Source: Dyadobacter sp. 50-39
GTDB taxonomy: Bacteria; Bacteroidota; Bacteroidia; Cytophagales; Spirosomataceae
Assembly (NCBI GenBank): GCA_001898145.1
Contig: MKSR01000029.1
Span: forward strand, 822,244-886,243
Reading direction: 5' to 3'
Length of the DNA stretch: 64,000 nucleotides
A program made the translations under genes and the position numbers. A model generated the notes under the pieces. It saw only the letters and a program-made list of their open reading frames with translations, made no database searches and had not been told where the DNA came from. The first letter of the stretch is position 1, and each line of letters opens with the position of its first letter. Below, piece after piece: positions 1 to 64,000 of this stretch.

Positions 1-34
1 TCACCGCCTGGCGACCCAATCACCAAAAATATTC

Positions 35-49
35 TGCAACCCTGTTGCA
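35..49. promoter_or_regulatory. Inverted repeat TGCAAC-CCT-GTTGCA upstream of the MerC-domain gene
   Basis: A perfect 6-3-6 inverted repeat lies 48 bases before the start codon at 97. A second, looser copy of the same half-site (TTGCAACATTATTGTA, about 74-89) lies just before the start. MerC-domain genes in Bacteroidota often sit beside Fur/Zur-type metal regulators, so an operator for such a regulator is a reasonable inference. No regulator gene is visible in the window. Confidence 0.4.
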
Positions 50-96
50 AGTTCAGACTAGGGGTGTTATTTTTGCAACATTATTGTATGTAGGAA

Positions 97-492
97 ATGA
101 AAGCAGTACACTCACATGGCAGGGCCGACTACATTGGGATTTTGGGATCCGTGTTGTGCATTATCCATTGCATATTGGTTCCTGCATTGGCGCTTGGCTC
201 ATCGGTAGCCACGCATAATCATGCCCATATAGGCCTTATTTCGCTCGATTACCTGTTTATCCTCATCAACGGCATCGCCGTTTACTACGCCACACGCGAT
301 CACCGCTCATTGGGTATTCGCATATTGCTTTGGGGAGCATTGGCCATTTTTTCTATTTCATTGATTTTCGAAGGCCGTCATCAGGTTTTCTCCTGGCTGG
401 GTTATGTGGGCTCGGGCTTGCTCATCGTCGGCCACCTCATCAACCTCTACATCTGCCAGATCGCCCCGCGGTTGAAGTTCAGGACCCGCTGA
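97..492 (+). CDS. MerC-domain small inner-membrane protein
   Basis: The 131-residue protein has about four hydrophobic membrane segments and the MerC-type motif C21-x-x-H24-C25 followed by Pro29 in the first segment. Several further histidines lie in the first loop (about residues 55-63). MerC-family proteins bind or move mercury or other soft or transition metals through the inner membrane; the stand-alone Bacteroidota members have no proven substrate and zinc or copper handling is an inference here. The ATG at 97 follows an A-rich leader. An inverted repeat at 35-49 suggests metal-responsive control. The stop codon abuts the stop of the convergent serine hydrolase gene with no bases between. 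Confidence 0.7.
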   Translation: MKAVHSHGRADYIGILGSVLCIIHCILVPALALGSSVATHNHAHIGLISLDYLFILINGIAVYYATRDHRSLGIRILLWGALAIFSISLIFEGRHQVFSWLGYVGSGLLIVGHLINLYICQIAPRLKFRTR

Positions 493-1743
493 TCACTTAT
501 CATATTCTACCTCAAAACGGCTCAGATCGGGTCGGTTCGGATGCTTCCGATCTAGCTCGTACTCGAAGAGCGTTTTACCCAGGTTCGCCATAAAAGGGAA
601 TCCTACGGTGTCATAGTCGTATTTATCGTCGTTGAAAATCCCGTCCTCATTGCAGTAAATGACGGCGGTGACCATAAATTCTATCCCTTTTTCAAAATCG
701 GCGATATATGCATTGTCGAGCAGGAATCCATACGCGTCGCCGCATTTGTTGAAAAGCCGGATATGCCGTGGCAGGCGCGTTTTGGTAGCCCCGAAAAGGA
801 GAAATTTCACAAAACCATCATAGTAATCATCCGTATAGCTCGCCGGATAGCTCGTCTCCACCGGGAATTGCGACATATACTGATAAATGAACCGGTAATC
901 GCTTTCGGTAAGGTTAAAGCGCTGCGACGCAGGCACCTGATCGGGGAAGAAGAGCGTTTTCAGCAAACGATGCTGCTCTTCGAGCGGAAAGAAGTTCTTT
1001 TTAGTAAAGTCAAAGGGCTCGTTCACCAGAACGCCGTCTTTCATATACCCCTTACCCAGCATAATGGGCGCCGGTGCATTGTATTCTTTGTCGTTATACT
1101 TCGCCGGTTGGTCGAACACGATTTTACCATCCTTTTCAAACCGGACCGGGTTAGTGTACCGGTTGTTTTCCGGCCCCATGGGCGATTCGAGGCGGTGCAC
1201 GATACGGGTGTCCTTAAAACCCTTTTTGTGCAGGCTGTCGTTCAACTCCTGCTGCCCGATGAACTCGTACAGCCTGTTGAATGCGTCATTGTCGCTGGCC
1301 AGTAATATCTTCCGGGCATAATGCGCCACCGACGGCAACCCGTTTTCCGCACTTGTATCGGCTTTCACGGCCGTTTGTTCAGGTCGTGCGGTGCCTGTGA
1401 ACATCGGCGTGTCCTTGTCGATACCCAGCTTATTCAGTTTTTCGAATGCCAATGCTACCGCCGGCAGCTTAACCGTACTGGCCGGATAAAAATACTCGCC
1501 GGTATTAACCCGATAGCCGTGCGTAGTAAAGTGCGGGATGTTGTTTTTGCTCCTGTCGATCTTCGTGTAAAGCACCTGGACTTTGTATTTTTCAGGGTCT
1601 TTCAGGATCGCTCCAAAGCGCTCGGGATGCTTTTTTAATAATTTTTCGATGAAATTATCCGAATGGTACTGTGCGTGAATGGGCAGGGCGGCCAGCTGTA
1701 AAGACAAGAAAAGCAACAGTTTATAATTTCTGAAAAAGAGCAT
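493..1743 (-). CDS. Exported class A beta-lactamase-fold serine hydrolase
   Basis: The 416-residue protein starts with a signal peptide (hydrophobic residues 8-22, cleavage near the AQ at 24-25). The serine-hydrolase signatures are visible: S89-T-V-K92 (SxxK) and S150-D-N152 (SDN). The third box, normally K-T-G, appears as K333-C-G335. The length is greater than a typical class A beta-lactamase (about 290 residues) because of a long insert at about 190-290. The fold family covers beta-lactamases and related periplasmic hydrolases; the altered third box and the insert make a true beta-lactamase unlikely, so the substrate is left open. It is transcribed alone, convergent with the MerC-domain gene and divergent from the dehydratase gene. 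Confidence 0.7.
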   Translation of the reverse strand: MLFFRNYKLLLFLSLQLAALPIHAQYHSDNFIEKLLKKHPERFGAILKDPEKYKVQVLYTKIDRSKNNIPHFTTHGYRVNTGEYFYPASTVKLPAVALAFEKLNKLGIDKDTPMFTGTARPEQTAVKADTSAENGLPSVAHYARKILLASDNDAFNRLYEFIGQQELNDSLHKKGFKDTRIVHRLESPMGPENNRYTNPVRFEKDGKIVFDQPAKYNDKEYNAPAPIMLGKGYMKDGVLVNEPFDFTKKNFFPLEEQHRLLKTLFFPDQVPASQRFNLTESDYRFIYQYMSQFPVETSYPASYTDDYYDGFVKFLLFGATKTRLPRHIRLFNKCGDAYGFLLDNAYIADFEKGIEFMVTAVIYCNEDGIFNDDKYDYDTVGFPFMANLGKTLFEYELDRKHPNRPDLSRFEVEYDK

Positions 1744-1857
1744 GGAGAATACCGGGCACGTGTTAGTCGAAGATACGATTTTTATTTTAAAGGGTGCCCG
1801 GAATTAGTTTTTACTCCCCGCATCCTTTTGCTGTAAGACATAAAATAGGGCGAAATA

Positions 1858-3576
1858 ATGGAAGACAACAAGTTGCGCAGCAGAGGCTGGTTTGGCAAAT
1901 CGGGTAAGGACGGATTTATTTACCGTGCCTGGATGAAAAATCAGGGTTACCCCTCTGATGAGTTTGAAGGACGGCCGGTAATCGGCATTTGTAATACATT
2001 TTCAGAGCTCACGCCGTGTAACGGGCACTTCCGCGAGCTCGCAGAATCAGTGAAACGCGGGGTGTGGGAAGCGGGCGGTTTCCCCCTCGAATTTCCGGTC
2101 ATGTCGCTGGGTGAAACGCTCATCAAACCCACGGCGATGCTCTACCGCAACCTGGCGAGTATGGACGTGGAAGAATCCATCCGCGCAAACCCGATCGATG
2201 GCGTGGTACTGCTCTGCGGCTGCGATAAAACCACCCCTTCGCTGGTCATGGGCGCTGCAAGCGTGGACATTCCTACGATCGTCGTTTCCGGCGGACCAAT
2301 GCTTACCGGCCGCTACCGGGGAAAAACCATCGGTACGAGCGACGTGTGGCGTTTCAGCGAACTGCACCGCAAGGGTGAACTCACGCAGGAAGAGCTCTAC
2401 ACCGCCGAAGCCTGCATGTGTCGTTCCGACGGCCACTGCGCGGTAATGGGAACGGCCTCTACGATGGCTTGTATGGTGGAATCACTCGGGCTGACATTAC
2501 CGGAAAATGCCGCCATACCGGCAGCCGATTCGCGGCGGAAGGTGCTCGCACATCTGTCGGGCCGACGCATTGTGGACATGGTGAAGGAAGATCTGCGCCT
2601 GTCGCAAATCCTGACCCGCGAAGCATTCGAGAATGCGATTATGATCAATGGGGCCATCGGCGGCTCCACCAACTTTGTGATCCATTTGCTGGCCATCGCA
2701 GGCCGGATTGGTGTGGATCTGAGTCTCGACGATTTCAATGACCTTTGCAAGAAAGTGCCGCTGCTGCTCAATTTGCAGCCATCGGGCGGGTATTTTATGG
2801 AGGACTTCTACTATGCGGGCGGCTTGCCGGTCGTGATTAAGGAGCTGAGCAGCATCTTGCATCAGTCGGTGATCACTGCCAACGGCAAAACAATGGCCGA
2901 AAACTCCGCGAGTGCGGAATGTTTCAATCCGGAGGTAATCGGTACGATGGATGAACCTATCAAAGATCTGACGGGCCTGGCGGTTGTACGTGGTAACCTT
3001 TGCGAAAATGGCGCGGTGATCAAGCCATCGGCGTCGTTGAAACCCGAACTCATGCAGCATCGCGGGAAGGCGATCGTGTTCGAGGATATCGACGACTACA
3101 AGCTCCGCCTCGACGATCCCGACCTCGATGTGGATGAAAACAGCATTCTCGTTTTGAAAAATGTAGGCCCGAAAGGCTATCCCGGTATGCCGGAGGTAGG
3201 TAATATGTCGTTACCTAAGAAGCTCCTGGCGCAGGGCGTGATCGACATGGTGCGCATTTCCGACGGCCGGATGAGCGGTACCGGTTTCGGAACCGTTGTA
3301 TTGCACGTGTCACCCGAAGCAGCTGTGGGCGGCAACCTGGCTTTGGTGCAGGATGGAGATTACATCGAACTCGACGTGGAGAACAGAAGGCTGCATCTTG
3401 AAGTATCGGATGAAGAACTGGCACGCCGCCGGACGCTCTGGAAACCGCTCGAACTGGGCTATAATCGTGGCTATGTGCATTTGCACATAGCGCACGTGAC
3501 GCAGGCGCACGAAGGTGCCGATCTCGACTTCCTCAAAGGTGGTTCGGGGGATAAAGTAACGAGAGATTCGCATTAA
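1858..3576 (+). CDS. IlvD/Edd-family dehydratase, L-arabinonate/D-xylonate type
   Basis: The 572-residue protein belongs to the iron-sulfur dehydratases that remove water from dihydroxy acids or sugar acids to give 2-keto-3-deoxy acids. Candidate Fe-S cysteines are in the motifs TPCNGHF (near residue 54), LLCGCDKTTP (near 118-124) and CMCRSDGHC (near 184-193). The sequence around residues 79-100 and the LTGRYRGK segment near 150 resemble the L-arabinonate dehydratase branch rather than branched-chain amino acid IlvD. This is recognition from memory, so ilvD cannot be excluded. The next gene, an SDR 64 bases downstream, could supply the sugar or aldonate oxidation step, which supports a non-phosphorylating sugar oxidation role (inference). 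Confidence 0.75.
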   Translation: MEDNKLRSRGWFGKSGKDGFIYRAWMKNQGYPSDEFEGRPVIGICNTFSELTPCNGHFRELAESVKRGVWEAGGFPLEFPVMSLGETLIKPTAMLYRNLASMDVEESIRANPIDGVVLLCGCDKTTPSLVMGAASVDIPTIVVSGGPMLTGRYRGKTIGTSDVWRFSELHRKGELTQEELYTAEACMCRSDGHCAVMGTASTMACMVESLGLTLPENAAIPAADSRRKVLAHLSGRRIVDMVKEDLRLSQILTREAFENAIMINGAIGGSTNFVIHLLAIAGRIGVDLSLDDFNDLCKKVPLLLNLQPSGGYFMEDFYYAGGLPVVIKELSSILHQSVITANGKTMAENSASAECFNPEVIGTMDEPIKDLTGLAVVRGNLCENGAVIKPSASLKPELMQHRGKAIVFEDIDDYKLRLDDPDLDVDENSILVLKNVGPKGYPGMPEVGNMSLPKKLLAQGVIDMVRISDGRMSGTGFGTVVLHVSPEAAVGGNLALVQDGDYIELDVENRRLHLEVSDEELARRRTLWKPLELGYNRGYVHLHIAHVTQAHEGADLDFLKGGSGDKVTRDSH

Positions 3577-3640
3577 CGGGCTGGTAATGTGCCGGCACTC
3601 CGGTAGCCGGCGCATTACCACCGTCCAAATCAGTACTAAG

Positions 3641-4438
3641 ATGAGTAACCAACTTTTTGACAACCATGTCGCCATCGTCACCGGGGCCGGGCAGGGAATC
3701 GGCTTTGAGATTGCCAAGCAGCTGGCTTGCCAGGGTGCCGGTGTAATCCTGAACGATGCCAACAAGGCGCTTGCCGCCGAAGCGGCCAAGAAAATACGCA
3801 ATAAGGAAGGTGAATGCGTTGCGTTCGCAGGTGACGCTTCCCAGCCGGAAGTGATCGATGCGATGGTGGACGAGGCAGTTAAATGCTTCGGCAAACTCAC
3901 GTTAACCGTCTGCAACGCCGGTATCACGCTTTTCGGTGATTTCTTCGAATATCCTGTTGAAAACCTTCGAAAGGCGCTGGAAGTGAACCTGATGGGCTCA
4001 TTCCTGCTCACGCAAGCAGCTGCGAAGCAAATGCGGAAGCAGAAATCGGGCGGAAGGATATTGCTGATGTCGTCGGTGGTGGGGCATCAGGCGCACCAGT
4101 ACCTCGGCGCGTACGCGATGACCAAAGCCGGACTGGAAATGCTGGCCAAAAGCCTCGTCATCGAGCTTTCTCCGCATGGCATTACCATCAATACCGTTGC
4201 GCCCGGCGCCACTTTGACGGAGCGCACGCTGGCGGAAGATCCGACTTATGCCAAAACATGGTCGTCCATTACGCCTATGGGAAGGCCAGCTATCAGCGAG
4301 GACATTGCCAATGCCGCATTGTTTCTGCTATCGCCGCATTCCGGCCACATTACAGGGCAAAGCCTGATCGTAGACGGCGGCTGGACTTCCGTAAGTCCCC
4401 TGCCGGATCTGAGCAATATGAATGTCAAGAAAAACTAA
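3641..4438 (+). CDS. Short-chain dehydrogenase/reductase (SDR), sugar dehydrogenase-like
   Basis: The 265-residue protein has the classical SDR signatures: the cofactor motif TGAGQGIG near residues 14-21, the NAG motif near 91-93, the catalytic Ser near 144 and the Y-x-x-x-K pair in YAMTK near 157-161. The end contains the common GQSLIVDGGW strand. The ATG at 3641 is chosen because the Rossmann fold begins a few residues later; a longer frame upstream adds 18 residues unlike the family. SDRs of this size oxidise sugars, polyols or 3-oxoacyl groups with NAD(P). The preceding aldonate-type dehydratase suggests a sugar or aldonate substrate (inference). Only five bases separate its stop from the convergent IrrE-like gene. 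Confidence 0.75.
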   Translation: MSNQLFDNHVAIVTGAGQGIGFEIAKQLACQGAGVILNDANKALAAEAAKKIRNKEGECVAFAGDASQPEVIDAMVDEAVKCFGKLTLTVCNAGITLFGDFFEYPVENLRKALEVNLMGSFLLTQAAAKQMRKQKSGGRILLMSSVVGHQAHQYLGAYAMTKAGLEMLAKSLVIELSPHGITINTVAPGATLTERTLAEDPTYAKTWSSITPMGRPAISEDIANAALFLLSPHSGHITGQSLIVDGGWTSVSPLPDLSNMNVKKN

Positions 4439-4443
4439 GGTTA

Positions 4444-5151
4444 CTATTCGCCCGAGAAAAGCTGCGCTTCCAGGTCATCGATGCTCCCGTCTTTTGAGAA
4501 GAACAGCTCACGTGGCTTGGTAGCGGTGCTGGGGTTGACGGTCATGAAACTCCGATACTGATCGTCGCTGATGATTTTGAGGTTCAGCGCGCGTTTCAGC
4601 ACCATCGGGAATGGTACTTTGAAGAAGTTGGCAATGTCAGAGGCCAGAAAGTCCGGTATTTTGGAAATATCATTCCTGAAAAAGCTCTCCACTTCATCAA
4701 ATGGCAGCAATGCCTCAAAAATAAGCTGCTCCGAACGCGCCGCCAGCGAAGCCGTGTTGGCATAAATCGTGTGCAAGCCGAGCGACACTGTAAGCAAATG
4801 AATGTGGTAATTGCGCTCGTTGATATCGGAAGCCGCATTCACAAAAACCCACCCTTTCTGGTGATAAATGGCTGAGAAACCTTTGAAAAGCGGATCTACA
4901 TTGTGCAGTTGCGCTATTTTGATGCCGTCGGGATAGGGTAGCTTGTGACCTATCTGATGCACGATGTCCTGGGCGTAGGAAATATCGGCCACCTCACCCG
5001 CCGGCTCGATCATCCAGTCGCCATTCACCAAACCTTCGAAAAGATGATCTGCGATCCGCTGGCTTTCTACCTGTCCCAAATGCAGGACAATGCGGTTACC
5101 GCGGACAGAATAATCGAGAAGGAGTTGATTTTTGGGCTGTTTCCGGGCCAT
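4444..5151 (-). CDS. ImmA/IrrE-like protein lacking the HExxH zinc motif
   Basis: The 235-residue protein follows the ImmA/IrrE layout. A strand with GFSAIYHQKGWVFVN (about residues 91-105) is followed by the helix that normally carries HExxH, then an E-x-x-x-F-E-A-LLP segment (about 142-151) matching the third zinc ligand and LLMP region, and a C-terminal helical part ending in LKIISDDQYRSF. In the helix the expected HELGH is replaced by residues reading LLTVSLGLH, so no zinc site is evident. ImmA/IrrE proteases cut phage or stress repressors; this copy would be a non-catalytic binding or sensor protein (inference). No helix-turn-helix partner is visible. It lies downstream of gldD on the same strand, 76 bases away. 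Confidence 0.5.
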   Translation of the reverse strand: MARKQPKNQLLLDYSVRGNRIVLHLGQVESQRIADHLFEGLVNGDWMIEPAGEVADISYAQDIVHQIGHKLPYPDGIKIAQLHNVDPLFKGFSAIYHQKGWVFVNAASDINERNYHIHLLTVSLGLHTIYANTASLAARSEQLIFEALLPFDEVESFFRNDISKIPDFLASDIANFFKVPFPMVLKRALNLKIISDDQYRSFMTVNPSTATKPRELFFSKDGSIDDLEAQLFSGE

Positions 5152-5227
5152 ATCGAGGTAGTTGTTGAGGTGTTAACTTTCAAAGATACGTCCTTGACGT
5201 TTCCGCCGCAACAGCAGGCAGGTAATA

Positions 5228-5821
5228 TTATCGCCACTCCAATGTGTTGAGCAGTTGCAGCATATCGGCTTGTAGATAGTCGATCACAGGTGCCAGCGAA
5301 TCATTTTTGGTAGCCATCGGAAAGTAAATGGCGCCCCTCATGAAATGCCTGGTACTGTCGGTTGTATAGAACTGGTAGGGGCTCGGCACATCGCCTTCGA
5401 TTTTAAAAAGCAATGCCGTACGGCCGGTTTTGCCCAAAACACGCTGCTCCTGGATCGACGAAGCCCTGATCTGGTGCTTACTCGCCAGCTTGTAACTGTC
5501 GTCGATGAACGCTTTAAGCAGTGCGGGGTTGTTGTTCAACGGCTTGTAGGTAATCTGGATATTGGCCTTAAAATGGGGGTAATTAATGAAAATCCAATCC
5601 TTGCCGGCCGTTTTGAATGTATCCGGCTCCACCACTGCATACTTGGAATATTGAAATGTGTAGGGATGCGATTCGGTAAGCTGCCGGTAGCTGTGCGTGG
5701 GGAGGTCGATGCGGTTGTAGCCTTTAGGTTTCGGAATGTAGGTTTGTTCTCCCTCTTTTTTACAACCTGAGATAAACAGCACTGATACAGGCAGAAAAAA
5801 CGCGAAAATGAATTTGTACAT
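5228..5821 (-). CDS. gldD: Gliding motility lipoprotein GldD
   Basis: The 197-residue lipoprotein has a hydrophobic signal and lipobox ending LFISGC19, followed by the family-typical IPKPKGYNRIDLP stretch at about 28-40 and a C-terminal MLQLLNTLEWR. GldD is a periplasm-facing lipoprotein needed for gliding and type IX secretion in Flavobacterium johnsoniae. The ATG at 5821 is chosen because it gives a normal lipoprotein signal; a longer open frame from 5998 adds a non-signal extension. It is downstream of glmS on the same strand with a 130-base gap. No other gld genes are in the window apart from T9SS-associated proteins elsewhere. Confidence 0.85.
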   Translation of the reverse strand: MYKFIFAFFLPVSVLFISGCKKEGEQTYIPKPKGYNRIDLPTHSYRQLTESHPYTFQYSKYAVVEPDTFKTAGKDWIFINYPHFKANIQITYKPLNNNPALLKAFIDDSYKLASKHQIRASSIQEQRVLGKTGRTALLFKIEGDVPSPYQFYTTDSTRHFMRGAIYFPMATKNDSLAPVIDYLQADMLQLLNTLEWR

Positions 5822-5951
5822 AGAATAGGTCCCGTTGGCAAACATGCGCAAAACTAACGAAAACGTCCGAACATTATTTTCGCTCCCGGTCCCTGAAAAT
5901 AAAAAAGCGAAACCATCCAAAGACAGTCTCGCTCTCCGGCACCCTCCTCCA

Positions 5952-7793
5952 TTACTCCACAGTAACAGATTTGGCAAGATTTCTTGGTTGATCCACATTC
6001 CGGCCCCGCATCACTGCGATGTAATATGATAGCAGCTGCAACGGGATCACGGAAACGAGCGGCGTCAGAAGTTCATGGGTAACGGGCACCTCGATCACAA
6101 AATCGACCATGCCGGGGATTAATGTGTCCCCTTCGGTCACGATGGCGATCACACGGCCTTTGCGCGCCTTCACCTCCTGGATGTTCGACACGATCTTCTC
6201 GTATGAACTATCTCTGGTAGCCAGGAACACCACCGGCATATCCTCGTCGATCAATGCGATGGGGCCGTGCTTCATTTCCGCCGCCGGATAGCCCTCGGCA
6301 TGGATGTAGGAAATTTCTTTGAGCTTCAAAGCGCCTTCCAGCGCCACCGGGAAGTTCAATCCGCGGCCCAGGTAAATGAAGTTGCGTGCATAAGTGAATA
6401 TAAATGCGATCTCCTTGATCTTGGCGGCGTTCTCAAACACCTTTTCCACCTTCGCCGGAATGGTTTCGAGCTCGATCAGCAGCTGGCGATAAGTTTCTTC
6501 CGAAATAGTGCCTTTGCGCTTTGCTACGGCAATGGCCATCAGCGTGAGCACAGTTACCTGGGCGGTAAATGCCTTGGTACTGGCCACACCGATCTCCGGA
6601 CCTGCGTGTGTATAGGCGCCGGCATGCGTAGCGCGGGCGATCGACGAGCCCACTACATTGCATACACCGAAAATAGTTGCTCCTTTCGACTTCGCGAGTT
6701 CGATCGCCGCCAGGGTATCCGCCGTTTCGCCCGATTGCGAAATGGCTATCACAATGTCGTTTTCCCTGATCACCGGGTTCCGGTAGCGGAATTCCGATGC
6801 GTATTCCACCTCCACATTGATCCGCGCCAGCTCTTCGAACATGTATTCGGCCACCAGGCCGGCATGCCACGAGGTACCACAGCCGACGATCACTACCCGG
6901 TCGGACTGGGCAAGCTTGTCGAGATAGTCGCTCAGGCCACCGAGTTGCAGGTGTGCGTCGTTGGCACGCAGGCGGCCGCGCATCGAATCGGCAATGGAGC
7001 GGGGCTGTTCGAAAATTTCCTTGATCATGAAATGGTCGTACCCGCCTTTTTCAATGGTTTCGAGCTCCATTTCGAGCTTTTGGATATAAGGAGTGGTCTC
7101 TTTGGAACTGTCAAGATGCTGGATGGCGAGCTTGCCTTCGCTGATCACCGCCACCTCGTAATCGTCGAGGTACACCACATCCTTGGTGTACTCCACAATC
7201 GGCGTGGCGTCGGAAGCGAGGAAATATTCATTTTCACCTACACCAATTACGAGCGGGCTGCCTTTACGCGCTGCAATGAGCTGACCGGGGTGGTCGAGCG
7301 ACAGCACCACGATCGCATAGGCACCCACGACTTCCTTCAATGCCAACCGTACCGCGGCTTCGAGCGTGGCACCTGTTTCCTTCCGGACGTCTTCAATGAA
7401 ATGGATCAGCACTTCCGTATCGGTATCGCTCAGAAAACGGTGGCCTTTGCCGATCAGGTTTTGCTTAATGGACGCGTAATTCTCGATAATGCCATTGTGG
7501 ATGATCGACAACCGGCGGTCGTTGGAATAATGCGGGTGCGCATTCACGTCGTTGGGTTCTCCGTGCGTAGCCCAGCGGGTGTGCCCGATGCCGATGGTGG
7601 CTGCAAGCTGCCTGCCATTCAACTCCGATTCCAGGTCGGACACTTTTCCCTTTTTCTTGTAAATATTCAATTCGCCATTTTCAAGCAGCGCGATCCCGGA
7701 GCTGTCATAGCCACGATATTCCAGACGTTTCAGTCCCTTTAAAATCAAAGGATATGCCTCCCTGTTTCCAACATAAGCCACAATTCCGCACAT
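5952..7793 (-). CDS. glmS: Glutamine-fructose-6-phosphate aminotransferase (isomerizing)
   Basis: The 613-residue enzyme makes glucosamine-6-phosphate from fructose-6-phosphate and glutamine, the first step toward UDP-GlcNAc for peptidoglycan and lipid A. The start at 7793 gives MCGIVAYVG, which exposes Cys2 as the N-terminal nucleophile of the glutaminase domain; the open frame extends 15 codons further but would bury the nucleophile. An N-terminal glutaminase domain (1-220) is followed by two SIS sugar-isomerase domains (about 290-430 and 460-600) containing CGTSWHAGL and SQSGETADT, and the conserved end LAKSVTVE. No glmS ribozyme-like structure is evident in the short leader. The gene length is typical. 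Confidence 0.95.
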   Translation of the reverse strand: MCGIVAYVGNREAYPLILKGLKRLEYRGYDSSGIALLENGELNIYKKKGKVSDLESELNGRQLAATIGIGHTRWATHGEPNDVNAHPHYSNDRRLSIIHNGIIENYASIKQNLIGKGHRFLSDTDTEVLIHFIEDVRKETGATLEAAVRLALKEVVGAYAIVVLSLDHPGQLIAARKGSPLVIGVGENEYFLASDATPIVEYTKDVVYLDDYEVAVISEGKLAIQHLDSSKETTPYIQKLEMELETIEKGGYDHFMIKEIFEQPRSIADSMRGRLRANDAHLQLGGLSDYLDKLAQSDRVVIVGCGTSWHAGLVAEYMFEELARINVEVEYASEFRYRNPVIRENDIVIAISQSGETADTLAAIELAKSKGATIFGVCNVVGSSIARATHAGAYTHAGPEIGVASTKAFTAQVTVLTLMAIAVAKRKGTISEETYRQLLIELETIPAKVEKVFENAAKIKEIAFIFTYARNFIYLGRGLNFPVALEGALKLKEISYIHAEGYPAAEMKHGPIALIDEDMPVVFLATRDSSYEKIVSNIQEVKARKGRVIAIVTEGDTLIPGMVDFVIEVPVTHELLTPLVSVIPLQLLSYYIAVMRGRNVDQPRNLAKSVTVE

Positions 7794-7835
7794 ATTCTTA
7801 AAATATTTTAATTTTTGTGTATGCTTTGACGGAGG

Positions 7836-7867
7836 CAAATAAATGAGAAACAGTGTTGGTTAGCAAG
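7836..7867 (-). promoter_or_regulatory. Candidate glmS promoter
   Basis: Read on the minus strand there is CTTG, a 20-base spacer and TTTATTTG, close to the Bacteroidota consensus TTTG-N19-TAnnTTTG (one mismatch in each box). It lies 43 bases upstream of the glmS ATG. Confidence 0.4.
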
Positions 7868-7944
7868 CTAATTTTCAATTAAATACTAAAAAATATCCAA
7901 TTCATCAACAGTGCTCGAACACACGAAACATTCCTGAAAAACAC

Positions 7945-7979
7945 AAAAAAGCCGGCGACTCTGAGAATCGCCGGCTTTT
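7945..7979 (-). terminator. Rho-independent terminator after the GT5-domain gene
   Basis: The stem GCCGGCGA (7951-7958) pairs with TCGCCGGC (7968-7975). The stem is flanked by A6 on the left, which reads as a T-tract on the minus strand, and by T4 on the right. It lies just past the stop of the gene ending at 8001. Confidence 0.8.
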
Positions 7980-8000
7980 CTGCCCTGTGAAATCTATCTG

Positions 8001-8807
8001 TTAACTTACCAGATCGTTGTAGAGATTGTAATACGACTCCGAGAAATTCTCATCCTGCTCATCGAGCTGCACGCGTTTTGGTGCATTGTTGAAAATTTCG
8101 TTGAGACTCGCGCTGCAATGCTCTTCGGCTTTCAGCACCGCGTCGGCATAAGCACATCCGATTTTGACAAAACCTTCGAAATCGGCTGAATGCAAATGCG
8201 CCAGCGCTTCGTCGCTCACGTCCATGGCCTTAGCCTTGCTCTGCAAATCCGCATCGAATTTGTAGTCGAATGCGTTGTTGTGTACGGTAAACACACTTTT
8301 CGTATCCTTAAACATCGGATCGTTACGGTAAGTGGTTTTCAGGTACAATGGAATCAGAGCCGTCATCCAGTCATTACAGTGCACCACGTCCGGGGCCCAT
8401 CCCAGTTTCTTAACTGTTTCCAAAACACCCTTGCAAAAGAAGATCGCACGTTCGTCGTTGTCATCGAAGAAGTTATTTTCCTTATCGAAGAAAACGGATT
8501 TGCGATGGAAGTAATCGTCGTTATCTATAAAATAGACCTGCAACTTCGCATTGGGAATCGAAGCTACTTTAATGATTAGCGGCTTTTCTTCATCTCCTAC
8601 GGTAATATTGATTCCTGACAGTCGAACTACTTCATGAAGCCTGTTTTTGCGTTCGTTGATCAATCCGAAACGCGGAACGAGTATCCGGATTTCTGCCCCT
8701 TTTTCCTGCATTGCCTGAGGAAGCTTTCTCACGTAATCGGCAACATCGGTGGTTTGGAGGAAGGGATTGATTTCACTGGCTACATACAAAATTCGTAGTT
8801 TCTCCAT
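8001..8807 (-). CDS. Starch/glycogen synthase N-terminal (GT5) domain protein
   Basis: The 268-residue protein begins MEKLRILYVASEINPF, the start of the GT5 N-terminal Rossmann domain. It continues with VHCNDWMTALIPLYLKT near residue 135 and SVFTVHNNAFDYKF near 165, both typical of glycogen synthase. It stops before the C-terminal GT-B domain that holds the catalytic site, and the ADP-glucose-binding KxGGL box is replaced by QTTDVADYV. Glycogen synthases are about 480 residues, so this is a half-size form; similar short forms next to panC are known in Bacteroidota. Glycogen synthesis is therefore doubtful and the function is open. The start at 8807 is supported by the promoter at 8841-8872. 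Confidence 0.7.
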   Translation of the reverse strand: MEKLRILYVASEINPFLQTTDVADYVRKLPQAMQEKGAEIRILVPRFGLINERKNRLHEVVRLSGINITVGDEEKPLIIKVASIPNAKLQVYFIDNDDYFHRKSVFFDKENNFFDDNDERAIFFCKGVLETVKKLGWAPDVVHCNDWMTALIPLYLKTTYRNDPMFKDTKSVFTVHNNAFDYKFDADLQSKAKAMDVSDEALAHLHSADFEGFVKIGCAYADAVLKAEEHCSASLNEIFNNAPKRVQLDEQDENFSESYYNLYNDLVS

Positions 8808-8840
8808 AGATCTTTTAGCAGTTTGTGAAAAAAAGTTTTG

Positions 8841-8872
8841 CAAAATTATACAAAAAAAATGGCAATTTCAAA
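8841..8872 (-). promoter_or_regulatory. Promoter of the GT5-domain gene
   Basis: On the minus strand TTTG is followed by a 20-base spacer and TAATTTTG, a full match to the Bacteroidota -33/-7 pattern. Transcription would start near 8834, just upstream of the ATG at 8807, which excludes the longer open frame starting at 8843. Confidence 0.65.
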
Positions 8873-9013
8873 AGATATTCCAAACTAATTGTCATATTGC
8901 GCCCAGTTTGGGATTTCCCTGTCCTGATGTTTCCATAATCTGCTTTACGGTTAGTGCTATGTTAAAAAAGCAGCCGTAGCCCGCGGGTTACTCCCTCAGT
9001 TTTCGAATTTTAC

Positions 9014-9856
9014 ATGGAAGTATTTACTTCGGTCCAAAGCCTCCGCCAGTTCTTAGATCAGCAAGTTTTACAGCAGAAAACCATCGGCCTCGTCCCAACC
9101 ATGGGCGCCCTTCATACAGGCCACATTTCGCTGATCGAAGCCGCCAAAAAGGATAATGATATTGTGGTTTGCAGTGTATTCGTCAACCCGACGCAATTCA
9201 ATAACCCGGAAGACCTGGCCAAATATCCGAGAACCTTCGAAGCCGACCGTGTTATGCTCGAAAACGCAGGCTGCTCAGCGGTGTTCGCGCCGTCGGTGGA
9301 AGAAATGTATCCCGAACAGCCGGTCGTGAAAATGAACTTCGGCGCATTGGAAACGGTAATGGAAGGCGCTTCGCGGCCTGGTCATTTCAATGGTGTCGGC
9401 ATAGTGGTTTCGAAACTCTTCAATATCGTAAAACCGCAGTACGCCTATTTCGGGCAAAAGGACTTGCAGCAGGTGTCTGTGGTGCGTCAACTAATCAGCG
9501 ACCTTTCATTTGACATCGAACTCATCATTTGCCCTACTGTAAGGGAATCCGACGGACTGGCGATGTCCTCGCGTAATACGCGACTGAATGCAGACGAGCG
9601 CGCTATCGCACCGCACATTTATCGCATCCTCACGGGCGCGGGCGAAGCATTGAATGCAGGCAAAAAAGTAAATGAAGTGGTGAATTGGGCCAAAAGCGAA
9701 TTCGGAAAGATTAAAGAATTCACGCTTGACTATTTTGAAGTAATTTATCTAGGAGACTTGCTTCCTATTGAAAGCATAGGCCCGGCGGGTTCCAATGCGA
9801 TCTGCGTAGCGGCATTTCTAGGCCCGGTGAGGCTGATCGACAATATTATATTTTAG
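9014..9856 (+). CDS. panC: Pantothenate synthetase
   Basis: The 280-residue enzyme joins pantoate and beta-alanine with ATP in the coenzyme A pathway. The nucleotidyltransferase signature PTMGALHTGH with H34 and H37 is at residues 28-37. KPQYAYFGQKDLQQ near 142-155 and SSRNTRL near 189-195 are also characteristic. Length is typical for the family. It is divergent from the GT5-domain gene and ends at a strong terminator. The beta-alanine supplier panD is encoded 2.4 kb downstream, separated by an orphan gene and an opposing oxidoreductase. Confidence 0.95.
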   Translation: MEVFTSVQSLRQFLDQQVLQQKTIGLVPTMGALHTGHISLIEAAKKDNDIVVCSVFVNPTQFNNPEDLAKYPRTFEADRVMLENAGCSAVFAPSVEEMYPEQPVVKMNFGALETVMEGASRPGHFNGVGIVVSKLFNIVKPQYAYFGQKDLQQVSVVRQLISDLSFDIELIICPTVRESDGLAMSSRNTRLNADERAIAPHIYRILTGAGEALNAGKKVNEVVNWAKSEFGKIKEFTLDYFEVIYLGDLLPIESIGPAGSNAICVAAFLGPVRLIDNIIF

Positions 9857-9959
9857 TTTTTTGGAGGTAAATACTAGCTTTGCTTTATCACGATTTAGCG
9901 TTGCATCGGCAATAGGCTCCTTATAATCACCTTTACCCACCAAATAGTAATCAGGAAAG

Positions 9960-10001
9960 ACCGAAGGCTTTTACCGACTGGTAAAAGCCTTCGGTCTTTT
10001 T
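9960..10001 (+). terminator. Rho-independent terminator after panC
   Basis: A perfect 16-base stem, ACCGAAGGCTTTTACC (9960-9975) with GGTAAAAGCCTTCGGT (9980-9995), has a GACT loop and is followed by C and T5. Confidence 0.85.
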
Positions 10002-10039
10002 CTTATCATGATGATTATGAAATTATAAACTTTAGGATC

Positions 10040-10513
10040 ATGCCAAATCACATAACCATATATTTGACTCAAAATCTCACACAATTAAGTGTTGAAGAAA
10101 TCAATTCTGGCATTTCGGCGGCCGACTGGTGGACATTAGGAGAAAAATTTGATATCGAAGAGGACGCTGTTGATGACTTCTGGGATACGTTGAAATGGTC
10201 AGACTCTCCAATCAGTTTTTATCAAGAGGGAGTGCGACCTGTCCAAATAAGCCTGTACAATGAAGAGAAACGGTTGAAAGAGGAAATCGAGGAGACGCTC
10301 CAACGAAATCTCCCAAATTCTGTACGAAAACATATGGAGAGCGTGACGTCTGTTGTTATCTTGGAACTGGGTATTTCACAATCAAATACGTTATTTGAAA
10401 TCGTAGCATTTGAAATAGCGTACTGGCTAGCAGATACTAAGCATGGATTAATTCTCTCCCCAGATGGATTGTGGTTTGACCATTGTGATAACAGGTGGCA
10501 GCCGATCGTTTAA
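10040..10513 (+). CDS. Hypothetical acidic protein of unknown function
   Basis: I do not recognise this 157-residue protein. It has no signal peptide or membrane segment, is acidic and rich in Trp (ADWW, DDFWDTLKW, WLADT, GLWFD, RWQPIV), and ends with LILSPDGLWFDHCDNRWQPI. The form resembles small cytosolic immunity or SUKH-like orphan proteins seen singly in Bacteroidota, but no toxin gene is adjacent. Its base composition is clearly more AT-rich than the genes on both sides, and it is bracketed by two strong hairpins (9960-10001 and 10529-10589), so it may be a recent insertion between panC and panD. The ATG at 10040 is the first in the frame. Confidence 0.6.
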   Translation: MPNHITIYLTQNLTQLSVEEINSGISAADWWTLGEKFDIEEDAVDDFWDTLKWSDSPISFYQEGVRPVQISLYNEEKRLKEEIEETLQRNLPNSVRKHMESVTSVVILELGISQSNTLFEIVAFEIAYWLADTKHGLILSPDGLWFDHCDNRWQPIV

Positions 10514-10528
10514 ATCTCGAAATGGTAA

Positions 10529-10589
10529 GTAGTGCTATAGAACGCGAAAAGGCTCCGATGAGGAGCCTTTTCGCGTTCTATAGCACTAC
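10529..10589. terminator. Long perfect hairpin, bidirectional terminator
   Basis: A perfect 28-base stem (10529-10556 with 10562-10589) has a five-base loop GATGA. The inner part reads GCGAAAAGGCTCC / GGAGCCTTTTCGC. It fills the gap between two convergent genes (stops at 10513 and 10596), so it can end transcription from both sides. The stem is far longer than a usual terminator. Confidence 0.7.
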
Positions 10590-10595
10590 CAGGCC

Positions 10596-12074
10596 TTATG
10601 CCAGTTTCCAGTCGCCGCGGTATTTGCGTTGAACGAACTGGTTCGCTTCGTCGAAGTTCGTAACCTTCATGTTCTTTCCGTCCCACAGGAGTTTCTTGCG
10701 GCCAGGATAGTCGAATCCTTTACCATCGGCTCTTGCAGTGCGGAGGTTGTAGCTGCGGATACCGAGGTTACCCATGATCACGGTTTCTGTCAACGGACCT
10801 GCATAGTCGAATGACGATGTCAGCGCCTTGTGCTCCTTGCTGTTGAAACCAGCCTTGCAGGCGTCGCTCCAAGACACATGGTGACCGAATTCCGGCATGG
10901 TCGTGTATTTGTTGCCGAAATCGCCTTGCTTGTATTCCAGCTTGCTGCCGTCTTTAAGGTACACTTTCGGAGCGATACCGTAAGTTCCGCAGGTCATTAC
11001 GCCTTTTTCACCGATCAGGAGCACGCCGTTGCTGCTATCCGGCTCGCCCAGCGGGTCGTTGGCAGGGATAAGGTCCGGGTGGAACGGGCGCAGGCCGCCA
11101 TCGTGCCATGTCAGCGTCACTTCCGATTTATTGGTTTTATTCGCAGGGAATTTCAACTGCACGCGTGACGACGGCGGGCAGCCTTCGGGAATGTATTCGG
11201 CGGTCCAGTCTTTGATGAACACCTGCCCTACCGAGCATTCTACTTCTGTGGGATAACCCAGACCGAGCGTGCGGAATGCAGGGTCGATCAGGTGACAGCC
11301 CATATCTCCCAATGCACCGGTACCGAAGTTCCACCAGCCTCTCCATTTGAACGGGTGCCATGCCGGGTTGTAATCCACCCAGTCGGCACAGCCTACCCAC
11401 AGTTCCCAGTCGATGTCCGCGGGCACCTCGTGCTTGCCCGTAGGAACAGGGATACCTTGCGGCCAAACAGGACGGTTGGTCCACACATGTGCCTCGTGGA
11501 CGTTACCGATGAGGCCTTTGTTAAACCATTCCTTCATCTGGTTTTGCGCAGGGTTGGAAGCGCCCTGGTTGCCCATCTGGGTTACTACCTTGTATTTGCG
11601 CGCAGCTTCGGTGAGCATACGTGCCTCATAAATGTCGTGGGTAAGCGGTTTCTGCACATATACGTGCTTGCCGCGCTGCATAGCCGCCATTGCGATGATC
11701 GCGTGCATGTGGTCGGCAGTGGAAACAGTTACGGCATCGATGCTCTTGTCCATTTCGTCGAACATCTTGCGGAAGTCTTTGTATTTTTTCGCGTCCGGAT
11801 GCAGTTCGAAGTTCTTTTTAACCTGAGGCTGGCCCCAGTCCACATCGCAAAGTGCCACCAGGTTTTCGGCTCCTTTGTTCCATGCATTGTTGGTGTCAGA
11901 AAAACCTTTTCCGCCCACACCTACGCCGGCAATGTTCAGTTTGTCGCTCGGCGCCTTATATCCTTTTCCCAGCACATGGCGGGGAACTATGAAGAAACTT
12001 CCAATGGCCGCTGCGGAAGTCTTCTGGATAAAGTCCCGGCGGTTAACGTCTTTCGGTTTGTTTTCTGTACTCAT
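10596..12074 (-). CDS. Tat-exported Gfo/Idh/MocA-family oxidoreductase
   Basis: The 492-residue protein starts with a Tat signal carrying NRRDFIQKT at residues 11-19 and a hydrophobic stretch to about 33. The nucleotide-binding motif GVGVGGKGF lies near 50-58, and the usual EKP box appears as VQKPLTHD near 140-147. The substrate domain contains WWNFGTGALGDMGCHLIDPAF near 246-266. Family members oxidise sugars, inositols or glycosidic residues with bound NAD(P); Tat export means it folds with its cofactor before reaching the periplasm. The substrate is unknown. A single-gene unit, it faces the orphan gene at 10040 and is divergent from panD. Confidence 0.8.
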   Translation of the reverse strand: MSTENKPKDVNRRDFIQKTSAAAIGSFFIVPRHVLGKGYKAPSDKLNIAGVGVGGKGFSDTNNAWNKGAENLVALCDVDWGQPQVKKNFELHPDAKKYKDFRKMFDEMDKSIDAVTVSTADHMHAIIAMAAMQRGKHVYVQKPLTHDIYEARMLTEAARKYKVVTQMGNQGASNPAQNQMKEWFNKGLIGNVHEAHVWTNRPVWPQGIPVPTGKHEVPADIDWELWVGCADWVDYNPAWHPFKWRGWWNFGTGALGDMGCHLIDPAFRTLGLGYPTEVECSVGQVFIKDWTAEYIPEGCPPSSRVQLKFPANKTNKSEVTLTWHDGGLRPFHPDLIPANDPLGEPDSSNGVLLIGEKGVMTCGTYGIAPKVYLKDGSKLEYKQGDFGNKYTTMPEFGHHVSWSDACKAGFNSKEHKALTSSFDYAGPLTETVIMGNLGIRSYNLRTARADGKGFDYPGRKKLLWDGKNMKVTNFDEANQFVQRKYRGDWKLA

Positions 12075-12239
12075 CGGTTTTGGTAATGAAAAAATAAAGT
12101 AGATAATGAAGATTAAAGGAATAAGTTTTTATCAAGGATCGAATACTATAAAATCCCGCTTAAATATAATAATGTTCTCATGAAACCCATGAATGGGGGC
12201 ATTCCAATTATTTCGGAACCGTCCCACCGGAGAGTATGT

Positions 12240-12271
12240 TTTGAGGACTGGGTATTATTCCTGTAACTTTG
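12240..12271 (+). promoter_or_regulatory. panD promoter
   Basis: TTTG (12240-12243), a 20-base spacer and TAACTTTG (12264-12271) match the Bacteroidota promoter exactly. It lies 39 bases before the ATG at 12311 and overlaps an upstream possible start at 12269, which rules that start out. Confidence 0.7.
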
Positions 12272-12310
12272 CGGGGTAATGCATTTCATTTAGACCAATA
12301 CCACCGGGTA

Positions 12311-12661
12311 ATGCAAATCACAGTAATGAAATCGAAGATTCACCGGGTTAAGGTGACTCAGGCGGAATTGAACTACGTTGGCAGCATCACGATAGACGAG
12401 GATCTGATCGACGCAGCGGGACTGATAGAAAATGAACAGGTTCACATTGTGAATAATAACAATGGCGAACGTTTTGTCACATATGTAATCAAAGGCGAGA
12501 GGGGTTCGGGCATGATTTGCCTCAACGGCGCGGCCGCGCGCAGGGTGCAGATAGGCGACATCATCATCATCATCGCGTACGGCAGTATGAGCCAGGAAGA
12601 GGCGAAGACATTCAAACCGATGATCGTTTTTCCTGACCATAACAATCACCTGGTAAGCTAG
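12311..12661 (+). CDS. panD: Aspartate 1-decarboxylase proenzyme
   Basis: The 116-residue proenzyme makes beta-alanine from aspartate for pantothenate synthesis. With the start at 12311 the self-processing site falls exactly at Gly24-Ser25 (YVGS), where Ser25 becomes the pyruvoyl group; the motif [19 protein letters not shown] is standard. [11 protein letters not shown] near 68-78 is also conserved. A longer frame from 12269 is rejected because it would begin upstream of the transcription start implied by the promoter at 12240-12271. The membrane protein gene follows 40 bases later, probably in the same transcript. Confidence 0.95.
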
Positions 12662-12701
12662 CCCCTCCGGTTTTTAGCTGCACTATACAATTTAGCATAG
12701 C

Positions 12702-13739
12702 ATGAAAAATATACTGCGTTACACGATATCGCTTGTCCTGGCAGGCGGTCTGCTCTGGTTTGTGTTTAAAGATATCAACCTGGGCGAAATGCTCGACCGT
12801 TTTGCGAAATCCGACTGGCGGTGGATCGCAGTATCATGCTTTTGTCTCCTGCTCGCACACATTACACGCGCGTGGCGCTGGGGAATGCTCATCGAGCCGC
12901 TGGACCACAAGCCCGGCCTTACCAACAGCACGATGTCGGTTTTGACCGGCTATTTTGCCAATTACATTGTTCCCCGTATGGGCGAAGTGACACGCTGCGG
13001 TACGCTCTACCGGCTGGAACGCATCCCCGTGAGCCTGAGCTTTGGTACCGTGGTAGCCGAACGGATCTTCGATGTGATCATCCTTGTGTTGATGATTGGA
13101 TTGAATTTCATCCTCGAATTCGATCGCCTGAGTACCTTCTTTACCGACTTTTTCCAAAGTAAAATAGGCGGCAACCAGGGCGGCGGCTCGGGTAGCGGCA
13201 TGTTGCTGAGCATCCTGATCGTCGGATTACTCGGTATTGCAGTTGCGAGCATTGTGGTCTTCAAAAACGCTACGCTGCGTAACAAATTGCAGCAGAATGC
13301 AGTCGTTGCCAAGATCATCGGCTTCGCACAAGGAATGCTGGAAGGACTCCTGAGCGTGCGTAAACTGCGGAGCCCGGGGCTCTTTATTTTCAGCACAATC
13401 CTCATCTGGGTGCTTTATTACCTGGTTTCATATGTGCTTTTCTTCTGCATTCCCGAAACCTCGCACCTTGGCCCGCTAGCCGGCTTGACATTACTGGTCG
13501 TAGGCGCGATCGGTATGACGGCCCCCACGCAGGGCGGAATCGGCGCTTACCACTTGCTGGTGGGTAATGTAATGGTACTTTACGGACTCTCGCAGAATGA
13601 TGGCATCACATTGGCGACATTCATCCACGGCGCGCAAATGCTGTTCATGCTCGTGATCGGCGCATTGGCATTTCTGTATGTGCTGATTGTGAACAAAAAC
13701 AAGGTCGAAGAGCCGGAACAAGTGTCTGCGGCAAACTAA
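12702..13739 (+). CDS. Flippase-like integral membrane protein (LPG synthase TM / YbhN family)
   Basis: The 345-residue protein has about seven to eight membrane helices. It carries the family features WRWGMLIEPLDHKPG near 60-74 and FANYIVPRMGEVTRCGTLYR near 86-105, and ends with a GGIGAYHLLVGNVMVLYGLS region near 281-300. The family (UPF0104, flippase-like) includes the membrane part of lysylphosphatidylglycerol synthase and archaeal/bacterial lipid-linked exporters; no aminoacyl-transferase domain is present here. Its partner substrate is unknown; rfaE2 downstream would be consistent with an envelope glycolipid role (inference). Confidence 0.75.
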   Translation: MKNILRYTISLVLAGGLLWFVFKDINLGEMLDRFAKSDWRWIAVSCFCLLLAHITRAWRWGMLIEPLDHKPGLTNSTMSVLTGYFANYIVPRMGEVTRCGTLYRLERIPVSLSFGTVVAERIFDVIILVLMIGLNFILEFDRLSTFFTDFFQSKIGGNQGGGSGSGMLLSILIVGLLGIAVASIVVFKNATLRNKLQQNAVVAKIIGFAQGMLEGLLSVRKLRSPGLFIFSTILIWVLYYLVSYVLFFCIPETSHLGPLAGLTLLVVGAIGMTAPTQGGIGAYHLLVGNVMVLYGLSQNDGITLATFIHGAQMLFMLVIGALAFLYVLIVNKNKVEEPEQVSAAN

Positions 13740-13819
13740 TTGTAACTTTAATAGTCCTGAAAATTGGAAATGGAGTATGTTACGTTATTCCATTTCTTAA
13801 ATCCATATTGTCTTTTACC

Positions 13820-14308
13820 ATGAATTTGACAGAAAGCAAGATCCTGAGACTAGAAGAAGCCATCCCCACCGTTGAAGCATGGCAGCGTGCCGGACAGAAA
13901 GTTGTATTCACCAACGGATGTTTCGATATTGTGCATCTCGGGCACATCGACTACCTCGAAAAAGCCCGCGCATTGGGCGATAAAATGGTACTTGGCCTGA
14001 ACACCGATGCCTCTGTAAGCCGCCTCAAAGGTCCGCTTCGCCCGGTGGTAAACGAGTACGCAAGGGCCAGGCTGATGGCAGCGCTCTCGTTCATCGATGC
14101 TGTCATTTTATTCGACGAACCGACGCCTAGTCAGTTGATCGAGGCCGTAAAACCTGACATTTTGGTCAAAGGTGACGATTATACGATCGAAAACATTGCT
14201 GGCGCGGATTTTGTTTTGGGTAGAGGAGGTGAGGTAAAAACGATTGCTTTGGTGCAAGGCTATTCGACTACCGCGCTGATCGAGAAAATAAAACAAGGAT
14301 ATAAATAG
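13820..14308 (+). CDS. rfaE2: D-glycero-beta-D-manno-heptose 1-phosphate adenylyltransferase
   Basis: The 162-residue nucleotidyltransferase activates heptose-1-phosphate with ATP to make ADP-heptose for lipopolysaccharide. It has TNGCFDIVHLGHIDYL near residues 30-45 with the HxGH motif, LGLNTDASVSRLKG near 59-72, and the end YSTTALIEKIK. It corresponds to the stand-alone C-terminal half of HldE. The ATG at 13820 is chosen over a TTG 12 bases earlier. The Zn peptidase gene follows after eight bases. Confidence 0.85.
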   Translation: MNLTESKILRLEEAIPTVEAWQRAGQKVVFTNGCFDIVHLGHIDYLEKARALGDKMVLGLNTDASVSRLKGPLRPVVNEYARARLMAALSFIDAVILFDEPTPSQLIEAVKPDILVKGDDYTIENIAGADFVLGRGGEVKTIALVQGYSTTALIEKIKQGYK

Positions 14309-14316
14309 CAATAACT

Positions 14317-14991
14317 ATGGGACTTTTGATTGCTTTGATCGTAATGGGCGTGAGCTTTTACGTGCAATGGCGTTTGAAGAGTAAGTTTGAAGAATATTCA
14401 CAGGTGGGATTGAGCAACGGCATGAGCGGTAAGGAAATCGCTGAAACGATGCTCCGGGAAAGCGGCATTTACGACGTAAGAGTAGTGTCCGTGGAAGGCC
14501 GTCTGACCGACCACTACAATCCGCAGGATAAGACAGTCAACCTTAGTCCCGATGTATATTACGGACGTAGCGTAGCTGCTGCGGCTGTGGCTTCCCACGA
14601 ATGCGGGCACGCGGTGCAGCATGCTACCGCATACAGCTGGCTGCAATTCCGCTCGCAAATGGTGCCGTTCCTCAGCGTAGCGTCGCAGTATATGCAATGG
14701 ATCATCTTTATTGGTGTGATACTGATCAATACCTCCATTATTCCGCTCGCTATCGGTGTGGCGCTGTTCGCGGTAACGACATTGTTCAGTTTCATCACGC
14801 TACCCGTTGAATACGACGCGAGTAACCGTGCGCTGGCATGGATCCAGAAAAACCGGATTGTAAATGAACGTGAGTACGTTATGTCTGCCGATGCATTGAA
14901 ATGGGCGGCCCGTACCTACCTTGTAGCTGCGATCGGTTCACTGGCTACATTGCTTTACTATGTGAGCCTTTTGATGGGTCGCCGGGATTAG
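14317..14991 (+). CDS. YugP-type membrane zinc metallopeptidase
   Basis: The 224-residue protein has an N-terminal membrane helix, the zinc motif H94-E-C-G-H98 in SHECGHAVQH, and further membrane helices at about 118-165 and 200-220. Length and layout match Zn_peptidase_2 (YugP) proteins, whose substrates are mostly unknown. It starts eight bases after rfaE2, so it is probably the last gene of the panD transcript. A perfect 74-base palindrome follows at 15014-15087. Confidence 0.8.
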   Translation: MGLLIALIVMGVSFYVQWRLKSKFEEYSQVGLSNGMSGKEIAETMLRESGIYDVRVVSVEGRLTDHYNPQDKTVNLSPDVYYGRSVAAAAVASHECGHAVQHATAYSWLQFRSQMVPFLSVASQYMQWIIFIGVILINTSIIPLAIGVALFAVTTLFSFITLPVEYDASNRALAWIQKNRIVNEREYVMSADALKWAARTYLVAAIGSLATLLYYVSLLMGRRD

Positions 14992-15013
14992 GATCCGGTT
15001 TAAATACTATGAA

Positions 15014-15087
15014 GTTACTGTCGCCCTGAGCGGAGTCGAAGGGCATTGGGCCCAATGCCCTTCGACTCCGCTCAGGGCGACAGTAAC
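15014..15087. repeat. 74-bp perfect palindrome (REP-like / terminator)
   Basis: The left arm 15014-15050 is the exact reverse complement of the right arm 15051-15087, with no loop. The core contains CCCTGAGCGGAGTCGAAGGG, a type of sequence found as dispersed intergenic repeats in many bacterial genomes. It lies between the convergent Zn-peptidase gene and the frameshifted FG-GAP gene, so it could also act as a bidirectional terminator. Confidence 0.75.
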
Positions 15088-15123
15088 GTTTAATACAAAA
15101 ACCATTTACTTATTGGTACCAGC

Positions 15124-16294
15124 TTACTTCTTCCGCTGATTCCAGTACACAACCAGGTTATGCGTTGCACGGCCGGACGCGATTATATCCAGGTCGCCAT
15201 CTCCATCCAGGTCAGCCGGCAGCAAATCTTCACAAGCGATTTTGATCTTTTCGTCAAGGGTATATTCCGTCCATTTCTTCCCCTCAGCGTCGCTTCCCAC
15301 GTAAATGCGTAAGCCGGTCTCGCCGGTGACATTAGGGTTGCGCCACCCCATCACCACCTGGTCGCGGCCCTGGCCGAAGAAATCGGCGCAGGCCAATGCA
15401 TGACCTTCTTTTATGCGGTCGGTGAGCACGGTGCGGCTATCTTTGGTATACACTACCAGATCGGTGCCGTGCATAGGTTCGATGGTGGCAGTGAACAACT
15501 GCTTTTTCCCGAGACTTCCGGTTCGGATCCCCCCCTACCCCACGTTCGGGGACCATCCAGTTGCCGGACGCAGCCCAGCCGTCGGCCCCATTCAAAAACA
15601 CCTGCACTCCTTCCTTTCCTGCAATGGACAAGCCTGCCATCCTGCCCGGGATCTCCATCGGCTGGAAATTGTGGGTCATATGCATATTCGTCTCGATCAG
15701 GCTGTAAGGCCAGATTCCCTTTCTATTTTCAGGCACATCGAAAATGATCAGCTTGACGCCCGCACCGTTTCCGCCGGTATTTCCTTCCCCATGCAAAGGC
15801 AATACTGCCAGCTGAAACGGACCGTCTGCGGTTTTCACCCATTGCATCCGGTGAATGGTTACTTCATGATGCAGGCGCACTGCCTCCCAGGGCGTCGTAC
15901 GATCTTCCGGGGCCACCATGTAGAATACGGCACCGGATTTTTTCAGATCTTTTGTTTCGGAAGGGTTCCAGCCGGCTCCGACTGCAACCTCCACCTTGCC
16001 ATCGCCATCGATGTCCCGGGCGGCAATGCAGACATTATCCTGCTCGGTGAGGTCTTTCGCTATCACGTAGCGCGTCCATGCGCCGTCTTTTTTCCCGGGA
16101 TTTTTATACCATACAATCTCCTTTTTATCCGCCAGCAGAATATCGGGCTTGCCGTCCCCATCCACGTCGCCGGAAGCCACACCGTAGCCGATACTCACCT
16201 TATCGTCGATCGTTTGTCCGTTGAAAGTGGCTGTTTGTGCCCATGCATTGCCTGCAACCAGCAATGCGATCGGGAGCAATAGTCGTTTAGTCAT
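15124..16294 (-). pseudogene. FG-GAP/VCBS-repeat exported protein, split by a +1 frameshift
   Basis: The reading frame from 16294 encodes a signal peptide (end ...GNAWAQ19-20) and FG-GAP calcium-binding repeats (DVDGDGKPDILL, DIDGDGKVEVAV). It then changes frame at a run of seven C (15529-15535; G7 on the coding strand). Removing one G joins it to a second frame ending at 15124 that continues FTATIEPMHGTDLVVYT and a final DLDGDGDLDIIASG repeat, giving about 389 residues. The intact neighbour at 35849-37057 has a similar length (402) and repeat type. These beta-propeller proteins are surface or periplasmic. The break may be a sequencing error, a fixed mutation or slippage at the homopolymer. 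Confidence 0.75.
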
Positions 16295-16392
16295 ATTTAT
16301 GAAAACCGGTAGCTGCCGGAGAATAATTGTTTTAACCTATTTTTTAACAATATACTTCAAAATGGGCTCCACGGACATTGAAAAAACAGTTT

Positions 16393-16426
16393 TTTGTGTC
16401 GCTTTGCCCTGCATTACCTACTTTTG
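16393..16426 (+). promoter_or_regulatory. Candidate gcvT promoter
   Basis: A perfect TAnnTTTG box (TACTTTTG, 16419-16426) lies 28 bases before the gcvT start. A TTTG is present 22 bases upstream of it, slightly longer than the usual 19-20 spacing. Confidence 0.45.
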
Positions 16427-16454
16427 TAAATTATTGTAAAACCAAATATCCTTC

Positions 16455-17537
16455 ATGAAAACAGTCCCTTTACATCAGCTCCACATCCGTTTGGGCGCAA
16501 AAATGGTCCCGTTTGCAGGTTTTGAAATGCCTGTCCGTTACTCTTCGGATCTGGATGAACATCACACCGTGAGGAATGCAGTGGGTGTTTTTGATGTATC
16601 GCACATGGGTGAATTCAGTGTAAAGGGACCCGGCGCACTGGCATTGATACAAAAAGTATCCGCGAACGATGCCTCCGCATTGTATGACGGAAAAGTGCAA
16701 TACAGCTACCTGCCCAACGCTTCGGGCGGTGTCGTGGACGACCTGCTGGTGTACCGCATTGCCGAGGACGACTATTTCCTGGTTGTGAATGCTTCGAATA
16801 TCGAGAAAGACTGGAACTGGATACAGAGCCAGAATACCGAAGGTGTGGCCATGAAAAACCTGTCGGATGCACTTTGCCTGCTGGCCGTTCAGGGACCGAA
16901 GGCAACCGCCGCATTGCAGAAACTGACGGATGTGGACCTGGCCTCGATGGAGTATTATACCTTCAAAATCGGGGAAATGGCGGGAATGACAGACGTAATC
17001 ATCTCGGCAACCGGCTATACCGGGGCAGGAGGTTTTGAAATATATGTAAAGAATGCAGATGCCGAAAAAATGTGGGATGCCATTTTCGAGGCGGGCGCGG
17101 AGTTTGGTATCAAGCCCGTAGGACTTGGCGCACGCGATACATTGCGTTTGGAAAAAGCATTCTGCCTGTACGGCAACGATATCGACGACGAAACGTCGCC
17201 GCTGGAGGCCGGGCTCGGCTGGGTGACCAAATTCACAAAGGATTTCATCAATTCGGAAGCACTGAAGGCACAAAAGGAAGCCGGTCTGACGAAAAAACTC
17301 GTCGGCTTCGAATTGATCGACCGCGGCATTCCCCGCGGGCATTACGAGCTATGCGATGCGGAAGGCAACAAACTGGGCGAGGTCACCTCCGGTACCCAGT
17401 CGCCTACATTGCAAAAGGGCATCGGGCTGGGCTATGTACCCACCGAATTCAGCAAAGCCGGCAGCGAGATTTTCGTTAAAGTACGTGACAGACTGCTGAA
17501 AGCGCAGGTTGTGAAAACGCCCTTTGTTAAAAACTAA
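16455..17537 (+). CDS. gcvT: Glycine cleavage system T protein (aminomethyltransferase)
   Basis: The 360-residue enzyme transfers the methylene group from the lipoylated H protein to tetrahydrofolate and releases ammonia. It has the typical start [20 protein letters not shown], the folate-binding segment [13 protein letters not shown] near 44-56, and [15 protein letters not shown] near 181-195. The C-terminal barrel contains [10 protein letters not shown] near 293-302. Length is normal. gcvH and gcvP are not in the window. comB follows after 30 bases on the same strand. Confidence 0.95.
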
Positions 17538-17567
17538 TCCCCTCCTATTCAGTCTGATTGCATTTTT

Positions 17568-18278
17568 ATGAAACAACTTGACGTTTGTCTTACCCCGGAT
17601 TTACTTCATCTGCACAAACTCGATAATTCAATAGTGGTGGTAGCCGATATTTTCAGGGCTACCTCCTGCATGGTAACCGGCCTCGCATATGGTGTAAAAA
17701 GCATTACCCCGGTGGCCAGTGTAGAAGAATGTAAATTTTTGCAGGACAAAGGATATATAGCCGCAGCCGAGCGGGATGCCCGTAAAGTGGAAGGTTTCGA
17801 TCTCGATAACTCGCCTTTCAGTTATATGCATGAAAGTCTCATTGGCGCGCAGATCGCGATGACGACGACCAATGGCACATTGTCCATTTCCAAGGCGAAA
17901 TCGTCGGCGGTGAAAGTAATGATCGGCTCGTTCCTCAACCTGGGGGCATTGGCCAATCATCTGAAATCGGAACCTTACGATGTGCTGGTACTGTGCGCAG
18001 GCTGGAAAGGCCGCCCCAACCTCGAGGATACCTTATTTGCCGGGGCATTGGCGGAGGCATTGAAGGATCAATTTATGCTGCTCGAAGACGGAACCCTGAT
18101 GGCGCAGCGTTTATACCAGCAAAGCCGCGACAACCTGCTGGCGAGCGTGTCCAACTCTTCACACGTGCGGCGCCTGCAGCGCCTGGGCATCCAGAAGGAC
18201 ATTTCCTATTGCCTGCAAACCGATCTGTACGACGTAGTCCCCGTTCTCAGAGGTAGTACGCTGGTATCCATGAACTAA
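17568..18278 (+). CDS. comB: 2-phosphosulfolactate phosphatase family protein
   Basis: The 236-residue protein has the ComB start features VVVADIFRATSCMVTGLAYG near residues 24-43, AERDARKVEGFDLDNSPF near 66-83, and TTTNGTLSISKAK near 102-114, and the metal/acid motif LEDTLFAGAL near 151-160. ComB removes phosphate from 2-phosphosulfolactate in coenzyme M synthesis of archaea; in bacteria it may make sulfolactate. No comA or other sulfonate gene is nearby. It lies between gcvT and a surface protein gene on the same strand. Confidence 0.8.
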   Translation: MKQLDVCLTPDLLHLHKLDNSIVVVADIFRATSCMVTGLAYGVKSITPVASVEECKFLQDKGYIAAAERDARKVEGFDLDNSPFSYMHESLIGAQIAMTTTNGTLSISKAKSSAVKVMIGSFLNLGALANHLKSEPYDVLVLCAGWKGRPNLEDTLFAGALAEALKDQFMLLEDGTLMAQRLYQQSRDNLLASVSNSSHVRRLQRLGIQKDISYCLQTDLYDVVPVLRGSTLVSMN

Positions 18279-18299
18279 TATTTACTCAATCGAAACTGC

Positions 18300-20267
18300 A
18301 TGTACAGACTAGTCTTTATGATTTTTTTCGGGTTGCTGCTGCTAACAGGTAAGGTAGAAGCGCAAAGAAGGAACAGCACGCCCAGGAAGACTTTGATAAC
18401 GCCTAAGAAGAAGGCTCCTACTCCTCCGCCCGCTGCTCCGGCCGCTGCTAAAACAGATAGTGCGAAGCAGGCAGCCGCCATTGCAACTCCGGCTGTGGAC
18501 ACGACGGCGGCCGATACCACAATGCCCAGCGCAATCTCCGCAAGCGGTGACACACTGACCGAGGCAGCGAATGAAGCGAAGCTTCCGGTGGAAAAGGCGG
18601 ACACCATGCATGCTTACAAGATCACGATCGAGGACATTTCATACCTGGCTGTTTGTCCGGGTACCAACATTACCATTCCTTTCAAAACGGACGGTCCGTT
18701 CGACGAAGACAATACATTTATTGCGCACATTATCGACGCTACCGGTAAATCGGTCCCGATTTCACTCCCTGTGAAAAAGAGCCCGGTGAAAGCCGTAATA
18801 CCTTCTTATAAAGTCGGGGGAGAGGTTTACCGCATTCAGATTATCTCTTCTATCCCGGTAATTAAAAGCCAGGAAGTTCCATTAAGGTTACTGCAAGCGC
18901 CAGCAGCCAGGATCGACCTGATCGATGGCACACAGACCGTGCGCATTATGCCGGGGCAGGAAGCGCACCTGCGGGTGAACCTGACCGGGGCTGCACCATG
19001 GTCGTTCCGTCTGTCGGATAGCACCACGGTACTGCAAACGCTTTCTAACCCGCATTATATTACAGTAAAACCCACGGACGTGAAGGCTTACCGCATTACC
19101 GGCGTTTCCAATGCGTGCGGAAGCGGTACTACTTCGGGTGAGGCCATTGTGAATGTCAACAACAACCCGGAGCCAAAACTGGAACTGAAAGAGGCTGACA
19201 AAATTGCGAAACTTTGCGCGGGCGTACCGTTCCAGGTGCCTTTCAATGCGACCGGGAAGTATAAAGAAGGAAATAAATTCATCGTTCAGATCGCAGAAAG
19301 GACCGGCGCTTTCAAAAATATTTCCACCCCGGATTCAACCGGCTACATTACCACCCAGATTCCCGATAGCTATAAGCCCGGGGAATATCGCATTCGTGTC
19401 ACTTCCACGGCTCCTTATCTGGTGAGCCAGACTGCGAACGTTTCGATCGTTTCGCCTACTGTTGCTACGCTTCAAAAGGATTCATTGCGATTGGGCGAGA
19501 ACGAGTCCGGTCAGCTTACCGTGAAGTTTACCGGCGGGGGCCCATGGTTTGTGCTGCTTTCGGACGGAACTTATGAGAACAATATCCAGGAATCGCCGCA
19601 TAAGATCAAGGTAAAGCCGTTTTACGATACCAACTACCAGATCAGCTCAGCAGGTGGTCTTTGCGGCGTAGGCAAGTTTTCGGGTTCTGCAAAAGTTACT
19701 GTAAAAGCTCCGCCGGCAAGTATTACGCTGGAAAAGCTTCCGCAGAATATGGTATGCGCAGGATCTACCATTGATATTCCTTACAAAACGGAGGGCCGAT
19801 ACAACCCTAACAACAAGTTTACGGTCCAGATGACCGACAAATCGGGCCGTTTCGTAACGCTGCCCACCACGGTAACCCCCACGGCCATGCAGGTGAAAAT
19901 TGCAGCAGCTGCGCCGGGAGACACCAGCAAGATCCAGAAGATCCGCATTGTTTCCTCGTCGCCGGCGGTGTCGAGTGCCATCGAAGAACTGGAAGTCATT
20001 GCGCCGGACAAAGCCATTGCAGAAGTCTCCGGACGAGGTACCATTTCGGCCGGACGTTCTACCCGCATTCAGTTAAGGTTCAAAAACGGGCTTCCGCCAT
20101 GGTCTTTCACGCTGTCGGACGGCACGGCTATCAACGGTACATTCCTTAATCCGTACCTGATTTCCGTTTCACCTGCCTCCACCACAGAATATACCATCAG
20201 TTCACTGAAAAGTGGATGCGGTACCGGCACAGGACGGGGATCGGCCGTGGTAACGGTAGAAAACTAG
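18300..20267 (+). CDS. Exported multi-module surface protein upstream of porZ
   Basis: The 655-residue protein has a signal peptide (residues 1-21, ending VEAQ) and a Pro/Ala/Thr-rich linker to about 95. Then come three repeats of a two-part unit: an odd module beginning C-x-G-x-x-[IF]-x-[IV]-P[FY]-x-[TA] (CPGTNITIPF near 119, CAGVPFQVPF near 305, CAGSTIDIPY near 485) and an even module with PW[SF]-x-LSD (PWSFRLSD near 230, PWFVLLSDG near 415, PWSFTLSDG near 600). The modules look like Ig-like beta sandwiches. I do not know a name for the family. It starts 22 bases after comB and ends ten bases before porZ, so it is probably co-expressed with PorZ and may act at the T9SS outer surface (inference). 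Confidence 0.7.
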   Translation: MYRLVFMIFFGLLLLTGKVEAQRRNSTPRKTLITPKKKAPTPPPAAPAAAKTDSAKQAAAIATPAVDTTAADTTMPSAISASGDTLTEAANEAKLPVEKADTMHAYKITIEDISYLAVCPGTNITIPFKTDGPFDEDNTFIAHIIDATGKSVPISLPVKKSPVKAVIPSYKVGGEVYRIQIISSIPVIKSQEVPLRLLQAPAARIDLIDGTQTVRIMPGQEAHLRVNLTGAAPWSFRLSDSTTVLQTLSNPHYITVKPTDVKAYRITGVSNACGSGTTSGEAIVNVNNNPEPKLELKEADKIAKLCAGVPFQVPFNATGKYKEGNKFIVQIAERTGAFKNISTPDSTGYITTQIPDSYKPGEYRIRVTSTAPYLVSQTANVSIVSPTVATLQKDSLRLGENESGQLTVKFTGGGPWFVLLSDGTYENNIQESPHKIKVKPFYDTNYQISSAGGLCGVGKFSGSAKVTVKAPPASITLEKLPQNMVCAGSTIDIPYKTEGRYNPNNKFTVQMTDKSGRFVTLPTTVTPTAMQVKIAAAAPGDTSKIQKIRIVSSSPAVSSAIEELEVIAPDKAIAEVSGRGTISAGRSTRIQLRFKNGLPPWSFTLSDGTAINGTFLNPYLISVSPASTTEYTISSLKSGCGTGTGRGSAVVTVEN

Positions 20268-20276
20268 CATTCAGCC

Positions 20277-22103
20277 ATGCGCAAAGGGGGGATTCTGCTT
20301 TTCTTAACGGCTATTTTATTCAGCCCTTCGCGCATGTTAGGACAGGCTTTGCCGCTGGGCGAGTGGCAAAGCCATTTCAATTACCGCTCCGCTCAGCACG
20401 TTACAGACGCAGGCTCCCGGGTTTACTGCTCTTCCTACAACGGCCTTTTTTCGGTAAATACCGAAAACGGGGCCATCAGGGTACTTTCCAAGGCCGACGG
20501 TTTCAGTAACACAGGCATCAGCGCGATGGGGTACCAGCCATCGTCCAGGCTCCTGATGCTGGCTTACCGGAATGGTACGTTCGATTTTGCTTACCTCAAC
20601 GAACAATCGGAACACGATCAGATCGAAACTTGGGACATTTTAAACGAAACCCAGGGATTGCCTGCCGACAAAGCGGTGCGACGCATTGTGTTCCGGCAAA
20701 ACCTCGCTTATGTGGCAACCGGCTTCGGCGTGCTCGTGGTGGATCCCCAACTTCGGCAGGTGGAGGAAACCTACCGCTATATTGGCCCCAATGGCATGCA
20801 GGTAGCCGTCAGCGATCTGGCATTTTCGGAGGACTCTCTGTTTGTTATGACTCCGCTCGGCGTGCTGGCCACCGCAATGCGCGATGATGTAAACCGGCAA
20901 TATTTTGCTAACTGGAAGTCTGTTAACAGTCCCGGCAGCATTTCCGGCATTGCATTCTTTTCGGGCGCCATTCATGCTTCTGTTTCAGGCAAGGGGATTT
21001 TCAGATATGAAAAGGGAAGCTGGAAACTTGTTTATACCTCCAACAATCCCTCCCTGCATATACTGGATGCAAGTGATGTACTAACTGTCTCAACCGGGAA
21101 TACTATTCTCACGCTCGATCCGCTTTACAAGCCTCAGACTTTCAGCAGCCTACTTTTTGCAAATGTCCGGTCGGGCATTCAAAAAGGATCAAAAGCATTT
21201 TGGGTTGCCGACCAGAAAAATGGACTGATTACCAACCAGTTTTCAGACATCAGGGTGGTTACGCCTGCACAGGGCGACACCGCCATTTCGCCACGTGCTG
21301 ATTCGACGGTCACCGACCTCAATGGCATTGTCTGGAACCGGCTGCCCGAATCGCTGGGTGGCGGTATCATGGTGAGCAATGCAGATGGTTCGCGTAAGAA
21401 AGTGCTGTCAACGTCGATAGGCACCGGCTCGCTGCCTGCATTGAAAATCAATAGTCTCGCGCTTGATCAGGATGGATTTATATGGTTTGCGAGTGCAAAA
21501 GGTGTGGGTTACTTTATACCCGACGGCGTTTTGGATGCGCCACGCGTGGACGCCATACTGCCTGTTTACGGCCAGCGAAGGCTTTTTAACAATGAAGAGT
21601 GTACGGCACTCGCCATCGAGCCGGGCAACCGTAAATGGATCGGCACGCGAACAGGTCTTTACCTGTTCAATGCGGATGGTACCGAGCTGATACGAAAATT
21701 CACCGCGGCTGACAGCCCGCTTCCGTCGGATGTGATAAGGGCGCTTCGCTTCGAGCCGGAAACCGGCTTACTGTTTGCAGATACGCCTGCGGGTATGGTT
21801 TCCTACCAGAGCGACGCCCGGGCGCCGGCCGAAAGCCTGGCCCGCATTACTATCTTCCCCAACCCTATCCGTCCCGGCTATTCGGGCAATGTCGGCATCA
21901 ACGGACTTACCGCCCAATCGACGGTCAAAATCACCGACCTGGCAGGCAGGCTAGTGTTCGAGACGCGATCGGAAGGTGGCCTCGCTTCGTGGAACCTGAA
22001 CGACTACACAGGGCGCCGCGCACGGGCGGGAGTATATATTGTATTCGTTGTGTCGGCCGATGGCACTCAGCAACAGGCGGGTAAATTGGCAATTATTAAT
22101 TAA
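20277..22103 (+). CDS. porZ: PorZ-like T9SS beta-propeller protein
   Basis: The 608-residue exported protein has a signal peptide ending near LGQ23 and begins ALPLGEWQSHFNYRSA, like PorZ and its relatives. Propeller blades of two-component-regulator type follow (GLFSVNTENGAIRVLSKADGF, GVLVVDPQLRQVEETY, RKWIGTRTGLYLFNADG). A C-terminal sorting domain at about 525-608 has ITIFPNPIRPG and a final GVYIVFVVSADG strand. PorZ is a surface component of the T9SS attachment complex that presents anionic LPS to the sortase PorU. It lies nine bases after a multi-module protein. The name is by similarity of layout, not by a search. Confidence 0.7.
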   Translation: MRKGGILLFLTAILFSPSRMLGQALPLGEWQSHFNYRSAQHVTDAGSRVYCSSYNGLFSVNTENGAIRVLSKADGFSNTGISAMGYQPSSRLLMLAYRNGTFDFAYLNEQSEHDQIETWDILNETQGLPADKAVRRIVFRQNLAYVATGFGVLVVDPQLRQVEETYRYIGPNGMQVAVSDLAFSEDSLFVMTPLGVLATAMRDDVNRQYFANWKSVNSPGSISGIAFFSGAIHASVSGKGIFRYEKGSWKLVYTSNNPSLHILDASDVLTVSTGNTILTLDPLYKPQTFSSLLFANVRSGIQKGSKAFWVADQKNGLITNQFSDIRVVTPAQGDTAISPRADSTVTDLNGIVWNRLPESLGGGIMVSNADGSRKKVLSTSIGTGSLPALKINSLALDQDGFIWFASAKGVGYFIPDGVLDAPRVDAILPVYGQRRLFNNEECTALAIEPGNRKWIGTRTGLYLFNADGTELIRKFTAADSPLPSDVIRALRFEPETGLLFADTPAGMVSYQSDARAPAESLARITIFPNPIRPGYSGNVGINGLTAQSTVKITDLAGRLVFETRSEGGLASWNLNDYTGRRARAGVYIVFVVSADGTQQQAGKLAIIN

Positions 22104-22151
22104 AATCATAAATTAATCCATGCGTTCAGACTTGCGGACGCAGCTGACTAT

Positions 22152-22805
22152 ATGACGTCCAATCAGGAAAAAGCGCCTTACATTGTGGGTATCACCGGCG
22201 GCAGCGCATCGGGAAAGACCTATTTTATGAAAAACCTTATCGATGCATTTGGTAAGGATGAGATTACCCGGATCTCGCAAGACAACTATTATCGTCCGAT
22301 CCATGAAATTCCGCGTGACGAGAATGGCATAGAAAATTTTGATCTGCCCGAAACGATCGATCACCATCTTTTTGCTGAACATATCGCCGTGCTAAGAGCA
22401 GGCCGATCGGTACAGCAAAAGGAATACACGTTCAACAATCCGCTCATCAAACCAGAGATCCTGGTTTTCGAACCCAAGCCGATCATCATTGTCGAAGGCA
22501 TCTTTGTTTTCTATTTCCCTGAAATAGCACGGCTTATCGATTTGAAAATTTTCGTCGATGCCAAGGAACACGTTAAAATAAAACGGCGGATTATTCGTGA
22601 TAATAACGAGCGCGGCTACGACCTCGACGACGTCCTCTATCGCTGGGAACACCACGTCGCCCCGACTTACGATAAATTCATCCTTCCCCTGCGCGCAGAG
22701 GCCGACATGATCATCAATAACAATTCCCGGTTCGACACGGGCTTGCAGGTTCTGATAGGCTTTTTGAAAGGGAAGCTGGAAGAACAATACAAACATTCAT
22801 CCTAA
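22152..22805 (+). CDS. udk: Uridine kinase
   Basis: The 217-residue enzyme phosphorylates uridine and cytidine in pyrimidine salvage. The P-loop GGSASGKT is at residues 16-23 and the family motif SQDNYYRPIHEIP follows near 44-56. DLDDVLYRWEHHVAPTYDKFILP near 156-178 is typical for the uridine kinase branch. It is 24 bases upstream of a lipoprotein gene on the same strand. Confidence 0.9.
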   Translation: MTSNQEKAPYIVGITGGSASGKTYFMKNLIDAFGKDEITRISQDNYYRPIHEIPRDENGIENFDLPETIDHHLFAEHIAVLRAGRSVQQKEYTFNNPLIKPEILVFEPKPIIIVEGIFVFYFPEIARLIDLKIFVDAKEHVKIKRRIIRDNNERGYDLDDVLYRWEHHVAPTYDKFILPLRAEADMIINNNSRFDTGLQVLIGFLKGKLEEQYKHSS

Positions 22806-22828
22806 CCATCGAAAATTTAACCGAGTTA

Positions 22829-23545
22829 ATGAAGAATTCTTTACACACGATTTGCCGGACTTTCGCTAAACACATCACTATTCTTGCCGTAGCATCTATC
22901 GGTTTATCCGCTTGCGACGACGCGACCGAGCCTGTTGATCCCTATGCATATTATCCGCTCACAATTGGGCATTATGCAGTATACGATGTAAATCAGGAGG
23001 TTTATTCGACCGGGCAGTCGGCGCCGGTTGTCACGAAATGGCAGGAGCGGGACGAAGTAGACAGGATTGCTTCGGATTCGTCCGGGATCGTCACCTACAT
23101 CATCGCAAGATCAACCCGCAATTCGTCAGCGGATTACTGGCAAAAAGTCAAAGAGTATGCCGTGCATAAATATCCCGACAAGCTTCTGACCAATATCGAC
23201 AACCAGCCTTTTCTTTCGCTTACCTTCCCGATCGATTCGCGTACTACCTGGAATGGGAACAGCTACAACAACCAGGACGAACAGGATAGCTACTATGAGC
23301 CGGGAGTGAAATCTGTCAAAATCGGAGAGCAGTCATTTGACAATGTGCTGACGGTTGTTGAGCGCAAAGACACGTCGATCATCAACAGGTATGTGACCAT
23401 CAAGCAATACAGCCCGGGGGTGGGCCTTATTTCCGATGACCAAACCGCCTTTGAACTTTGCCAGAATGACGAGTGCATCGGGTCAGGGAAAGTAGAATCC
23501 GGCATCCACAAGACGCGTAAGATCGTGGAGTTCGGTAACCGGTAA
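22829..23545 (+). CDS. Lipoprotein of unknown function
   Basis: The 238-residue protein has a lipoprotein signal with the lipobox LSAC29 followed by acidic residues. The mature part begins with DPYAYYPLTIGHYAVYDV, like many Bacteroidota lipoproteins whose mature chain starts with a YPL-x-x-G-x-YW[VI]Y motif, and contains many aromatic beta strands. I cannot assign a function. It directly precedes the lasso-peptide locus, with a 136-base gap carrying a separate promoter, so it is probably not part of that locus. Confidence 0.65.
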   Translation: MKNSLHTICRTFAKHITILAVASIGLSACDDATEPVDPYAYYPLTIGHYAVYDVNQEVYSTGQSAPVVTKWQERDEVDRIASDSSGIVTYIIARSTRNSSADYWQKVKEYAVHKYPDKLLTNIDNQPFLSLTFPIDSRTTWNGNSYNNQDEQDSYYEPGVKSVKIGEQSFDNVLTVVERKDTSIINRYVTIKQYSPGVGLISDDQTAFELCQNDECIGSGKVESGIHKTRKIVEFGNR

Positions 23546-23609
23546 TCCTGTCAACAACGTCCGTTCGGACATTCAAAACTTGATTTTTTCATATTCGTTT
23601 CGAATAAGA

Positions 23610-23640
23610 TTTGCAAATTCAATTTATATTAATAAATTTA
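23610..23640 (+). promoter_or_regulatory. Promoter of the lasso-peptide precursor
   Basis: TTTG (23610-23613), a 19-base spacer and TAAATTTA (23633-23640) match the Bacteroidota consensus TTTG-N19-TAnnTTTG with one mismatch. It lies in an AT-rich stretch and would give a leader of about 35 bases before the ATG at 23682. Confidence 0.65.
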
Positions 23641-23681
23641 CGACGGATACTGGTAATAATCATTCATTCAACCGATAAACA

Positions 23682-23837
23682 ATGAAAACATTGACATCGC
23701 ACTCTACACAGACGAAAAAGTCTTACCGCAAACCGGTCCTCGTTCTTCATGGTGACGTTAGAAAACTCACTAAAGGTAAACTGGGAAGCCTCACCGATTT
23801 GGATCCTTCTGACAACCACTTCTCAACTGAGGGGTAA
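23682..23837 (+). CDS. Lasso-peptide precursor (A protein)
   Basis: The 51-residue peptide has the layout of a lasso-peptide precursor. The leader (1-31) contains the RRE-recognition motif Y15-R-K-P18-V-L20, then HG24-D-V, and the conserved Thr30 at the -2 position. Cleavage after Lys31 would leave a 20-residue core starting at Gly32. In the core GKLGSLTD (32-39), Gly1 and Asp8 can form the usual eight-membered isopeptide ring; the tail (40-51) is LDPSDNHFSTEG with possible plug residues His46 and Phe47. The cyclase gene follows in the same frame after the stop. No database search was done. Too short for most gene callers; confidence rests on the motif set and the cyclase beside it. Confidence 0.8.
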   Translation: MKTLTSHSTQTKKSYRKPVLVLHGDVRKLTKGKLGSLTDLDPSDNHFSTEG

Positions 23838-23867
23838 TCAGGAGTATTTAGGCACGTTGATTTCACG

Positions 23868-25805
23868 TTGGTACTCCAAGGCATTGTTTATTACGATGAA
23901 AGCATCAAAAATCAGATTGCTTTCGACAATAAATACGATAATAAGCTTGCCGGTGCCAACTTTACAGTTTTAGAAGCAGGGTTCGGGAAAAATTCCTTCT
24001 ACTCTTTCTTACTGGGAATTCAAAAGAAAAACCTTTCTGAGCCGGAATGTTTAAGCAATATAAAACTTAAACATTCCGGCTCTTTTTATGCCCGGTTGAA
24101 GACCCTGGATGCATCCGGAGAATCGCTCTCCGTTGGCGCCTGGATCGACGAAACGCAACAAACCACCAGCCTGGCAAGGGACGCATTCAGTCCGGTACCA
24201 CTTTATTATCTCCATATCCCAGGCAAATTTTCCATTTTTTCGTCCAGCTTATCCTCCATCACCGGGCTTGACTTGGTCAGAAAGGATTACCTGGAACCGG
24301 ATTTATTCCAGATCCTTGCACATCTTGACCTGAGAAAGGAACGTGCACTATCCCATTCCAACGGGACTTTTTACGCACACATCAAGTCAGTGCCGCCGGG
24401 TCATATGGTTGAATTGAGCAGTTCGGGGGCAAGCATTCAGCGCTATGTTTCGTTTAATGCATCGAAATGGAGTTCGGTCAGAACAGCCGGCGAGATAGGC
24501 GAAGCACTGTTTGACGTGTTCCGGCAAAGCGTCGACCGATGTTCGCTGGATAGCGGTGGAAAGCCGTTTGCATCACATTTAAGCGGCGGCCTCGATTCAT
24601 CTTCCGTTAGCGCGATGCTAAGGTTCAATAATCCGGATGCCGCTATTCATACCCTTCATAATAAATCCAGATACCCGGATACCGACGAAAGTCACTTTGC
24701 GCAGGCGGTTGCGGCAAAAATCCACTCCGTGCACCATGAAGTGTTTCAATCCGAGGAGGATTTTGAGCTCATCAGGCTGCAAACCTCGCTCTCAGCACAG
24801 CCACTGGCCTCCCGGCTGTCGCCGGCGCTCCTATCTACGATGCTGCTATACGGCAGGGATCTAGGCTGCAAAGTGCTTCTGAACGGCAATGGCGGCGACT
24901 CGATCATTGGTAGTGGTATGGAGATATTCCAGCATGCTTTCGAGACCAAAAACTGGGCGCTCTTGAAAGAAATACTGGCCAAACGGGTACCCTACTTCAA
25001 TGCTGCGCCCTATCCGGGATGGGAGTCGTTCCCGGCAGAAAAGCAGCACTTCCTGGTCAGGCAATTTTACTATTATAACCGCATCACCCGATCCGGACGT
25101 AGTCCTTTGGCGCTTGCGAGAACCTACGCCGAACTCGCCAAAAACCTGGATTTATCGCATACGTACATGATGAGGCGCGGTATCACAAGCCTGCTCAACA
25201 GGCGAAATAAGCCCAATGTGCATGGGCAAGTGAACCTCGCGAACAACGAACTGCTGGAATTAACAGATACCGGACCCCAGTTTTCTACCACGCGTTCACT
25301 TCTAGGCGAGCTCGATCCGATACAATTTGGAGCGCTATTTGACGACGTATTCAGTCCAATGGTAAGCTGGTCTACCGAAAACCTTTTCGATCTTGGAAAC
25401 CACTACGGCATCAGCAGCAGATCACCTATGAAGGACAAGGCATTGTTCGAACTATGCATGTCTGTTCCGGATTTGATCAAATATGGAGAAGGAAGGGGAC
25501 GCGAGCATTTCAGGATGGCCATGAAGCGTTTGCTTCCCCATGAAGTTTACAACCGCACGAGCAAAGCCACACTATCTTCACAATATGGGCAGGAAATGAC
25601 ATCCAGGCTCTGGAACCAGGCTAAGGAATCTGTAATGGATTCTTCACGGCTTTGGGACTTTGTTGACCGGGCAAAGCTCCTGCATGAAGTAAGCATCCTC
25701 AACAATCCTCATGTAGCCTATTCCCAGAAAACAAAGACCTGGCTGCATATAACCCGGGCTATTACCCTGTCGTGCTGGCTCGACTGGCTATCCGGAAACA
25801 AATAG
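23868..25805 (+). CDS. Asparagine-synthetase-like lasso-peptide cyclase (C protein)
   Basis: The protein is up to 645 residues. The N-terminal amidotransferase-like part is recognisable at about 88-135 (VGAWID, LARDAFSPVPLYY) and 165-185 (FYAHIKSVPPGHMVEL). The adenylating domain has SGGLDSSS at 239-246, the ATP PP-loop, and a second NGNGGDSIIG motif near 340-349. Family members form the isopeptide bond between the core N-terminus and Asp or Glu. The only start in frame is TTG at 23868 (another TTG is at 24096); the first in-frame ATG is at codon 180, too late. The first 70 residues are shorter and less like the family, and a strong hairpin lies inside them. No Cys2 nucleophile is present, as is usual for cyclases. 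Confidence 0.75.
   Translation: MVLQGIVYYDESIKNQIAFDNKYDNKLAGANFTVLEAGFGKNSFYSFLLGIQKKNLSEPECLSNIKLKHSGSFYARLKTLDASGESLSVGAWIDETQQTTSLARDAFSPVPLYYLHIPGKFSIFSSSLSSITGLDLVRKDYLEPDLFQILAHLDLRKERALSHSNGTFYAHIKSVPPGHMVELSSSGASIQRYVSFNASKWSSVRTAGEIGEALFDVFRQSVDRCSLDSGGKPFASHLSGGLDSSSVSAMLRFNNPDAAIHTLHNKSRYPDTDESHFAQAVAAKIHSVHHEVFQSEEDFELIRLQTSLSAQPLASRLSPALLSTMLLYGRDLGCKVLLNGNGGDSIIGSGMEIFQHAFETKNWALLKEILAKRVPYFNAAPYPGWESFPAEKQHFLVRQFYYYNRITRSGRSPLALARTYAELAKNLDLSHTYMMRRGITSLLNRRNKPNVHGQVNLANNELLELTDTGPQFSTTRSLLGELDPIQFGALFDDVFSPMVSWSTENLFDLGNHYGISSRSPMKDKALFELCMSVPDLIKYGEGRGREHFRMAMKRLLPHEVYNRTSKATLSSQYGQEMTSRLWNQAKESVMDSSRLWDFVDRAKLLHEVSILNNPHVAYSQKTKTWLHITRAITLSCWLDWLSGNK
24039..24087 (+). terminator. 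17-bp hairpin plus T5 near the 5' end of the cyclase frame (attenuator candidate)
   Basis: The perfect stem GAGCCGGAATGTTTAAG (24039-24055) with CTTAAACATTCCGGCTC (24066-24082) encloses a ten-base loop and is followed by five T. It has the form of a Rho-independent terminator, 201 bases after the precursor stop and about 170 bases inside the longest cyclase frame. It may reduce cyclase expression relative to the precursor, or show that the cyclase starts further downstream. Confidence 0.7.
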
Positions 25806-25858
25806 CCGCCACCAGCCAATGGCTGATAGCGGCTTTCAGGAGCATTCAATCCCTTATC

Positions 25859-28800
25859 TTATTTGATAATCACAACTCTTCCGGTTTTTTCGAACTCGGT
25901 CCCGGAGCCGCTTTTGGGAGTAATCATAATCTTATAGACATACAAACCAGAGTGCAACGAGTCAACCTGCATGTACCAAGTAAATTTCTCGGTGACATCG
26001 GCATCTACCACCTTTTCAAAGACCTGGTTGCCGTTCTTGTCAAAAAGAAGAGATCTTACCTGCGCCTTTTCCATTCCCAGTTTACCCATTTGGGCCTCAA
26101 ATCGCAGATAAGAAAAAGCCGGGTTCGGACTTGCTACCACTTCTATATTCGCCGCTTCTTCTTCTTTCACCTCGAAGACCAACTGGTAAGGCTGCACAGT
26201 GGCATTCGACGCCATATCCCTTCCATTCACCAGCAACTCGTACTTGCCGGCAACCAAACCGCTTGACGCGTAACTTACACGAATTGCGTGGCTGCTCACC
26301 GAATCAATCGTGAGATTCGGGTTCGAGAAATTCACCTTTTTAAACTTGCAGCTTTCATCCTGGCAAGGCTTCAAAAAGACTTCTATCAGCGTTGTATCGG
26401 AGAATATCAATCTATCGTCTTCCAGATCGACAGTGATCTTAGGGTTAGGCCTGATCACCTCGTTATTCTCCAACTGCCTGCCGTTGAAATTCACACTTAA
26501 TACCGGCGGCACGATATCCTTGATGGCTGTGGCCGGGTATGCTTTCTCGTCTTTTGCGCGATCCCAGTCGATCAGCAATTCAGCAATGTTGTTTTTCCGC
26601 GTTACCTCCGACAGCGTGATTTTCGGATCGATGATGACCTGGACGCTCTGGAGAATTTTATCGTTTGTAAAAGTCACTTCCAGGGTGTCGGAATAAGCAA
26701 AAGCCTGAACAACCTCCGCCTTGGTCACATTACCTTCTTTATAGCGATAGGTAATCTCCACCGGCACATTTCCCCCTTTTTGGAACCTCCCTTTATTGGA
26801 AAAAATGGTCCGCAATCTGAGTTTCGCAGAGTTCCCGATTGTCTTGTCTCCCAATTCCGAATGGATGGAAATGCCCTCGTCGGCATCCACCGCATAGTCG
26901 GGCTTGTCAACGGTGACCAGTTTAAGTGCAGGGTCCCCTTGTAACAGCGACTGGTGAATGTTTGCAATAGCATACACTCCCTTGTCCTCACTCGCTATTT
27001 TCTGCGCGACTGCCACCTGAATTTTCCCGATCGGCTGGTTCAGCATTTCAGCATTGGAAAACATGTCGTGGTACAGCTGGATAAGGTAATCTTCGGAAGG
27101 GCTTACGAAGCTCTCGAACGAGTTCGCCACCACCACGATTGCCCCGCGGCGGGCAGCCAACAACCAATCCATCGACAATGAGTACCTGTCAACACCAGAG
27201 TTGGCCGCAGGATTAAACCTGCCGCTGAAAATATTCCCTACACCACAGCCATTGAAATACATCATAGGGTATCGCAACGAATTGGCATAAGCTCTCGCTT
27301 CGTCGGTGGCATAGCCCATGTCGAGGTCGGTAATCGTCGTCGAACCGTGTCCGAAATAGGTAATCAGCCCCACACCCGCATTCACCTCCGGCGTAATGTT
27401 TACTTTTTCCGCTTCAATAATTGGCTGCTGTTTAACGAAAGCAGTAACCTGCCCGCCTACCGGCCCGTTCGTGATAACGGGTACCAGGTTTTTCAGCATG
27501 TTTTTAAGCTGCGTAATTTCGGAAGTAGACTTACCACCATTCAAATGAAGCACCCTTTTTCTCCATCCCAGGTCTCCAAAGGCATTCGATTCATAGTCCT
27601 TTACTTTTTGCAGATAGTCCCTGATATTATCATTCGTCACCGCCGGAATCCTGCCGATCGGAACACTCGGGACGTTAGCCGGAGTGCCTCCGAGGCCTTC
27701 TACCAGGAGCACATCGGAGCCGGGATATCCCACTGTCGGAACCTCGTCGGGAAGCTCCCGCTTCATCCTTTCATTATGCGTGATGGATTTACCAATGAGC
27801 AAAAGTTGTTTATCCCTGCTTCCCTGCGTAAGCATATAGTCGACAAACCTGCGAATACCTACCGGACTCGGCTCGCCATAGTTAAATTGATTGTAAATGT
27901 CCTTGATACTTACTACCAATGTCTTGTAACCGCCGCCCGCTGCACTGGCGCGGTAGTCGGCGTACAGTTTGGCACCTTCCAGCAAGTTCTCGCTGGTAAT
28001 GATCACATAATCGGCGTTGGCCAGGTCCGGTTTAGTGAATTTCCCGGAGGTGATATTCGCAGCTGCTACCGTAGCGACATCAGCGGTAACCAGGAGGTTT
28101 GCGACTTTGCCGGTTTGACGGTTAAATGTAAGATCCGACAGATTTCCTGAAAGAATAACCGGTCGGTCTTCATTCGTGATATCTAATACCTGGGCACCGG
28201 CTGGTCCATTCTTTAAACTAATTCTGGAAGTTTTGGAGCTGGTTGCGGGAACCGTAAACGTTATCGTTTTCAGCCCTGCCATGTCCAGGTCACGTGCATA
28301 CGTGATCGTAAAATAGGCCGGCGAGAAACGGTCCAGTGCATCCGAACTGACGGATTTTAATGTCAACACTCCTTTTCCGTCTGTGCCCACATCACCCGCC
28401 TTCAATTCAAATGAAGTTTCTACGCCTGCAAATCCCGAGTTGCTGAGCGTCTGCACCAGCCTCAGCGACTGATCATTTTTTCCGACGTAAATTTCAATGT
28501 TCCTGCTATTGTTACTCCGCCCGTGAACCAACAGCTTTAAAACAGCCTTTTCGGCACCGGATTTACCCAAACCAGGAAGTGTAAATGCATACGGCACCTG
28601 CTTCTGACCGAGCTGCACTTTCCCGGTTTTGCTGGCAGCCAGCTCGAAGAAACTATTGAAGAAATTGGGACGTACGGGGTATTCGGTACTGAGCGAATAC
28701 TCCTGCAAGAATACATTCTGAGCTACCGCAGTCGCTTCGGTTAACTGCGCCGCGGCGGGATCGGTAGCCACATTTTGCGTTTCGGCACGCAATCCGGCTG

Positions 28801-29200
28801 CATCGCCGTTGACCAGAAAGTAAGCGCTCTGATCGGAATAATAGCTAAAAAAGGGGTTTTTACGGGAGCTCATCGGCCGGTAAAACAGCGAGTCTGTCTG
28901 ACCATCATTCGGCACCGCGTAAAACAATATTTCATTTTTGGAGGTACTTAAAATAGCCACCTGTTTTCCGCGATGCCACAATTGCAGCTTTGAAGGATCA
29001 CTGGTGGAAAAACCGGCAGGAAGCGAAGCGAAGGGGACTTTGTAAATCCCCTTCTGTGCAATCGCTATTTTGACAAATGGCTTATCGTAAGAAATCCAAC
29101 TATTAGCGTATGGCGCCCCCCATTGAGCTAGTACTTTGAAACATTGCAAAAACAATATCGCGGTAATAGCTATCCTCGTCTTCAAACCTGTGTGGAACAT
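25859..29200 (-). CDS. C25 gingipain-family protease with T9SS sorting domain (PorU2-like)
   Basis: The 1113-residue exported protein has a signal peptide ending LAQ26, an N-terminal beta domain, a C25 protease domain at about 395-770, an Ig-like region and a C-terminal sorting domain (ASPNPAFSYLRFEAQMG near 1025-1041 and a final GLYVYKIMITP strand). The C25 catalytic pair is visible: His in YFGHGS near 634 and Cys in FNGCGVGN near 668. This is the layout of T9SS sortase-related PorU2 proteins, which sit at the outer membrane. The start at 29200 is an ATG; a TTG nine bases earlier is possible. It is 47 bases downstream of a paralogue with the same fold. Confidence 0.75.
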   Translation of the reverse strand: MFHTGLKTRIAITAILFLQCFKVLAQWGAPYANSWISYDKPFVKIAIAQKGIYKVPFASLPAGFSTSDPSKLQLWHRGKQVAILSTSKNEILFYAVPNDGQTDSLFYRPMSSRKNPFFSYYSDQSAYFLVNGDAAGLRAETQNVATDPAAAQLTEATAVAQNVFLQEYSLSTEYPVRPNFFNSFFELAASKTGKVQLGQKQVPYAFTLPGLGKSGAEKAVLKLLVHGRSNNSRNIEIYVGKNDQSLRLVQTLSNSGFAGVETSFELKAGDVGTDGKGVLTLKSVSSDALDRFSPAYFTITYARDLDMAGLKTITFTVPATSSKTSRISLKNGPAGAQVLDITNEDRPVILSGNLSDLTFNRQTGKVANLLVTADVATVAAANITSGKFTKPDLANADYVIITSENLLEGAKLYADYRASAAGGGYKTLVVSIKDIYNQFNYGEPSPVGIRRFVDYMLTQGSRDKQLLLIGKSITHNERMKRELPDEVPTVGYPGSDVLLVEGLGGTPANVPSVPIGRIPAVTNDNIRDYLQKVKDYESNAFGDLGWRKRVLHLNGGKSTSEITQLKNMLKNLVPVITNGPVGGQVTAFVKQQPIIEAEKVNITPEVNAGVGLITYFGHGSTTITDLDMGYATDEARAYANSLRYPMMYFNGCGVGNIFSGRFNPAANSGVDRYSLSMDWLLAARRGAIVVVANSFESFVSPSEDYLIQLYHDMFSNAEMLNQPIGKIQVAVAQKIASEDKGVYAIANIHQSLLQGDPALKLVTVDKPDYAVDADEGISIHSELGDKTIGNSAKLRLRTIFSNKGRFQKGGNVPVEITYRYKEGNVTKAEVVQAFAYSDTLEVTFTNDKILQSVQVIIDPKITLSEVTRKNNIAELLIDWDRAKDEKAYPATAIKDIVPPVLSVNFNGRQLENNEVIRPNPKITVDLEDDRLIFSDTTLIEVFLKPCQDESCKFKKVNFSNPNLTIDSVSSHAIRVSYASSGLVAGKYELLVNGRDMASNATVQPYQLVFEVKEEEAANIEVVASPNPAFSYLRFEAQMGKLGMEKAQVRSLLFDKNGNQVFEKVVDADVTEKFTWYMQVDSLHSGLYVYKIMITPKSGSGTEFEKTGRVVIIK

Positions 29201-29247
29201 ACTGAACAAAGTTCTTCCCTACTTAATAATCGTTTCTAACTATCCGC

Positions 29248-32205
29248 CTATTTCTTGAAAATCTTGCGCTGATATACGTCACCATTTTCAGTAGAAACCT
29301 TGATGATGTATTCGCCCGAAGGAAGGTTTTCAAGATTAACCTTTGTTCCCTTGCCACCTCTCTGATAGAATCTTGCTTTCTGATCCATAATGTCCCAGCT
29401 CTTGATTTTGGTCGGTACATTCAATTTCAGATCGACCTTGTCGGTAGCAGGGTTCGGCCAAACCACCAGGGCAGACGTACCTTCTCTCGTAACGGACACC
29501 ATTCTGGAATAGGTAATTTCCCCCGCCATTGTCTGGCCGTCTACCGTAGTGGCACGGTCCACTTGTTTCAGACGGTAGTAGCTGGTTCCCGCAATCGGGC
29601 TCAGATCTGTGAATTGATAGGAAGTCGACACGTCGCTATCGCCTTTTCCTTCCACCGTACCGATTTCTTCGAAATTCTTGGCATTGTAGCTTCTTTCAAT
29701 TACAAAGTGGCTGTTGTTCCTTTCAGAGGCTGTAACCCAGGTTACATTCACCTTCTCGCTTCCTGCTGCTTTGGCATCAAACGATACCAGGCTCACTGGC
29801 AAAGCACCTTCCGTCACCAGAATGCGCAATGCCGGGTCTCCCTGAAGAATGACCTGGTGAACATTGGCCCGGTCTGCATTGTAGTATGACAACACCCTTC
29901 CGTTTTCGGCAGGATTATACGTATATCCCAATTGTTTGGTTTCCGCCGCCACGTCGCGCAGGATCTGCCCGATCGTGCCGCGGTTCTGGTCGTTCTGCCC
30001 GAAGATTTTCGGATACAAACGATCCAGATATTCATTGGATGTGGAAGCATAGGCATCCCAGTCATTCCCGAATACTACAATTGCACCGGCGTTCGGAGCA
30101 AGCAGCCAGTCGAGTGACAGCGGTCTTTTTCCGGACGAAGTAGGATAGTTAGGCGGTACTACCCCGCTGAATGGGGAGAACCTGTTGCTGTAAATGTTAT
30201 TCACGCCGCAACCATTATAAAACAGCACCGGATATTTGCCCGCATTCGCATAGCCCTTGGTGCCGTCTGTCGCATAGCCGAAATCATAATCCGTTACATC
30301 CACGTTTCCGTGACCGAAATAGGTGATCATACCCGCTCCTACTCCGTTCAGTTCGCTAGAAAGTGTTGTCAGGACGTTTCCGGAGCTAACCGGCGTTTTC
30401 TTTCTCTGGATCGTATCTCCCAGGAACGGCGCTGCGAAAATGGGCCCGCTGATGTCCGATAGGTATTTGGCGAACTGGTTAATTTCATCAGAGGATTTTC
30501 CTCCATTGATGTGTATCACGTTCTTTCTCCAAGCCAGGTCTTTCTGTCCCTCGTAAGTTTTAACCTTTGCCAGGTAGTCTTTAACCTGCTGGTTTGTAAT
30601 CGCCGAGATCCTCCCGACCGGAATGACAGGAACATCGTCCAATGCGCCGCCAAGGCCATCGGCAAGCAGCATATCAGACCCCGGGAAACCGATTGTAGGT
30701 ATTTCGTCCGGGATCTCGCGCACACTGCGCTCGTAGTAGGTGACCGATCGTCCAAGTAATAACAGGAATTTGTCCGTGTTGCTGTCGGAGACCATGTAGT
30801 CAACAAACCTTCTGATGGCAACAGCGCTGGGCTCACCGTAGTTGAACTGGTTGTAAATATCCTTAATCCGCTTCACCAGTGGCTTATACTTCTTGCCCGG
30901 CGATTCAGTTTGACGGTAAGTAGCATATTCATTCGCTGAGGACCACAATGTGTCCGAGGTAATGATCAGATAATCGAATGCGGATGGTGTAATCTGCTGG
31001 AATGTAACAGCCGTAGCCGTGGCAGGCAGCACCTCGGTGCCAACGAAGAGTTTCATCGCATTGCCGTTTCTTGAAACCATCATGTCAGCCGCTGAGCCGT
31101 TGATAATCCTCGGATTGCGGAAATTCGACACGTCAAGGAAACGCAACGGAGCCTCCGGGGTTACAGCTGGTGTATTCTGGATCGTGAAACGTGTATTGCC
31201 CCCCGCCGCCGGAAAGTTAAATTCGTAGGAAACCGCTCCCTGCATGTCGATGTTCTGGTCGTAAGTGACGGTATAGTAGGAAACCGAAAAGCCGTCTGTC
31301 CCTCCACCGGTCGACTTGAAGCCCAGCACACCTGCCCCGTTTGCATAGTCGGTACTAAGCAGATCGAACGGGTAATCAGTATCCAGAAAGCCCGTGACGA
31401 CCGTGTTACCCACTACCCGTTGTGAGGCTGCATCTTTACCCACGTTCACTTCTACCGTCGATTGGGCGGAGAATGCATATCCCCTGCCTTTCAGGTGCAC
31501 GTTCACAGCCGGAGCGGCCGATCCGTATTTCGACTTGATCTGAAATGCAAATGGCTCCTCCACATAACTGTTTGTAAAAACGTTCGGTTTGGCATTAGTG
31601 GTTCGCAGCGCCTGGTTATTCGAGATCCGGGTACCGGTTCCGGCCTTACCTTCCTCAAAGTAGCTGTTCAGGGTAGCCGGGCGTGAAGGATAAGAAGTCA
31701 TGTGCGAATTCTCGATCACGAACCTCTTCAAAAACGTGAATTTATGAAACTCCTGCTTGGCGAGTCCCTGATCGGGTGCAAGCGATTCCGTGGCGGCTAC
31801 CGGCCTGGGATTAGAATCAAATGTTAAAAAGTAGGTACTTTGATCGGAATAAATACTGAAATAAGGGTTTTTTCTCGTCGTAGGCAGCCGGTAGAGCAGC
31901 GCATCGGAAGAGCCGTCGTTGGGCACACCATAAAATTCGATTTCGGTATTGGAAGCGCTTACCAGGGTTACCTCTTCCCCGCGGTGGTAAAGGTGAAGGA
32001 AGTTCGGTTTATTCTTGAAAGCGTCCGGTAAGGTCACCTTGTACAGCCCGGCCTTGGATACATGGATCTTCACCCATGTCTGGCCATACTTTCCATTCAA
32101 CCATTCATTTCCATATTTCCCACTCCATGGCGATTGCGCAAATCCTTGTTGAATAAGTAGTGAGATAGCAATGAAAAAGAGAGTAGTAAACCTTTTTGTG
32201 TTCAT
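29248..32205 (-). CDS. C25 gingipain-family protease with T9SS sorting domain (second PorU2-like paralogue)
   Basis: The 985-residue exported protein shares its overall layout with the gene downstream: signal peptide to about 23, N-terminal beta domain, C25 domain at about 400-770 with His in YFGHGN near 633 and Cys in YNGCGVNN near 667, and a C-terminal sorting domain (VWPNPATDKVDLKL near 907-920, final GEYIIKVSTENG). A conserved segment IKDIYNQFNYGEPS appears in both paralogues. Unlike its neighbour it has a fibronectin-like segment (SLVSFDAKAAGSEKVNVTWV) before the sorting domain. Two different sortase-like proteases in tandem may process different cargo (inference). Confidence 0.75.
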   Translation of the reverse strand: MNTKRFTTLFFIAISLLIQQGFAQSPWSGKYGNEWLNGKYGQTWVKIHVSKAGLYKVTLPDAFKNKPNFLHLYHRGEEVTLVSASNTEIEFYGVPNDGSSDALLYRLPTTRKNPYFSIYSDQSTYFLTFDSNPRPVAATESLAPDQGLAKQEFHKFTFLKRFVIENSHMTSYPSRPATLNSYFEEGKAGTGTRISNNQALRTTNAKPNVFTNSYVEEPFAFQIKSKYGSAAPAVNVHLKGRGYAFSAQSTVEVNVGKDAASQRVVGNTVVTGFLDTDYPFDLLSTDYANGAGVLGFKSTGGGTDGFSVSYYTVTYDQNIDMQGAVSYEFNFPAAGGNTRFTIQNTPAVTPEAPLRFLDVSNFRNPRIINGSAADMMVSRNGNAMKLFVGTEVLPATATAVTFQQITPSAFDYLIITSDTLWSSANEYATYRQTESPGKKYKPLVKRIKDIYNQFNYGEPSAVAIRRFVDYMVSDSNTDKFLLLLGRSVTYYERSVREIPDEIPTIGFPGSDMLLADGLGGALDDVPVIPVGRISAITNQQVKDYLAKVKTYEGQKDLAWRKNVIHINGGKSSDEINQFAKYLSDISGPIFAAPFLGDTIQRKKTPVSSGNVLTTLSSELNGVGAGMITYFGHGNVDVTDYDFGYATDGTKGYANAGKYPVLFYNGCGVNNIYSNRFSPFSGVVPPNYPTSSGKRPLSLDWLLAPNAGAIVVFGNDWDAYASTSNEYLDRLYPKIFGQNDQNRGTIGQILRDVAAETKQLGYTYNPAENGRVLSYYNADRANVHQVILQGDPALRILVTEGALPVSLVSFDAKAAGSEKVNVTWVTASERNNSHFVIERSYNAKNFEEIGTVEGKGDSDVSTSYQFTDLSPIAGTSYYRLKQVDRATTVDGQTMAGEITYSRMVSVTREGTSALVVWPNPATDKVDLKLNVPTKIKSWDIMDQKARFYQRGGKGTKVNLENLPSGEYIIKVSTENGDVYQRKIFKK

Positions 32206-32589
32206 AAAGTCCTGTTTAAATTATTTGTGTGATTATTCTTTCCCTTCCTGGCTGCCGAAACACCAGGAACTTCTCATTCTATAAGCATATTAAAGCTACA
32301 ATTTCTTTAATACGGCAGCAAATATACTTATCAAAATGTAGTAACCAGCTTATCAACTGCTCATTAAGTTACGGTCATAAAAAAGAATCAGCGGTTACTT
32401 ACCGCACACGATCGTAGAACGGAAAACGACGCTTTGCTGGTACAATTTTTTAGGCTTATTTACCACTCGGCAGTGTTTCAATGAACTAACGCAATAAAAG
32501 TGTGTCTTTTTTATCATTGGTATTCGAGTTAATTCGTGCTTTATTTGCTAAAAAATTCTTTCTCACTTATAAACTAAACTCATACAATT
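32206..32589. other. 384-bp divergent intergenic region
   Basis: The stretch separates the PorU2-like operon from the collagen-like lipoprotein gene and is AT-rich without a coding frame of note. On the minus strand a perfect TAnnTTTG box (TATATTTG, 32319-32326 on the plus strand as CAAATATA) lies 114 bases before the PorU2-like gene, but the -33 element is weak. A TTTG near 32547 on the plus strand may belong to a promoter of the lipoprotein gene, without a clear -7 box. I see no RNA gene. Confidence 0.4.
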
Positions 32590-33180
32590 ATGATTAGAAG
32601 GCTGACTTTTATCGCTTGGATAGCATTTATCGGTCTGGTAACAAGTTGCGACGGTGATAAGGGCGACGTTGGTCCGGCAGGACCCGCAGGGCCCAAAGGA
32701 GAAACAGGAGCCCCCGGCAAGGACGGAGCAGATGGTGAGGATGGCAAAGACGGCGTAGGCGCGAAAGAGATTGTTGCAACTATGGTGAAAAGCACCAACG
32801 GAGGATATACACTGGGTAAGGCAAATCTGACTTCTGCGGATACTGCCATGATTTCCAAGAGTGTAGTAGTTGTTTTCATCAAGAGCCAGGGATTGTGGTG
32901 GTCTCAGCCAGGCATCGTGCGTTTCGCCGACAACAAATGGACGAATTTCACTTTCGTGACCCTTTTGAGAAATACCACATTCTTCGTCGACATCCGGCCT
33001 ATGTCCTGGTCAGAACAACAGGAAGCAGCTCCTGAGCGTGAATTTGAAGCCATTCGTGCGGTGATTATTCCAGCCGAAAAATTAAGACTCAACGCCGAAG
33101 TCGATATGACCAACTACGAGGAAGTTGTAGCGGCATTCGACATCAAAGAATCAGACATTTTGCAAGCCGACGTAAAGTAG
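32590..33180 (+). CDS. Lipoprotein with short collagen-like Gly-X-Y region
   Basis: The 196-residue protein has a lipoprotein signal with lipobox LVTSC20, then about 13 Gly-X-Y triplets (residues 22-57, for example GPAGPAGPKGETG, GKDGADGEDGKDG), and a compact domain of about 135 residues with KSTNGGYTLGKANL and WSQPGIVRFADNKWTNFTF. Collagen-like repeats form trimers in bacterial surface proteins and stalks. The C-terminal domain is not known to me. It stands alone between divergent PorU2-like genes and mqo, with its own terminator. Confidence 0.7.
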   Translation: MIRRLTFIAWIAFIGLVTSCDGDKGDVGPAGPAGPKGETGAPGKDGADGEDGKDGVGAKEIVATMVKSTNGGYTLGKANLTSADTAMISKSVVVVFIKSQGLWWSQPGIVRFADNKWTNFTFVTLLRNTTFFVDIRPMSWSEQQEAAPEREFEAIRAVIIPAEKLRLNAEVDMTNYEEVVAAFDIKESDILQADVK

Positions 33181-33197
33181 GTTTTGCTTCAAAAACG

Positions 33198-33226
33198 AAA
33201 GGCGATCTCAGGGTCGCCTTTTTGTT
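33198..33226 (+). terminator. Rho-independent terminator after the collagen-like lipoprotein
   Basis: Stem AAAGGCGA (33198-33205) with TCGCCTTT (33214-33221), eight-base loop, followed by a T-rich tract. Confidence 0.75.
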
Positions 33227-33414
33227 TTTCTCCCCACCACTTTTGCAACATAGAAAGTTTTAATTGCCCCCTGCCAAGAAGTTGCAAAACGCCATAACTT
33301 TTATTTTTGAAATTATACTATTTTCGAAACAAATATTGTTAGGACGATTGTTATCTAGCAGTGATTTGTACTTTTCCGGGCTAAGGCCTTCTTACCATAT
33401 TTCTTTTTTTCGTG

Positions 33415-34941
33415 ATGAATACCAAAAAGTCTTCAAAAACGAGCTCACCTGACGTGGTTTTGATTGGGGCAGGCATTATGAGCGCTACGCTCGGGGTTCT
33501 ACTGAAAAAGCTTAATCCTTCCATTACCATTTCCGTATTCGAGCGCCTCGATCGCGTGACTGCGGAGAGCTCAGATCCGTGGAACAACGCCGGTACAGGC
33601 CATTCCGCTTTCTGCGAATTGAACTACACCCCTCAGCTGGCTGACGGTTCGGTCGAAACAAAAAAGGCCATCAAAATTGCCGAGTCTTTCGAAGTATCGA
33701 AGGAGTTTTGGGCATATCTGGTCGAAAATGGCGTAATAGAGTCACCTGACGCATTTATCCACAATATTCCCCATTTAAGCTTTGTTTGGGGTGAGGAAAA
33801 CGTGGATTATCTCCGCAAACGCTACACCGCGCTCACGAGCCATCATTTGTTCGACGGTATGGAATACACCGAAGACAAAGAAACGATCGAAAGCTGGATC
33901 CCGCTGGTAATGCACGGCCGTAATGCCGACGAAAAAGTGGCAGCTACACGCATGCAGCTCGGCACCGACGTCAATTTCGGTGCACTGACGAAAGCGATGT
34001 TCGCCTACCTCGAAAAACAGGACGGCGTTAATCTTTTTCTCAACTACGAAGTCGACGACATTACCCGCAGAAGGGATGGCTCATGGCTGATCGAGGTGAC
34101 GGACCGTGCGACTAAAAAGGAAAGTAAGTTTAACACCACATTCGTATTCATCGGTGCAGGCGGCGGTTCGTTGCCTTTGCTCGAAAAATCGAATATTCCC
34201 GAAGGCAAAGGTTTCGGCGGCTTCCCTGTGAGCGGCCAGTGGCTGGTTTGCAACAAGCCTGAAATTATTGAAAAACACCAGGCGAAAGTATACGGAAAAG
34301 CCTCGGTAGGATCTCCGCCGATGTCGGTACCTCACCTGGATACCCGCATTATCGATGGCAAAAAGGCATTGCTTTTCGGGCCATACGCCGGGTTCTCGAC
34401 CAAGTTTTTGAAAAACGGTTCATATCTGGACCTTCCGCTTTCCATTAAGCTGAACAATATCAAACCCATGCTGGCGGCCGGATTGCACAACATTCCGCTG
34501 ACCAAATATCTGATCGACCAGGTTAGACAATCGCCGCAAGACCGTCTTGAAGCACTTAAGGATTACTTCCCAGAAGCAAAACTGGAAGACTGGGATCTTG
34601 AAACAGCCGGTCAGCGAGTTCAGGTGATCAAGAAAGATAAGAAAGCGGGCGGTGTCCTGGAATTCGGTACCGAAATGGTCACCGCTGCCGATGGCTCACT
34701 GGCTGCATTGCTAGGCGCTTCTCCGGGAGCTTCTACGGCGGTTTCCATCATGCTGGAACTGATTCACAGATGTTTTAGCGAGGCCAAGACCCCTGAATGG
34801 CAGCGTGAATTCAAGAAGATCATCCCGTCTTTCGGCAAATCGCTTGCCAAAGAAAAGGACCTGGCCGCGAAAACCCGCGCCTGGACTACCGAGGTGTTGC
34901 ATTTAAGCGCCCCGCACCTGGAAGAAGAGGTACCTGCCTGA
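33415..34941 (+). CDS. mqo: Malate:quinone oxidoreductase
   Basis: The 508-residue FAD enzyme oxidises malate to oxaloacetate and passes electrons to quinone at the membrane face, a step of the TCA cycle. The N-terminal FAD motif VLIGAGIMSATLGVLLKKL is near 15-33. The strings NNAGTGHSAFCELNYTP near 59-75 and FGPYAGFSTKFLKNGS near 322-337 are family-specific, as is LGASPGASTAVSIML near 434-448. Length is normal. The ATG at 33415 is preferred over the GTG three bases earlier. It ends at a perfect palindromic terminator. Confidence 0.95.
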   Translation: MNTKKSSKTSSPDVVLIGAGIMSATLGVLLKKLNPSITISVFERLDRVTAESSDPWNNAGTGHSAFCELNYTPQLADGSVETKKAIKIAESFEVSKEFWAYLVENGVIESPDAFIHNIPHLSFVWGEENVDYLRKRYTALTSHHLFDGMEYTEDKETIESWIPLVMHGRNADEKVAATRMQLGTDVNFGALTKAMFAYLEKQDGVNLFLNYEVDDITRRRDGSWLIEVTDRATKKESKFNTTFVFIGAGGGSLPLLEKSNIPEGKGFGGFPVSGQWLVCNKPEIIEKHQAKVYGKASVGSPPMSVPHLDTRIIDGKKALLFGPYAGFSTKFLKNGSYLDLPLSIKLNNIKPMLAAGLHNIPLTKYLIDQVRQSPQDRLEALKDYFPEAKLEDWDLETAGQRVQVIKKDKKAGGVLEFGTEMVTAADGSLAALLGASPGASTAVSIMLELIHRCFSEAKTPEWQREFKKIIPSFGKSLAKEKDLAAKTRAWTTEVLHLSAPHLEEEVPA

Positions 34942-34954
34942 TCTTAGCGTATAT

Positions 34955-34998
34955 AATAAAGCAAAAGCCCCGGAAATTTCCGGGGCTTTTGCTTTATT
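34955..34998. terminator. 44-bp perfect palindrome, bidirectional terminator
   Basis: The left arm 34955-34976 is the exact reverse complement of 34977-34998, with the core GCCCCGGAAATTTCCGGGGC flanked by A- and T-rich ends on both sides. It overlaps the stop codon of the convergent isomerase gene (34997). Confidence 0.85.
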
Positions 34999-35842
34999 AA
35001 AATGCCAGCGACCTCAGGAATTTCAACCCCTCCACCGCGATCGCTTCCCGCGAGGGCTCCACTTGTCTCCAAATAGAGGCGGCTTTGGCAATGACCTTGA
35101 CATCCGGCGTGAATGATTCGATGACGATATCGCCCGGGTAATGGATACGGTCCAAGGCAGCAAAAATGCGGTCCCAGTTGATCTGGTCACCACCGGGGGT
35201 ACCACGGTCGCTCCCGGAGGCGTGGAGAAGCCCCAGCCTGCTCCCTGCCTTCTGAATGGCCAGCGCCGGATCCTTTTCTTCCAGGTTCATGTGAAAAGTA
35301 TCCAGATGTACCTGCAATGCATCGCTGCCCACGTCTTCAATCATCCGAAGCGCCTGATCGCAGGTGTTGATAAAATCAGTTTCATACCGGTTCAATGGCT
35401 CGATAGCCAGCTTTACACCGTGCGCTGCGGCAAAATCGGCGAGGGTTTTGAGGTTACCTGCGACGAGTTCCCATTGCTTCCGCTTTTGATCGTCGGGCAC
35501 CAGTTCCGCCCGCCCTACCGCGGAGTAAATAGGCCCGGCGACCAGCTTGCTGCCAAGCACCGGCGCAATGCGCACAAGTGCCTCCACATACCCGATCGCC
35601 GTCACCTGGTCTTTTCGCGTGCCGCGCAAGTCGCGTCCGGGGCCCGTAGCAGCGCACACCGACCTGCATTCAAGCCCGCTATCATCCAGCGCCCGGCGAA
35701 CCTTTTCGGGATCGATATCGGCGGGATCTTCCACCGCTATTTCAACAAAATCGAATCCCCACGCTTTAAACTGCGGAAAAAAGGAGACGCTTTCGTTCGT
35801 GAATGGTGAAGAAAACAAATAGGTATTGATACCAAACTTCAT
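34997..35842 (-). CDS. Sugar phosphate isomerase/epimerase (TIM barrel, D-psicose/tagatose 3-epimerase type)
   Basis: The 281-residue protein begins MKFGINTYLFSSPFTNES, like D-tagatose/D-psicose 3-epimerases, and has the barrel metal ligands: Glu in LAIEPLNRYETDF near 144-156, Asp in VHLDTFHMNL near 178-187, His in LLHASGSDRGTPGG near 206-219 and Glu in DIVIESF near 237-243. No signal peptide, so it is cytoplasmic. It lies at the end of an operon with an FG-GAP protein and a PVC-type cytochrome protein, which suggests sugar degradation (inference). Exact substrate is open. Confidence 0.75.
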   Translation of the reverse strand: MKFGINTYLFSSPFTNESVSFFPQFKAWGFDFVEIAVEDPADIDPEKVRRALDDSGLECRSVCAATGPGRDLRGTRKDQVTAIGYVEALVRIAPVLGSKLVAGPIYSAVGRAELVPDDQKRKQWELVAGNLKTLADFAAAHGVKLAIEPLNRYETDFINTCDQALRMIEDVGSDALQVHLDTFHMNLEEKDPALAIQKAGSRLGLLHASGSDRGTPGGDQINWDRIFAALDRIHYPGDIVIESFTPDVKVIAKAASIWRQVEPSREAIAVEGLKFLRSLAF

Positions 35843-35848
35843 CGGTGA

Positions 35849-37057
35849 TTACTTCCCTTTTTGCTGTGTAAAAATGCGTACACCTTTTTTGTTGCCGGTA
35901 ACGATATCGAGCAGCCCGTCGCCGTTCAGATCTTCTACGGTTACGTGCAGGCCTACACCCGAATCGTCATCAATATCATGCCTGATCCACGTGGGTACCT
36001 TTCCGGGCTTGTATTCAAACCAGGAGATAAATGCCGGTTCAAATTCCCCGGGATCATTTCCGTTGTGCGCGAAATAGCGTTTGCCGGTGATGAAGTCGGG
36101 ATGGCCGTCACCATTGATGTCTTTCAGCGCCAGGCCATGCGTCTGTGAGATGGTCTTGTCAATGGTATGATGGATCCACACGGTTTCCTTGCCCTCTTTC
36201 TTCTGCTCGTGCCACCAGATGCCGTAGTTGTGGGCCGAAGCGCTGAGGACGTCGTTCAGGCCGTCGCCGTTCAAGTCGAGGACATACATTTGCGAGCAGT
36301 CCTGGCCGAGGTCTGCCGGATGGAACTTCCAGTCTTTGTCTTTGGGATACTTGGCAGGCCCCTCCGCCGGGCCCTCCCACCAACCGCTTCGCACCAGTAC
36401 ATCTTTTCGACCATCGCCATTGATATCACCATAGCCGATCCCGTGCGTGTACATGTGCGTGGAGTTGTTGGGGTCGTTGCTGATCACATATTTTTCCCAG
36501 ACCGTATCTCCTTTCTTCGAAGGGCATTTAAGCCAGATCATTTTCTTACCCGTCGGATCATTGCAAAGCAAATCCAGCCGCCCGTCGCCATCGATATCCA
36601 CCAACTGCGGCGATTCATTTCCTACCGAAGAATAAATCGTGTGCACCGGCCAGTGGCCAGGCCTGTTCTGCGGGTTTTCATGCCATGCAGCCGCCTTACC
36701 CGGCCAGTCGATGCGGATGAGGTCTATCCAGCCATCCTGGTTCACGTCCATCGCAAAATCCAGGAAGGAATCGCTATAACTTCCATTTACGACAAACTCC
36801 TGCGGCTTGGCCAGCTCGTGCTCCTTCCAGTCGGGTGCCTCAAACCAGTAGGCCCCTGAGAGGATATCCTTCTTGCCATCTTTATTTACATCGCCCATCG
36901 CGGCACCCTCGGCGATGAACCGTTTGGTCAGTTCCGTTTTTTTAAATGCAATAGCCGATCCGCTCTTTCCTTTCTTCTGCGCCGATGCATTTGTCCACGC
37001 AAAGACCATTATATTGATCAAACAAAACCATTTCAAAACTCTTCCGGTTAACAGCAT
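35849..37057 (-). CDS. Exported FG-GAP/VCBS-repeat protein
   Basis: The 402-residue protein has a signal peptide ending ASAQ27 and about seven FG-GAP repeats of the form D-x-N-x-D-G-x-x-D (DVNKDGKKDILSG, DVNQDGWIDLIR, DIDGDGRLDLL, DINGDGRKDVLV, DLNGDGLNDVLS, DINGDGHPDFITG, DLNGDGLLDIVTG), consistent with a seven-blade calcium-binding propeller. It is the middle gene of an operon: 32 bases after the cytochrome protein and six bases before the isomerase. A paralogue of similar size at 15124-16294 is frameshifted. Confidence 0.75.
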   Translation of the reverse strand: MLLTGRVLKWFCLINIMVFAWTNASAQKKGKSGSAIAFKKTELTKRFIAEGAAMGDVNKDGKKDILSGAYWFEAPDWKEHELAKPQEFVVNGSYSDSFLDFAMDVNQDGWIDLIRIDWPGKAAAWHENPQNRPGHWPVHTIYSSVGNESPQLVDIDGDGRLDLLCNDPTGKKMIWLKCPSKKGDTVWEKYVISNDPNNSTHMYTHGIGYGDINGDGRKDVLVRSGWWEGPAEGPAKYPKDKDWKFHPADLGQDCSQMYVLDLNGDGLNDVLSASAHNYGIWWHEQKKEGKETVWIHHTIDKTISQTHGLALKDINGDGHPDFITGKRYFAHNGNDPGEFEPAFISWFEYKPGKVPTWIRHDIDDDSGVGLHVTVEDLNGDGLLDIVTGNKKGVRIFTQQKGK

Positions 37058-37089
37058 CAGATCTATGGGTTAGGATTAATGTTCCGATA

Positions 37090-40000
37090 TTATTTAACTC
37101 CCAGCAGGTAGTCGAGCAGGGCGTAGAAGTCTTTCTCGGGAATAATGTTCCGGAATTGATCGGGCATTAAAGTGTATTTGGATGCCCGGTATTCCTTCAT
37201 TTCTCCTTTTGCTACCGAAAACTCCTGCCCCGTCATGTCCGCGAAAACCATGGTTTCGCCTTCTGTCCTGCGGTACAAGCCCGTGAGGGTCTTTTCATTT
37301 TTCAATGTGATATTATAAGTACGAAATGCCTCAGTTATATTCCTGTTGGGGTCAAGGATTTTTTGGGTCAATGCCTTGTGCCCCCAATTTCCGATGCCGT
37401 CGAGCTGTGGGCCTACCAGGCCGCCCGAGCCCTGGATCTGGTGGCAGCCGCTGCAATTCTGCACGAAAATCACTTTTCCAGCATCCGAAAATGCGGTCGC
37501 CGGCTTGAAATTAGCGATGCGGGCATCGATGAGCTTCTGGCGTTCCTCCCGCTCGCCCGCACCAGCTGCCAGTAACTCCCGCATCAGGGTTTGCTGGGAT
37601 GCGTCCGCATTGCTGGTAAGCCGGTCCTGTACCGGCACCTCGGTTGCAATGTCCGGTCCAAGCTCACCTTCACGAAATGCATTCAATAAATACCCGATCC
37701 CCTCCGAGGTGTTGGCCAGCACCGCCGCAATAACCACTTGCAGATTTCTCGCACCGCTTGCCAGCTGCTTTTTCAAAGTTTCGTATACCGATGGGGCTGC
37801 CGCCTGGCCAAGTGCAACGGCCAGCTTTTCCCGCAAAGCAGGTAATTCGGCAGGATCGTTGAATACATCGGACAGCGCATTGGAATTACCCTGCGGATTT
37901 ATGTTCATTAATGCATCCGCAGAGGCACTTCGCACCGTATAATCCATCCATTCAGTTTGCAAAATATGCCTTAATGCAGGCTGGACTGACTTAATACGAT
38001 ATTCTCCGGCAATTTCTGCTGCCGCGATCCTTTGCGCCGAAATGGCGGCAGGCCCTTTTTCCGGAACGGAGAGTACCGCCGGTTCGAACTGCCCGATACC
38101 GACCGAGCCCGTCTGCGAACTGTCTGCTGCCTCTATATATCCCATCTGCCCCTCATATCCTGCCAGATTGAATGTCGCCGTACGAATGAGGTCTTTATAC
38201 TGCATCACCTCTACCTGGTTGACGCGATACTCGGCCACCACCTTTCCGCTGTCGGCCAACCGGATTTTTACCGAGTTTTTCGAGACACCTTTCCGGTCCG
38301 ACCGGTTATGGACGTCATTGTCAAATACATTCATACGCAACATCGCGGGCAGTTTGAACGGCACCGAATACAAAACCGACTGAGGCCCATAGCCTCCTTT
38401 TTCACTCAAAACAATGCGGAAAGGGGGCATTACATCCACCAGAAACCGCTCCGATACCGTCCATGAATTCACCGGGTCGGCATTCCGGGCTACCTTGCGG
38501 ATTTTCCATGTTTCGCGCTGAGCAGAAATATCATTCAGGAAGTTTCCGGCCAGGCGCTCGCCCCAGGCCGCCATTTTTCGGCTCGGCGCAGCACCGCTTT
38601 GCCGGATACCCGACTGGATCGTCCGGAAGAGTGAAAGCTGCTTTTCCGGTTCATTCGCAAATTTTACATGAATCAAATCGATCGCCTTTTCAATCTGATA
38701 CGGCGCTGCGAGCCGGCCAATGTACTCGAGGTTATTCAAAAGGTCCCCGGCAGCCAGCTCGTGCGTGAGCGTGTAGTCGAGCACGAACGCCGCCCCCGCA
38801 GAGGAAGGCACATCCAGCAGCGCCCTGTTCAGCAATGCTAGCTGCGGATCAGTCCATTGCATTGCGGGAATACGCCACATCACGCTGGTGTTTTTCAGGT
38901 TGCTCCGTATACCCAGCAACGCAGTATAGCGCAGGTGTGTGTCCTCCGGTATCGTTTTATCATATAAATCCATCAATAATGCCAAATTCTCGGCCCTGGG
39001 AAAGTGTATCAAAACTTCTGCCGCCGTGCGCTGCACAAATGGGTCATCGCTTTTCAATGCGTCGGTAACCAGGCCGTAATGCGTATCGGAAATGGTATTT
39101 CTTTCATTCAATATCCGCAATGCATGGATTTTCACCACCTGTTCATCTTGTTTCAACGCAGTATCAAGCAGGCGGTCGTCGAGTGCATTCAGGCGGTGCA
39201 ATATCCACAATGCATGTACGTGAGAAACGAGGTCGGGATGGGCATCCAGCAGTCCTTTCACCGGCGCTATCGCCCGGTCTTTCCAGGAATCCACGAGCCG
39301 GTCGGCAATTTTGAGGCGGGTGTTCAGCTGCGGATGTTTCAGCCCTTCCAGCAATTGAGTGATTGTTGCTTTGGACCAATCGGTGACCGGCAAATTATCA
39401 TGCGCTTCCGGGCCCTTGTAAGTCACTTTCCAGATCCGCCCGCTCACCCGGTCGCGGCCGGGATGGTTCAGGGCCACTTCATAATGGCCGATGATCCGGT
39501 TGTAAAAATCGGCGATGTACAATGCTCCGTCGGGCCCCACTTTGATATCTACCGGCCTGAACCACGGGTCTTTACTAACCAGCAGCGGCTCCTCCTTTTT
39601 GGAAGAAGGCGTAGAACCGTTGAAAGTAACTGTATTCCTGTCGATACGACAGGTAACCACATCGCCGGTAAAAAAGCTGGCCCGGTACCTGGCCGGAAAT
39701 TGCGTGCCGGTATAATAAACAAGTCCTGCCAACGCCGTTGAACCCAGGTCGTAAGTCATCATCGCAGGCGCAAATCCGAGGCCTACGGGTGCCTTCTTGC
39801 CGAAATGCGGGTAATCTCCGCCGAAAATCAGCTGGGTAATAGGCTTGGTATGGCAATCCACCGAATACAGATACCCTTTCTCATCATAGGCGTAACCGAA
39901 CGGGTTCACCCGCCCGAAAGTAGTCTGTTCCACATGGCTGCCATCGAGTTTGACGCGGAACGTATTCCCGGACGTCATCCGTATCGAATCGCCGTCCGTA

Positions 40001-40662
40001 CCGGCCACATTCGACACATTGGAAAAGCCATGGCACACGTGCAGCCAGCCGTCGTAGCCGCGCATGAGGTTGTTCACCATGCCGTGCGTGTCTTTATGCC
40101 CAAAGCCCCCAAGCAATATCCTCCTGCTGTCGGCCCTGCCATCGTCGTCCGCATCTTTAAAATAATACAGATTGGGAATGCTATACCCGATCGCCCCATC
40201 GGCAACGGGCATGATGCCAATCGGAATGTTGAGGCTGTCGTCGAAATGCGTGAAGGAATCTGCCCTGCCGTCGCCGTCTTTGTCTTCGAGAATGGTAATG
40301 CGGTCTGTCCCGTCGCTTTCGCCGGCGGCTACCGGATACTCCGACGATTGGGTCACCCATAACCTGCCGCGATCGTCAAATTCCATGTTCATCGGCTTGG
40401 TAATGTCGGGTTCGGAAGCGAAAAGCGTTACTTCGAAACCCTCCGGCAGTACAAAACTGAGGCGCTCCTCTTCCGGCGTTCTGAAGCCGGTAGTCCGAAT
40501 GTGTTCCGCGTAAATGTCGGTCTCCGATTGTTGAAGAGTGCCAGCAACCGATACGTTCTGACCGGATTTGTTTTGCGGCGGTTTGCAGCTCTGCGTGTTG
40601 ACCAGTAGGAACGCCGTCAGCAAAGCTACACTGGTTTTGCCAGTGCTTCGGGAAGTCACCAT
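37090..40662 (-). CDS. PVC-type membrane-bound dehydrogenase with cytochrome c domain
   Basis: The 1190-residue lipoprotein (lipobox region TQSCKPP, Cys26) has an N-terminal six-blade propeller of the PVC/glucose-sorbosone type (residues about 60-400: LPEGFEVTLFASEPDITKP, FDDRGRLWVTQSSEYP), HEAT-like helical repeats at about 430-700, further helical repeats around 900-1030, and a C-terminal cytochrome c with C-S-G-C-H (NCSGCHQIQGSGG near 1074-1086) and a Met ligand in YTLMPDQF near 1163-1170. These proteins are thought to oxidise sugars or alcohols at the outer cell surface. It is first gene of the operon with the FG-GAP protein and the isomerase. Confidence 0.8.
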   Translation of the reverse strand: MVTSRSTGKTSVALLTAFLLVNTQSCKPPQNKSGQNVSVAGTLQQSETDIYAEHIRTTGFRTPEEERLSFVLPEGFEVTLFASEPDITKPMNMEFDDRGRLWVTQSSEYPVAAGESDGTDRITILEDKDGDGRADSFTHFDDSLNIPIGIMPVADGAIGYSIPNLYYFKDADDDGRADSRRILLGGFGHKDTHGMVNNLMRGYDGWLHVCHGFSNVSNVAGTDGDSIRMTSGNTFRVKLDGSHVEQTTFGRVNPFGYAYDEKGYLYSVDCHTKPITQLIFGGDYPHFGKKAPVGLGFAPAMMTYDLGSTALAGLVYYTGTQFPARYRASFFTGDVVTCRIDRNTVTFNGSTPSSKKEEPLLVSKDPWFRPVDIKVGPDGALYIADFYNRIIGHYEVALNHPGRDRVSGRIWKVTYKGPEAHDNLPVTDWSKATITQLLEGLKHPQLNTRLKIADRLVDSWKDRAIAPVKGLLDAHPDLVSHVHALWILHRLNALDDRLLDTALKQDEQVVKIHALRILNERNTISDTHYGLVTDALKSDDPFVQRTAAEVLIHFPRAENLALLMDLYDKTIPEDTHLRYTALLGIRSNLKNTSVMWRIPAMQWTDPQLALLNRALLDVPSSAGAAFVLDYTLTHELAAGDLLNNLEYIGRLAAPYQIEKAIDLIHVKFANEPEKQLSLFRTIQSGIRQSGAAPSRKMAAWGERLAGNFLNDISAQRETWKIRKVARNADPVNSWTVSERFLVDVMPPFRIVLSEKGGYGPQSVLYSVPFKLPAMLRMNVFDNDVHNRSDRKGVSKNSVKIRLADSGKVVAEYRVNQVEVMQYKDLIRTATFNLAGYEGQMGYIEAADSSQTGSVGIGQFEPAVLSVPEKGPAAISAQRIAAAEIAGEYRIKSVQPALRHILQTEWMDYTVRSASADALMNINPQGNSNALSDVFNDPAELPALREKLAVALGQAAAPSVYETLKKQLASGARNLQVVIAAVLANTSEGIGYLLNAFREGELGPDIATEVPVQDRLTSNADASQQTLMRELLAAGAGEREERQKLIDARIANFKPATAFSDAGKVIFVQNCSGCHQIQGSGGLVGPQLDGIGNWGHKALTQKILDPNRNITEAFRTYNITLKNEKTLTGLYRRTEGETMVFADMTGQEFSVAKGEMKEYRASKYTLMPDQFRNIIPEKDFYALLDYLLGVK

Positions 40663-40763
40663 ACGATAGATGAGGATAAGCGTTCAGGAATTTTCAATGA
40701 ATAAACATTGATAATTAAACCCGATGGCTAGCCTGTTTTACTATCGTTGAGAGGGCTTAAAAT

Positions 40764-40807
40764 AAAAATCCGGGCCGTAATGCAAGAAAATGTGCATTAC
40801 GGCCCGG
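40764..40807 (-). terminator. Rho-independent terminator after the T9SS cargo gene
   Basis: The stem CCGGGCCGTAATGCA (40770-40784) pairs exactly with TGCATTACGGCCCGG (40793-40807). On the minus strand the hairpin is followed by a T-rich run (ATTTTTATT). It ends the four-gene surface-protein operon (start near 45122). Confidence 0.8.
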
Positions 40808-40833
40808 AAGGTCTTCATGGGCATGCGATAAAG

Positions 40834-41829
40834 TCAGTACTTAACGAAATGCATCGTTTCGAAAGAGCCGTCACGGTACTCAATCCGTACCATATAGCTT
40901 CCCGACTTAAACCCGGCCAGCGGGATATGCTTTTCTTTTGCACCTGTTACTCCCCGGCGCTCCGCAAGCACGACGCCACCGGCATTCAGCACTTTCACCC
41001 CCACTACCTTCGTCCAGTCTTTCACATCCAGTTCAAGCCGGTCTGTCGCAGGGTTAGGAAAAACGGCTGACACATTTTTGTTCCACGCTATCATCCTTAC
41101 CTGACTCAAAGCGAAAGTCCCGTCGCGATCGACCATTTTGAGGCGGTAGTAGTTGTTTCCGCCGAAGGGGTCATGATCCGTATAATCGTAACCGGCTTCC
41201 CCTCTGCTATCCCCCGCCGAGTGCACACGCCCCAGCGATTCCCAGTCTTTTGCATTCCGGCTCCGCTGGATTTCAAAGAAGTCGCTGTTGGTTTCGGAGG
41301 ATGTTTTCCATATTAACCTGATCGCGTCTTCATTCTTTTCAGCCTCAAATGTCACAAGCGTTACAGGCAGCACGCTCTGTCCATTGACCAATGTCAGCAG
41401 CTTGATATCCAGCCCGCTCACATCTTTCGAAACAAAATGCTTTCCCAAATCACGCGTGCAGCCGGTCATCGTCACAAACCCTGACTCGTCTGACCACGAA
41501 TTAGCCATTTCCAATAGGGATTCAGTGTTCCCATTCAACTGCACAGGGTCATAAATCACCCCCAAATTCCCCTCAAAATTGACGGGATTATTAAAGACGT
41601 ACTTCTTATTAATACTTGCATTGGGGTTGCCGGGTACCGCTGTATGCTCTACGGTAAGCGAATAATTGTTGCCCAGGTTCAGGTCCTCGGTAGGGACAAA
41701 AACAAGGCTGTCCACCGAAAATGTCGTCCCGATTTTGACATACAGGCTATTGCCTGTTACAAACTGCGCCCTGGCAGCGAACATCGTCCCGGCCAGGAGC
41801 ATAGACGTTAATAAAATAGTGCGATTCAT
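40834..41829 (-). CDS. T9SS cargo protein with C-terminal sorting domain
   Basis: The 331-residue exported protein has a signal peptide ending AARAQ22, an N-terminal beta domain of unknown function (residues 23-150), a fibronectin-like segment (LPVTLVTFEAEKNEDAIRLIWKT near 155-177), and a type A sorting domain (FPNPATDRLELDV near 257-269; final GSYMVRIEYRDG). The same FN3-plus-sorting-domain end occurs in the larger PorU2-like protein. It is the last gene of an operon with three S74-chaperone proteins, with a 24-base gap from the gene upstream. Confidence 0.75.
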   Translation of the reverse strand: MNRTILLTSMLLAGTMFAARAQFVTGNSLYVKIGTTFSVDSLVFVPTEDLNLGNNYSLTVEHTAVPGNPNASINKKYVFNNPVNFEGNLGVIYDPVQLNGNTESLLEMANSWSDESGFVTMTGCTRDLGKHFVSKDVSGLDIKLLTLVNGQSVLPVTLVTFEAEKNEDAIRLIWKTSSETNSDFFEIQRSRNAKDWESLGRVHSAGDSRGEAGYDYTDHDPFGGNNYYRLKMVDRDGTFALSQVRMIAWNKNVSAVFPNPATDRLELDVKDWTKVVGVKVLNAGGVVLAERRGVTGAKEKHIPLAGFKSGSYMVRIEYRDGSFETMHFVKY

Positions 41830-41853
41830 AACGATTGTAAGTGTGAGTGAAAA

Positions 41854-42921
41854 CTACTTTTGAGTAACCAGCGCCCTGCTTCTCTTTGGGCGGACCAACG
41901 CTAGCTGTGACTTAATGCCCGCAATCTCCGCCTTCAGCGCGTCATTGCGCTGCCGCAAATGTTCTGTCCTTTTAACCAGCGCCTGAATGGCGATCAGGTT
42001 AATGCCGTCAAAATCGGCCTGGTTGATGGTCGTATCGTTACCGATCGTGCCATACGCATCGTGCCCGAATGCTTCGAAGAAATCCTGCGCCATAGGGCCG
42101 TAATGCCGGAAAGTCGCGGGGTCCTGGCCTTTGTAGTTCCAGGATGTCAGCTTCATCGCGCCTATTTTTTTCAGAAAAGCCTCGCCGTCGACGGGCGAAA
42201 AGTTCTCTTTCCTGTTGACATCCGACAGTACCTGCCACGAGTTGCCCCCGGATTGCAGCCCCAAACCGACTGTCAGATCGCTGTTTGTAAAGAGTCGATA
42301 CCCACCTGCAAACCGCATCGATAGCTGGTTTTCCGCGTTGCTTTTCAGCATCACATTCTTGGTGTTATCACCAAAAACAAATGAGCCCTGTTTGCCATCG
42401 GACGAAACCAGATTGCCGAGCGCCACGGAATTGTCACCGCTTGCGGTGGCCGATACGCCATGCGCAAATGCGTAGTTCCCAGACGCCGTTGTATTCTCAC
42501 CGCTCGCAAACGCCGCTTTGCCGGAAGAAAACGTTCTCAGTCCAAAAGCCGTGGCACCCAATCCCGGCGCGGAGACTTCAAAACCGCTGGCAAAGGAATA
42601 GCTCCCGACCACCTGCGGATCCAGGCCGCCATTACCGTCCCGCTCGCCGAGTGACCGGAATGCGCCTTTCTCGTGAAACCATTTCATTTTATGCTCCACC
42701 GAATCCGGAAAGCTTGGGTCGTAAAACGGATTTGTTTCCGGCTTCAAACGCTTGCTGGTCGACAATACCGATCCATCATGGACATGCAGCAGCTCTTCCG
42801 GCTGCGTCGTCCCCACTCCCACCTGCGCGATGCCATGCTTGGGCGCCCCTATCATTGCGATTGATGCTACCATACTTATATTCCATACTTGATGACGGAG
42901 ATCAAAAAGGAAATTCTTCAT
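41854..42921 (-). CDS. Surface protein with YadA-head-like repeats and S74 intramolecular chaperone (copy 3)
   Basis: The 355-residue exported protein (signal peptide to about 32, AQVGVG) has a middle region of short repeats of the type A-x-G-x-x-[ST]-x-A-S-G (SGENTTASGNYAFAHGVSATASGDNSVALG, here split at about 140-169), which fit a trimeric left-handed beta-helix. The C-terminal Peptidase_S74 domain starts at S233-D-V-N-R-K238 and continues with LTSWNYKGQDP and GPMAQDFFEAFG, then a coiled coil at about 325-355. In phage endosialidase chaperones the same S-D-x-x-x-K spacing is the self-cleavage dyad. The ATG at 42921 is preferred to the TTG at 42933. Third gene in the operon. Confidence 0.75.
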   Translation of the reverse strand: MKNFLFDLRHQVWNISMVASIAMIGAPKHGIAQVGVGTTQPEELLHVHDGSVLSTSKRLKPETNPFYDPSFPDSVEHKMKWFHEKGAFRSLGERDGNGGLDPQVVGSYSFASGFEVSAPGLGATAFGLRTFSSGKAAFASGENTTASGNYAFAHGVSATASGDNSVALGNLVSSDGKQGSFVFGDNTKNVMLKSNAENQLSMRFAGGYRLFTNSDLTVGLGLQSGGNSWQVLSDVNRKENFSPVDGEAFLKKIGAMKLTSWNYKGQDPATFRHYGPMAQDFFEAFGHDAYGTIGNDTTINQADFDGINLIAIQALVKRTEHLRQRNDALKAEIAGIKSQLALVRPKRSRALVTQK

Positions 42922-42972
42922 AAATGCTCTCAAATAATCGTGTGAAATTTCATAAACTATTGAAATGCAACC

Positions 42973-44064
42973 CTATCGACGCGCCACAATGGTCTTTTCC
43001 TGCGATCGGGATTGCTGTTTTCGGGTTGCAAACAACTTTGCGCGCAGCGTTTCGACTTCCGCTTCCAGCTCGTCATTCGTCTTTTCGAGATCGTCGGTTA
43101 TCCGGATCAGCTCCTGGATTGCAATGAGCGCAACACCGTCAAAATCCGACTGATTAATCGCCGTTTTACCACCGATTGTCCCGAGAGCGTCTTTACCGAA
43201 TGCTTTGAAGAAGTCCTGCGCCATGGGTCCGTAATGCCGGAAAGATTTCGCGTCCTGGCCTTTGTAGTTCCAGGAAGTGAGCGGCATTTTTAAAATGCTA
43301 TGCAGAAATTCCCGGCCATTCACAGGCAGGAAATTTTCCTTTCGCCGTACATCGGATATCACCGTCCAGGCATTGCTACCCGGCCCGAGAATCACCCCCA
43401 CTGTAAGCGCGTCATTCGTGTAAAACTCGTAGCCACCACTAAAAACAGCTTTAAACTGATTATCCCCGGTATTCTGCGTGGCGAAATTGGTATGGCCAAA
43501 AATAAAACTTCCTGTCTGGTAATTATTCGACAGGTTAGTACCTACGGAAATACAGTTAGGCCCGTTTGTAATAGTGGAAAAACCCTGGGCGAAAGAGACA
43601 TGGTCGCTCGCAATTACGCCCTGTCCACACGCAAAAGCACCTGTTTCTTCGGCATGCGTCCGCAAGCCGAAAGATGCGGCCGCCGTTCCCCGCGCGGTGT
43701 TATCGTAGCCGGCAGCAATCGAAAATCGGCCGGAGTTCAACGTATCGATCCCGACGTTATAAAAGCCTTTACCCAAAAACCGGATCGCGGCCTTTTCGCA
43801 CATCCATTTGAATGCGTGCTGTACGGAATCATCATCATTAAAAACCGGAGCATAAAACGGGCTCGTTTCCGGCGGCAGCTTCGGTGTTTTGTAAAGTACA
43901 GTGCCGTTATGCACATGCATTTTCTCCTGCGGCACCTGCACGCCGAGTCCCCATTGTGCATGCGCGGTCCCCGTACACAGACAACCTAAAATAATGATCA
44001 ACGCAAGTAGTTGACCACTGCATCCCCGCAGGAATATTTGTCTAAAACTCAACTGATCCATCAT
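42973..44064 (-). CDS. Surface protein with YadA-head-like repeats and S74 intramolecular chaperone (copy 2)
   Basis: The 363-residue paralogue has a signal peptide to about 37 (AHAQ), head-like repeats at about 115-195, the S74 dyad S237-D-V-R-R-K242, the conserved LTSWNYKGQDAKSF and YGPMAQDFFKAFG blocks, and a C-terminal coiled coil (about 315-350). It is less repeat-rich in the middle than copies 1 and 3 and has several extra cysteines (89, 146, 171). It lies 12 bases after the first copy and 52 bases before the third, so all are one transcript. Confidence 0.75.
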   Translation of the reverse strand: MMDQLSFRQIFLRGCSGQLLALIIILGCLCTGTAHAQWGLGVQVPQEKMHVHNGTVLYKTPKLPPETSPFYAPVFNDDDSVQHAFKWMCEKAAIRFLGKGFYNVGIDTLNSGRFSIAAGYDNTARGTAAASFGLRTHAEETGAFACGQGVIASDHVSFAQGFSTITNGPNCISVGTNLSNNYQTGSFIFGHTNFATQNTGDNQFKAVFSGGYEFYTNDALTVGVILGPGSNAWTVISDVRRKENFLPVNGREFLHSILKMPLTSWNYKGQDAKSFRHYGPMAQDFFKAFGKDALGTIGGKTAINQSDFDGVALIAIQELIRITDDLEKTNDELEAEVETLRAKLFATRKQQSRSQEKTIVARR

Positions 44065-44075
44065 CGTGTGCGCTA

Positions 44076-45122
44076 TTATTTTTTGCTAACCAAAACCCTT
44101 TTCCCGCGTGACGGCTTATCGCGGATGGCCATCTCTGCTTTTAGCGATGCTATTTCCTGCCGCAGATCGCTGTTGATCTGCTCCATCCTGCGTATCAATG
44201 CCTGGATTGCGATCAGGTTCACCCCGTCGAAATCGGCTTGGTTGATCGTTGTGTCGTTCCCTACCGTGCCGTACTCGTCCTTCCCGAATGCCGCATAGAA
44301 ATCCTGCGCCATGGGGCCGTAATGCCGGAATTGTTTCGGATCCTGGCCTTTGTAGTTCCAGGAAGTGAGGTTCATTTGTCCGATCTTTTGAAGGAAATCT
44401 TCTCCATTGACGGGTGCGAAGTTTTCTTTTTTGTTCACGTCTGAGATGACTGACCAGGCGTTGCCTCCTGCGGGAAGGGCTACTCCAATGCTGGCAGCAC
44501 TGTTTGAGAAGAATTTATAACCACCGGAGAATCCCATTACCATTTGTCTTGCAATGTCATTGGACAATGTTTTGCCTGTGGCAGTGCCAAATACAAATGA
44601 ATAATCTCTGCCATTTGTCGAAACGTTTTCTCCGATTACAACTGATGTCCCTCCGTTTGCAATCGCATTACTACCCGCTGCGAAAGCGTAGCTGGCTGCC
44701 GCAAGGGTGCTATAACCGATCGCCAGAGAGCTGGTTCCTGTGGCGGTGGTTCTCAGCCCCAATGCAGTTGCTCCAAGGCCGGGCGCCCATGTTTCGTAAC
44801 CGGATGCAAATGAGAATGCTCCAATATTCTGAGGTTCCAGAGAGCCCGTTCCTACGCGCTCGCCGACAGATCTGAAAGCACTTTTGTCATAAAACCACCG
44901 CAGGTTATTTTGCATGGCAAGCGGAATACCCGGATCGTAGAATGGATCATTTTCAGCTGGCTGGTCGGAAGTAGTCCCAAACAGCGATCCGTCATGTAAA
45001 TGCAACTTCGCCTGCGGCGTCTCGGTACCGATCCCTACTTGCGCATACGCGCCTTGCGCGGACATGCCCAGAACGAGTGCTGCGAGCGCAGCCCGTCCCC
45101 AATTTTTAAATGTACCCATCAT
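44076..45122 (-). CDS. Surface protein with YadA-head-like repeats and S74 intramolecular chaperone (copy 1)
   Basis: The 348-residue protein leads the operon. A signal peptide ends near AYAQ28, and the mature chain starts VGIGTETPQAKLHLHDG, a beta-prism-like start common in Bacteroidota tail-fibre-like proteins. Head-like repeats (FASGYETWAPGLGATALG, AIGYSTLAAASYAFAAGS) fill about 103-180. The S74 domain has S227-D-V-N-K-K232, with LTSWNYKGQDP and GPMAQDFYAAFG, and a coiled coil at about 310-335. Function is unknown; trimeric self-cleaving fibres are the family expectation. Confidence 0.75.
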   Translation of the reverse strand: MMGTFKNWGRAALAALVLGMSAQGAYAQVGIGTETPQAKLHLHDGSLFGTTSDQPAENDPFYDPGIPLAMQNNLRWFYDKSAFRSVGERVGTGSLEPQNIGAFSFASGYETWAPGLGATALGLRTTATGTSSLAIGYSTLAAASYAFAAGSNAIANGGTSVVIGENVSTNGRDYSFVFGTATGKTLSNDIARQMVMGFSGGYKFFSNSAASIGVALPAGGNAWSVISDVNKKENFAPVNGEDFLQKIGQMNLTSWNYKGQDPKQFRHYGPMAQDFYAAFGKDEYGTVGNDTTINQADFDGVNLIAIQALIRRMEQINSDLRQEIASLKAEMAIRDKPSRGKRVLVSKK

Positions 45123-45246
45123 GCGTGATTGTAAAAGTTTGACATCTTGACATTTCTAAAATGCCCGAATGTCAATCAATTGCATCACAATCAAGATGGT
45201 TGATACCCGAATGGTATTTAGAGGTTATTTATCGGAGCAATCACAC

Positions 45247-46482
45247 CTATTTGAATACCTCACCGAAGTGGTCGAGGTTTACACCCAGCACTTTTTGAGC
45301 GATGGCGTTCAGCGCTGCTTTGTCCCCTTCGAAATGGAATGTGCTTTGGCGGTGGGTGAGCGATTCGCCTTTTTGCAGTGCCCTGACGGAAGAATTCGAT
45401 TCCAGTTCGTAAAATGGCCCCATCTGCGTGCCGTCGGCCAGCTTGCCGTCATTGTAGGCATTTAATGCATCGCCGCTGTAAGGATCTTTGTGCAGCTCCC
45501 AGGTCGACTTCATATACTGGCCTTGCGGGTCGAGATCGTATTGGATAATGGTCAGAATGCCCTTTTCGGCATCGTAACTTCCAGCCACGTTCCGGGCCGA
45601 TTTGGGAGCAATGCCGATCTTGCTGCGATGTTTGCCGTCGGCTTTGAGGAATAATGTCGAGTCTTTGACTCGAAGTCTGTCGGCTGGTATTTTGCCGAAG
45701 TAGTCGTCGGTAATAAGCGGGTTTGCGGATAGTGCTGTGGAAAAAGGCGCGATGATCGTTGTGTGGTCCGATGGCCGGAACATGCCCAGCAGCCAGATAC
45801 CCAGCATACCGGTCTCCGGTTTCCAGGCTTCATCTCCATTGGTAACTGAATTGGTCGACCGGTAAGCCACCGCTTTGACACCGCTTAATGCAGGCAAACC
45901 GAGCAGGTTTTCGATGTTTTCTTTCGCAAGCATCTGCACCTTCCGGTTGATTTCGATCACAAATGTCTTGCCCGAATAGTTTTCAATCGCTGCATTGATC
46001 TGAAACTTTACCGAAGACGCATCCGATTCGACTACCTTATAAGCTACCGTATCGATCAATGCAGGGGTCTGCCAGTTCTCGAAATCAAAGGACTGGCCTT
46101 TTTTGAAATACACCGAGAACTGCCCGCCCTCGGGTGAGAGCCAGAAACGCTCTTCGCCGCCAAAGCCGTTCATGTGCGGCTGATATTGGCCGCTTTCAAT
46201 GAGCTTGTAATTGATCCAGCCATAGCTGTTTCCCGCATCGCCATCAGCCGTGCTCGTCATCACCCGCCCTTGGTAGGCCGGAATGATAATGGCCTGGGCT
46301 TCCGCATTGTCCGGAGCCGACAGCACGACGGCGTCTTTATATTTCTTCAAAAATGCCAGATCATGCCCGAAGGTACCGGCAGACTGCGTTTGCTCTTTTT
46401 CCAATTTGTTACTGTTGTTGTTCGACGAACACCCAGTAGCCGCCAGCATCGTCACCAAAATGAACGGATAATGCGCTTTCAT
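45247..46482 (-). CDS. Lipoprotein of the DUF6786 type
   Basis: The 411-residue protein has a lipobox TGC18-S-S-N and a mature domain recognised from memory as the DUF6786 type, with a galactose-mutarotase-like beta-sandwich feel (IIIPAYQGRVMTSTADGD, NGFGGEERFWLSPEGGQFSVYF, LGIWLLGMF). It starts four bases after rhaT, so the pair is co-transcribed. The coupling suggests it acts on the sugar carried by RhaT at the cell surface, for example as a mutarotase or binder (inference). Confidence 0.65.
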   Translation of the reverse strand: MKAHYPFILVTMLAATGCSSNNNSNKLEKEQTQSAGTFGHDLAFLKKYKDAVVLSAPDNAEAQAIIIPAYQGRVMTSTADGDAGNSYGWINYKLIESGQYQPHMNGFGGEERFWLSPEGGQFSVYFKKGQSFDFENWQTPALIDTVAYKVVESDASSVKFQINAAIENYSGKTFVIEINRKVQMLAKENIENLLGLPALSGVKAVAYRSTNSVTNGDEAWKPETGMLGIWLLGMFRPSDHTTIIAPFSTALSANPLITDDYFGKIPADRLRVKDSTLFLKADGKHRSKIGIAPKSARNVAGSYDAEKGILTIIQYDLDPQGQYMKSTWELHKDPYSGDALNAYNDGKLADGTQMGPFYELESNSSVRALQKGESLTHRQSTFHFEGDKAALNAIAQKVLGVNLDHFGEVFK

Positions 46483-46486
46483 CGGG

Positions 46487-47569
46487 CTATTCTTTCAAGT
46501 AATTGCCATAACCCACGATCAGCACCGAAAGGATGATCACCAGAATACCGATGATGATCGAAGAAATGGTCTTTTTACTTACTCCTTTCCACTCTTTCAG
46601 GACTAGTCCCCACGAATTGGCTACCAGGATAATGAATGCCATGTGCAGGATCCACGAGCTGGGGCCGTTACCTAACTTACTCTCGCCCATGCCGTAAAAG
46701 AAGAATTGCAGGAACCAGGTGGTACCGGCCAATGCAGAAAAAATATAGTTCGATAGCAGGGGTGCCGAAGCGTCGGTATAGTTGCCGAATGTTTTGTTAC
46801 GCGCGTTGAGCAGCATACACCAGATGAAATTGGTCGTGAGACCGCCCCACAGGATGACGACGTATGTCACATTGTTTTGAAACAAAAATTCACCCTGCCC
46901 CGGATTCGCTGCTTTCCATATCTCGTTTGCTTCCTGCGCCATCACCTTACCGGCATCTATCCCGAATGCGAAACAGGCGCTGAGAATACCGGAGATAATC
47001 GAGACGGTCAGCCCCAGGCCGATTTTGAACTCGTTGTTATCTGTTGCCACGTGTCCGGTTTTGCGCAAATCGGCGTCCTTCATCGCTCCTGCCCTGCCGC
47101 AAATGACGATCCCTATCACACACACCAGCAAACCGATGAGTACCCATTGTCCCCAGGCATTGCTGAAAAGCATCGAAATCGTGTCTTTGCCGGGCTGCGG
47201 GCTGAACTCATAGTAAATTGAGGGGATCAATGCGCCGAAAACCGAGCAGAGCCCAAGGATGATCGAGCTCCCGAGCGCTACGCCCAGGTAGCGCACGCCC
47301 AGCCCATACGTAAGGCCTCCAATCCCCCAGAGCACGCCGAAGAAATAGGTCAGAAAAAGAATGCCGCCATTGGTATGGGCAATGATGTCAGTATAACCGG
47401 GGATAGTCAGGTAAGCAGCAAGCGGCGGCACAATGAGCCAGGAGAAAAGCCCTCCGACGATCCAGTATGATTCCCAGGCCCAGCCTTTGACCTGCTTATA
47501 AGGAATGTAAAAACTGCCGGAGGCAAAGCCGCCGATGAAATGGAAGATAACACCCAGAAGAGCTTGCAT
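46487..47569 (-). CDS. rhaT: L-rhamnose/proton symporter family protein
   Basis: The 360-residue protein has about ten membrane helices and follows RhaT closely in layout: FIGGFASGSFYIPYKQVKGW near 12-31, WGIGGLTYGLGVRYLGVALG near 81-100 and the final KTISSIIIGILVIILSV. RhaT carries L-rhamnose with a proton through the inner membrane. The rhamnose isomerase and kinase genes are not in the window. DUF6786-type lipoprotein follows after four bases. Confidence 0.85.
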   Translation of the reverse strand: MQALLGVIFHFIGGFASGSFYIPYKQVKGWAWESYWIVGGLFSWLIVPPLAAYLTIPGYTDIIAHTNGGILFLTYFFGVLWGIGGLTYGLGVRYLGVALGSSIILGLCSVFGALIPSIYYEFSPQPGKDTISMLFSNAWGQWVLIGLLVCVIGIVICGRAGAMKDADLRKTGHVATDNNEFKIGLGLTVSIISGILSACFAFGIDAGKVMAQEANEIWKAANPGQGEFLFQNNVTYVVILWGGLTTNFIWCMLLNARNKTFGNYTDASAPLLSNYIFSALAGTTWFLQFFFYGMGESKLGNGPSSWILHMAFIILVANSWGLVLKEWKGVSKKTISSIIIGILVIILSVLIVGYGNYLKE

Positions 47570-47654
47570 GAATATTTTTGAATTTTATCATGTAAAGGCG
47601 TTCCCCGGGGTATCTACTTGATGATGCGGTAAGTCTTTCAGCGTGGCCGAGTTC

Positions 47655-49922
47655 TCAGTCGCCCACAACCAGCTTCCTCACTACCCGTGTGTTACCGGAC
47701 TTCAACTCCACGAGGTACAAACCGGCCGGCCATTGGGCTGTTGAAATCTGCTGCGTCTCATTAGCCCGAATAGTGCGGTTCCGGAGCATTCGCACGCCCC
47801 CAGCAGTTAATACATCGAATGTGCCGGTTTTGGAAGAATGTATTTTGAAAAAATCAACAGAAGGATTAGGAAAAACCGTCACATCGCCTGCATTACCCGG
47901 TTCCACACCCGTAACCGACACCGGGAGGATATTCGTCAGCAACCGCACGCCGCCGGCATTGTTCCCGATCGCAACGTCGGGTTTCTTGTCCCCATTGAGA
48001 TCGGCGACGGCGAGGGAGAGGTAATTGCCAAAATTCACATCGCCCGGCTTGCCATTCACGCTCACGATGGAGCTAGCCCGGTCGGTCCATTTGCCCCAGT
48101 CGGCATTGTTGAATACGCGGATGGTTCCGGTATGATCGGCTGCCGCGAGGTCGGGTTTGCCGTCGAGATCGAAGTCGGCTACGGCCAACTGCGGGAAGCG
48201 ACCGGCGAAATTGATACCTACACCCGCAAACGCGTCGGTTTCCAGCTTGAATGTGTACTGTTTGCTGGTACCGGTGTTGGTATAGTAATAAATGTTACCC
48301 AACGTTTTACCGACAAGCATATCAAGGTCCCCATCGCCGTCGGCATCGTAAAAATAGGGCGAGTCGCCGATCTGCAGTTCCGCGGGCAATGCAATGCTGA
48401 CGGCGTCGGCAAGATTGAGCTGCGCCGCTGCGCCATTGCCCCCTTTGTTGGGAATATAGCGGTATTCGAGTTTCAGGCTGGATGCCGCCGTTGCGGCAAA
48501 ACCGAGATCGGCCACGCCGTCGCCATTGAAATCGGCCCACTGCGGCTTAATATTGTAAACAGAGAGTTTGGAAAGCAATTCCAGATAATCCTGGGATTCC
48601 ACATTGAAACTGGGCTCAGTGGCAGTTCCATTATTTTTCAAATACCATAAACTCCCCTTATAGCCACCCGACACAGGATTTCCGCCGGTCCCGACGAGCA
48701 TATCCAGGTCGCCATCCCCATCGATGTCAAAAAAGGACGGCGCTGCATTTTCCCCCACATCGATCATCTGATCCTGTAAAAAGTTTTTTCTTACCAGTTT
48801 AAAAACCGGCTTATCACTCGTGCCTTCATTATGATAATACCAGCCCGAAGACTTGAAATCCGTCATATTGGCATCGTTCGCCGGAATGCTCGGGGCAACC
48901 AGCAGATCTTTGACGCCGTCGAAATCCACGTCTTCGTAAAAGCCTGCGGGGAAAATGTGCATGCTCACCGGATCCACTGCCGGGTAAGTGTTCGTGTAGC
49001 TCGTAAAATTGGCGATAATGCCTTTGGCTGAATTGGGCAGGAAGGAAATGTGGTCGTTACTGATGTGGCCGGCGAGCAGGTCTTTCGTACCATCGCCGTT
49101 GAGGTCATGCAACAAAATAGAGTTTCCCGCATGCAGGACGCGCGCTGGCGCAGCCTCCCGCTTGGAAGGATCTGTTACCACACCGCAGTCCGCCCCTACC
49201 ACGAAACTCTCTACATCACCTTTGTGAAAATTGCCCCAGCAGTCGCCGTTCCGCTGAAAAACCGGGCTTGCCTGCGTACCCAGGCTGTCGCGTACGCCGA
49301 ATTTCTCCATACTCAGGTTTTGATGGAGCTCAATATAAGTGCCCGAAAAATCGAACGTCAGCATGTCGAGGTCACCGTCGTCGTCCACGTCGGTGATGGC
49401 TGGAATATCGGTGCCGGACACCTGCATATTGATATTACCGGAAAAGCCTTTGGTATACAAAACATCGCGCACCAGCTTCCACGACCATACATTACCCGAT
49501 TTTACCTGCTGATATACCACAATGCCGAGCTTCGTGCTCGCGAAAAGATCTTTCAGGCCGTCACCGTTGTAGTCGGCCAGGATCATCCAGTTTTCTACCT
49601 GTGGAAAAAGCGTTTCGTAATAGGGGGCGTGGATGAATGTCTTTTTACCTGCATTCAGCGGGTCGGGCCCTGCAAGGAATGTGGTAACCTTGCTGTTGGT
49701 ACGGTCGTAAATCACCAAGTCTTCGTCGGCATCGTTGTTCAAATGCATTTTCAGGAATTGCGATGCGTTGAGTCCACCGCTCCATGGATTCACCATTTTG
49801 ACGCCGCCTACCGACACGGCGGTCAGTGTATCGAGCCTGAACCAGGCTTGCTGAGCGAGCAGTTCCGAAGGTGCGTAAAGACAAATGAGGCAGAGGATAA
49901 AGGAGGTAAATTTGGTTCGCAT
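47655..49922 (-). CDS. FG-GAP/VCBS-repeat protein with T9SS sorting domain
   Basis: The 755-residue exported protein has a signal peptide ending LLAQ24, then many FG-GAP repeats (DYNGDGLKDLFAST, DVDDDGDLDMLT, DLNGDGTKDLLAG, DIDGDGDLDMLVG, DFNGDGVADLGFA, DADGDGDLDMLVG, DFDLDGKPDLAAA, DLNGDKKPDVAIG), and a type A sorting domain (VFPNPSVDFFKIHSS near 683-697; final GLYLVELKSGNT). Such propellers bind calcium and are displayed by T9SS. It is divergent from murF and stands alone. Confidence 0.8.
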   Translation of the reverse strand: MRTKFTSFILCLICLYAPSELLAQQAWFRLDTLTAVSVGGVKMVNPWSGGLNASQFLKMHLNNDADEDLVIYDRTNSKVTTFLAGPDPLNAGKKTFIHAPYYETLFPQVENWMILADYNGDGLKDLFASTKLGIVVYQQVKSGNVWSWKLVRDVLYTKGFSGNINMQVSGTDIPAITDVDDDGDLDMLTFDFSGTYIELHQNLSMEKFGVRDSLGTQASPVFQRNGDCWGNFHKGDVESFVVGADCGVVTDPSKREAAPARVLHAGNSILLHDLNGDGTKDLLAGHISNDHISFLPNSAKGIIANFTSYTNTYPAVDPVSMHIFPAGFYEDVDFDGVKDLLVAPSIPANDANMTDFKSSGWYYHNEGTSDKPVFKLVRKNFLQDQMIDVGENAAPSFFDIDGDGDLDMLVGTGGNPVSGGYKGSLWYLKNNGTATEPSFNVESQDYLELLSKLSVYNIKPQWADFNGDGVADLGFAATAASSLKLEYRYIPNKGGNGAAAQLNLADAVSIALPAELQIGDSPYFYDADGDGDLDMLVGKTLGNIYYYTNTGTSKQYTFKLETDAFAGVGINFAGRFPQLAVADFDLDGKPDLAAADHTGTIRVFNNADWGKWTDRASSIVSVNGKPGDVNFGNYLSLAVADLNGDKKPDVAIGNNAGGVRLLTNILPVSVTGVEPGNAGDVTVFPNPSVDFFKIHSSKTGTFDVLTAGGVRMLRNRTIRANETQQISTAQWPAGLYLVELKSGNTRVVRKLVVGD

Positions 49923-50062
49923 CGTTGAGGAATAATCTATTAGTTTTGCAGGTCAGAGCGGCCTGCCGCGCGGCGAACGTCGCTCAGCGAACGTCGCGGG
50001 AGCATGTTCTTCCTAAACCTAACGAAATAAGCCAGCATTACTTTATAACGAGCCGATATTTC

Positions 50063-51370
50063 ATGTATACTTCCATAGAAACGCTTTACGAGATCTACCG
50101 CAAGGGTGCCAAAGTCTCCACCGACACCCGCCAGATCACCGAGGGCTGCATTTTCTTCGCATTGAAGGGCGATAAATTCGATGGTAACCAGTACGCCGCC
50201 GAAGCTTTGCAGAAAGGTGCCGCCTACGCCGTGGTCGACACCCCGGATGTCGCCGCAAGCGACCGTTACCTGCTCTTTGCCGACGGCCTCACCGCCTTGC
50301 AGGACCTCGCGCGGCATCACCGCAAGACGTTCGAATTTCCAGTGGTAGCCCTGACGGGCTCTAACGGCAAAACAACTACGAAGGAGCTCATTGCGAAGGT
50401 TCTTTCCATGAAGTTCAATACTTACGCTACGCGCGGAAACCTGAACAATCACATCGGCGTACCGCTCACGCTCCTGAGCATCGATCCCGCGAAGCATGAA
50501 ATGGCGGTGATCGAAATGGGAGCGAATCACCAGCAGGAAATCGCATTGCTGAGCAGTATCGCGCAGCCGACCCACGGCCTCATCACCAACATCGGCAAAG
50601 CCCATTTGGAAGGTTTCGGAGGAGTAGAGGGCATTGTCAAAGGTAAGGGCGAGCTATTCGACTACCTTTCCAAAAAGAAGGGGACAGTATTTGTGAATTC
50701 CACGCAGGATATCATCATGGAAATGGTGAGCAAGCGTAGGGCATTTGGTGAGATCGTATTCTACTGTTCAGCAAACAGTCCGGTGAACCCGACGCTCGTC
50801 GAAGAAAACCCGAATGTCGTTTTCAGCAACGGCGGCAAGACGGTCACCACCCATTTACCCGGAAGATACAATTTCGACAACATTTGCGCGGCGCTGGCCG
50901 TCGGGAAGCATTTCGGCGTGGACGATGCCGATGCCTACGAGGCGGTTGCCACTTACGAACCCGACAATAACCGCTCGCAGATCGTCAAAAAAGGCAGTAA
51001 CACCGTGATTATGGACGCCTATAATGCGAATCCGTCGTCGATGGCTGCGGCAGTGGCCAATTTCGGAAAAATGGACGCGCCGCGGAAAATATTGATCCTG
51101 GGCGACATGTTCGAGCTGGGCGATGCCGCGCCGGAGGAACATTTAGCATTGGGAAAGCAGATTGCGGGTGAGAAGTTCGACGTCGTAATACTTGCAGGAA
51201 AGCTGATGCAGCATGCGCTCCCCGCATTGCCGAAAGCTTACTATTTTCCCGATAAATTCTCGCTGCACAACTGGATCATGGACAATCCGCAAGAAAATAC
51301 ATACTTCCTCATCAAAGGCTCGCGGGGAATGTCACTGGAAACGGTGCTCGGTGTAATGCCCGGCGGCTAA
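50063..51370 (+). CDS. murF: UDP-N-acetylmuramoyl-tripeptide-D-alanyl-D-alanine ligase
   Basis: The 435-residue enzyme adds D-Ala-D-Ala to the UDP-MurNAc tripeptide in the cytoplasm. The ATP loop TGSNGKTT is at 98-105, with NHIGVPLTLLSID near 123-135, EMGANHQQEI near 151-160 and YNANPSSM near 326-333. The ATG at 50063 fits the family start (IETLYEIYRKG); a longer frame upstream is not family-like. It stands alone, divergent from the FG-GAP gene. Confidence 0.95.
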   Translation: MYTSIETLYEIYRKGAKVSTDTRQITEGCIFFALKGDKFDGNQYAAEALQKGAAYAVVDTPDVAASDRYLLFADGLTALQDLARHHRKTFEFPVVALTGSNGKTTTKELIAKVLSMKFNTYATRGNLNNHIGVPLTLLSIDPAKHEMAVIEMGANHQQEIALLSSIAQPTHGLITNIGKAHLEGFGGVEGIVKGKGELFDYLSKKKGTVFVNSTQDIIMEMVSKRRAFGEIVFYCSANSPVNPTLVEENPNVVFSNGGKTVTTHLPGRYNFDNICAALAVGKHFGVDDADAYEAVATYEPDNNRSQIVKKGSNTVIMDAYNANPSSMAAAVANFGKMDAPRKILILGDMFELGDAAPEEHLALGKQIAGEKFDVVILAGKLMQHALPALPKAYYFPDKFSLHNWIMDNPQENTYFLIKGSRGMSLETVLGVMPGG

Positions 51371-51492
51371 TTTATAATTACAGTTATTGTTAGTATAATT
51401 ATATTGCAAAAATCGATAGCATTATAAACACTATTTATAATAACTACGTTTCTATAAATAAAACTAAATTCATTTGATTAAATCAAGTCTTT

Positions 51493-51509
51493 CCTGGCAT
51501 AGTACCAGG
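51493..51509. promoter_or_regulatory. Inverted repeat CCTGG-N7-CCAGG upstream of the peroxiredoxin promoter
   Basis: A perfect 5-7-5 inverted repeat lies six bases before the -33 element. This is a suitable place for an activator or repressor of a peroxide response, but the regulator is unknown. Confidence 0.35.
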
Positions 51510-51515
51510 GCAAGG

Positions 51516-51547
51516 TTTGACCCATGTACTCATCGTTCGTAGTTTTG
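51516..51547 (+). promoter_or_regulatory. Peroxiredoxin promoter
   Basis: TTTG (51516-51519), a 20-base spacer and TAGTTTTG (51540-51547) are a full match to the Bacteroidota consensus, 39 bases before the ATG. Confidence 0.7.
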
Positions 51548-51586
51548 TAACACCAAAAAATACAATTTATAAACAAACGAACAATC

Positions 51587-52138
51587 ATGGCTAATAGACT
51601 GTTGTCAGTGGGATCGGTTTTCCCGGAATTCAAAAAAACATCCGTAGTATCACTCGAAAAAGGAAACGAATTCTACGATATTACCTCAGAAGATCACAAA
51701 AACGCTGAGAAATGGATGGTCATGTTCTGGTGGCCAAAGGACTTCACTTTCGTGTGCCCTACCGAAATCGCCGAGTTCAACAAACACACTTCAGACTTCG
51801 CTGACCGCGACACGATCCTGATCGGTGCTTCTACCGACAGCGAGTACGTGCACCTGGCATGGCGTAAAAACCACGACGACCTGCGCGACCTGCAATTCCC
51901 GATGCTGGCCGATACTTCCAAATCTCTGGCAGAAGAGCTGGGTATCCTCGAAGCGAACGAGAAAATCGCCTACCGCGTAACCTACATCGTGGATCCACAA
52001 GGTATCATTCGTTGGGTAAGCGTAAACGACCTTTCAGTAGGCCGCAACGTGGGAGAAGTATTGCGTGTACTCGATGCGTTGCAAACTGACGAGCTTTGCC
52101 CTTGCAACTGGCAAAAAGGCGAGGCTACACTTGCTTAA
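51587..52138 (+). CDS. Peroxiredoxin (AhpC/Prx family)
   Basis: The 183-residue thiol peroxidase has the peroxidatic Cys57 in DFTFVCPTEIAEFN and the resolving motif L-C171-P-C173-NW near the C-terminus, as in typical 2-Cys peroxiredoxins. It reduces hydrogen peroxide and organic peroxides. The AhpD-like gene follows 110 bases later and would supply reducing thiols. Codons are strongly biased to C-ending forms compared with neighbours, suggesting high expression. The gene has a consensus promoter and its own terminator before the AhpD-like gene. Confidence 0.9.
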   Translation: MANRLLSVGSVFPEFKKTSVVSLEKGNEFYDITSEDHKNAEKWMVMFWWPKDFTFVCPTEIAEFNKHTSDFADRDTILIGASTDSEYVHLAWRKNHDDLRDLQFPMLADTSKSLAEELGILEANEKIAYRVTYIVDPQGIIRWVSVNDLSVGRNVGEVLRVLDALQTDELCPCNWQKGEATLA

Positions 52139-52150
52139 TCACTCCTATCG

Positions 52151-52205
52151 AAGCAGTTCACAAGCAGGTAGTCGTTCGTACGCCGGTTCTGTGAACTGCT
52201 TTTTT
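52151..52205 (+). terminator. Terminator between peroxiredoxin and AhpD-like genes
   Basis: The stem AAGCAGTTCACA (52151-52162) pairs with TGTGAACTGCTT (52190-52201), with a long loop of 27 bases that can fold further, and T5. It may limit read-through into the AhpD-like gene. Confidence 0.65.
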
Positions 52206-52248
52206 GATCACCCAGGGGAAATCCTTCCCGCTCAAAAATTCAAACAAC

Positions 52249-52839
52249 ATGTATCCATTTGCAGCCACAGGGAACACCAAAGAGTCCCTGTATAAAGAGG
52301 TCAATTTGCCTGCGGAATTCGAGAGCGTGCTCCTCGATAAACTTGCGGCACTGGACCACCGTTACCTCAAAGACCTGAAAATCAATGTAGGTAATGTATT
52401 AAAATCCCAGACATTGAACCGTAAAGAGGCATTGCTCCTCGCATTGTCGGTGGCGGTGAATGAAAAGAACGCGGCGCTGATCGCAGCATTGGAAGAGCTG
52501 GCTATCCGGGAAGGCGCGGACGAGAAGGAGATTGCTGAGGTAACGGCTTGTGTGTCACTAATGAATGCCAACAATGTATTCTACCGCTTCCGTCACTTCA
52601 TGCACAAGGAGTTTTACGATAATACACCTGCGGGTATCAAAATGAGCATTATGGTAAACCCTGTGCTGGGCAAAGAGTTTTTCGAGCTTTTGAGCCTTGT
52701 CGTATCCGCATTGAATGGCTGCGAAATGTGCGTGACGTCGCACGAGCAATCTGTGCTGAACCACGGCGGTACACAGGCACGTATATTCGATGCAGTTAGG
52801 CTGGGAGCGATCTTCAAGAGCTTTTCTGTTTTGATATAA
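52249..52839 (+). CDS. AhpD-like carboxymuconolactone decarboxylase/alkylhydroperoxidase family protein
   Basis: The 196-residue protein carries the redox motif C158-E-M-C161-x-x-x-H165 (LNGCEMCVTSHEQ), with the helical fold of AhpD. AhpD reduces the oxidised peroxiredoxin AhpC in mycobacteria and others; here it follows the peroxiredoxin and is likely its electron donor (inference). The ATG at 52249 is preferred over an earlier one at 52204 because it lies beyond the terminator at 52151-52205. Confidence 0.8.
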   Translation: MYPFAATGNTKESLYKEVNLPAEFESVLLDKLAALDHRYLKDLKINVGNVLKSQTLNRKEALLLALSVAVNEKNAALIAALEELAIREGADEKEIAEVTACVSLMNANNVFYRFRHFMHKEFYDNTPAGIKMSIMVNPVLGKEFFELLSLVVSALNGCEMCVTSHEQSVLNHGGTQARIFDAVRLGAIFKSFSVLI

Positions 52840-52845
52840 AACAAA

Positions 52846-52874
52846 ACTAGCCAGGTCTTTAAGATCTGGCTAGT
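52846..52874. terminator. Hairpin after the AhpD-like gene
   Basis: ACTAGCCAGGTCTT (52846-52859) pairs with AAGATCTGGCTAGT (52861-52874) with one G-U pair and almost no loop. It lacks a clear T-tract but lies between convergent genes. Confidence 0.5.
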
Positions 52875-52930
52875 CTCAAATTATCCATCCTATTTCTCTA
52901 TTGTTTCCTTTGTTTGCCGCTGCGCGCCAC

Positions 52931-53686
52931 CTACTCCATGTAGCTGATAAAGAATGAATTGCGCCCCCACATGGTATCGGGTTCAAAATCAATCACCAGC
53001 TTGTGCTCGTACTCGTCGTCCGAAAAGTGATTGCGAAGTTTGAGCGGTCCTTCGCCGCCTTCGCCTTTGTAATAGGCAGTTACCTCGTACCGCCCCAGGG
53101 GAATATCCACCAGGTTGCCATAGTTCTTGGAATATGGCTCTCCCGATTTCATTTTCAACGTTTTGCCTTTGGTACCGTCGATGAGATTTCCCACCGGCGT
53201 AAGCGTGAACTCTATGTTTTCTTCGTCGTAAATGCTGCTGTAAAGCCCTTTGTTAAGACCGATTGTCGCGCCGTAGTAGCCTTCGCCCTCCGGGCGCTCG
53301 CCTGAGAGTTTCCACCGGAAGTTCCGCACGGCACCGTCGATGCTGAATGCTTCGTATACGTCCGGATCGAGGTCCAGTTCATAGCGCCGGCCATTATATT
53401 GCTTCACGATTTGCGCGGAGGCCATAAAGGTGCCCACCTTGGGCAGCTGTATCTCGTAGTTGCCGTTCGCGTCGGTATTGCCCAGGGAGTACGATGCATG
53501 GAACATCGTATTGTCAATCACCACTTCAACGCCTTTTACGGGATTGCCCTCAGTATCCGTGACCTTCCCCGTAGCGTAGCCGTTCCTGGGACTTTGCCCG
53601 TCGGCTACCGGCTCGTTATCGGTGGTGCAGGCCACAACAAAGCCGCATAGCAGCACCCATTGCAGTATCAGAGCCCGTTTTTTCAT
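52931..53686 (-). CDS. Lipoprotein with carboxypeptidase-regulatory-like domain
   Basis: The 251-residue lipoprotein has a lipobox VVAC18-T-T-D and a beta-sandwich start (GYATGKVTDTEGNPVKGVEVVI near 34-55), typical of carboxypeptidase-regulatory domains, followed by a second beta-rich part ending WGRNSFFISYME. It begins at the ATG overlapping the stop of the upstream lipoprotein gene (TAATG), so it is translationally coupled. It is last in an operon of five genes. Function is unknown; a role as surface scaffold is plausible. Confidence 0.65.
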   Translation of the reverse strand: MKKRALILQWVLLCGFVVACTTDNEPVADGQSPRNGYATGKVTDTEGNPVKGVEVVIDNTMFHASYSLGNTDANGNYEIQLPKVGTFMASAQIVKQYNGRRYELDLDPDVYEAFSIDGAVRNFRWKLSGERPEGEGYYGATIGLNKGLYSSIYDEENIEFTLTPVGNLIDGTKGKTLKMKSGEPYSKNYGNLVDIPLGRYEVTAYYKGEGGEGPLKLRNHFSDDEYEHKLVIDFEPDTMWGRNSFFISYME

Positions 53687-54513
53687 TACTCGATCTTGCG
53701 CAGCTCGGTTGTGGATGTATTCTCTTCGCCCTTTTCGATTGTTTTCACGACGCCCACGCCCGGCGCGGTCCATAACGTCACATTCACCACCTCGGTACTG
53801 ATTTCCGGATCGGTTACCTCCGTTTCGAACTTGGTGTAAACCTCGTAGGAGTACTCCCATTTAGTACATTTGAATTCGCCGGCGGGAGTAGTGATGGTTT
53901 CTTCAGCTACTGCCTTCCCGTTTTTATGCGTCATGCGTGCTTCGAGCTTGCCAAGTACCGAGCCCTCGTCGCCCACGGGAATTTCCAACTCCAGTACCAG
54001 CTTAATCGGATCTCCTTTGAAGGTGAGCGGACTGTTGACCTTCCCATTGTTTTCGAGCATCTGATATTGCGGAAAGCCCGTGATTTTCAGGTCGGAAATG
54101 TAAGCGACGTCGTTGATTTCGTTGACCATTTCCTTAATCGCGACCGGGTAAGGCAGTTCATTGGTAGTGGTGCCGCCTTTCGCATAGGCCTTGGATTTGA
54201 ATGTTTTCTCCTCCTCGTTTTCGCGGATGAAATTGCTGATTGTGTGCACCTGCATTCCCGCAGAATCCGCGGTACTCAGGATTTTCGTGATCATATCTCC
54301 GGTGGAGCCGTCGGAATCGGTAATCTTGTAGATATAGCTCTTGTCCTTCGTGGGAATAAATGCTTTCTCCGTTCCGCCGCCATCTCCCCCTCCGTCAGGA
54401 TTGGGATTGTCGTCGTCCTTACAGGCGGTGAAGGACATGGCCAGGACGGCCAGGGCTAATGCAGATTTCGCGAACCTGGTGGTAACCAGAGAGGGTGCAA
54501 TGTTAATTTTCAT
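53686..54513 (-). CDS. Lipoprotein of unknown function with Gly/Asp linker
   Basis: The 275-residue lipoprotein has lipobox FTAC31-K, followed by a D/N/G-rich linker (DDDNPNPDGGGDGGG) and a beta-rich domain (YIYKITDSDGSTGDMITKIL, PAGEFKCTKWEYSYEVYTKFET). The mature domain is of a kind common in Bacteroidota outer-membrane lipoproteins. The gene lies between a 113-residue protein and a carboxypeptidase-like lipoprotein in the same operon. Confidence 0.65.
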   Translation of the reverse strand: MKINIAPSLVTTRFAKSALALAVLAMSFTACKDDDNPNPDGGGDGGGTEKAFIPTKDKSYIYKITDSDGSTGDMITKILSTADSAGMQVHTISNFIRENEEEKTFKSKAYAKGGTTTNELPYPVAIKEMVNEINDVAYISDLKITGFPQYQMLENNGKVNSPLTFKGDPIKLVLELEIPVGDEGSVLGKLEARMTHKNGKAVAEETITTPAGEFKCTKWEYSYEVYTKFETEVTDPEISTEVVNVTLWTAPGVGVVKTIEKGEENTSTTELRKIE

Positions 54514-54538
54514 GGCAGATTTCAGATTAATTTAGATT

Positions 54539-54880
54539 TCAATTGATTTCAAAAAGTTTGATGGCCGACTGGCCCGTCGTGTCTTTTTCCAGCTCTTTGC
54601 GGAGCTTTTCATTCAGGTACTTTCTAACGGCCAGCTTCCTCACGTCGAGCACCTCTGGCTCCGTCGTTTCCGATACGAGGTAGTTGCTGTGCGCGTAGTA
54701 TCTCACGATCGTCGATTTTTTATCCGGGGACGTTTCCGTTACCCAAAAGCCCTTCTCCGGAAACGGCTGCCGGGCCGGGCGCGCGGTCTTGCCCGCTGCC
54801 TGGTAGTGGATGCCCGAAGCCAGCATCATGCCCGCCAGCATATAATGTGTTAGTGTATTCATAGCCGCATTGCATTTCAA
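54539..54880 (-). CDS. Small exported protein of unknown function
   Basis: The 113-residue protein has a hydrophobic N-terminal segment (residues 7-26, possible signal) and then a charged, mostly helical part with ETTEPEVLDVRKLAVRKYLNEKLRKELEKD. I do not recognise it. Its ATG overlaps the TGA of the membrane protein gene by four bases (ATGA), which supports the start and coupling of the two. Confidence 0.55.
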   Translation of the reverse strand: MKCNAAMNTLTHYMLAGMMLASGIHYQAAGKTARPARQPFPEKGFWVTETSPDKKSTIVRYYAHSNYLVSETTEPEVLDVRKLAVRKYLNEKLRKELEKDTTGQSAIKLFEIN

Positions 54881-55608
54881 CTAAAAAAATGATGGATTAC
54901 CGCTCTGCCTGAGCTCACAAACTTCGGCTCCTGCCAGTGTGCCTTCACCAGGTTCCGGATCACCACGATGTGCGCACACAGGAGAATGGGCACTACCACA
55001 CCCGGTAACAGCACGAAAGGACATCGCAGCACCAGCACATTCGGCTGGTCGAGGCCGATCGTCTGAAAAAAGAACGGTGCAGACAATACGGCGCGGAACA
55101 ATTCGTGGAGCAGCAACCCGAGACACACAAAGTTCCACATCACCATAAGCCGCCACTTCATCCCGCTGCGCATCACTCCGATGAAGTAAATGCAGGGTGC
55201 CGACAGGCCGGCCAGGATATCGGGGTTACCGCCGCCGAAGGTCATTTCATAGGGCACCATTCTGTCGATGAATGCCCAGTACATCACCACGCCTATCGGC
55301 GCGCGGACCACATGGATCATCGTGAGCAGGTCCACATTCATCCGGTCGATGAGCGCTTTCCCGGGCCCGGCCAGAAACAGCCAGGCCATCAGGAGAGCGG
55401 GTGGGACCACGACGAGCATTAATCTGGGAAAAGCGGTATCGGTAACTTTGAAATATCCCGCAAGAGCGGTCCCGCATTGTATCGCTATCCAAAGGGCGAC
55501 CAGCGCGGCGAAGAGCCGGGAGCCTTTTACAGCCTGGTGGAAGGTAAACACCACCAGGAGTGTGATCAGGCCGAATATGGAACTGGTACAGTACGTGGAG
55601 CTGTCCAT
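54877..55608 (-). CDS. Integral membrane protein of unknown function
   Basis: The 243-residue protein has about seven hydrophobic segments (about 8-25, 32-52, 62-80, 95-115, 130-147, 150-172, 195-216). No catalytic motif is evident to me. It is coupled to the small protein downstream (four-base overlap) and starts four bases after the beta-helix lipoprotein gene, so it belongs to the operon. A role in export or anchoring of the operon's lipoproteins is conceivable but not shown. Confidence 0.55.
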   Translation of the reverse strand: MDSSTYCTSSIFGLITLLVVFTFHQAVKGSRLFAALVALWIAIQCGTALAGYFKVTDTAFPRLMLVVVPPALLMAWLFLAGPGKALIDRMNVDLLTMIHVVRAPIGVVMYWAFIDRMVPYEMTFGGGNPDILAGLSAPCIYFIGVMRSGMKWRLMVMWNFVCLGLLLHELFRAVLSAPFFFQTIGLDQPNVLVLRCPFVLLPGVVVPILLCAHIVVIRNLVKAHWQEPKFVSSGRAVIHHFFS

Positions 55609-55612
55609 CCTC

Positions 55613-57082
55613 CTACTCTTTCAGCAGCTTGGCCTGTGCGTTGTCTTTGAATGTGTTGACGGTTTCTACGTCGGCATTGACCGTACCCTGGTAGTTGACG
55701 AAGATGCCGTAGCCTCCGCTGTTTGATATCAGCGACTTGCGGATGGCCATACGCGACTGCCCGCCGTAGATGGCAATGTTAGCCTTCTTGCCCGACACGA
55801 TCGCGATGTTGCCGCCGCCGGATACTTCCGCATTTTCGATCACGTTCTTATCGCTCGTAGAGAAACATAGCAAACCTTTCCAGTAAGCCGCTGTATTTTC
55901 GGCACCACGGATGATGATTTTGTTGGTTTCAGTTCCTACCGCATTGAAATAGCCGTCCTCGATGGTGATATAGCCTGCGCGGCCCACTTCGATGATCACG
56001 CCGGGAAGCAGCTTCCAGTTGGCGTCTGATGCGATATTTTCAAGTATGCGGTAAGGGGTTTTGTCTTTGAAACCTTTCCATACTACCTCCGTCGTGGCGC
56101 TTTTAGGCAGGGACGATCCGAAGATCTCGACCACATTACGGCCGTTCCCATTGGTGAATTTCGAATCCGTATCCAGGTTTTTCACGTTTTCGGCCCCCAT
56201 CAGAATACCGGCTTCGGTGTTGTCTTTGAAATTGTTCTTTTCAAAAGACGCCAGGATGACCGAGTAATCGAGGTACAGGCCGTACCCTGCATTCTGCTCG
56301 AACGAACAGTTTTTGATATTCACTTCGGCCCGCCCGGATCCGAGCACAGCCATACCAGCCTTAGTCGTCGCATAAAGCGGCTTGCTGCCTGCGTGCATTA
56401 CCTGCACGTTTTCGAGCGTATTCGCGCTGCTCGACGAGCGGAACACGATACCCGACCAGAAACCCTTGGTAGTTTCCTTACCAATAAACCGGATCGGTTT
56501 GGCCGAATCGCCTTTCGCGAGCAGCACACCGCCTCCATCATTGATTTCGATGCGGGTATCCCTTGCAAATGCGATCACGACGCCCGGTTTGATTTCGAGC
56601 TCGGCATTTACCGACACGTTCGCATTCACGATGTAATCCGGTATGGCCGGATTGTTGATGCGGTCGGTCAACGTCAGCTTGGCGCGGATATTGGCATCGA
56701 TCACGATCGGCTCGATCACCGTGGCAGTGATCAGTACTTTGTCCTTACTCTGACCATTGGCGTTGCTGATGGTCAGCTCTACTTCATACTCGCCCGGGAG
56801 GTCGGCGGTGAAAGTTGGCTTGGCTGTGGTAGCCGACGCCAGGTTCGCTGTACTTCCTGCCGGTTTCTTACTGAATGCCCAGCTGAATTCGAAAGGCTTG
56901 CTCTCACTGTCGGCAGATGCGCTGCCGTCGAGGTTCACAACAGAGCCTGCGTTTACATTCTGGTCCGCTCCTGCTTTGGCGGTCAATGTGTTGGATGGTT
57001 TTACATCTTCGTCTTCCTTGCAGCTACCCAGCAACAGGGTAAATGACAAGGCAGCCCAAAGAATTCTTCTTGCTTTTAACAT
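55613..57082 (-). CDS. Lipoprotein with PKD domain and right-handed beta-helix repeats
   Basis: The 489-residue lipoprotein has a lipobox LLLGSC21 and a PKD-like Ig domain at about 35-122 (AGADQNVNAGSVVNLDGSASAD, near-identical to typical PKD starts). A parallel beta-helix follows at about 160-489 with repeated N-x-x-x-x-N and GYGLYLDYSVILASFEKNNF, GGYGIFVNYQGTVNADVETVN segments. Such proteins bind or act on polysaccharides. It heads the five-gene operon, with 149 bases upstream of it before the LytR-like gene. Confidence 0.7.
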   Translation of the reverse strand: MLKARRILWAALSFTLLLGSCKEDEDVKPSNTLTAKAGADQNVNAGSVVNLDGSASADSESKPFEFSWAFSKKPAGSTANLASATTAKPTFTADLPGEYEVELTISNANGQSKDKVLITATVIEPIVIDANIRAKLTLTDRINNPAIPDYIVNANVSVNAELEIKPGVVIAFARDTRIEINDGGGVLLAKGDSAKPIRFIGKETTKGFWSGIVFRSSSSANTLENVQVMHAGSKPLYATTKAGMAVLGSGRAEVNIKNCSFEQNAGYGLYLDYSVILASFEKNNFKDNTEAGILMGAENVKNLDTDSKFTNGNGRNVVEIFGSSLPKSATTEVVWKGFKDKTPYRILENIASDANWKLLPGVIIEVGRAGYITIEDGYFNAVGTETNKIIIRGAENTAAYWKGLLCFSTSDKNVIENAEVSGGGNIAIVSGKKANIAIYGGQSRMAIRKSLISNSGGYGIFVNYQGTVNADVETVNTFKDNAQAKLLKE

Positions 57083-57231
57083 GGCTAATACTCCAAATGA
57101 TTTAAATGAATTTTACTTCCATTTCTCAATGGCGGTGCAATTTTAAATCGATTTGGCGAGCCTGGGAAGCGCCGGAAAGCAAGTGTCGATCAACAGCGGA
57201 TTTTGTCGACAAACGCCATTTGCCGCGCCAT

Positions 57232-57954
57232 TTAGAAGGTCAGCTTGAAACGGCGCTGGCAGTCGTTACGGAAATTGCGGCCAATGGGAAGCTCTTTTCC
57301 CGCAATTTCGAGCTTGTGGGAATGGTAACTTTCGACCTTATCGACCGACACAATAAAGGAGCGGTGAATGCGGATAAACCCGTCTTCGGGCAACAGCTCT
57401 TCGAGCAGGCTGATTTTTTGTTTTGAAATGAGTGCCTTTTCCTTCAAAACCACTTTAATATAGTCCCGCAAACTCTCGATCCAGTAAATATCGTTCACAT
57501 TCACCTTCACCATTTTACGGTCTACTTTTAAATACAAAAACACATCCTGGCTAGCCTGCGCAGCCTTTTGCGCCACCGATACCGATTGGTTGGTGATATT
57601 TAAACCCGTAAAAACCTTGTCCATCGCGCGAAGAAATCTTTCGAACGGAATGGGTTTCAAGAGGTAATCCACTGCATTCAGGTCGAAGCCCTCCACGGCG
57701 TAATCCTGGTAAGCGGTTGTAAAAACGACTTTCGGCGGGTTTTTGAGGCTTCTGAGCAGGTCGGTACCTTTAAGGCCGGGCATTTTCACGTCAAGGAACA
57801 TCAGGTCGATCTTCTGCTGCTGCAACACCTGGAATGCCTGGATCGCGTCCTGGCAGCGGGCCGCGACCTCTATTTCCGCAAAATTGGCGAGATAGTTGTC
57901 CAGTACTTCGATGGCGTGGGGTTCATCGTCCACCAGAATGGCTTTCAGCTTCAT
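57232..57954 (-). CDS. LytTR response regulator
   Basis: The 240-residue regulator has a receiver domain with the phospho-acceptor Asp55 in LMFLDVKMPG, Thr near 84 in VFTTAY, Lys near 105 in LLKPI and a C-terminal LytTR DNA-binding domain (about 135-240: VNVNDIYWIESLRDYIKV, FIRIHRSFIVSVDKVESY). It is four bases downstream of the cognate histidine kinase. Binding sites are expected near target promoters; the operon beginning at 57082 is the nearest candidate. Confidence 0.9.
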   Translation of the reverse strand: MKLKAILVDDEPHAIEVLDNYLANFAEIEVAARCQDAIQAFQVLQQQKIDLMFLDVKMPGLKGTDLLRSLKNPPKVVFTTAYQDYAVEGFDLNAVDYLLKPIPFERFLRAMDKVFTGLNITNQSVSVAQKAAQASQDVFLYLKVDRKMVKVNVNDIYWIESLRDYIKVVLKEKALISKQKISLLEELLPEDGFIRIHRSFIVSVDKVESYHSHKLEIAGKELPIGRNFRNDCQRRFKLTF

Positions 57955-57957
57955 AGT

Positions 57958-59055
57958 TCAGATTTCCAATCGTTTGTCAAGGTCAATTTCCAGGATCACG
58001 GCAAAAACGTCCTCCTCATCCATAATTTTGAGATGATGTGCCGACGGATAAAGGATTTCGAGCCGCTTCCGCACATTCGCGAGGCCTATGCTCACGTGAT
58101 GCGGGCGATCGTCGTGCGCGGCGGTTTCGGGCTTGCTGTTCGATATCTTAAATTTCAACGCATTGTTCTTCACCCGTAAATCCATATTGATCCAAGCCTG
58201 GCCGATCTGCTCGCTCGCACCATGCTTGAACGCATTCTCAACGAGCGGCAATATCAGCAGCGGCGCAATGCGGTATTCGGGCGACATGCCATTGATACTG
58301 AAATGGATATCCAGCCGCTCCTCGTACCGTATTTTTTCCAGTTCAATATAACTTTTAAGAATGCTAATATCCCTTTCGAGCTGCACAATCTCCGTGTTCG
58401 CTTCGTAAAGCATATACCGCAATATCTCAGCCAGCCCCATTACCACGCCCGGCGACTGCGGCGACTGTTTGAGGGTCAACGCATACAGGTTATTTAATGT
58501 ATTGAACAAAAAATGCGGATGCAGCTGCCCTTTAAGGAAATTCAGCTCGGCCTCCATGGCCGCCTGCCGCCTGTCGAACCACATTTTGAAAAATTTGACC
58601 GATAGTGCGATCCAGACGAAAATGTTGGTCTGTTCGAATGCGCTGATCAGGTATGTCGGTTTTGCGAGCTGCTGCCTGAACGTCCCTTCGAGTTTTCGCC
58701 AGACAAACGTCGGGTCGTTCTTTTTCACGGCATTATAAATGATCGGATCGGCTACAAGTATTTCCATGAGCCTGAAAGCCAACGTGGAACCGATCACGAT
58801 CAGCAGAAAAAGCAGGATAAACTGCACGTATTTTTTACGGTCGAAATACCGCGGGATGATCACATATGCGATCAGGTAAAAATAGCCGATGTGTATAGGC
58901 ATGAACAGGGCAACAATGCCGATCGTGAGCCAATAGTCAGGCATACCCGCACCATAAATGATTGTCAGGATCGTCAGCACGGCGAGCCAGAACAGGATAT
59001 GCAGGAAAACTCTTTGGTGTTTAATGTTATTGAGGACCGGGGCAACAGGGCGCAT
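57958..59055 (-). CDS. LytS-type sensor histidine kinase
   Basis: The 365-residue kinase has four N-terminal membrane helices (about 17-33, 42-66, 76-98, 140-155), the phospho-acceptor His181 in QLHPHFLFNTLNNLY and the ATPase part LPLVENAFKHGA and IGLANVRKRLEILYP near 280-340. No periplasmic sensor domain of note is present. The ATG at 59055 is preferred to a TTG 30 bases upstream. It is paired with the LytTR regulator. Confidence 0.9.
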   Translation of the reverse strand: MRPVAPVLNNIKHQRVFLHILFWLAVLTILTIIYGAGMPDYWLTIGIVALFMPIHIGYFYLIAYVIIPRYFDRKKYVQFILLFLLIVIGSTLAFRLMEILVADPIIYNAVKKNDPTFVWRKLEGTFRQQLAKPTYLISAFEQTNIFVWIALSVKFFKMWFDRRQAAMEAELNFLKGQLHPHFLFNTLNNLYALTLKQSPQSPGVVMGLAEILRYMLYEANTEIVQLERDISILKSYIELEKIRYEERLDIHFSINGMSPEYRIAPLLILPLVENAFKHGASEQIGQAWINMDLRVKNNALKFKISNSKPETAAHDDRPHHVSIGLANVRKRLEILYPSAHHLKIMDEEDVFAVILEIDLDKRLEI

Positions 59056-59290
59056 AGTAACAAAGATAACGATTTCGGAGGCCAATACCGGCTTTGAAAA
59101 GCATTGTCGACCGACGTCATACTATTGTCGACAAACGGCACTCGTTCGGGCAATAATCTGGAAGACAGACAAAATATCTCCGCCGGCCGGTGAATCACAG
59201 GGCCCTCACTTCATAATGCGGCCATATCCAGCCTTTGAAAGATAAAATATCCAAATTCAGCCCGCAAATCAGAATTTGTATCTGCAAATA

Positions 59291-59321
59291 TTCCCTCCGG
59301 TGGTTTTTCTACTTAGTTTTG
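59291..59321 (+). promoter_or_regulatory. Candidate ahcY promoter
   Basis: A perfect -7 box TAGTTTTG (59314-59321) lies 35 bases before the ATG. The -33 box is weak (TTCC at the expected spacing). Confidence 0.45.
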
Positions 59322-59356
59322 TGCTAAAATCAAGATATTAACTAAACTGTAAAATA

Positions 59357-60673
59357 ATGGCAACGTCAACCGAAACGTACATTCCGTACAAGGTAAAAGA
59401 CATCTCGCTGGCCGAATGGGGCCGTAAAGAAATCACATTGGCAGAAGCTGAAATGCCTGGTTTGATGGCGATCCGTGCCGAATACGGTCCGTCGCAGCCT
59501 TTGGCAGGTGCACGTGTTGCAGGTTGCTTGCACATGACGATCCAGACTGCCGTTCTGATCGAAACCCTTACAGCTTTGGGTGCAGAGGTTACCTGGTCTT
59601 CCTGTAACATCTTCTCTACGCAAGACCACGCAGCAGCAGCTATCGCAGCAGCGGGTATCCCGGTTTACGCGTGGAAAGGAATGAACGAAGAGGAATTCAA
59701 CTGGTGTATCGAGCAGACTTTGTTCTTCGGCGAAGACCGTAAGCCCCTCAACATGATCCTCGACGACGGTGGTGACCTTACCAACATGGTATTCGACGAA
59801 TATCCTGAGCTGATCGACGGTATCAAAGGTCTTTCGGAAGAAACTACAACCGGTGTTCACCGCTTGTACGAGCGCTACAAAAACGGAACGCTCCACCTGC
59901 CGTCTATCAACGTAAACGACTCCGTAACAAAGTCTAAATTCGACAACAAATACGGCTGCCGCGAGTCATTGGTTGACTCTATCCGCCGCGCAACCGACTT
60001 GATGCTCGCTGGTAAAGTAGCAGTAGTAGCAGGTTACGGCGACGTAGGTAAAGGTTCTGCGGAATCACTCCGTGGCGCAGGCTGCCGCGTACTGGTTACC
60101 GAAATCGACCCTATATGCGCATTGCAGGCTGCTATGGACGGTTTTGAAGTAGTAACGATGGATGAAGCTGCGGACCGCGCTAATATCTTCGTTACGGCAA
60201 CCGGTAACTACAAAATCATTACCGACCGTCACTTCCTCAAAATGCGTGACAAAGCGGTAGTTTGTAACATCGGTCACTTCGATAACGAAATCGATATGGC
60301 CTGGTTGAACAAATCTTACGGCCACACCAAGTCGCAGATCAAACCGCAGGTGGATATTTACAATGTGGAAGGTAAAGACATCATCGTGCTCGCAGAAGGC
60401 CGTCTGGTGAACCTGGGCTGCGCGATGGGCCATCCGTCATTCGTAATGTCCTGCTCATTCTCGAACCAGACTTTGGCTCAGATCGAACTTTGGACTAACA
60501 CGGCTGCTTACGAGAAGAAAGTATACGTTCTTCCAAAAGCACTGGATGAGAAAGTAGCTGCATTGCACCTGGCACACGTAGGCGCGAACCTCGACAAACT
60601 GACTGACGAGCAGGCTGCTTACATTGGTGTAACTGTGGAAGGTCCTTTCAAAGCGGAGACTTACCGTTACTAA
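59357..60673 (+). CDS. ahcY: Adenosylhomocysteinase
   Basis: The 438-residue enzyme splits S-adenosylhomocysteine to adenosine and homocysteine, using bound NAD, to recycle the methyl cycle. It has [13 protein letters not shown] near 55-67, [14 protein letters not shown] near 187-200, the NAD motif [17 protein letters not shown] near 221-237 and the conserved end FKAETYRY. C-ending codons dominate, indicating high expression. It ends at a strong terminator. Confidence 0.97.
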
Positions 60674-60690
60674 TAACAGGATTGATATAG

Positions 60691-60726
60691 AAAGACCGGC
60701 CTGCGTTGAGCGGGCCGGTCTTTTTT
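60691..60726 (+). terminator. Rho-independent terminator after ahcY
   Basis: The stem AAAGACCGGCC (60691-60701) pairs with GGCCGGTCTTT (60713-60723), with an 11-base loop and a T6 tract. It lies between convergent genes. Confidence 0.85.
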
Positions 60727-60761
60727 ATTGCCGTAGCTGCGGGCCTAATGTCAGCCCTGCC

Positions 60762-61637
60762 TTACGCTTCCGGTCTCCCTGCTGCGGGAGGAATAAGATC
60801 CGCCGGCCGGGCCGGTGTCGGGAAAGAAATATTGTTTTCATCAAAAACCCGTTTTACCACCTTCATAGCCGCACTTTTGGCGGGGCCGGGGCCTGTTTTG
60901 TCCTGCCGGATCCAGAAGAGAATTTCAAAATCGATGCTTTTCTCCGTAAAGCGGGTAAAATTGAACTCGACCGCCTTCAAAGGATCGATGAAATCCAGTT
61001 TTTTGATCACGCTCAGTGCTAGGTTTTCTACCAATACGAGATCGTCCTTATAACCAATGCTGCCCTCCATCCGTACACGTCGCTCGCCCGAATGCGTGAA
61101 ATTGACGATCGGCTTCTGAAAAATATCCTTACTGGGCAGCTCCACCTGCTGTCCTTCGAAATTATCCAGCTTCACCGAACGCAGCCCAATCGACAGTACT
61201 TTTCCCGTGTAGCCGTTGGTTTCGATAACGTCCCCTACCTGTATCGGCCGCTGGATAGCGATAAATGCGCCGGAAATGAAGTTGGTGGTGAGATCCTGAA
61301 ATGCAAAACCGAGCGCCAGCGCGAGCACACCCGCACCGGCGAGTAACGAGGTAACCGTTTTATCAAGACCCAGCACACCCAACGCAAAGAAGAAGCCGGT
61401 CGTAATGATGGCAATGCGGGTAATGGTGGAAATCAAGCCTACCAGCGCGACGTTCTGGGACGCGTGCCCCAATATCCGCTCGATGAACTTGCCGCCCAGC
61501 CTCGACAAGAATCTGAAAACCACGAGGATGACGACAGCGATGAGCAGGTTCGGCAACAGGCGGTATGCTTCCACAGTCCAACGGTCCACCTTGATGGCGA
61601 TGGGGTCTACTATTTTGGAAATTTGTGCAAAAATCAT
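60762..61637 (-). CDS. MscS-family mechanosensitive channel
   Basis: The 291-residue protein has three N-terminal membrane segments (about 27-42, 65-87, 90-115) and the MscS signature ALALGFAFQDLTTNFISGAFI near 106-126, followed by the beta domain (VGDVIETNGYTGKVLSIGLRSV). It opens on membrane tension and releases solutes in osmotic downshock. Length is typical of short MscS proteins. It is convergent with ahcY. Confidence 0.9.
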   Translation of the reverse strand: MIFAQISKIVDPIAIKVDRWTVEAYRLLPNLLIAVVILVVFRFLSRLGGKFIERILGHASQNVALVGLISTITRIAIITTGFFFALGVLGLDKTVTSLLAGAGVLALALGFAFQDLTTNFISGAFIAIQRPIQVGDVIETNGYTGKVLSIGLRSVKLDNFEGQQVELPSKDIFQKPIVNFTHSGERRVRMEGSIGYKDDLVLVENLALSVIKKLDFIDPLKAVEFNFTRFTEKSIDFEILFWIRQDKTGPGPAKSAAMKVVKRVFDENNISFPTPARPADLIPPAAGRPEA

Positions 61638-61809
61638 GGTGCTATTAATGCGGCCACCCTATCGAATTAATAAGCGGCCGACTTCCTTTAAACACGGCAA
61701 AACTCGGAAATGTTGTGTGGTTTCCAAAAATACGCTGCACAAAACAATCGCCTTCTGTCCGGCCCCTTTTTGACCGCAGACTCTTTTGGGCCTGCCATTG
61801 GTCTATTGC

Positions 61810-61842
61810 TTTCCCTGTGACTCTGAGGCGCTCCTATGTTTG
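61810..61842 (+). promoter_or_regulatory. Candidate promoter of the lipoprotein gene
   Basis: A perfect -7 box TATGTTTG (61835-61842) lies 34 bases before the ATG at 61877; TTTC 21 bases further upstream is a partial -33 box. Confidence 0.45.
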
Positions 61843-61876
61843 ATGCGGTTAAAAATCAATTTTTTCAAACTCAAAC

Positions 61877-62713
61877 ATGATGATTATGAAACTACTTCGA
61901 AGCACTCCACTTTTTATGAAGGGCATCCTGATCGCGGGAATGCTGAGCGGTTGCCAGCATGAGAGCGACATGGTCCCGGCTCCCGAGGCCGCTTCAAGCG
62001 CCTCCGACCAAAATGCGAGAACTGCCGTAGCGGCCGGTACGCTCGTCAAGGATGGTGCCACCGATTTATCATACAATGGTCAGAATCTTCTTCGGAAAGA
62101 ATTTTGCGCCAATGTTTATTCCGAATTCATCTACGCACCGCAACTGATTACGGGTACCAAATATCAATATGGCACCCCGTCGATAGAAACCAAATATACG
62201 TTAGACGCGTCCGGCCGTTGCCTCCAGACTGCCGCTGCCAAGACCTACAAATATGAATACAATGCCAGCGGACAGCTTACCTTGTGCTACAATAAAAATC
62301 AGCCGAATGAGCGAAGGGAATTCACCTATCTGACCGATGCCAATGGCTGGAAAAAATCACTGAGCGTCGTCGCATTCTATGATGCGCAGGGCGCCAAAAC
62401 CAAAGAACTGAAATTCAGCTACGGTGCACCTGGTAGTCTCATCCCGGACAAAGCGCCATTAACACCGGATGTGCTTCCGGTGGGCGTAAGCAGGTATCTG
62501 CCCGTATTCGGCAGTTTCAACACCAATCTTGTCCAAACCCTGATTGAGGATAAATTCCTGCCTAATGGGGAAAAATCGTCGAGCACTGCATTTTTACATA
62601 CTTACACGCTAGACTACGCAGGCAGGGCGAAGAACATTACGGTGAAGAAAGTCAACGGGACATTCGTCTCGTCGACCGATAGAAAATACTTTGTGCCGGC
62701 ATTTAAATTCTAG
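61877..62713 (+). CDS. Lipoprotein with YD-like beta repeats
   Basis: The 278-residue lipoprotein has a lipobox LSGC26 and a mature domain with Rhs/YD-like strands (YTLDASGRCLQTAAAKTYKYEYNASGQL and REFTYLTDANGW, here in parts). The DUF4595-like layout is common in Bacteroidota surface lipoproteins of unknown role. Three closely spaced ATG codons are possible starts (61877, 61880, 61886). The N-terminal part (C26-QHESDMVPAPE...DQNA) resembles the small lipoprotein at 63733. Confidence 0.6.
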   Translation: MMIMKLLRSTPLFMKGILIAGMLSGCQHESDMVPAPEAASSASDQNARTAVAAGTLVKDGATDLSYNGQNLLRKEFCANVYSEFIYAPQLITGTKYQYGTPSIETKYTLDASGRCLQTAAAKTYKYEYNASGQLTLCYNKNQPNERREFTYLTDANGWKKSLSVVAFYDAQGAKTKELKFSYGAPGSLIPDKAPLTPDVLPVGVSRYLPVFGSFNTNLVQTLIEDKFLPNGEKSSSTAFLHTYTLDYAGRAKNITVKKVNGTFVSSTDRKYFVPAFKF

Positions 62714-62724
62714 TAACAAAAATT

Positions 62725-62750
62725 CGGCCCGCGTAAATGCGGGCCGTTTT
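62725..62750 (+). terminator. Rho-independent terminator after the YD-like lipoprotein
   Basis: The stem CGGCCCGC (62725-62732) pairs with GCGGGCCG (62739-62746), with a six-base loop and T4. It lies between convergent genes. Confidence 0.8.
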
Positions 62751-62769
62751 CCATATTGCTTAAACGCTG

Positions 62770-63570
62770 TTAAAGCCTTTCCAGCAATTCCTTCTTTTTT
62801 GTTTGAAACTCCTCCTCGGTAATCTGCCCCTTCTCAAAAAGTACATTCAGCTTCTCAATCGTCGCGATTACAATGTCCTGAGGGCTTCTTCCTTCTGAGT
62901 TCAGGTCCGAGTTGGAGGTAACGTCGTAAGGCATTTCAGGTGTCTGTTGCCTGGGCGCATCGGGATCCGACACCACTTTCAGCTCCGACAGGTCCACCTG
63001 GCCGTCCTGGCTCGTGAACCGGTGAGAACTCGTAGCACCCTGCTGTTGAGAAACACCCGTAATGTGATGGTGCTTGGTGTCATAAATCGTCCTTTTACCG
63101 CCGTCTTCGATTACCAGCCGACGAACGGATGCAAAGTATGCGTACCGGAAATTATTCTGCGAACCCGAGGCAGTCGGGCTTCCAAAAACCGCCGGCCACG
63201 TGTGACTTGGCTGTTCGAACAAGCTTCCGGCGCTTTGCGTATACGACTTATCGTTCATTCCGGAAAGTGCAGCTTCCGTTTTAGGTTTACTGTCTTCAAA
63301 CAATATGGCTGTCGAAACGAGCTCAGCGAGCTCTGTACAAAGCTTGTCCACCTTCTGACGAAGGGAAGCGTTGAACATATCGCCCACCATCGTCATGCCG
63401 CCTTTCATCCACTGGCCCTGGCCTCCGAGCTCGGGGAGATTGAACTGGGCCATGGTTCCGTTACCGCGGATGATCGCATCCAGCAAAGATTCGACCGTTT
63501 GGGATTGTAAATTATATCGGGCCGCAAAGTCATCGACTTTCAACCGTCCCTCATTTGTGAGTGTTTTCAT
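62770..63570 (-). CDS. SHOCT-domain protein
   Basis: The 266-residue protein ends with a SHOCT-type short helical domain (IEKLNVLFEKGQITEEEFQTKKKELLERL at about 238-266), preceded by a PH-like or low-complexity region. The N-terminal part begins MKTLTNEGRLKVDDFAARY. No signal peptide is present. SHOCT domains mediate oligomerisation in many bacterial proteins; the cellular role is unknown. It is convergent with the YD-like lipoprotein. Confidence 0.65.
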   Translation of the reverse strand: MKTLTNEGRLKVDDFAARYNLQSQTVESLLDAIIRGNGTMAQFNLPELGGQGQWMKGGMTMVGDMFNASLRQKVDKLCTELAELVSTAILFEDSKPKTEAALSGMNDKSYTQSAGSLFEQPSHTWPAVFGSPTASGSQNNFRYAYFASVRRLVIEDGGKRTIYDTKHHHITGVSQQQGATSSHRFTSQDGQVDLSELKVVSDPDAPRQQTPEMPYDVTSNSDLNSEGRSPQDIVIATIEKLNVLFEKGQITEEEFQTKKKELLERL

Positions 63571-63732
63571 ACCAATTTCTGTTTGCCCTTTGCTGGCAAA
63601 AACAATGCCATACAGTTATTACAAACCGAAGACTTATCCAGCCAAGCCATTAAGACATTGTATTTTTTGCAGCACCTGCCCCGCCTTATGTTTGAATTGA
63701 CAATAATTATTGTTTAACCAATCCATTATGTT

Positions 63733-63894
63733 ATGAAAAAAATGAACATTGCGGGAGCAGTATTGAAAATGGCGCTGCTGGGCGGCGTTGTCTTCGGATG
63801 CAGGCAGGAGGAAACACTCATGCCACAATCAGAGCAAAATGTTGCAGCAGAAGATCAAAATGCAAAAGTGAACGCCACGAGCATTCAATTGTAA
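63733..63894 (+). CDS. Small lipoprotein, possibly truncated paralogue
   Basis: The 53-residue protein has a lipobox VVFGC23 and a short tail rich in E/Q/N. Its start and tail (CRQEETLMPQ...AAEDQNAK) match the first part of the lipoprotein at 61877 (CQHESDMVPAP...SASDQNAR), but the frame ends at 63892 with no further domain. It may be a truncated relative or a genuine short lipoprotein. It is too short for most callers. Confidence 0.45.
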   Translation: MKKMNIAGAVLKMALLGGVVFGCRQEETLMPQSEQNVAAEDQNAKVNATSIQL

Positions 63895-63948
63895 GCAACC
63901 GCCTGTGACCATCTTCCAGGTCTGATTGAGAATTCTGAATTTTGGGAT

Positions 63949-64000
63949 ATGAAAAAAGAGCAAAGCAAATCCCAGCAACGCTATCAGCAGCTTTACCGGC
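63949..64000 (+). CDS. Partial gene start at the window edge
   Basis: An ATG at 63949 opens a frame that runs off the window after 17 codons (MKKEQSKSQQRYQQLYR). It is Lys/Gln-rich at the start with no signal peptide, and lies 54 bases after the small lipoprotein. Too little is visible to assign it. Confidence 0.35.
   Translation, partial: MKKEQSKSQQRYQQLYR

Follow-up and report, generated by a model that had tools for sequence, protein, structure and literature searches.

We analysed a window of 64,000 nucleotides from Dyadobacter sp. 50-39 (C29:822244-886243 of the 7.72 Mb assembly), in which a short lasso precursor gene (A) and an adjoining cyclase gene (C) lie in a variable island between two conserved border genes. 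The features of the locus were as follows.

22152..22805, + strand: udk (name taken from the initial annotation), the conserved left border of the island
22829..23545, + strand: lipoprotein, of a family also found beside lasso cyclases outside Dyadobacter
23610..23640, + strand: promoter-like site TTTG-N19-TAAATTTA ahead of A, which we take to resemble the Bacteroidota promoter consensus
23637..23655, + strand: 5' element TTTACGACGGATACTGGTA, ahead of A and directly after the promoter-like site
23682..23837, + strand: lasso precursor A, 51 aa, with a leader of residues 1-31 and a predicted 20-residue core with a Gly1-Asp8 ring
23868..25805, + strand: lasso cyclase C, asparagine-synthetase-like, 645 aa, TTG start, matching Asn_synthase and NF033535
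25859..29209, - strand: C25a, peptidase C25, PorU2-like (NF052324 853.5 bits, cut-off 450), His621 and Cys655 conserved
29248..32205, - strand: C25b, second C25/PorU2-like gene (NF052324 588.2 bits), His632 and Cys666 conserved; the protein carries a type IX secretion tail
32590..33180, + strand: collagen-like lipoprotein (name assigned by eye) at the right-hand end of the variable island
33412..34941, + strand: presumably an mqo-like gene, the conserved right border of the island

Precursor A carries YRKPVL, Thr at position -2, Gly1 and Asp8, just as the initial annotation had read it, and so combines a YxxP leader with Thr(-2), Gly1 and an acidic residue within positions 7-9. It matched the NCBIfam model lasso_leader_L3 (NF033521) with an E value of 9.9e-6 and 25.3 bits, over the cut-off of 19. 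Precursor matches, 55 altogether, were found in all 48 Dyadobacter genomes and mostly at one conserved place, indicating that the precursor-cyclase locus is more than chance. When the places were compared by eye, 54 of the 55 lay near a cyclase match. For the precursor match G004:C11:1048288-1048440, no cyclase match was listed on the same contig.

The motif counts covered 51 precursors, with four of the 55 matches left out. YxxP and Thr were present in all 51, which is expected since this motif was used to find them. In the register fixed by Thr(-2), Gly1 was present in 41 precursors and absent in 10; position 8 was acidic in 41, and 10 had no acid. The conservation in relatives on which the initial annotation had staked its reading was thus found. 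The sequences after Thr were variable, with 46 distinct ones among the 51 precursors. Between three close Dyadobacter species, the leader showed no amino-acid change (pN 0.00), and the pN of the core was 0.18-0.21. A stop lay inside the match of one precursor (G032), possibly a pseudogene in a single species; the other 47 of the 48 main precursors had no stops.

By its profile scores, the adjoining gene is likewise the asparagine-synthetase-like macrolactam cyclase that had been proposed. It scored 113.9 bits against Pfam Asn_synthase, and its best NCBIfam match was the lasso cyclase model NF033535, although the 166 bits remained below the curated cut-off of 525. The score against the asparagine synthase model asn_synth_AEB was 112 bits, below the cut-off of 267. 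Asparagine synthetase B has a glutaminase domain with an N-terminal catalytic Cys2. The window cyclase starts with MVLQG, and the consensus of 30 aligned relatives has no Cys2; the residues of the SGGLDSSS (nucleotide) loop were invariant or nearly so in the cyclase and these relatives. The window cyclase was the only Asn_synthase gene over the cut-off in the whole genome. A search of solved structures with the single cyclase sequence gave no match, and a search with the cyclase profile led to asparagine synthetase and beta-lactam synthetase. Among the 48 main Dyadobacter cyclases, 44 had no stops; one search reported stops within the match of the other four (G022, G036, G008, and G014), where the single-sequence search reported none, and these are possibly pseudogenes in single species.

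The initial annotation found no B protein beside A and C and named supply in trans as one explanation. Whole-genome profile searches revealed one B2 peptidase (PF13471) over the cut-off, at C29:241153-241476, and one PqqD-type RRE (B1) over the cut-off of PF05402, a model that RREs beyond its detection would escape. B1 adjoins B2 at about C29:241.1-241.9 kb, approximately 605 kb from the cyclase and outside the window. The genome therefore holds both an RRE and a transglutaminase-like peptidase, though not beside A and C. B2 scored 88.7 bits against NCBIfam lasso_biosyn_B2 (cut-off 33). The NCBIfam model nearest to B1 was lasso PqqD, below its cut-off, and B1 matched the solved lasso RRE TbiB1 (4.1e-10); the single B2 sequence had no match among solved structures. 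Cys85 and His119 of B2 were kept in all 48 Dyadobacter genomes. The triad is usually expected to include Asp, but this position was not conserved in Dyadobacter and is Arg in the window species. B1 and B2 are followed by an HprK-like gene (K) with weak matches and then an NTP_transf_5 gene (N). Scores against the models of the HPr-rel-A system (TIGR04352/04353) fell below the cut-offs, at 35.2 versus 200 bits for HprK_rel_A and 24.9 versus 35 for the other.

The same separation was found throughout the genus. Both the cyclase and B2 were present in all 48 Dyadobacter genomes searched and never within 20 kb of each other: in 20 genomes they lay on one contig at least 559 kb apart, and in 28 on different contigs. 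The usual, though not essential, clustering of B proteins with A and C in lasso systems was thus not seen in Dyadobacter. B1 in the relatives was looked for at the B loci and the cyclase loci. Matches to B1, B2, K, and N occurred together at all 48 B loci, with N often seen in part because 23 of these loci were only 3.3 kb long; ALDH was found at 44 of them and FtsH at all 25 longer ones. The B loci contained no cyclase or precursor match. We also considered that B might be hidden near the island, but a tblastn search (E 0.01) detected none of B1, B2, K, and N in 52 cyclase loci of other Dyadobacter, each 8-17 kb long. Each Dyadobacter genome had one B2 over 60 bits (G026 had a second at 26.9 bits), and one genome with three A-C pairs (G004) had one B2. 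Because the single B1-B2 pair lies far from the window and the cyclase and B2 are apart in every Dyadobacter genome, these results support supply in trans. Between the three closest species, dN/dS ranged over 0.06-0.09 (cyclase), 0.02-0.08 (B1), 0.06-0.09 (B2), and 0.07-0.12 (K); most dS values were close to saturation.

A pattern similar to the promoter-like site lay no more than 160 bases ahead of 44 of the 51 precursor genes, a raw count with no chance control. The CGGATACTGGTA part of the 5' element was exact in 16 of the 48 main Dyadobacter loci when compared upstream of A (L073-L104). The full element had one exact match in the genome and no other under three mismatches; at three mismatches, there were 22 genome matches versus 14 for a control pattern, so no regulon was found. 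The element was absent upstream of B1, and a shared regulon of the A and B loci through it was rejected.

With some exceptions, the main Dyadobacter cyclase was flanked by udk and the lipoprotein and by the two C25 genes. The lipoprotein was missing in G020, G024, G036, and G045, the last of which ends at a contig edge, and udk was missing in G008 and G024. Of the 20 relatives read, 7 had no match to the collagen-like lipoprotein, and C25b varied; mqo showed 91-95% identity across the ten close relatives that were inspected. Scoring over 450 bits against NF052324 and retaining the conserved His and Cys, C25a and C25b are PorU2-like proteins and putative type IX sortases. Because A and C form part of a larger island that also holds two C25 proteases, the label "minimal" of the initial annotation is misleading, and its range omitted connected genes on both sides, whereas the A-C pair without B stood.

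Pairwise distances were compared in 31 of the 48 genomes, those with short or missing genes being dropped. The distance correlations were 0.91 for the cyclase and C25a, 0.86 for the cyclase and C25b, and 0.92 for C25a and C25b, but just 0.44-0.51 for the cyclase and o655, o608, or udk. After removal of the species distance, the cyclase still correlated with C25a (0.89) and C25b (0.81; Mantel p 0.0005). Weaker residual ties to the cyclase, all passing p 0.05, were found for the lipoprotein (0.37), B1 (0.26), K (0.14), and B2 (0.12). The distance correlation of B2 with o655 was 0.87.

Trees were built for 37 of the 48 genomes, again dropping those with short or missing genes. The left-flank tree held ten species together with a support of 100. 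The cyclase and C25 trees split these ten species into the same allele groups, although their deeper branching partly differed. In the B tree, nine of the ten species stayed together, and G037 lay outside on a long branch. AU tests, for which the allele classes were named after the trees and distances had been seen, rejected the ten-species clade for the cyclase (3e-6) and C25 (2e-61), and rejected allele classes II and III for the left flank (0.0029 and 1.6e-70, respectively). For the B locus, class II was rejected (1e-8), and the species clade was borderline (p 0.057). The A-C pair and the two C25 genes behave as an island of alleles that pass between species, and B1-B2-K largely follows the species.

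Outside Dyadobacter, 174 of the 222 genomes surveyed were available for comparison. With a cyclase threshold of 180 bits, 20 weaker matches were dropped, and nine genomes with only such matches are thus outside the cyclase count. The cyclase and B2 were both present in 52 genomes, the cyclase only in 2 (80% and 83% complete), B2 only in 14, and neither in 106. In 27 of the 52 genomes with both, the two genes were linked within 20 kb. In view of the 14 genomes with B2 but no cyclase, other peptides may also be substrates of the B hub. B1 and K adjoin the cyclase in three Spirosoma loci (L166, L168, and L172) and in a locus of group g33, presumably also Spirosoma (L231). No match to the Dyadobacter B2 profile was found at these four loci, and the B2 matches of the genome of L231 (G203) lay far from the cyclase locus; in these four as well, the peptidase may be supplied in trans.

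Among 26 hand-chosen non-Dyadobacter cyclase loci (24 of 79 named loci plus L228 and L231), the lipoprotein was found in 19 and a C25a match over 780 bits in 20, in differing gene orders. Within 12 kb of 70 non-Dyadobacter cyclases, the lipoprotein occurred at no fewer than 44, a PorU2-like gene at no fewer than 39, and both at no fewer than 38. Both families were also found in genomes without lasso genes, and neither C25a nor the lipoprotein was found in the 17 kb around four extra Dyadobacter A-C pairs (L088, L097, L121, and L123). The lipoprotein and the PorU2-like proteins therefore seem to be accessories and not enzymes of the biosynthesis. Permease genes of the FtsX/MacB-like type, possible exporters, lay near L097 and L121 (Pfam) and, by eye, near L088 and L123 likewise.

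The above searches establish the arrangement, conservation, and selection pattern of a two-site system. We consider it highly probable that this is a two-site lasso pathway, in which a fixed maturase hub works with exchangeable precursor-cyclase alleles. The window carries the genes of the precursor and the macrolactam cyclase, and B1 and B2, encoded at the distant site, would act in trans. By analogy with known lasso families, B1 would bind the YxxPxL leader through its RRE, the cysteine peptidase B2 would cut it off behind Thr(-2)-Lys(-1), and the cyclase would activate Asp8 with ATP and join it to Gly1, whereupon the peptide would thread into a knot. The B hub keeps its place through the genus, and the A-C pair with its two C25 genes behaves as if swapped as an island. 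A more far-reaching and tentative idea, somewhat unlikely in its entirety, is that one promiscuous B1-B2-K-N hub serves any island allele, and that matched C25/PorU2 proteins and lipoproteins act on the peptide at the surface, by handling, displaying, or neutralising it, so that the island would be a swappable, bacteriocin-like locus for strain recognition or competition.

How far the C25 proteases belong to this pathway is a separate matter. Their tree agreement with the cyclase could quite conceivably reflect linkage and fast evolution, with protease and peptide functionally unrelated. Genes that lie side by side share recombination tracts, the island genes evolve fast (mean p-distance 0.51-0.65), and the extra A-C pairs without C25a, together with the PorU2-like and lipoprotein genes in genomes without lasso genes, are in agreement with this explanation. 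However, the lipoprotein and PorU2 homologues adjoin non-Dyadobacter cyclases in differing gene orders, and this recurrent company suggests that lasso peptides are connected with type IX secretion. In the literature collection searched, no paper joined the two, and a search for lasso peptides with Dyadobacter or Spirosoma gave a single paper, which dealt with another RiPP.

A further explanation is that another protease, such as the C25 of the island, removes the leader, and that the distant B1-B2-K-N genes work on something else. The C25 genes are co-inherited with the cyclase, and B2 occurs alone in the 14 genomes mentioned above. Lasso maturation is cytoplasmic, whereas the PorU2-like C25a is predicted to be outside the cytoplasm. 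Moreover, the four extra A-C pairs do without C25a, the YxxP leader calls for an RRE and just one PqqD gene exceeded the cut-off, and only 2 of the 54 cyclase-bearing non-Dyadobacter genomes had no B2. We thus regard this explanation as unnecessary and very unlikely. It is equally improbable that the ring is closed but the peptide is unthreaded or forms a different macrocycle: the cores are variable and carry no obvious steric lock, and Gly1 is missing from 10 of the 51, but the lasso-type leader, cyclase, RRE, and peptidase are all present. Hardly credible at all is the idea that A and C are the remains of a lasso cluster in decay after the loss of B, which the initial annotation had listed and to which the missing neighbouring B and the stops in single relatives might point, since A and C match in all 48 Dyadobacter genomes, nearly all without stops, and the low dN/dS (0.02-0.12) and the unchanged leader in three species reject it for the window genome.

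The two-site pathway has partial counterparts among known systems. Paeninodin-like systems, according to PMC13381572, comprise a discrete RRE, a separate leader peptidase, an HprK-like kinase, and an NTP transferase. The window system shares all of these and the YxxP leader, but its genes lie at two sites and its kinase match is weak. Paeninodin is phosphorylated at a C-terminal Ser; in contrast, most Dyadobacter cores end in another residue, even though an HprK-like gene is present. An unclustered lanthipeptide protease lies 550,898 bp from its precursor, according to PMC8960859; it, too, is a RiPP maturation protease whose gene is distant from that of its substrate. The peptide class and protease are different, however, and in Dyadobacter the leader-binding protein is also remote and the split extends through all 48 genomes of the genus. 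Such loci may be overlooked or thrown out by genome mining that relies on finding B next to A and C. The genus-wide two-site system also offers a natural test of one RRE and peptidase serving different precursor-cyclase alleles, and their reach bears on the engineering of lasso libraries.

The linked clusters of Spirosoma and other relatives contain the homologous cyclase, lipoprotein, PorU2-like C25a, K, B2, B1, and precursor, all in one locus (for example, L161 and L169). Unlike in Dyadobacter, the B genes there adjoin the cyclase, the precursor adjoins a type IX secreted protein, and the core register differs. This secreted neighbour, 342-410 aa long, was seen at L161, L171, L178, and L165 and was Ice_binding-like in two of the four tested. 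In the Spirosoma-type precursors (L161, L164, L169, L170, L173, L174, and L231), the distance from Thr to a conserved Gly-Ser is shorter by one residue; when an 8-residue ring is assumed, Thr falls at position -1 and residue 1 is not Gly.
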